A stretch of DNA of 15,114 bases from Deltaproteobacteria bacterium (GTDB lineage Bacteria > Desulfobacterota > Desulfuromonadia > Desulfuromonadales > BM103). The position numbers and the translations under genes are program-made. Below are positions 1 through 15,114 of the stretch, piece after piece (position 1 is the first letter of the stretch; the number at the start of each line of letters is the position of its first letter). The notes under the pieces were generated by a model. It searched no databases and was not told the DNA's origin. It saw only the letters and a program-made list of their open reading frames with translations. The stretch covers positions 1-15,114 of the forward strand of contig SBFN01000128.1 of assembly GCA_006226895.1 (NCBI GenBank), given 5' to 3'.

Positions 1-288
1 CGCGACAGCCTGCCCGCAACAGCCTCCTCCAAAGACGAATGGCGGCACCTGTTGACGATGCGCCTGACATGGCAGCTACTTAGTCAGAACCTTAGTCTGT
101 CGCTTTTCAACTTCTGGTCCCCGAGCGATCAGGACGGCTACCTGAGACCTGCGGTGACATACAAAATCACCGATGCCTGGCAGGTAAGTGCAGGAGCCAA
201 TTTTTTCTGGGGTGAAGAAGACCATACGTTTTTCGGTCAGTTCGACAACAACAATAACATCTATGCCGGCCTGCGCTACAGTTTCTGA
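1..288 (+). CDS. C-terminal fragment of an outer-membrane beta-barrel protein
   Basis: The reading frame is open from the first base and ends with TGA, so the gene starts upstream of the window. The 95 visible residues alternate polar and hydrophobic positions in short strands separated by charged turns (WSPSDQDGY, WGEEDHTFFGQFDNNNN). They end in GLRYSF, with a terminal phenylalanine. That pattern is typical of the last strands of outer-membrane barrels recognised by the BAM machinery. It could belong to a porin-like or DUF1302-like family, but too little is visible to name it. An ATG at 52 opens the same frame but is internal to the domain, so it is not taken as the start. The gene lies 37 bp upstream of the DUF2892 gene and may share its transcript. 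Confidence 0.68.
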   Translation, partial: RDSLPATASSKDEWRHLLTMRLTWQLLSQNLSLSLFNFWSPSDQDGYLRPAVTYKITDAWQVSAGANFFWGEEDHTFFGQFDNNNNIYAGLRYSF

Positions 289-325
289 CCGGCACTTGCA
301 CAACCTTTTAAAAGGAGTGGCAACC

Positions 326-517
326 ATGACTATCAACCGTTATCTGCGCATGATCGCAGGCTTTTTCGTTATGCTCAGCGTGGGTCTCTCTCAAGTTCAT
401 TCCCCCTACTGGCTCTTCTTCACGGCTTTCGTCGGCATAAACCTGTTTCAGAGTGCTTTCTCCAACTGGTGTCCCATGATCACCATTCTTCGAAAACTGG
501 GGATCAAGGAAGGATGA
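326..517 (+). CDS. DUF2892 (YgaP-like) small inner-membrane protein
   Basis: This 63-residue protein has two hydrophobic segments, at about residues 8-23 and 28-45. They are followed by the family hallmark NLFQSAFSNWCP and a basic tail ending LRKLGIKEG. This is the DUF2892 hairpin, also found as the membrane tail of rhodanese YgaP. Family knowledge suggests an inner-membrane anchor near sulfur or redox enzymes; the exact role is unknown. The ATG at 326 is preceded by AAAGGAG at 311-317 with 8 nt spacing, and so is preferred to the longer frame opening at 188, which overlaps the barrel gene. Its stop overlaps the start of the next gene (ATGA at 514-517), implying translational coupling. The conserved Cys in the NWCP segment is retained. 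Confidence 0.86.
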   Translation: MTINRYLRMIAGFFVMLSVGLSQVHSPYWLFFTAFVGINLFQSAFSNWCPMITILRKLGIKEG

Positions 518-885
518 GTACCGCAAAAATCGCAGGCGAGCTGTTCGATGAGGGCCTCAGTTGCACCCGCTCGGTGTTGCAGGCCACAGGTGGCAGCATT
601 AACCAGGAGGTGCTGGCTGCAACGGCCGGCTTCAGCTGCGGTATCGGCAAGAGCGGCTGCCTCTGTGGTGCCATTACCGGTGGAGTTATGGCGCTCGGAC
701 TGAACTGGCGTGCCGACCGATCTGCAGACTTGATCGCCGCGTTCAAGGAAGCCTTTGAAACCACCTGTTGCCGTGGACTTTCCAAAAGCTACGAATGGAT
801 GAGCGAAGAGCATCAAGGGAATTGTCGCAAGCTCACGGTGGCCACGGCCGGGATGGTCGAAAAATTGCTATACGACCTCGAATAG
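514..885 (+). CDS. C_GCAxxG_C_C family cysteine-rich protein
   Basis: The 123-residue product matches the C_GCAxxG_C_C family of putative redox or metal-binding proteins. It has a first cysteine in GLSCTRSVL (C17), a glycine/cysteine core (C42, then SGCLCGAITGG with C49 and C51, followed by VMALGL), and downstream cysteines C85/C86 (TTCCRGL) and C104 (GNCRKLT). Seven cysteines in 123 residues point to a metal or disulfide site. No signal peptide is visible, so it is probably cytoplasmic. An ATG at 469 in the same frame lies inside the upstream gene; the ATG at 514 has AAGGAAGG just upstream and overlaps the DUF2892 stop by 4 bp. The biochemical function of the family is not established. Coupling to DUF2892 suggests a membrane-associated redox role, which is inference. 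Confidence 0.87.
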   Translation: MSTAKIAGELFDEGLSCTRSVLQATGGSINQEVLAATAGFSCGIGKSGCLCGAITGGVMALGLNWRADRSADLIAAFKEAFETTCCRGLSKSYEWMSEEHQGNCRKLTVATAGMVEKLLYDLE

Positions 886-915
886 ACGGGAGTACCTCTC
901 AACGATAAGATCTGT

Positions 916-952
916 TCTTAAAGGCTGTGCGCTTGTACAGCCTTTAATTGTT
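916..952 (+). terminator. Probable intrinsic terminator after the C_GCAxxG gene
   Basis: A perfect 11-bp inverted repeat lies 30 bp past the stop codon: TTAAAGGCTGT at 918-928 and ACAGCCTTTAA at 937-947. Two further pairs (G-U and C-G) can close it down to a 4-nt loop. It is followed by TTGTTT, a weak U-rich tract. Geometry and position fit transcription termination for the first three genes, but the imperfect T-run lowers certainty. Confidence 0.55.
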
Positions 953-1000
953 TCCCGAAAGCCCTTTCTGCATTATGCGCCCACCGCACACACACTATTC

Positions 1001-1038
1001 TCAATCAGGTTGTATTTATGCCTGATTGAAGATAAATT
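1001..1038 (+). promoter_or_regulatory. Candidate promoter with inverted-repeat operator for the S66-spmAB operon
   Basis: TCAATCAGG (1001-1009) and CCTGATTGA (1021-1029) form a perfect 9-bp inverted repeat with an 11-bp spacer, so half-sites are 20 bp apart centre to centre (two helical turns). A weak promoter overlaps it: TTGTAT at 1010-1015, a 17-bp spacer and TAAATT at 1033-1038. The repeat would cover the -35 and spacer, which suits a dimeric regulator. The repeat lacks a T-tract, so it is less likely to be a terminator. No regulator gene is visible nearby. The repeat is seen directly; promoter and operator are inferred. Confidence 0.35.
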
Positions 1039-1098
1039 AAATTTCAGTAACGGCTCGGAATCTTTGGCGACATTGCTGATATCGCGGAGACCTTTCCA

Positions 1099-1965
1099 TT
1101 GAAGAACGTCCTTATTGTCACGCCCAGTTATTTAATCAAGAAGAAACGAGACTTTACCGGTGGCATTAAGCAGCTCACCAGGTTGGGTTTCAACGTCATC
1201 AATCCTGAATTCCCGGAAGTCCTCCCCTCGCCGCAAGAGAAAGCCGATCAGATCCATGAGGGATTTGCAGACCACAACGTCGATATGATCCTGGCCTTAC
1301 GCGGCGGCTACAGCGCGATGAAGGCTCTCCCCTATATCGATTTCGAACTGATCAAAAAACGCCCCAAAATCATCGCTGGTTTCAGCGACTTGAGCGCATT
1401 GCTCAACCCGATCTTCGAGCGCACGGGGCTGGTGACCTTGCACGCCCCCATGGTGATCAATCTGGGCACGCCAACCCCCTTCACGCTTAAATCACTGATG
1501 AACGCCGTCACAGGCTATGCGGAGAAGAACCTGTTCAAAGGAGCCCGTTGCAAAGTCTACAATCCCGGCTCTGCGAGCGGGATTCTCAAAGGCGGCAACC
1601 TGATTACCCTAACCGCCCTGATCGATACGGAGTGGGAGATCGACACAGCCGGTTCGATCCTCTTTCTCGAGGATGTCGATGAAGAGCTGCACGAGGTGGA
1701 TCGCTTCCTGACCCAGTGGATTCTGTCCGGGAAACTCAAAGAGATCAAGGCTCTTATTCTCGGTGATTTTCGCGGGCTCGGCAGCCAGAAGATCTACGAC
1801 ATCCTGGCCTCGCAGATGGAGCTGGACGTTCCGGTTGTACATTGCCCTTACATCGGTCATGTCGCCAACAAGATTACCTTACCAATCGGTGCCGAGGTTG
1901 AGCTGAACACGGACAAAAAGCAGCTCGTGATAAGAAGCATGTCTTTCCCCGGAGGGACCCCATGA
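1099..1965 (+). CDS. Peptidase S66 family LD-carboxypeptidase (LdcA/MccF-like)
   Basis: The product is a 288-residue serine carboxypeptidase of family S66. LdcA members remove the terminal D-Ala from murein tetrapeptides during peptidoglycan recycling; MccF members cleave peptide antibiotics. The catalytic triad is visible: nucleophile Ser96 in GFSD (94-97), Glu191 in LFLEDVDE, and His254 in GHVANKITLPIG. The LRGGY (67-71) and GGNL (165-168) motifs are also present. The N-terminus is slightly shorter than usual, starting at the first strand (KNVLIVTPSY). The start is TTG at 1099, supported by GGAG at 1086-1089; no ATG or GTG precedes it in frame after the stop at 1048. No signal peptide is seen, so the enzyme is cytoplasmic. 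Its stop overlaps the spmA start (ATGA), which ties it to SpmAB. LdcA versus MccF activity cannot be settled by eye, though the SpmAB context favours peptidoglycan. Confidence 0.92.
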   Translation: MKNVLIVTPSYLIKKKRDFTGGIKQLTRLGFNVINPEFPEVLPSPQEKADQIHEGFADHNVDMILALRGGYSAMKALPYIDFELIKKRPKIIAGFSDLSALLNPIFERTGLVTLHAPMVINLGTPTPFTLKSLMNAVTGYAEKNLFKGARCKVYNPGSASGILKGGNLITLTALIDTEWEIDTAGSILFLEDVDEELHEVDRFLTQWILSGKLKEIKALILGDFRGLGSQKIYDILASQMELDVPVVHCPYIGHVANKITLPIGAEVELNTDKKQLVIRSMSFPGGTP

Positions 1966-2537
1966 ACATACTCTGGCTGATCATGATCTGCGTCAGTATC
2001 GTCTTCGCCATTTTTACCGGCAACATGGAGGCGTTCACCAAATCGATCTTCGATGGTGCAAAAGCAGCCGTGGAGATATCACTATATCTTCTCGGCATCG
2101 TCTCGGTCTGGATGGGGGTCACCAGGATCCTGGAAGACTCCGGCCTGATCTACCGAATCGCGCATCTTTTCAAGCCGATCATTTCACGGTTGTTCAAAAA
2201 CATCCCCGGCGACCATCCCTCCATCACAGCCATCACCCTGAACGTTTTGGCCAACCTGTTCGGCCTCGGCAACGCGGCCACACCGCTGGGGATCAAGGCC
2301 ATGCAGGAACTTGATGGGCTTAATGAGGACAAGGGGACCATTACCCCCGAAATGATGACGTTCATCGTTATCAACACCGCGAGTATCCAGCTGATCCCCT
2401 TCTCCGTAATCGGCATCCTTGCCAGCTACGGGCATCGCAATCCGGCCGCGGTCGTATTTCCCATACTGATCGCCACCGCAATTTCCACCATGACCGCACT
2501 GCTCGTGTTGGCTGCGTTCAGGAAGGTGTTCAGATGA
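1962..2537 (+). CDS. spmA: Spore maturation protein A-like membrane protein
   Basis: The 191-residue hydrophobic protein matches SpmA of the nucleoside-recognition (Gate) family. The diagnostic segment is NVLANLFGLGNAATPLG (94-110) followed by IKAMQEL. Membrane segments are seen near residues 4-20, 38-54, 134-155 and 163-186. In Bacillus, SpmA and SpmB are required for spore core dehydration and are encoded beside the D,D-carboxypeptidase gene dacB. In non-sporulating Gram-negative bacteria the pair is common but its substrate is unknown. The ATG at 1962 overlaps the upstream stop by 4 bp, and the 3' end overlaps spmB in the same way, so the three genes form one translationally coupled unit. 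No sporulation genes are visible here, so the spore name is historical. Confidence 0.92.
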   Translation: MNILWLIMICVSIVFAIFTGNMEAFTKSIFDGAKAAVEISLYLLGIVSVWMGVTRILEDSGLIYRIAHLFKPIISRLFKNIPGDHPSITAITLNVLANLFGLGNAATPLGIKAMQELDGLNEDKGTITPEMMTFIVINTASIQLIPFSVIGILASYGHRNPAAVVFPILIATAISTMTALLVLAAFRKVFR

Positions 2538-3064
2538 TAGAGAACATAGAATACATATCGCTGCTCATCATCCCGCTGTTCATCCTGTTTACGGTCCTCT
2601 ACGGAACCCTGAAGAAGGTCAGGGTCTATGATTCATTCGTTACCGGGGCCAAAGAAGGACCGGCCATCATCCTGAATATATTCCCCTACCTTTTAACCAT
2701 TTTCGTGGCCATTAAAGGGTTCCAGGCCTCAGGCGCTTTCGACTACGTCAGGAATGCCTTTTACAGCGTGTTCGCTTTTCTGGATATCCCGATCGAAGCC
2801 TTATCCATGGCGGTTATGAAACCTCTCTCCGGAAGCGCCTCGACTGCACTGTTTACCGAAATCGTCACAACCACCGGCTCCGACTCCATGGCCACTCATA
2901 TGTCAGCCATAATCATGGGCAGCGCCGAAACCACTTTTTATGTGCTGGCCGTTTATCTTGGCTCCGTCAGTATCAGGAAAACCCGTTATCTTGTCCCGGT
3001 CTGCCTGGTGGCGGATTTTATCGGCATCGTTATAGCCGTTTTCATTGCGAAGTGGTTTTTCTAA
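2534..3064 (+). CDS. spmB: Spore maturation protein B-like membrane protein
   Basis: This 176-residue membrane protein is the SpmB partner. Conserved features are KPLSGSAS (97-103), GSDS (115-118) and MGSAETTFYVLAVYLG (128-143), then the KTRYLVP segment and a final membrane helix ending in KWFF. Hydrophobic segments lie near 7-24, 45-62, 78-95, 125-145 and 152-172. SpmA and SpmB are thought to act together, and some bacteria fuse them. The start overlaps the spmA stop (ATGA at 2534-2537). Coupling to an LD-carboxypeptidase suggests a transport or gating role for cell-wall peptides or precursors, which is inference. Length and motif order match the family. Confidence 0.92.
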   Translation: MIENIEYISLLIIPLFILFTVLYGTLKKVRVYDSFVTGAKEGPAIILNIFPYLLTIFVAIKGFQASGAFDYVRNAFYSVFAFLDIPIEALSMAVMKPLSGSASTALFTEIVTTTGSDSMATHMSAIIMGSAETTFYVLAVYLGSVSIRKTRYLVPVCLVADFIGIVIAVFIAKWFF

Positions 3065-3140
3065 GAGCCCCACGGACGATGCGGGACGAAGCGAAAATCA
3101 GTTTGCAGCCGGCTCATGGTTAGTCCGAGAGGTTCCTAAA

Positions 3141-3848
3141 ATGTGCAGAGTTCTGGGTATTACCAATTTCGATTATGCAACGCATCAGGAGATCGTTGAA
3201 CAGTTCTGCGAGCTGGCGCGCAGCGGCGTGGTCATGGACGAAGATCCTCCCGGACACGAGGATGGTTGGGGCTTGGCTTTCTACCTGGGAGGGCAACTGG
3301 TCGTCCATAAAAGCGGCATCAACCTGCTCGAAGAGACCGACAAGGTCATCGGCATACTCAGCACGTTGAAGGCCTCACCTTTGGTGATTCTCCACTTGCG
3401 CAAATCTGCCTGGAACGACAGGTTAAGCACCCGGCACGCTCATCCTTTCCACATCGACAACACCGTATTCTTCCACAACGGCGTGGTCTACGACTACAAG
3501 AAGCTGCTCCCCGACATCACCCTGCCAGGCCTCGGCACAGATGCCCTCGATACCGAGGTTTTCTTTTACCATATGATGAGTAGTAAAGCTCAGGACCTGG
3601 ACCAGGCTTTTCTTGATACGGCGGCGCAGATCAAACGTAAGCACAGGTATTCGGCGATGAACTGCCTGTTCAGCGATGGCATTAAACTCTTCGCTTATCG
3701 TGATTACGCCAAGGAACCGAACTACTATTCTCTCTACAAAGCCTTCTCGGATAACTCCTGCCTTATCTCATCCGAACCCCTGGATAAAAAAATGCAGTGG
3801 GATATGATGGCGCAGGAGGAATTCTTGACGATTGAGCTGAATGCATAG
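3141..3848 (+). CDS. Class II glutamine amidotransferase domain protein (YafJ-like)
   Basis: This 235-residue protein is a stand-alone N-terminal-nucleophile glutaminase domain. Cys2 directly after the initiator Met is the expected nucleophile, exposed when Met is removed. Other family elements are GWGLAFY (42-48), LRKSA (86-90), the HAHPF segment (99-103) and HNG (112-114), which shape the glutamine site and oxyanion hole. No synthase or acceptor domain follows, so the ammonia acceptor is unknown. The ATG at 3141 is chosen over an in-frame ATG at 3045 because only it places Cys at position 2; it also has GAGAGG at 3127-3132 with 8 nt spacing, and the upstream frame overlaps spmB. It lies 76 bp after spmB and is probably cotranscribed. 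The YafJ-like label rests on overall organisation. Confidence 0.87.
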   Translation: MCRVLGITNFDYATHQEIVEQFCELARSGVVMDEDPPGHEDGWGLAFYLGGQLVVHKSGINLLEETDKVIGILSTLKASPLVILHLRKSAWNDRLSTRHAHPFHIDNTVFFHNGVVYDYKKLLPDITLPGLGTDALDTEVFFYHMMSSKAQDLDQAFLDTAAQIKRKHRYSAMNCLFSDGIKLFAYRDYAKEPNYYSLYKAFSDNSCLISSEPLDKKMQWDMMAQEEFLTIELNA

Positions 3849-3962
3849 ATATGGGGGCACCACGTGATGTGTCTCCGAGTTAAAAAGAAACCTTTTCCGT
3901 ACCAGCTGCTTTCACTTTTCCTCGTCCCACGTTCTGACAATTTCTCCAGATCCCCGTTCAAA

Positions 3963-4017
3963 CTTTATCAAATCTTTACATGTTCCTTAATCAGTCCTTA
4001 AACAGCTCCGCTATACT
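3963..4017 (+). promoter_or_regulatory. Four 11-bp-phased repeats with -10 box upstream of msrB-msrA
   Basis: The pentamer CYTTA occurs four times at exact 11-bp spacing: CTTTA at 3963 and 3974, CCTTA at 3985 and 3996. The last two units form a near-perfect tandem repeat (TCCTTAATCAG at 3984-3994, TCCTTAAACAG at 3995-4005). A -10-like TATACT sits at 4012-4017, 6 bp past the last unit, and no good -35 is present at 17 bp. Helically phased direct repeats replacing the -35 are the known layout of sites for OmpR/PhoB-family activators such as the pho box. The repeats are seen directly; the regulator is unknown and activation is inferred. The transcript would start about 50 nt before the msrB ATG. 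Confidence 0.5.
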
Positions 4018-4072
4018 TCAGCCATATAAAAACCAAGCCAGCGTATCAGCTGAACCATAAATGGAGGAACTC

Positions 4073-4720
4073 ATGAAAATTATTACGATAACATTTATCA
4101 GCATAAGCCTGGTTATGATCGGGTTTGTCCAGGTACAGAGCAAAAGTATGGACGAGAAGATGGACAAATCAGAGGACATGGCAACGGCGCAATCGATGCC
4201 GCACGACGACATGAAGATGAAATCAGGTGATATGATGAAAGACGACGATATGCACATGAAGAACGATGAGATGATGATGGAGCAGACCACAATACCCACA
4301 GACCAGGAACTCCGTGAGCGTCTCACCCCGTTGCAGTACAAGGTCACTCGGCAGGATGGAACCGAGCCGCCGTTCAACAACAGCTACTGGGATAATCACG
4401 AGCAGGGGATTTATGTCGACATCATCTCCGGCAAAGCGCTGTTCAGTTCCACCGACAAGTATGAGTCAGGAACCGGCTGGCCGAGCTTCACCCAACCGTT
4501 GGACCCTGATCAGATCGTTGAGAAGGAAGATCGCAGCTTCTTCTCCGTGCGCACTGAGATCCGCAGCAAAGACGCCGATGCGCATCTGGGTCACGTTTTC
4601 AACGACGGCCCGGCCCCGACCGGATTGCGTTACTGCATGAATTCGGCGGCTCTGCGTTTCATTCCGAAAGATGATTTGATAAAAGAAGGTTACGCAGAGT
4701 ACGCGACCTTGTTCAAATAA
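4073..4720 (+). CDS. msrB: Exported peptide-methionine (R)-S-oxide reductase with Met-rich linker
   Basis: MsrB reduces the R epimer of methionine sulfoxide. The 215-residue precursor has an N-terminal hydrophobic signal or anchor (about 1-22), then a linker at 24-70 with 13 Met in 47 residues mixed with Asp, Lys and Glu, resembling MXKDX pentapeptide-repeat proteins. The MsrB domain (about 76-212) has [18 protein letters not shown] (132-139), [10 protein letters not shown] (171-180) and the catalytic RYCMNSA with Cys188. Cys188 is the only cysteine: the zinc-binding CxxC pairs are absent, and Thr134 occupies the place where many MsrBs have a resolving Cys. The start at 4073 follows GGAGG at 4063-4067; the in-frame ATG at 4061 contains that ribosome site and is less likely. 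It precedes msrA by 70 bp, so the two form an exported repair pair. Confidence 0.92.
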
Positions 4721-4790
4721 CTGGCCAGACCTGGACCATCGTGGGCCAGAACATGTTTAACAACTTAATCTCCAGACACCAGGAGGGTTT

Positions 4791-5381
4791 ATGAAATACA
4801 CACGGATCCTTTTCCTATTAACCATCTCGCTCTTTTTTGCTACGCATGCCCTGGCCGACAAAACGATCCTGGCCGGAGGATGCTTCTGGTGCATGGAGTC
4901 AGATTTTGAGAAACTAGAAGGCGTCACGGATGTGGTCTCGGGATTTACCGGCGGAAGCTTGAAAGATCCGACCTACAACGGCAACCACGAAGGGCACTAC
5001 GAAGCGGTCGAAATAACCTACGATCCGAACCAGGTGAGCTACCAGCAACTGCTCGATCATTACTGGGTGAATATCGACCCCTTCGATGATCGCGGGCAAT
5101 TCTGTGACAAAGGCCACAGTTACCTGGCGGCCATCTTTGTCGCCAACGAAACAGAAAGGGCCATTGCCGAGGAATCGAAGAGACGCGTTGTCGCGATGTT
5201 CCCTGGCCAGACAGTGGTCACACCCATCCTGGATGCGTCTACCTTCTACCCGATCAAGGGGAGCGAAAGCTACCATCAGGATTATTACAAGAACAACCCC
5301 ATTCGCTACAATGCATATCGATGGAACTGTGGTCGTGATCAGCGATTAAGATATATCTGGGGTGATAAAGCGACGCATTGA
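4791..5381 (+). CDS. msrA: Exported peptide-methionine (S)-S-oxide reductase
   Basis: MsrA reduces the S epimer of methionine sulfoxide, complementing MsrB. The 196-residue precursor starts with a clear signal peptide (basic KYTR, hydrophobic core 6-18, likely cleavage after ALA at 20-22). The catalytic motif GGCFWCMES follows, with nucleophile Cys31 and a second Cys34. Other family elements are GHYEAVE (68-74), DPFDDRGQFCDKG (96-108) and SESYHQDYY (158-166). Cys105 and Cys180 (in WNCGRD) are candidate recycling cysteines, so unlike its MsrB partner it has several. A strong AGGAGGG at 4781-4787 precedes the ATG by 3 nt. Mature protein should act in the periplasm; no electron donor such as a DsbD-like protein or thioredoxin is encoded in this window. 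Confidence 0.95.
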   Translation: MKYTRILFLLTISLFFATHALADKTILAGGCFWCMESDFEKLEGVTDVVSGFTGGSLKDPTYNGNHEGHYEAVEITYDPNQVSYQQLLDHYWVNIDPFDDRGQFCDKGHSYLAAIFVANETERAIAEESKRRVVAMFPGQTVVTPILDASTFYPIKGSESYHQDYYKNNPIRYNAYRWNCGRDQRLRYIWGDKATH

Positions 5382-5388
5382 TTCAGGC

Positions 5389-5421
5389 AGAAGGGGACGC
5401 TCAAAAAGAACGTCCCCTTCT
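5389..5421 (+). terminator. Strong hairpin after msrA, possible terminator or dispersed repeat
   Basis: AGAAGGGGACG at 5389-5399 and CGTCCCCTTCT at 5411-5421 form a perfect 11-bp stem around an A-rich 11-nt loop, 8 bp past the msrA stop. There is no T-tract on either side, so a classical intrinsic terminator is not clear. It may instead protect the mRNA 3' end or be a copy of a dispersed palindromic element. The stem is seen directly; function is inferred. Confidence 0.42.
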
Positions 5422-5610
5422 CAACCGCTTATGTTCGAGTCCAACACGGCCACCCGTTTCCGTGCGGCCATCGTCGGGCATTAATACGTCTCCAAAATTC
5501 CTTGTATCAACAAGAAGCCAATTTTTGCCTCATAAGTCGTAATTGATGGGAATTAACATGGCACTGCGTCGACAACTTCCCTTTGTGGCTATTGTCAGTC
5601 GAAGAGCCTC

Positions 5611-7428
5611 TCAAGGCAAGGTAAAGAAAAAGGTAGCGCCCTCGCCTTCTTTGCCAACGCCCCAGATGGTGCCGCCATGCCGCAGGATGATCTTCTGCAC
5701 TGTGGCCAGGCCGATGCCGGTTCCTGGGTACTCGCTGGCATCATGCAATCGCTTGAAAGTGGTAAAGAGATTAGCAGCGTGCTGCATATTGAAACCGATG
5801 CCGTTATCTCGGACGTAGAAGACCGATTTCCCCTGCTGCTCGTCAATGCCGAATTCGATCTTCGCTTCCGCCTCGGCCCGGGTGTATTTCCAGGCGTTTT
5901 CCAGGAGATTTCTCAGCACCACCCTCAACAGTTGCTGGTCACCCGTGCAAACCAGCGTTTCAGGGATAACGGTGATCACCTTGCGCTTCGGTTCAGCCAT
6001 CCTCAATTCCTCGACAATATCCCGTGCCATGGCGGCGAAATCGAGGGACTCACTATGAAGATCCTTACGGACGATGTTGGACAGGACCAGGATCGCCTCG
6101 ATCAGATCCTCCATACCCTGACACCCCTTACTGATGTTGTCGAGGAGCAAGCGCCCGGTTTCATCGAGGCCGTCGCCATAACTCTCCACGAGAATATCAG
6201 CTGCCGCATAGGCGCGAGTCAACGGTGTCCGCAGATCGTGGGAAAGGGTATAGCTGAACGACTCCAGTTCCTGGTTGGCCACCACCAGTTCCTCGGTTTG
6301 ACGCACCAGTGAGTTTTTCAGTTTACCGATCTCAGCCTGCATTCGGTTAAGATCTTCGGCAAGTTCGCCGATCTCATCGGTAGTAGCCACCTCCAGCCTC
6401 TGGTCAACGTCCCAGGTGCGGGTCACCTTCTGGATGTGGCTGCGAACCGCGAGAAAGAAATTCATGCTCTTCTTCATGGACAGCCAGAGGAGCAGATTGC
6501 CGCTGACCAGGATTACAATAAAAACTGTCAGGCTGGCCACCACGCCGTGCCAGATTGAATCACGGTGTTGGGTGACATTCTTCCGGGACAAGAGCACCCC
6601 GGCTGTTTCTCCAAAGGCATCCTGGATCGGCCCGGCACCGACGACATAGTGCTTTTTGTCGTGTTCGACAGCTTTCACTACAAAAGTCTTCAGACCCAAC
6701 GGCAATAAACTGTTTCTCTGTTGGTCGGACGACATGACCAGCTGTGGGCTGCTCGGATAAAGGGCCACAAAATCGCTGCCGTCCAGGACCTCCAGTCCGG
6801 TGTCGAATTTCTCAACATATTCCATCGGAAGGAACAGGGCAACGTCGTGTCCTGTAATCTCTTTCATCCGCACGAAAACATGGTCGATCTCCTCGGCCAC
6901 CTCCAGATAGCCAAGCAGCTCACCGTCAGCCTGGATCGGAGTGACGCAGCGCAGCGAAAAGAAGTTTTTTCCCATTTCAAGCCCGCTGGCCGTCTCTTTG
7001 GTAGCCACGGCCTGCAGGAAAGTGGCCCGCTCAAGGCTGTCGCCATACTGCTCCGGCTTGTGCACACGCAGCAGAACAGTGCCATCAGGAGCAATGAAAT
7101 ACATGTGGGTGATGGAATGTTTGGCCTTGAGTTCGCCAAAAACAGGCTGAGCAGCTGTCAGTAGAGCCGCCCGGTCCTCGGTCGCAAGCGGGGCGTGGAA
7201 CACTTCCAGGCGGCTGAGTCCCGAGGCCGCGCGACGCAAACCTTCGGCATCGGCAGCCAAGATCGTCCTGAGCAATTGGTTCTCCTGGTCAGCCAGATTC
7301 TCAAAGCGTTGCAACAGTTGCTCGGATTGGTTCTGGTAGGAATAGACCCCCATGCAAACGCAGCTGAGTAGGGCCACGACGGTAATCGTCAGAAGAAAGC
7401 GGGCCTTGATTGTCATGCCGATTGTCAT
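5611..7428 (-). CDS. Membrane sensor histidine kinase, dCache-HAMP-HisKA-HATPase
   Basis: This 605-residue two-component kinase has a first membrane helix at about 9-28 and an extracytoplasmic domain of roughly 29-290. The pattern there (YFIAPDGTVLLRVHKP, YGDSLERATF, then RCVTPI) fits a double Cache (dCache_3-like) ligand sensor. A second helix follows at about 294-317, then a HAMP-like segment (about 318-372), a coiled linker and the H-box SHDLRTP with phospho-acceptor His397. The ATPase domain shows the N-box NLLENAWKYT (Asn511), DNGIGF (541-546), the F-box near FKRLH and GTGIGLATV (569-577). All key residues are present. The start at 7428 has AGAGG 8 nt upstream. No response regulator is adjacent, so it is an orphan kinase. 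Its leader carries a GEMM-like riboswitch candidate. The ligand cannot be told from sequence. Confidence 0.95.
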   Translation of the reverse strand: MTIGMTIKARFLLTITVVALLSCVCMGVYSYQNQSEQLLQRFENLADQENQLLRTILAADAEGLRRAASGLSRLEVFHAPLATEDRAALLTAAQPVFGELKAKHSITHMYFIAPDGTVLLRVHKPEQYGDSLERATFLQAVATKETASGLEMGKNFFSLRCVTPIQADGELLGYLEVAEEIDHVFVRMKEITGHDVALFLPMEYVEKFDTGLEVLDGSDFVALYPSSPQLVMSSDQQRNSLLPLGLKTFVVKAVEHDKKHYVVGAGPIQDAFGETAGVLLSRKNVTQHRDSIWHGVVASLTVFIVILVSGNLLLWLSMKKSMNFFLAVRSHIQKVTRTWDVDQRLEVATTDEIGELAEDLNRMQAEIGKLKNSLVRQTEELVVANQELESFSYTLSHDLRTPLTRAYAAADILVESYGDGLDETGRLLLDNISKGCQGMEDLIEAILVLSNIVRKDLHSESLDFAAMARDIVEELRMAEPKRKVITVIPETLVCTGDQQLLRVVLRNLLENAWKYTRAEAEAKIEFGIDEQQGKSVFYVRDNGIGFNMQHAANLFTTFKRLHDASEYPGTGIGLATVQKIILRHGGTIWGVGKEGEGATFFFTLP

Positions 7429-7529
7429 CGTAAACGCCTCTGTAATAGATGCAACGCAAGTATAGAATAAACGAAAACCATTTTTTTTCAGGTGGTTGAG
7501 AGTTTTCGTAATGTTTTAAAGTTAAAAAC

Positions 7530-7598
7530 AAAAAAACTTGCCCCGAAATGCCGAGACGAGCGATAAGCCGATTGCTCATATTTTTCAATCTTCGGCAA
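7530..7598 (-). terminator. Terminator-like expression platform in the kinase leader
   Basis: Read on the minus strand, TTGCCGAA (7598-7591, the 3' strand of the candidate aptamer) can pair with TTCGGGGCAA (7547-7538) with a 2-nt bulge. A run of seven T follows at 7536-7530, then G and five more T. A competing pairing joins TGCCGAAGA (7597-7589) with TCTCGGCA (7556-7549), and GAGCAAT/ATCGCTC (7577-7571 with 7564-7558) forms an inner hairpin. Mutually exclusive stems that share the aptamer's 3' strand, ending at a T-run, are what a transcription-terminating riboswitch needs. Pairings are seen; switching is inferred. Confidence 0.45.
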
Positions 7599-7665
7599 CC
7601 CGGCTCCCCGCTTGAAGCCCGTGGTTTTCGTCATCGACCTGCATCGGCTTTGCTCTAATCGGAGC
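7588..7665 (-). promoter_or_regulatory. Candidate GEMM-I (cyclic-dinucleotide) riboswitch aptamer upstream of the kinase
   Basis: On the minus strand the leader contains, in order and with suitable spacing, the hallmark pieces of the GEMM-I aptamer: GAGCAAAGCC (7655-7646... region), GACGAAAACCACGGG (about 7632-7618) and AGCCGGGTTGCCGAAG (about 7605-7590). These match the family signatures GGCAAA-CC, GACGCAAAGCCACGGG and AGCCGGGUUGCCGAA closely. In GEMM-I RNAs the first segment holds a ligand-specificity base, G for c-di-GMP and A in the Geobacter 3',3'-cGAMP variants; by hand alignment this copy has A. The helices are weaker than consensus: P2 has a C-A mismatch and no clear GNRA loop, GCC is ACC before P3, and P1 is imperfect. 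It may be divergent or decaying. Location in a long leader ahead of a signalling gene and a T-run supports a real switch. Confidence 0.62.
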
Positions 7666-7667
7666 TT

Positions 7668-7697
7668 TTAATACTTAAAAAGCAACAAGCAAGCCAA
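7668..7697 (-). promoter_or_regulatory. Candidate promoter for the kinase leader
   Basis: On the minus strand TTGGCT (7697-7692) and TATTAA (7673-7668) are separated by 18 bp. Both match sigma-70 boxes only partly (4 of 6 for the -10). The predicted start, near 7661, falls at the 5' edge of the candidate aptamer, giving a leader of about 230 nt before the kinase ATG. The position makes sense but the boxes are weak. Confidence 0.3.
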
Positions 7698-8196
7698 CTT
7701 TTAATGTTGGTCTCTCCTCTCTTAGTGCGTCTCTCTTGAAAACAGGTACTTGGCCGCATACTTTCTGAATTAGCACATTTAATGGCATGCCTATTTTTAC
7801 GAAAATTTTGACATGAATAAGTAATTACAGCTATTTAACCACAGCCTCATGATGGGTTCCGCTTTTTAACAAAAGACGCAGATCAATTAAGTAACGAACG
7901 ATACTGATAAAAAGGTAACCGGGAAGAGGGTCCTGAGCTTCCTCTAAATGGTGTTGCATTGAGTTGGCAGTCACTCTATGAAAAAAGAAATACTTATGAG
8001 AGAGATTGAGTTTATTGTTCGAGTATTGATCGACCTCCCCAGAACCGGCACGAACCTCCATCGCCGTTGCCAGCATTCCTTAACGCCCCTCAACCCGCAT
8101 TAAGCCGAAGGACAATCCGGCAGACCTCTACAGCCATCAAAACACCTCCTCACCGGCTGGCATTAAGTTGCTGGTCAAGGTATGCTTCAAGACAAA
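7698..8196. other. Gene-poor intergenic stretch
   Basis: About 500 bp between the kinase leader and the DUF454 region hold no gene I can support. The stretch is more AT-rich than its neighbours. A perfect TTGACA is present at 7808-7813 on the plus strand but no good -10 follows at the right distance. A minus-strand frame at 7831-8076 (81 codons) has no properly spaced ribosome site and no recognisable domain. The octamer GCATTAAG occurs twice (8097 and 8160 regions). It could be a decayed gene or plain spacer. Confidence 0.4.
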
Positions 8197-8248
8197 ATGA
8201 TGATTTCTTCTCAAGACAAAACCAAGCCAATCAACCCGGCCCTCCGCC
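8197..8248 (+). other. Likely displaced N-terminus of the DUF454 gene (frame +1)
   Basis: An ATG at 8197 opens a frame encoding 17 residues, MMISSQDKTKPINPALR. If one base (C8248) is skipped, it continues directly into WTLLTSGFLATSLGVLGIF in the DUF454 frame. That junction restores the usual N-terminal first membrane helix of the family and a joined length of about 142 residues. This supports a one-base insertion, sequencing error or frameshift rather than an independent gene. Ribosome site evidence for the ATG is poor. Confidence 0.45.
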
Positions 8249-8290
8249 TGGACGCTGCTGACTTCGGGCTTTCTTGCCACCAGCCTGGGA

Positions 8291-8626
8291 GTGCTCGGTA
8301 TCTTTCTGCCCGTACTACCGACCGTCCCTTTCCTGTTGCTCGCCCTGGCCTGCTTCGCTCGGAGCTCCGAACGCTTCTACAACTGGCTCCTTGAGCACGC
8401 GCATTTCGGACCTATCGTTCAACCCTACATCAATGGTTGCGGCATGTCGCGCGTGAGCAAAGTCAAGGCGATTGCCCTGCTTTGGGGAAGCATTATCCTG
8501 TCGGCTTTCTTTCTGATCGAGCTTGTCTGGGTGCGGATCCTCTTGTTGGTTATCGCTTGCGCAGTGACTTTCTATCTTCTTTCTCTACCGACCATCAACA
8601 GTGAAAACAACGAAAGCGACCTCTGA
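8291..8626 (+). CDS. DUF454 (YbaN-like) inner-membrane protein, apparent 5' frameshift
   Basis: The frame encodes the DUF454 signature GIFLPVLPTVPFLLLALACFA (split here as GIFLPVLPTVPF and LLLALACFARSS), then WLLEHAHFGP and two further hydrophobic segments near the C-terminus. Function of the family (E. coli YbaN) is unknown; it is a small inner-membrane protein. The only start in this frame is GTG at 8291, which would cut off the first half of membrane segment one; the frame itself is open back to 8204 with family-like sequence WTLLTSGFLATSLGVL. A good ATG lies at 8197 in the preceding frame. Removing one C near 8247-8248 would join them. It is therefore either a pseudogene, a sequence error, or a gene using a non-canonical start. 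A weak 6-bp hairpin (8620-8642) follows. Confidence 0.72.
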   Translation: MLGIFLPVLPTVPFLLLALACFARSSERFYNWLLEHAHFGPIVQPYINGCGMSRVSKVKAIALLWGSIILSAFFLIELVWVRILLLVIACAVTFYLLSLPTINSENNESDL

Positions 8627-8789
8627 TCTTTCCCTGCAGAGGAACAACAATTTTGATTCCTGGCAGTTGGATACTTTGGACAAGGGCTTCTAGAAGCTTG
8701 AGGTCTTTTCAGGCAGGTGAACTACGATATCAGCCGGGCGGAAGAAAATTATCTCCCTGGCCAGGTTAAGGACTGCTTGTAATTTCTAC

Positions 8790-10562
8790 TCAGGAAGGCC
8801 TTGTCTCGGTGTGTTCCACTATCTCTTCAGGAGTCTCTTGCTGCACAACGACCTCGGCTGTTTCAATCACTGGTGCCTCTGCCTGGAAGCAGGAAGCCAA
8901 CTCACGTAACTGCTCGGCCAGGCTTTCCAGCGCGTTAATCTCATCAATGATGATCCTTGCTTTGGCGGCATTGCCACAAAGACGCTCTTCGGAACGACCG
9001 AAGTGGTTAAAAATATTCTCAACGGTTTCCATCTGAAAACGGGTTGCTTCGAAGATCGCCTGAATCTGCTCTTCTCGAGCTGCCAGGCTACGGTCAAATT
9101 CCCGGTTCGCCTTAACCTGCTCATCGAAGCCGCGCGCAATCTGATCGGCTGCAGACTTCATCTCATCGACGCCGGAATCAACCCGGCTGATCGCAACGCT
9201 CTGTTCTTCCATCGTCGACACAATCGCCCTGACCGAACGTAAATTGCTGCCGGCCTGGTCGATCAGCGTGCGTGCTCGCAAGCCCTGTTCCGCCGCCTGC
9301 TGGGAAAGCTCATAAGAATCGTCTGCCGCCTGGCTGGAGCTTTCGACAATCTTGCCCAGAGCTTCGGCGGTGGAGAAGGACAATTCCTTACCACGGCCGA
9401 TAAAGTGGCCGGTTGATTCGACCGAGGTGTTGACCTGCTCAGTGTCTTTACGAATTGACTTGATGATGGTCTCAATTTCGTCGGCGCTGGTAGTCGTCCG
9501 GTCGGCCAGGTCGCGAATCTCTTCTGCGACAACCGAGAAGCCCCGCCCTTCAGAACCGGCTTTCGCAGCGATGATCGCCGCGTTGAAGGCGAGCAATTCT
9601 GTATCAGAGACCAGATCTTTGATGACTTCGATAATCTTGGTGACTTCAGCGGTCTGGCGGTTCAGCCGCTGCATGGCTGCGATCGCCTTCTGACTCTCTT
9701 CATCGATACGATCCATTTCCGTGGTGAAGGTTGTGACGACCTTGACACCCTGTTCGGCGTCCTGTTTAACAGCGGCAGAGCTGTCGGCGTTACTGGTCAC
9801 GCCTGTGCGCAGGCGATCAAGGGCTTCGCCAATCTGATCGAGATCCTGCGCAGTGTTTTCCGTGGTCAGTGCCATCTGGGAGGCCTGACCTGTGGCGTTC
9901 TGAATGGAGCTGACCAAAGCATCAACGTTGCGGGTCGTTTCAAGAAATTTCTGTGAGGAATGTTCCAGCGCTCCGGCCATCTCCTCAAGAGATGCAGAGA
10001 GCTCCCTGGAGATTGCGGCCTCATCCTGGGAGCGGCTGTTCAGTGTTTCAACCTGACCAATAACAGCTTGCTGCTTCTGGTGCATACCGTCGACATCGGC
10101 ACGGGCACTTTTTGCCGCCTGCAGACCATCTTCCGCACGTGCAGAGAGATATCGACTGGCATCGGCCAGAGCCTGGTAATGTGGGACGAATTCATCAACC
10201 GTTCTGTAGAGATTAGTCAACAGGTCACGCACCTGGCTGACGGTATTGTTGACGGTGTCTAAGAGGTTCTCAACCGTCTGTCCGGAGTGCCCTTCAGCAT
10301 CCTCGCCAAGCAGCTCATGTAACATGACCAACTGTTCACGCAGCTGCGCTTTCAGCGTTTGTCTGACAAACAAGAAAGACGCCGCACCAAGGACAAAGCC
10401 GGCGAACAGGCAAACCAGGAAGAACTCCGGAGTCAGGGCTTTGTCACCGAGCATCGCATAAGCAACGAAAGGAAAACAGGCGCCAGCGACCAGACCGGCG
10501 CCGTGATTAAAAATAAAGAGCTTGCGAAGGTAGGTGGAGCGGCCTGGTGCAATTGTCTGCAT
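8790..10562 (-). CDS. Methyl-accepting chemotaxis protein-like receptor without sensor domain
   Basis: The 590-residue protein has two closely spaced membrane helices (about 20-37 and 46-66) joined by a loop of only about 9 residues, so it has no periplasmic ligand domain. A long coiled-coil cytoplasmic region follows. The signalling tip is at 318-345, with the family pattern LLAFNAAIIAAKAGSEGRGF, then SVVAEEIRDLADRT. Compared with typical receptors (NLLALNAAIEAARAG) it has Glu for Asn, Phe for Leu and Ile for the conserved Glu. The C-terminus is acidic (residues 565-590) and has no NWETF-type tether. The start at 10562 (MQTIAPGRS) has AAGGGA upstream at suitable distance; a longer frame opens at 10670 but its extra 36 residues look unlike a receptor start. 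No che genes are nearby. It may sense membrane or cytoplasmic state, or serve a non-flagellar (for example pilus) chemosensory array. Confidence 0.92.
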   Translation of the reverse strand: MQTIAPGRSTYLRKLFIFNHGAGLVAGACFPFVAYAMLGDKALTPEFFLVCLFAGFVLGAASFLFVRQTLKAQLREQLVMLHELLGEDAEGHSGQTVENLLDTVNNTVSQVRDLLTNLYRTVDEFVPHYQALADASRYLSARAEDGLQAAKSARADVDGMHQKQQAVIGQVETLNSRSQDEAAISRELSASLEEMAGALEHSSQKFLETTRNVDALVSSIQNATGQASQMALTTENTAQDLDQIGEALDRLRTGVTSNADSSAAVKQDAEQGVKVVTTFTTEMDRIDEESQKAIAAMQRLNRQTAEVTKIIEVIKDLVSDTELLAFNAAIIAAKAGSEGRGFSVVAEEIRDLADRTTTSADEIETIIKSIRKDTEQVNTSVESTGHFIGRGKELSFSTAEALGKIVESSSQAADDSYELSQQAAEQGLRARTLIDQAGSNLRSVRAIVSTMEEQSVAISRVDSGVDEMKSAADQIARGFDEQVKANREFDRSLAAREEQIQAIFEATRFQMETVENIFNHFGRSEERLCGNAAKARIIIDEINALESLAEQLRELASCFQAEAPVIETAEVVVQQETPEEIVEHTETRPS

Positions 10563-10620
10563 GGGATGTTCCCTTATAAAGATCTTCAGGTAATAAAGAC
10601 AAGAGATACAGCCATTTACG

Positions 10621-10648
10621 AGTATCACAGACGAGCGAAACGCGGCAA
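10621..10648 (-). promoter_or_regulatory. Weak sigma-70-like promoter for the receptor gene
   Basis: On the minus strand TTGCCG (10648-10643) and GATACT (10626-10621) are separated by 16 bp, about 60 nt before the receptor ATG. Both boxes are partial matches. I saw no convincing sigma-28 motif, which would be expected for many flagellar chemotaxis genes. Confidence 0.28.
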
Positions 10649-10706
10649 GGCAAATGCTTAAAAATTTCACAGACGCCTGTTCGCTTCAAGGTGGTTGTGG
10701 TAGGCT

Positions 10707-11528
10707 TTGCAGATTGTGACTCGTTATATTGACACGCATATTCACCTCGACCTGCTTACCGAGCCTGCGCTGTTACTGCAAGAGGCTGATCAGGTCGGGG
10801 TTGGCGCCTGGGTAGTCCCGGGAGTCGCACCAGAGCAATGGTCGAAGGTGATGGCAACCACCGCACTGCATGAGCAGGTTTACCTGGCCCCGGGGATCCA
10901 CCCGCAGGCCGCAGGGAATTTTCAAAAAGCTCATTTCGACAAATTGCGACAGCTGTTAACCTATGAAAGGGCCGTCGCCATCGGTGAGGTTGGCCTGGAT
11001 CGCCAGCTTGATGTTCCTTGGCAACAGCAGGAAGAGCTCTTCATTGCGATGATTCGTCTGGCCCAAGAGATGGAGAAGCCGTTGCTGATTCATACACGGC
11101 GCAGCACAGAGCGGATTCTCGAGCTTCTCCAGAGAGAAGGCGGCGATCAGGTCGGGGGAATTTTCCACGCCTTTTCCGGCAGCCTTGAAACCGCTCGAAG
11201 AATCTTGGAGATGGGATTTCTCCTCGGTGTCGGCGGGGTGGTCACCCTCCAGACAGCACGCCGCCTGCCCGAAGTGATCCGCAAAGTTCCTGCCGAGGCC
11301 CTGGTGCTTGAGACAGACGCGCCCTACCTGGCGCCGGAGCAGCACCGGGGTCAACCGAATCGACCGGCGTACCTTGAATTGATCGCCAGACAGGTCGCAA
11401 GTCTACGTGACTGGTCCCTTGCGGAGACGGCTCAACAAACGACGCAAAATGCCTGCCGTGTTCTCGGGTTGCCTGTGCCGGACACGCGACAGAAAGACAA
11501 GGAAATATTAGAGAATGAGTCAGAATAA
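10707..11528 (+). CDS. tatD: TatD family metal-dependent hydrolase (DNase)
   Basis: The 273-residue TIM-barrel protein carries all TatD family metal ligands: the N-terminal DTHIHLD with His11 and His13, Glu94 in AIGEVGLD, His129 in LLIHTRRS, His154 in IFHAFSGS, and Asp204 in LETDAPYLAPEQHRG. TatD enzymes are divalent-metal-dependent nucleases or phosphodiesterases acting on DNA ends in repair and degradation; specificity within the family varies. The start is uncertain: TTG at 10707 or GTG at 10716, with only modest ribosome sites (GTGG at 10697, AGG at 10702); either leaves the metal site intact. The C-terminal tail after VLGLPVP is polar. The gene overlaps the next start by 14 bp, indicating a shared transcript. 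Confidence 0.93.
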   Translation: MQIVTRYIDTHIHLDLLTEPALLLQEADQVGVGAWVVPGVAPEQWSKVMATTALHEQVYLAPGIHPQAAGNFQKAHFDKLRQLLTYERAVAIGEVGLDRQLDVPWQQQEELFIAMIRLAQEMEKPLLIHTRRSTERILELLQREGGDQVGGIFHAFSGSLETARRILEMGFLLGVGGVVTLQTARRLPEVIRKVPAEALVLETDAPYLAPEQHRGQPNRPAYLELIARQVASLRDWSLAETAQQTTQNACRVLGLPVPDTRQKDKEILENESE

Positions 11529-12264
11529 TCGCTTTGACCGATTGGCCCTGCTCCTTGGCGAAGAGGGCTTGACACGCCTGCAGGGAGCTTCTGTCGCTGT
11601 CTTCGGCCTTGGTGGGGTCGGCAGCTATGCAGTCGAAGCGCTGGTCCGCGGCGGCATCGGCCGGCTGACCCTGATCGACTTCGACCAGGTTGACATTACC
11701 AACAGCAACCGCCAGATTCATGCTCAGGAAGGCACCATTGGCCAGCCCAAGGCTTTGGTTATGGCAGAGCGCTGTCGGTTGATCAACCCCGAAGTCGAGG
11801 TGGAGCCATTGCAGGCTTTTTACAGCCACGAGAATTCAGTCGAGCTTTTGGACCGTGGCTACGATTACGTGCTCGACTGTATCGACCATATTACGGCCAA
11901 AATCCACTTGATCGAGACCTGCGTCACCATGCAGCTGCCGATCATTTCTTCCATGGGGGCGGCCAACAAGCTTGATCCAACCTGCCTTGGCGTCGCTGAT
12001 CTGGCCGACACCAACAAGTGCCGATTGGCCCGAATTCTTCGCAGGGAGTTACGCCGGCGTAATATTTTTGGCGGCGTCAAAACCGTGTACTCGACCGAAG
12101 AGTTCAGGCCCTTAACCGATGGTCGCCGTGAGATGACCACAGAAGACTCTGGTCATTATCAAGGTCAACGTGCTCCGCTCGGCAGCTCTTCGGTGATACC
12201 ACCCCTGTTTGGCTTGACTATGGCCGGTGAAGTCATCCGTGAGTTGTTGGAGAACGATTCGTAA
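11515..12264 (+). CDS. tcdA: tRNA threonylcarbamoyladenosine dehydratase (ThiF/MoeB-like E1 fold)
   Basis: TcdA (CsdL) uses ATP to cyclise t6A at position 37 of ANN-decoding tRNAs into ct6A. This 249-residue protein has the E1-like Rossmann nucleotide site GLGGVGS (31-37), the acidic DFDQVDITNSNRQ (55-67) with the Asn/Arg pair, Lys79 in GQPKA, and CIDHITAK (122-129). The TcdA-typical C-terminal half follows: SSMGAANKLDP, ADLADTNKCRLARILRRELR, and a final GSSSVIPPLFGLTMAG segment. MoeB/ThiF zinc CxxC pairs are absent, which favours TcdA over MoeB. The ATG at 11515 overlaps tatD by 14 bp and has AAGGAA at 11499-11504. It abuts the next gene without a gap. Confidence 0.92.
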   Translation: MSQNNRFDRLALLLGEEGLTRLQGASVAVFGLGGVGSYAVEALVRGGIGRLTLIDFDQVDITNSNRQIHAQEGTIGQPKALVMAERCRLINPEVEVEPLQAFYSHENSVELLDRGYDYVLDCIDHITAKIHLIETCVTMQLPIISSMGAANKLDPTCLGVADLADTNKCRLARILRRELRRRNIFGGVKTVYSTEEFRPLTDGRREMTTEDSGHYQGQRAPLGSSSVIPPLFGLTMAGEVIRELLENDS

Positions 12265-13017
12265 ATGGACCCCTATTTCTGGCAAATACCCGCTTTGGTT
12301 CTGGTCGGTGCTGTCGCCGGCGTACTCAATGTTCTGGCCGGAGGCGGTTCTCTCTTGACCCTGCCCTTGCTGATTTTCTTCGGCCTGCCTGCAGCGACCG
12401 CCAATGGCACAAACCGGGTCGCCATCTTTTGTCAGAACATCTTTGCCATTACCGGTTTTAAGCGCCAGGGAATTTTCCCCATCCGTCTCGCGCTGCTCTG
12501 CACTCCTCCCGCCCTGATCGGTAGCTATATCGGTGCCAACCTGGCCATTACTGTCGATGAGATGGTTTTTCGGCGCTTACTCGCCCTGGTGATGGTCGGG
12601 GTCCTGATCTTTATGATTGTCGACCCCTTGAAACACTTGCAGCAGGCTGAGAAACCGATGACTCCGGCGCGTCTGGCGCTACTGGTGATCAGCTTTTTCG
12701 GCATTGGTATCTACGGTGGCTTTGTCCAGGCCGGCGTCGGCTTTCTGATCATTACCGGCCTGCTGGTTCACGGTCTCGACCTGGTTCGCATCAATGCCGT
12801 CAAGGTCCTGGTTATCTTTGCCTTCACCGTGGTCGCCCTGGGTGTTTTTGTCATGCATGGCCAGGTCGATTACGTTCTTGGCCTGGCTCTGGCCGCGGGC
12901 AACTCGACAGGGGGCTGGTTTGCTTCGCACCTGGCAGTAAAAAAGGGGCATGAATGGATCAAGCGTTTTGTTATCGTCACCGTTTTAATCTTCGCCCTGA
13001 GGTTACTGCTGCCGTAG
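12265..13017 (+). CDS. TauE/SafE (TSUP) family inner-membrane permease
   Basis: The 250-residue protein has seven to eight hydrophobic helices and the two-fold TSUP layout. The first repeat carries NVLAGGGSLLTLPLL (22-36) and ATANGTNRVA (45-54). The second carries IGIYGGFVQAGVGFLII and later LAAGNSTGGWFASHL. TSUP permeases move sulfur-containing organic anions or sulfite and related compounds, mostly outward; the substrate here is unknown. The ATG directly follows the tcdA stop (TAA then ATG) with GGAG at 12249-12252, so translation is likely coupled. A functional tie to tRNA modification is not evident; cotranscription with housekeeping genes may be simple operon sharing. The gene ends in LRLLLP, about 100 bp before the next gene. 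Confidence 0.92.
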   Translation: MDPYFWQIPALVLVGAVAGVLNVLAGGGSLLTLPLLIFFGLPAATANGTNRVAIFCQNIFAITGFKRQGIFPIRLALLCTPPALIGSYIGANLAITVDEMVFRRLLALVMVGVLIFMIVDPLKHLQQAEKPMTPARLALLVISFFGIGIYGGFVQAGVGFLIITGLLVHGLDLVRINAVKVLVIFAFTVVALGVFVMHGQVDYVLGLALAAGNSTGGWFASHLAVKKGHEWIKRFVIVTVLIFALRLLLP

Positions 13018-13118
13018 CCCGTTCCGTGTTGTTGGTTCAGTCGCCACTTTTTGCACACGGGAAGATATATGGTAGTCTTAAGCCACTGATTTCTTTCTTA
13101 ATGTAATGGATTGATGCT

Positions 13119-15050
13119 ATGCCCGAAGTCAACAAGCCTGCCGTGCAAAAAAACACAGAAAACCTCCCTGAGCTTCTTAAGCCTGTGATGGCCGAAGGCG
13201 GCGACACAATTGCGCGCCTGTTGGTGGAGCAAGAATTAATCACCCCGGCCAAGCTGATCTACGCAAAGCGCATCAAAGCAAAGTTGGTCTCTGATCGTTC
13301 CCTGGTCGAAATTTTCAAGGAACTGGGACTGTTAACCAACCAGCAGCTCAACGAAGTCCTCAAAAAGCAGCGTTTGAACATTCGTATCGGGGACCTGCTG
13401 GTTGAGATGGGCTTTATCCACCAGGGCGACCTGGACGCCGCCCTGGCGATTCAGGTGGAAAACAGGCAGCAGAAAATCGGTGACATCCTGGTTGAATACG
13501 GCTTCATCGATGAGCATCGCCTGATGGAAATTTTGGCTTCCAAGCTCGGCTACCCTTTTGTTGAACCGGTTTTTGCCGAAATCGACCGCGAACTGCTGGC
13601 CCAGGTTCCAGCCAAGATGTTTGCCCAGCACTCCTTTGTTCCCATAGCACGGATTGACGGCCGGGCCATTATTGCTTTTGTCGACCCCCTGGACCTCGAA
13701 GACCTTGAAGCCGTAGACAGGGTTTTCGGCCGGCAGGTTCTGCCTGCCATCGGTACCCGCCAGGCGATCCGGGAAGTCATCGAACTTTATCGCCGCGGGG
13801 CCCAGCGCTCAGAGGCTGAGGTAGCGGACGACTCGACCATCATCGGCATCGTCAACAGCCTCCTCGATGACGCCATGCAGCAAGGTGTCAGCGATATTCA
13901 CGTTGAACCTATGAAAGACCGGCTGCGTGTTCGTTTCCGCCGTGACGGCGTGCTCGGCGTGCATAAGGAGATGAGCCTGGATCTCGCCGCGCCGGTCGCT
14001 ACGCGAATGAAAGTCATGGCAGAAGCCGATATCGCCGAGCGCAGGCGGCACCAGGACGGCCGCATCCTCTATGAGAGCGCGGCAACCGGCATGACACTGG
14101 ACCTGCGTGTCTCCTTCTACATCACCGTGCATGGCGAAAAGATCGTGCTGCGCTTGATGAACAAGAAGGGCGAGTTGCTTGATATCGATGATATCGGTAT
14201 GGCACCACGTATGTTGCACCAGTTTCGTGATGAAGGACTTGCGTCACCGAGCGGCATCATCGTGGTCACCGGGCCAACCGGTGCCGGTAAGACCACCACC
14301 CTCTACAGTTGCGTTAATCACCTCAATGATCTTGAGTCCTGCATTATTACCGCGGAGGAGCCCGTTGAATACGTTCTCGACGGCATCACCCAGTGCTCGA
14401 TTAACCCCAAGATCGGCGTCACTTTCACTGAAACCCTGCGTCATATCGTCCGCCAGGATCCCGACATCATCGTTATGGGTGAAATCCGCGACACTTTCTC
14501 GGCAGAGACGGCCATTCAGGCCTCACTGACCGGCCACAAGGTATTGACCACCTTTCACACCGAAGATGCCGTTGGTGGTCTGTTGCGGCTTTTGAATATG
14601 GGGATTGAAGCCTTCCTGATCGCGTCAACCATAAACTGCATGCTCGCCCAACGCCTGCTTCGTAGAATCTGTCCAAACTGTACGGTTCCTTATACGCCTA
14701 CGCCTGATGAATACCGCCGACTCGGTTACACTCATGGTGATCTGGCCGGAGCAGACCTGCAGATCGGCAGGGGCTGTACGACCTGTCGCTTTACCGGCTA
14801 TAAAGGCAGGGTCGGCATCTTTGAGCTGCTGGTTCTCAACGATGAAGTTAAAGAAGCCGTTCTGGCCCGCAAAACGGTTCAGGAAATTCGTCGAATCAGC
14901 ATTGAAACCTCCGGTTTGATCACCCTGATGGAAGACGGTATCGCCAAGGCCGCACGCGGCAAGGTTTCCCTTCCTGAAGTCATGCGCCGCTTGCCGCGTA
15001 TTTTAAAGCCGCGCCCGTTACACGAGCTGCGTCGTCTGCTGGGAGAATAG
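13119..15050 (+). CDS. GspE/PilB-type secretion or type IV pilus assembly ATPase
   Basis: The 643-residue AAA-like motor drives pilin polymerisation or type II secretion. The N-terminal part (about 27-145) contains about four degenerate 28-31-residue repeats related to the MshEN/GspE-N domain, clearest at 89-112 and 119-142. A second N-terminal domain runs about 145-225. The ATPase core has Walker A GPTGAGKTT (385-393), the Asp box around TAEEPVEY (411-418), Walker B DPDIIVMGEIRD (447-458) and the His box LTGHKVLTTFHTED (470-483). A zinc tetracysteine is formed by C518, C521, C553 and C556, as in GspE/PilB but not PilT. The ATG at 13119 has only a weak ribosome site. No pilC, pilD or pilin gene is visible, so the exact pathway is unresolved. 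The next gene starts 3 bp after the stop. Confidence 0.95.
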   Translation: MPEVNKPAVQKNTENLPELLKPVMAEGGDTIARLLVEQELITPAKLIYAKRIKAKLVSDRSLVEIFKELGLLTNQQLNEVLKKQRLNIRIGDLLVEMGFIHQGDLDAALAIQVENRQQKIGDILVEYGFIDEHRLMEILASKLGYPFVEPVFAEIDRELLAQVPAKMFAQHSFVPIARIDGRAIIAFVDPLDLEDLEAVDRVFGRQVLPAIGTRQAIREVIELYRRGAQRSEAEVADDSTIIGIVNSLLDDAMQQGVSDIHVEPMKDRLRVRFRRDGVLGVHKEMSLDLAAPVATRMKVMAEADIAERRRHQDGRILYESAATGMTLDLRVSFYITVHGEKIVLRLMNKKGELLDIDDIGMAPRMLHQFRDEGLASPSGIIVVTGPTGAGKTTTLYSCVNHLNDLESCIITAEEPVEYVLDGITQCSINPKIGVTFTETLRHIVRQDPDIIVMGEIRDTFSAETAIQASLTGHKVLTTFHTEDAVGGLLRLLNMGIEAFLIASTINCMLAQRLLRRICPNCTVPYTPTPDEYRRLGYTHGDLAGADLQIGRGCTTCRFTGYKGRVGIFELLVLNDEVKEAVLARKTVQEIRRISIETSGLITLMEDGIAKAARGKVSLPEVMRRLPRILKPRPLHELRRLLGE

Positions 15051-15052
15051 CT

Positions 15053-15114
15053 TTGGCCAATAAACCACTGACAGAAATTATCAAGGAGATGGTCGAAGCC
15101 GATCAGGTACATCT
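15053..15114 (+). CDS. Start of an unidentified gene, truncated by the window edge
   Basis: A TTG at 15053 begins an open frame encoding MANKPLTEIIKEMVEADQV and runs off the window. GGGAG at 15041-15045 is 7 nt upstream, a good ribosome site. It starts 3 bp after the ATPase stop, so it is very likely in the same operon. About 20 residues are too few to assign a family. Confidence 0.6.
   Translation, partial: MANKPLTEIIKEMVEADQVH

Follow-up and report, generated by a model that had tools for sequence, protein, structure and literature searches.

The closest described relatives of the leader considered here are the GEMM-Ib riboswitches of Geobacter (Gs1761, Gmet_0970 and pilM), in which, according to the sections of PMC6456294 consulted, A at position 20 (A20) marks the cGAMP type, and the A20G replacement turns the aptamer from cGAMP to c-di-GMP. 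The cGAMP riboswitch targets reported in Geobacter comprise many cytochrome, pilus and polysaccharide genes (same sections of PMC6456294). In the solved cGAMP riboswitch Gs1761, the lowest P2 pair is C15-G40, and G40 (position 46 in the numbering used here) stacks on the ligand (PMC6274999, consulted portion). It is also described, in the part of PMC9262584 considered, that cGAMP riboswitches can bind c-di-GMP via a protonated adenine; the same part presents the OFF design of Cd1, a c-di-GMP-I switch of Clostridioides difficile. No kinase behind a GEMM aptamer is named in the portions of PMC6456294, PMC8835794, PMC2700814 and PMC2996986 covered.

The window, i.e., the whole 15,114-nt stretch of DNA analyzed, belongs to a genome of 1.6 Mb in 270 contigs, 60% complete (G000; hereinafter G denotes a genome and L a locus). 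The original prediction placed three GEMM-I segments, in the correct order, on the minus strand upstream of an orphan sensor kinase: the segments are there in that order, and 161 nt separate the aptamer from the kinase ATG at 7428 (Table 1). Orphan status was assessed on nine window proteins, and no response regulator is among them. The assumed kinship with the Geobacter group agrees with the three closest named records, all of them Desulfuromonadales MAGs. Position before a sensor kinase sets the locus apart from the Geobacter riboswitches named above, with which it shares the aptamer fold, A20, A47, C92, a downstream terminator and the presence of Hypr-type GGDEF genes in the genome.

Table 1. 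Features of the kinase leader and the kinase gene (window coordinates).
Feature	Position	Strand	Details
Three GEMM-I segments	7655-7646, 7632-7618, 7605-7590	-	GAGCAAAGCC, GACGAAAACCACGGG, AGCCGGGTTGCCGAAG, respectively
GEMM-I aptamer, A20 type	7590..7665	-	nt 20 = A7654, nt 92 = C7595; Rfam 32.9 bits, R1 43.9 bits
P2 loop replacing the GNRA tetraloop	7639..7642	-	GCAG; GNRA in 100/109 aptamers of alignment A2
Gap at nucleotide 46	7628..7629	-	GACG-AAAACC, orthologs GACGCAAAGCC; alignment
A strand (P1 3' side), complementary to T strand	7592..7597	-	UGCCGA; A.T p = 0.005, 400 shuffles
T strand, able to pair with A strand	7549..7554	-	UCGGCA; sequence complementarity
Intrinsic terminator hairpin	7536..7561	-	-9.0 kcal/mol; U-tract 7536-7530
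Putative sigma54-type (-24/-12) promoter motif	7681..7697	-	TTGGC-N7-TTGCT; motif search; start expected near 7670
Rest of 5' leader, post-terminator	7429..7529	-	conserved among three orthologs
Sensor kinase, 605 aa	5611..7428	-	dCache_3, HAMP, HisKA, HATPase_c; domain scan

Orthologs of the kinase (E <= 1e-150) were detected in 4 of the 11 genus genomes searched, and three of the four carry a leader aptamer, namely the window, G004 (L034) and G001 (L121, also labeled L035); the covariance-model scan revealed none in the leader of the fourth, from G007 (L036). Among 58 relatives, two further orthologs were encountered (L037 and L038, 60% and 50% identity). No GEMM was found in the leader of L038, an ortholog from outside the genus, and the leader of L037 spans just 120 nt, too short to judge its presence.

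The best-scoring Rfam family for the window aptamer was RF03168 (32.9 bits, E 3.5e-5; 601 bases against 4227 families), and RF01051, the family proposed for checking, returned the same 32.9 bits (E 7.8e-5, 1.6-Mb genome scanned). Hence, a match to RF01051 does exist, although it lies under the gathering score of 35, as the RF03168 score lies under 65.9. The orthologous leaders fared better, with 63.3 bits for L121 and 44.8 bits for L034 against RF01051, both exceeding the cut-off; against RF03167 they reached 58.9 and 39.3 bits, both below its cut-off of 59. In the window as in its orthologs, the top scores belong to RF01051, RF03167 and RF03168 (c-di-GMP-I, -GGC and -UAU); membership in c-di-GMP-I-UAU or c-di-GMP-I-GGC was rejected because nucleotides 20, 47 and 92 are A/A/C, neither GGC nor UAU, the meaning of these suffixes being derived from the consensus lines of the families. 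A covariance model built from 17 genus aptamers (R1; window excluded, kinase ortholog L121 included) gave the window aptamer 43.9 bits (E 2.7e-12) and the runner-up place in the window 9.6 bits; therefore, a genuine but diverged GEMM-I (c-di-GMP-I clan) aptamer occupies 7665-7590 of the minus strand, as was originally proposed.

A chance resemblance without riboswitch ancestry would be compatible with the zero matches returned by the Rfam scan of the whole window at gathering thresholds, and with the folding energy of the 156-nt leader, which is not better than that of shuffled sequences (z -1.29; 23 of 200 shuffles equally good). Still, the matches of the two orthologous leaders, the distance between the R1 scores and the grouping of the window aptamer with four other leaders in a supported clade (see below) rule it out for practical purposes.

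All three orthologous aptamers have A at position 20, so the leader is predicted to recognize 3',3'-cGAMP, or else both dinucleotides; the C92 of the window likewise recurs in L034 and L121, and A47 is also kept in the window. The original prediction of c-di-GMP as the ligand conflicts with this base, since A20 is the mark of GEMM-Ib/cGAMP versus the G of c-di-GMP aptamers. The GGDEF proteins of the window genome include a relative of the cGAMP synthase GacA, with predicted activity: L100 and L102 feature the Hypr Ser (for Asp) and GGDEF signature (GHLVGS plus GGDEF), as defined in the consulted sections of PMC6456294, and for one of the two (labeled L247 in this comparison) the best PDB match was 6d9m (E 6e-50), an endolysin fusion which, judging by the description in those sections, appears to be GmGacA. 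At the same time, L121 and L034 possess G21-C46 at the site of C15-G40 in Gs1761, which makes promiscuous dinucleotide binding possible. A working c-di-GMP riboswitch, the version put forward originally, could draw on membership of the aptamer in the c-di-GMP-I clan and on the protonated-adenine binding mode of cGAMP riboswitches (PMC9262584, part considered); nevertheless, it seems improbable in view of A20 in all three orthologs, the Hypr-type GGDEF genes of the window genome and the defects of the window copy at nucleotide 46, in the GNRA loop and in pairing.

The ancestral working of the switch can be suggested from the intact ortholog of G001 (L121). Transcription would start right before the aptamer, in the window, in G004 and in two sister leaders from the putative sigma54-type promoter. 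In the ligand-free state, the aptamer 3' strand (A) would pair with the terminator 5' arm (T), and the aptamer 5' strand (P) with the terminator 3' arm (H), so the kinase would be transcribed; bound cGAMP (or c-di-GMP) would keep P.A paired and free T.H, whereupon transcription would stop, as in the OFF switch Cd1. Likeness to Cd1 consists, in the window and L121, in a terminator independent of the aptamer and in complementarity of the aptamer 3' strand to the terminator 5' arm; the differences are the A20 aptamer, the host and the gene, and the OFF direction is here a prediction with partial folding support.

Complementarity of both A.T and P.H in the window exceeded that in shuffled sequences (p = 0.005 each), with p 0.030 and 0.055 in L121, and the A/T strands changed on both sides from UACCGA/UCGGUA in L121 to UGCCGA/UCGGCA in the window (A-U to G-C); the L034 duplex contains one mismatch. 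The modeled probability of the terminator in the free leader and with the aptamer set apart was 0.00 and 0.97 in L121 and 0.25 and 0.94 in the window, and that of P.H in the free leader was 0.97 in L121 and 0.66 in the window. In the minimum-energy fold of L121 from aptamer to U-tract, P2 and P3 are kept, the A strand with an extension pairs with T, and P pairs with H; with a few extra upstream bases, a different lowest fold emerges, lacking an intact P2 and the terminator. The strands would permit a Cd1-type OFF switch, which the folding model backs only in part. Against the OFF direction, the pairing proposed for the ligand-free leader does not dominate in the model, where P(A.T) was 0.14 for L121 and 0.02 for the window.

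Across the 34 A20 leaders modeled, 12 shifted towards OFF and 22 shifted by <=0.3, and p 0.05 was reached for A.T in 13 and for P.H in 8 of them; the sister leaders L210 and L173 displayed no shift. The equilibrium model sought terminators beyond the aptamer only, so ON designs are invisible to it, and for this reason, together with the 22 small shifts, it is not decisive. Among the 49 A20 leaders with G21-C22, an independent terminator was present in 39, a terminator using the A strand in 5, and none was found in 5; a search allowing aptamer-using terminators found none behind the L034 aptamer. The described Geobacter GEMM-Ib switches, ON in contrast to the OFF suggested here, also count against it: in pilM, which switches ON, the A strand forms part of the terminator (PMC9262584, part considered), and all genes behind GEMM-Ib in G. 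sulfurreducens fell on gacA deletion (PMC6456294, consulted sections). Overall, an OFF direction of the ancestral switch is conceivable with slightly less than even odds.

The window copy departs from its orthologs in several respects. It lacks nucleotide 46 and with it the pair 21-46, the lowest of P2, which lies next to the ligand; this nucleotide is present in L034 and L121, and its loss distinguishes the window from the Geobacter GEMM-Ib riboswitches. The two orthologs differ from Gs1761 in the orientation of the pair, G-C versus C-G. P2 is closed by a GNRA tetraloop, which docks on P3, in L034 (GCAA) and L121 (GCGA), and by GCAG in the window, where P2 also harbors a C.A mismatch. Of the 19 aptamer pairs, the window has 3 that are non-canonical and L034 has 2, whereas all are canonical in L121; three or more broken pairs occur in 12 of the 109 aptamers of alignment A2.

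Aptamer identity (window-L034 63/77, window-L121 60/77, L034-L121 61/77) is close to that at four-fold synonymous sites (0.850, 0.813 and 0.819, respectively), so there is no excess conservation of the aptamer (p 0.48 and 0.52 in the two window comparisons). Eight A20 pairs from different genomes, part of which precede non-orthologous genes, ranged from 77/77 to 60/80 (L124/L208 75/77, L133/L213 77/77, L152/L136 92/93, L138/L215 80/92, L132/L154 77/92, L132/L217 73/92, L154/L217 80/92 and L137/L216 60/80). Thus, the 63/77 pair is not unique, and slow evolution is common, not universal; e.g., the orthologous aptamers L132 and L154 diverge as well, their proteins being 96% alike.

Taken together, these features are in line with the early remark on decay. 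The window copy probably binds its ligand poorly or not at all and is most likely a decaying, weak or ligand-blind riboswitch, so the case for the proposed cyclic-dinucleotide control of the kinase is stronger in the G001 ortholog than in the window. The favored reading, with a probability of roughly 0.57, is a GEMM-Ib (A20) leader belonging to the dCache_3 kinase and decaying in the window lineage; the ligand, the OFF direction, the loss of binding and the role of the kinase are the parts of it that we infer. Against decay, the window retains complete A.T and P.H pairings, which argues against free drift; moreover, the comparison comprises three orthologous leaders only, and an error in the assembly could account for the absent base.

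A still working, divergent cGAMP or promiscuous riboswitch, tolerant of the loss of nucleotide 46, would account for the retained A20, A47 and C92, for all four strands P, A, T and H with their two-sided change relative to L121, and for the modeled terminator response (0.25 versus 0.94). It is nonetheless rather unlikely given the stacking of G40 on the ligand (PMC6274999, consulted portion), the absent GNRA loop, the C.A mismatch in P2, and a minimum-energy fold that engages the P2 5' strand in pairing with downstream sequence. Under the favored reading of a decaying leader, one intact and two eroded leaders in sister species would form a natural series for studying which aptamer bases are the first to fail, as well as the fate of a gene once its switch dies. 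Apparent decay can be seen at another locus, L146, where an aptamer at 980-1055 (+), situated 3' of a high-scoring one at 63-143, lacks several core bases.

In the tree of 49 A20 aptamers, the window, L034, L121, L210 (G005) and L173 (G007) group together with 99/99 support, the order inside this clade being poorly supported. L210 and L173 precede a different kinase type (359 and 337 aa, HisKA and HATPase_c, without dCache_3); the two proteins share 48% identity with one another and about 24% with the window kinase in its C-terminal part. The DNA of L121 and L210 is 84% identical over 147 bp, from the aptamer start to the terminator; the upstream sequence of L210 available for comparison is about 58 nt only. 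A related leader before a non-orthologous kinase in two species thus implies that the leader was reused.

The full TTGGC-N7-TTGCT motif upstream has a sole exact match in the window, and with up to one mismatch there are 5 matches versus 1.30 expected; the promoter type and the start point are predicted from the sigma54 consensus. The core TGGC-N7-TTGC lies 16-17 nt upstream of the aptamer in the window, L034, L210 and L173, and is absent upstream of the L121 aptamer; it occurs in 5 of the 49 A20 leaders and in 2 of the remaining 103 leaders (0.01 expected per set). The rpoN gene was detected in G001 and G004 and was not found in the 60% complete G000. It is a tentative and on balance doubtful suggestion that a portable leader (sigma54 promoter, GEMM-Ib aptamer and terminator) places different histidine kinases of a Desulfuromonadales genus under cGAMP OFF control, having been reused before two non-orthologous kinases, one of which would have kept it intact in one species and in progressively decayed form in two. 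The post-terminator leader is 83/101 identical between the window and L034, 88/102 between the window and L121, and 81/102 between L034 and L121; it contains CGAAAAC...GTTTTCG, which may form another hairpin or act as a promoter.

In the genus stretches taken, R1 recovered at least 152 aptamers (the RF01051 matches counted were 166, at least one of them outside those stretches), with G at position 20 in 93 and A in 59 of the 152. A HisKA domain was encoded by 12 of the 144 downstream ORFs scanned (4 duplicate ORFs were dropped, and 4 aptamers lacking an ORF were omitted), so a histidine kinase behind GEMM-I is a repeated arrangement in the genus and the window case is not unusual. The frequency was 8/52 behind A20 aptamers without C21-C22 and 4/92 behind the others (p 0.029); this enrichment is weak because the entries compared are related to one another, A20 aptamers with C21-C22 are counted among the 92, and the longest ORF with a start no more than 1000 nt away was taken for the downstream gene. 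If the prediction is true, sensor kinases behind GEMM-Ib leaders would allow cGAMP to adjust how sensitive two-component inputs are.

At L209, L223 and L244, histidine kinases of the PAS or PAS/GAF type reside behind A20 GEMM aptamers. The commonest aptamer type of the genus has G20 together with a C21-G46 pair in flipped orientation (51/152, alignments A2 and A3); the solved cGAMP riboswitch combines the same C-G pair with A at position 20 (PMC6274999, consulted portion). Finally, a cluster of genes homologous to each other (Rec + PilZ in the two scanned) is preceded by a G20 GEMM-I aptamer in three species including that of the window (L246/L001, i.e., G000:C47:831-924, L112 and L238) and by an A20 aptamer in three others (L182, L230 and L218), with closely similar surrounding bases, a natural case in which one base toggles the ligand class predicted for the leader of a putative c-di-GMP receptor.
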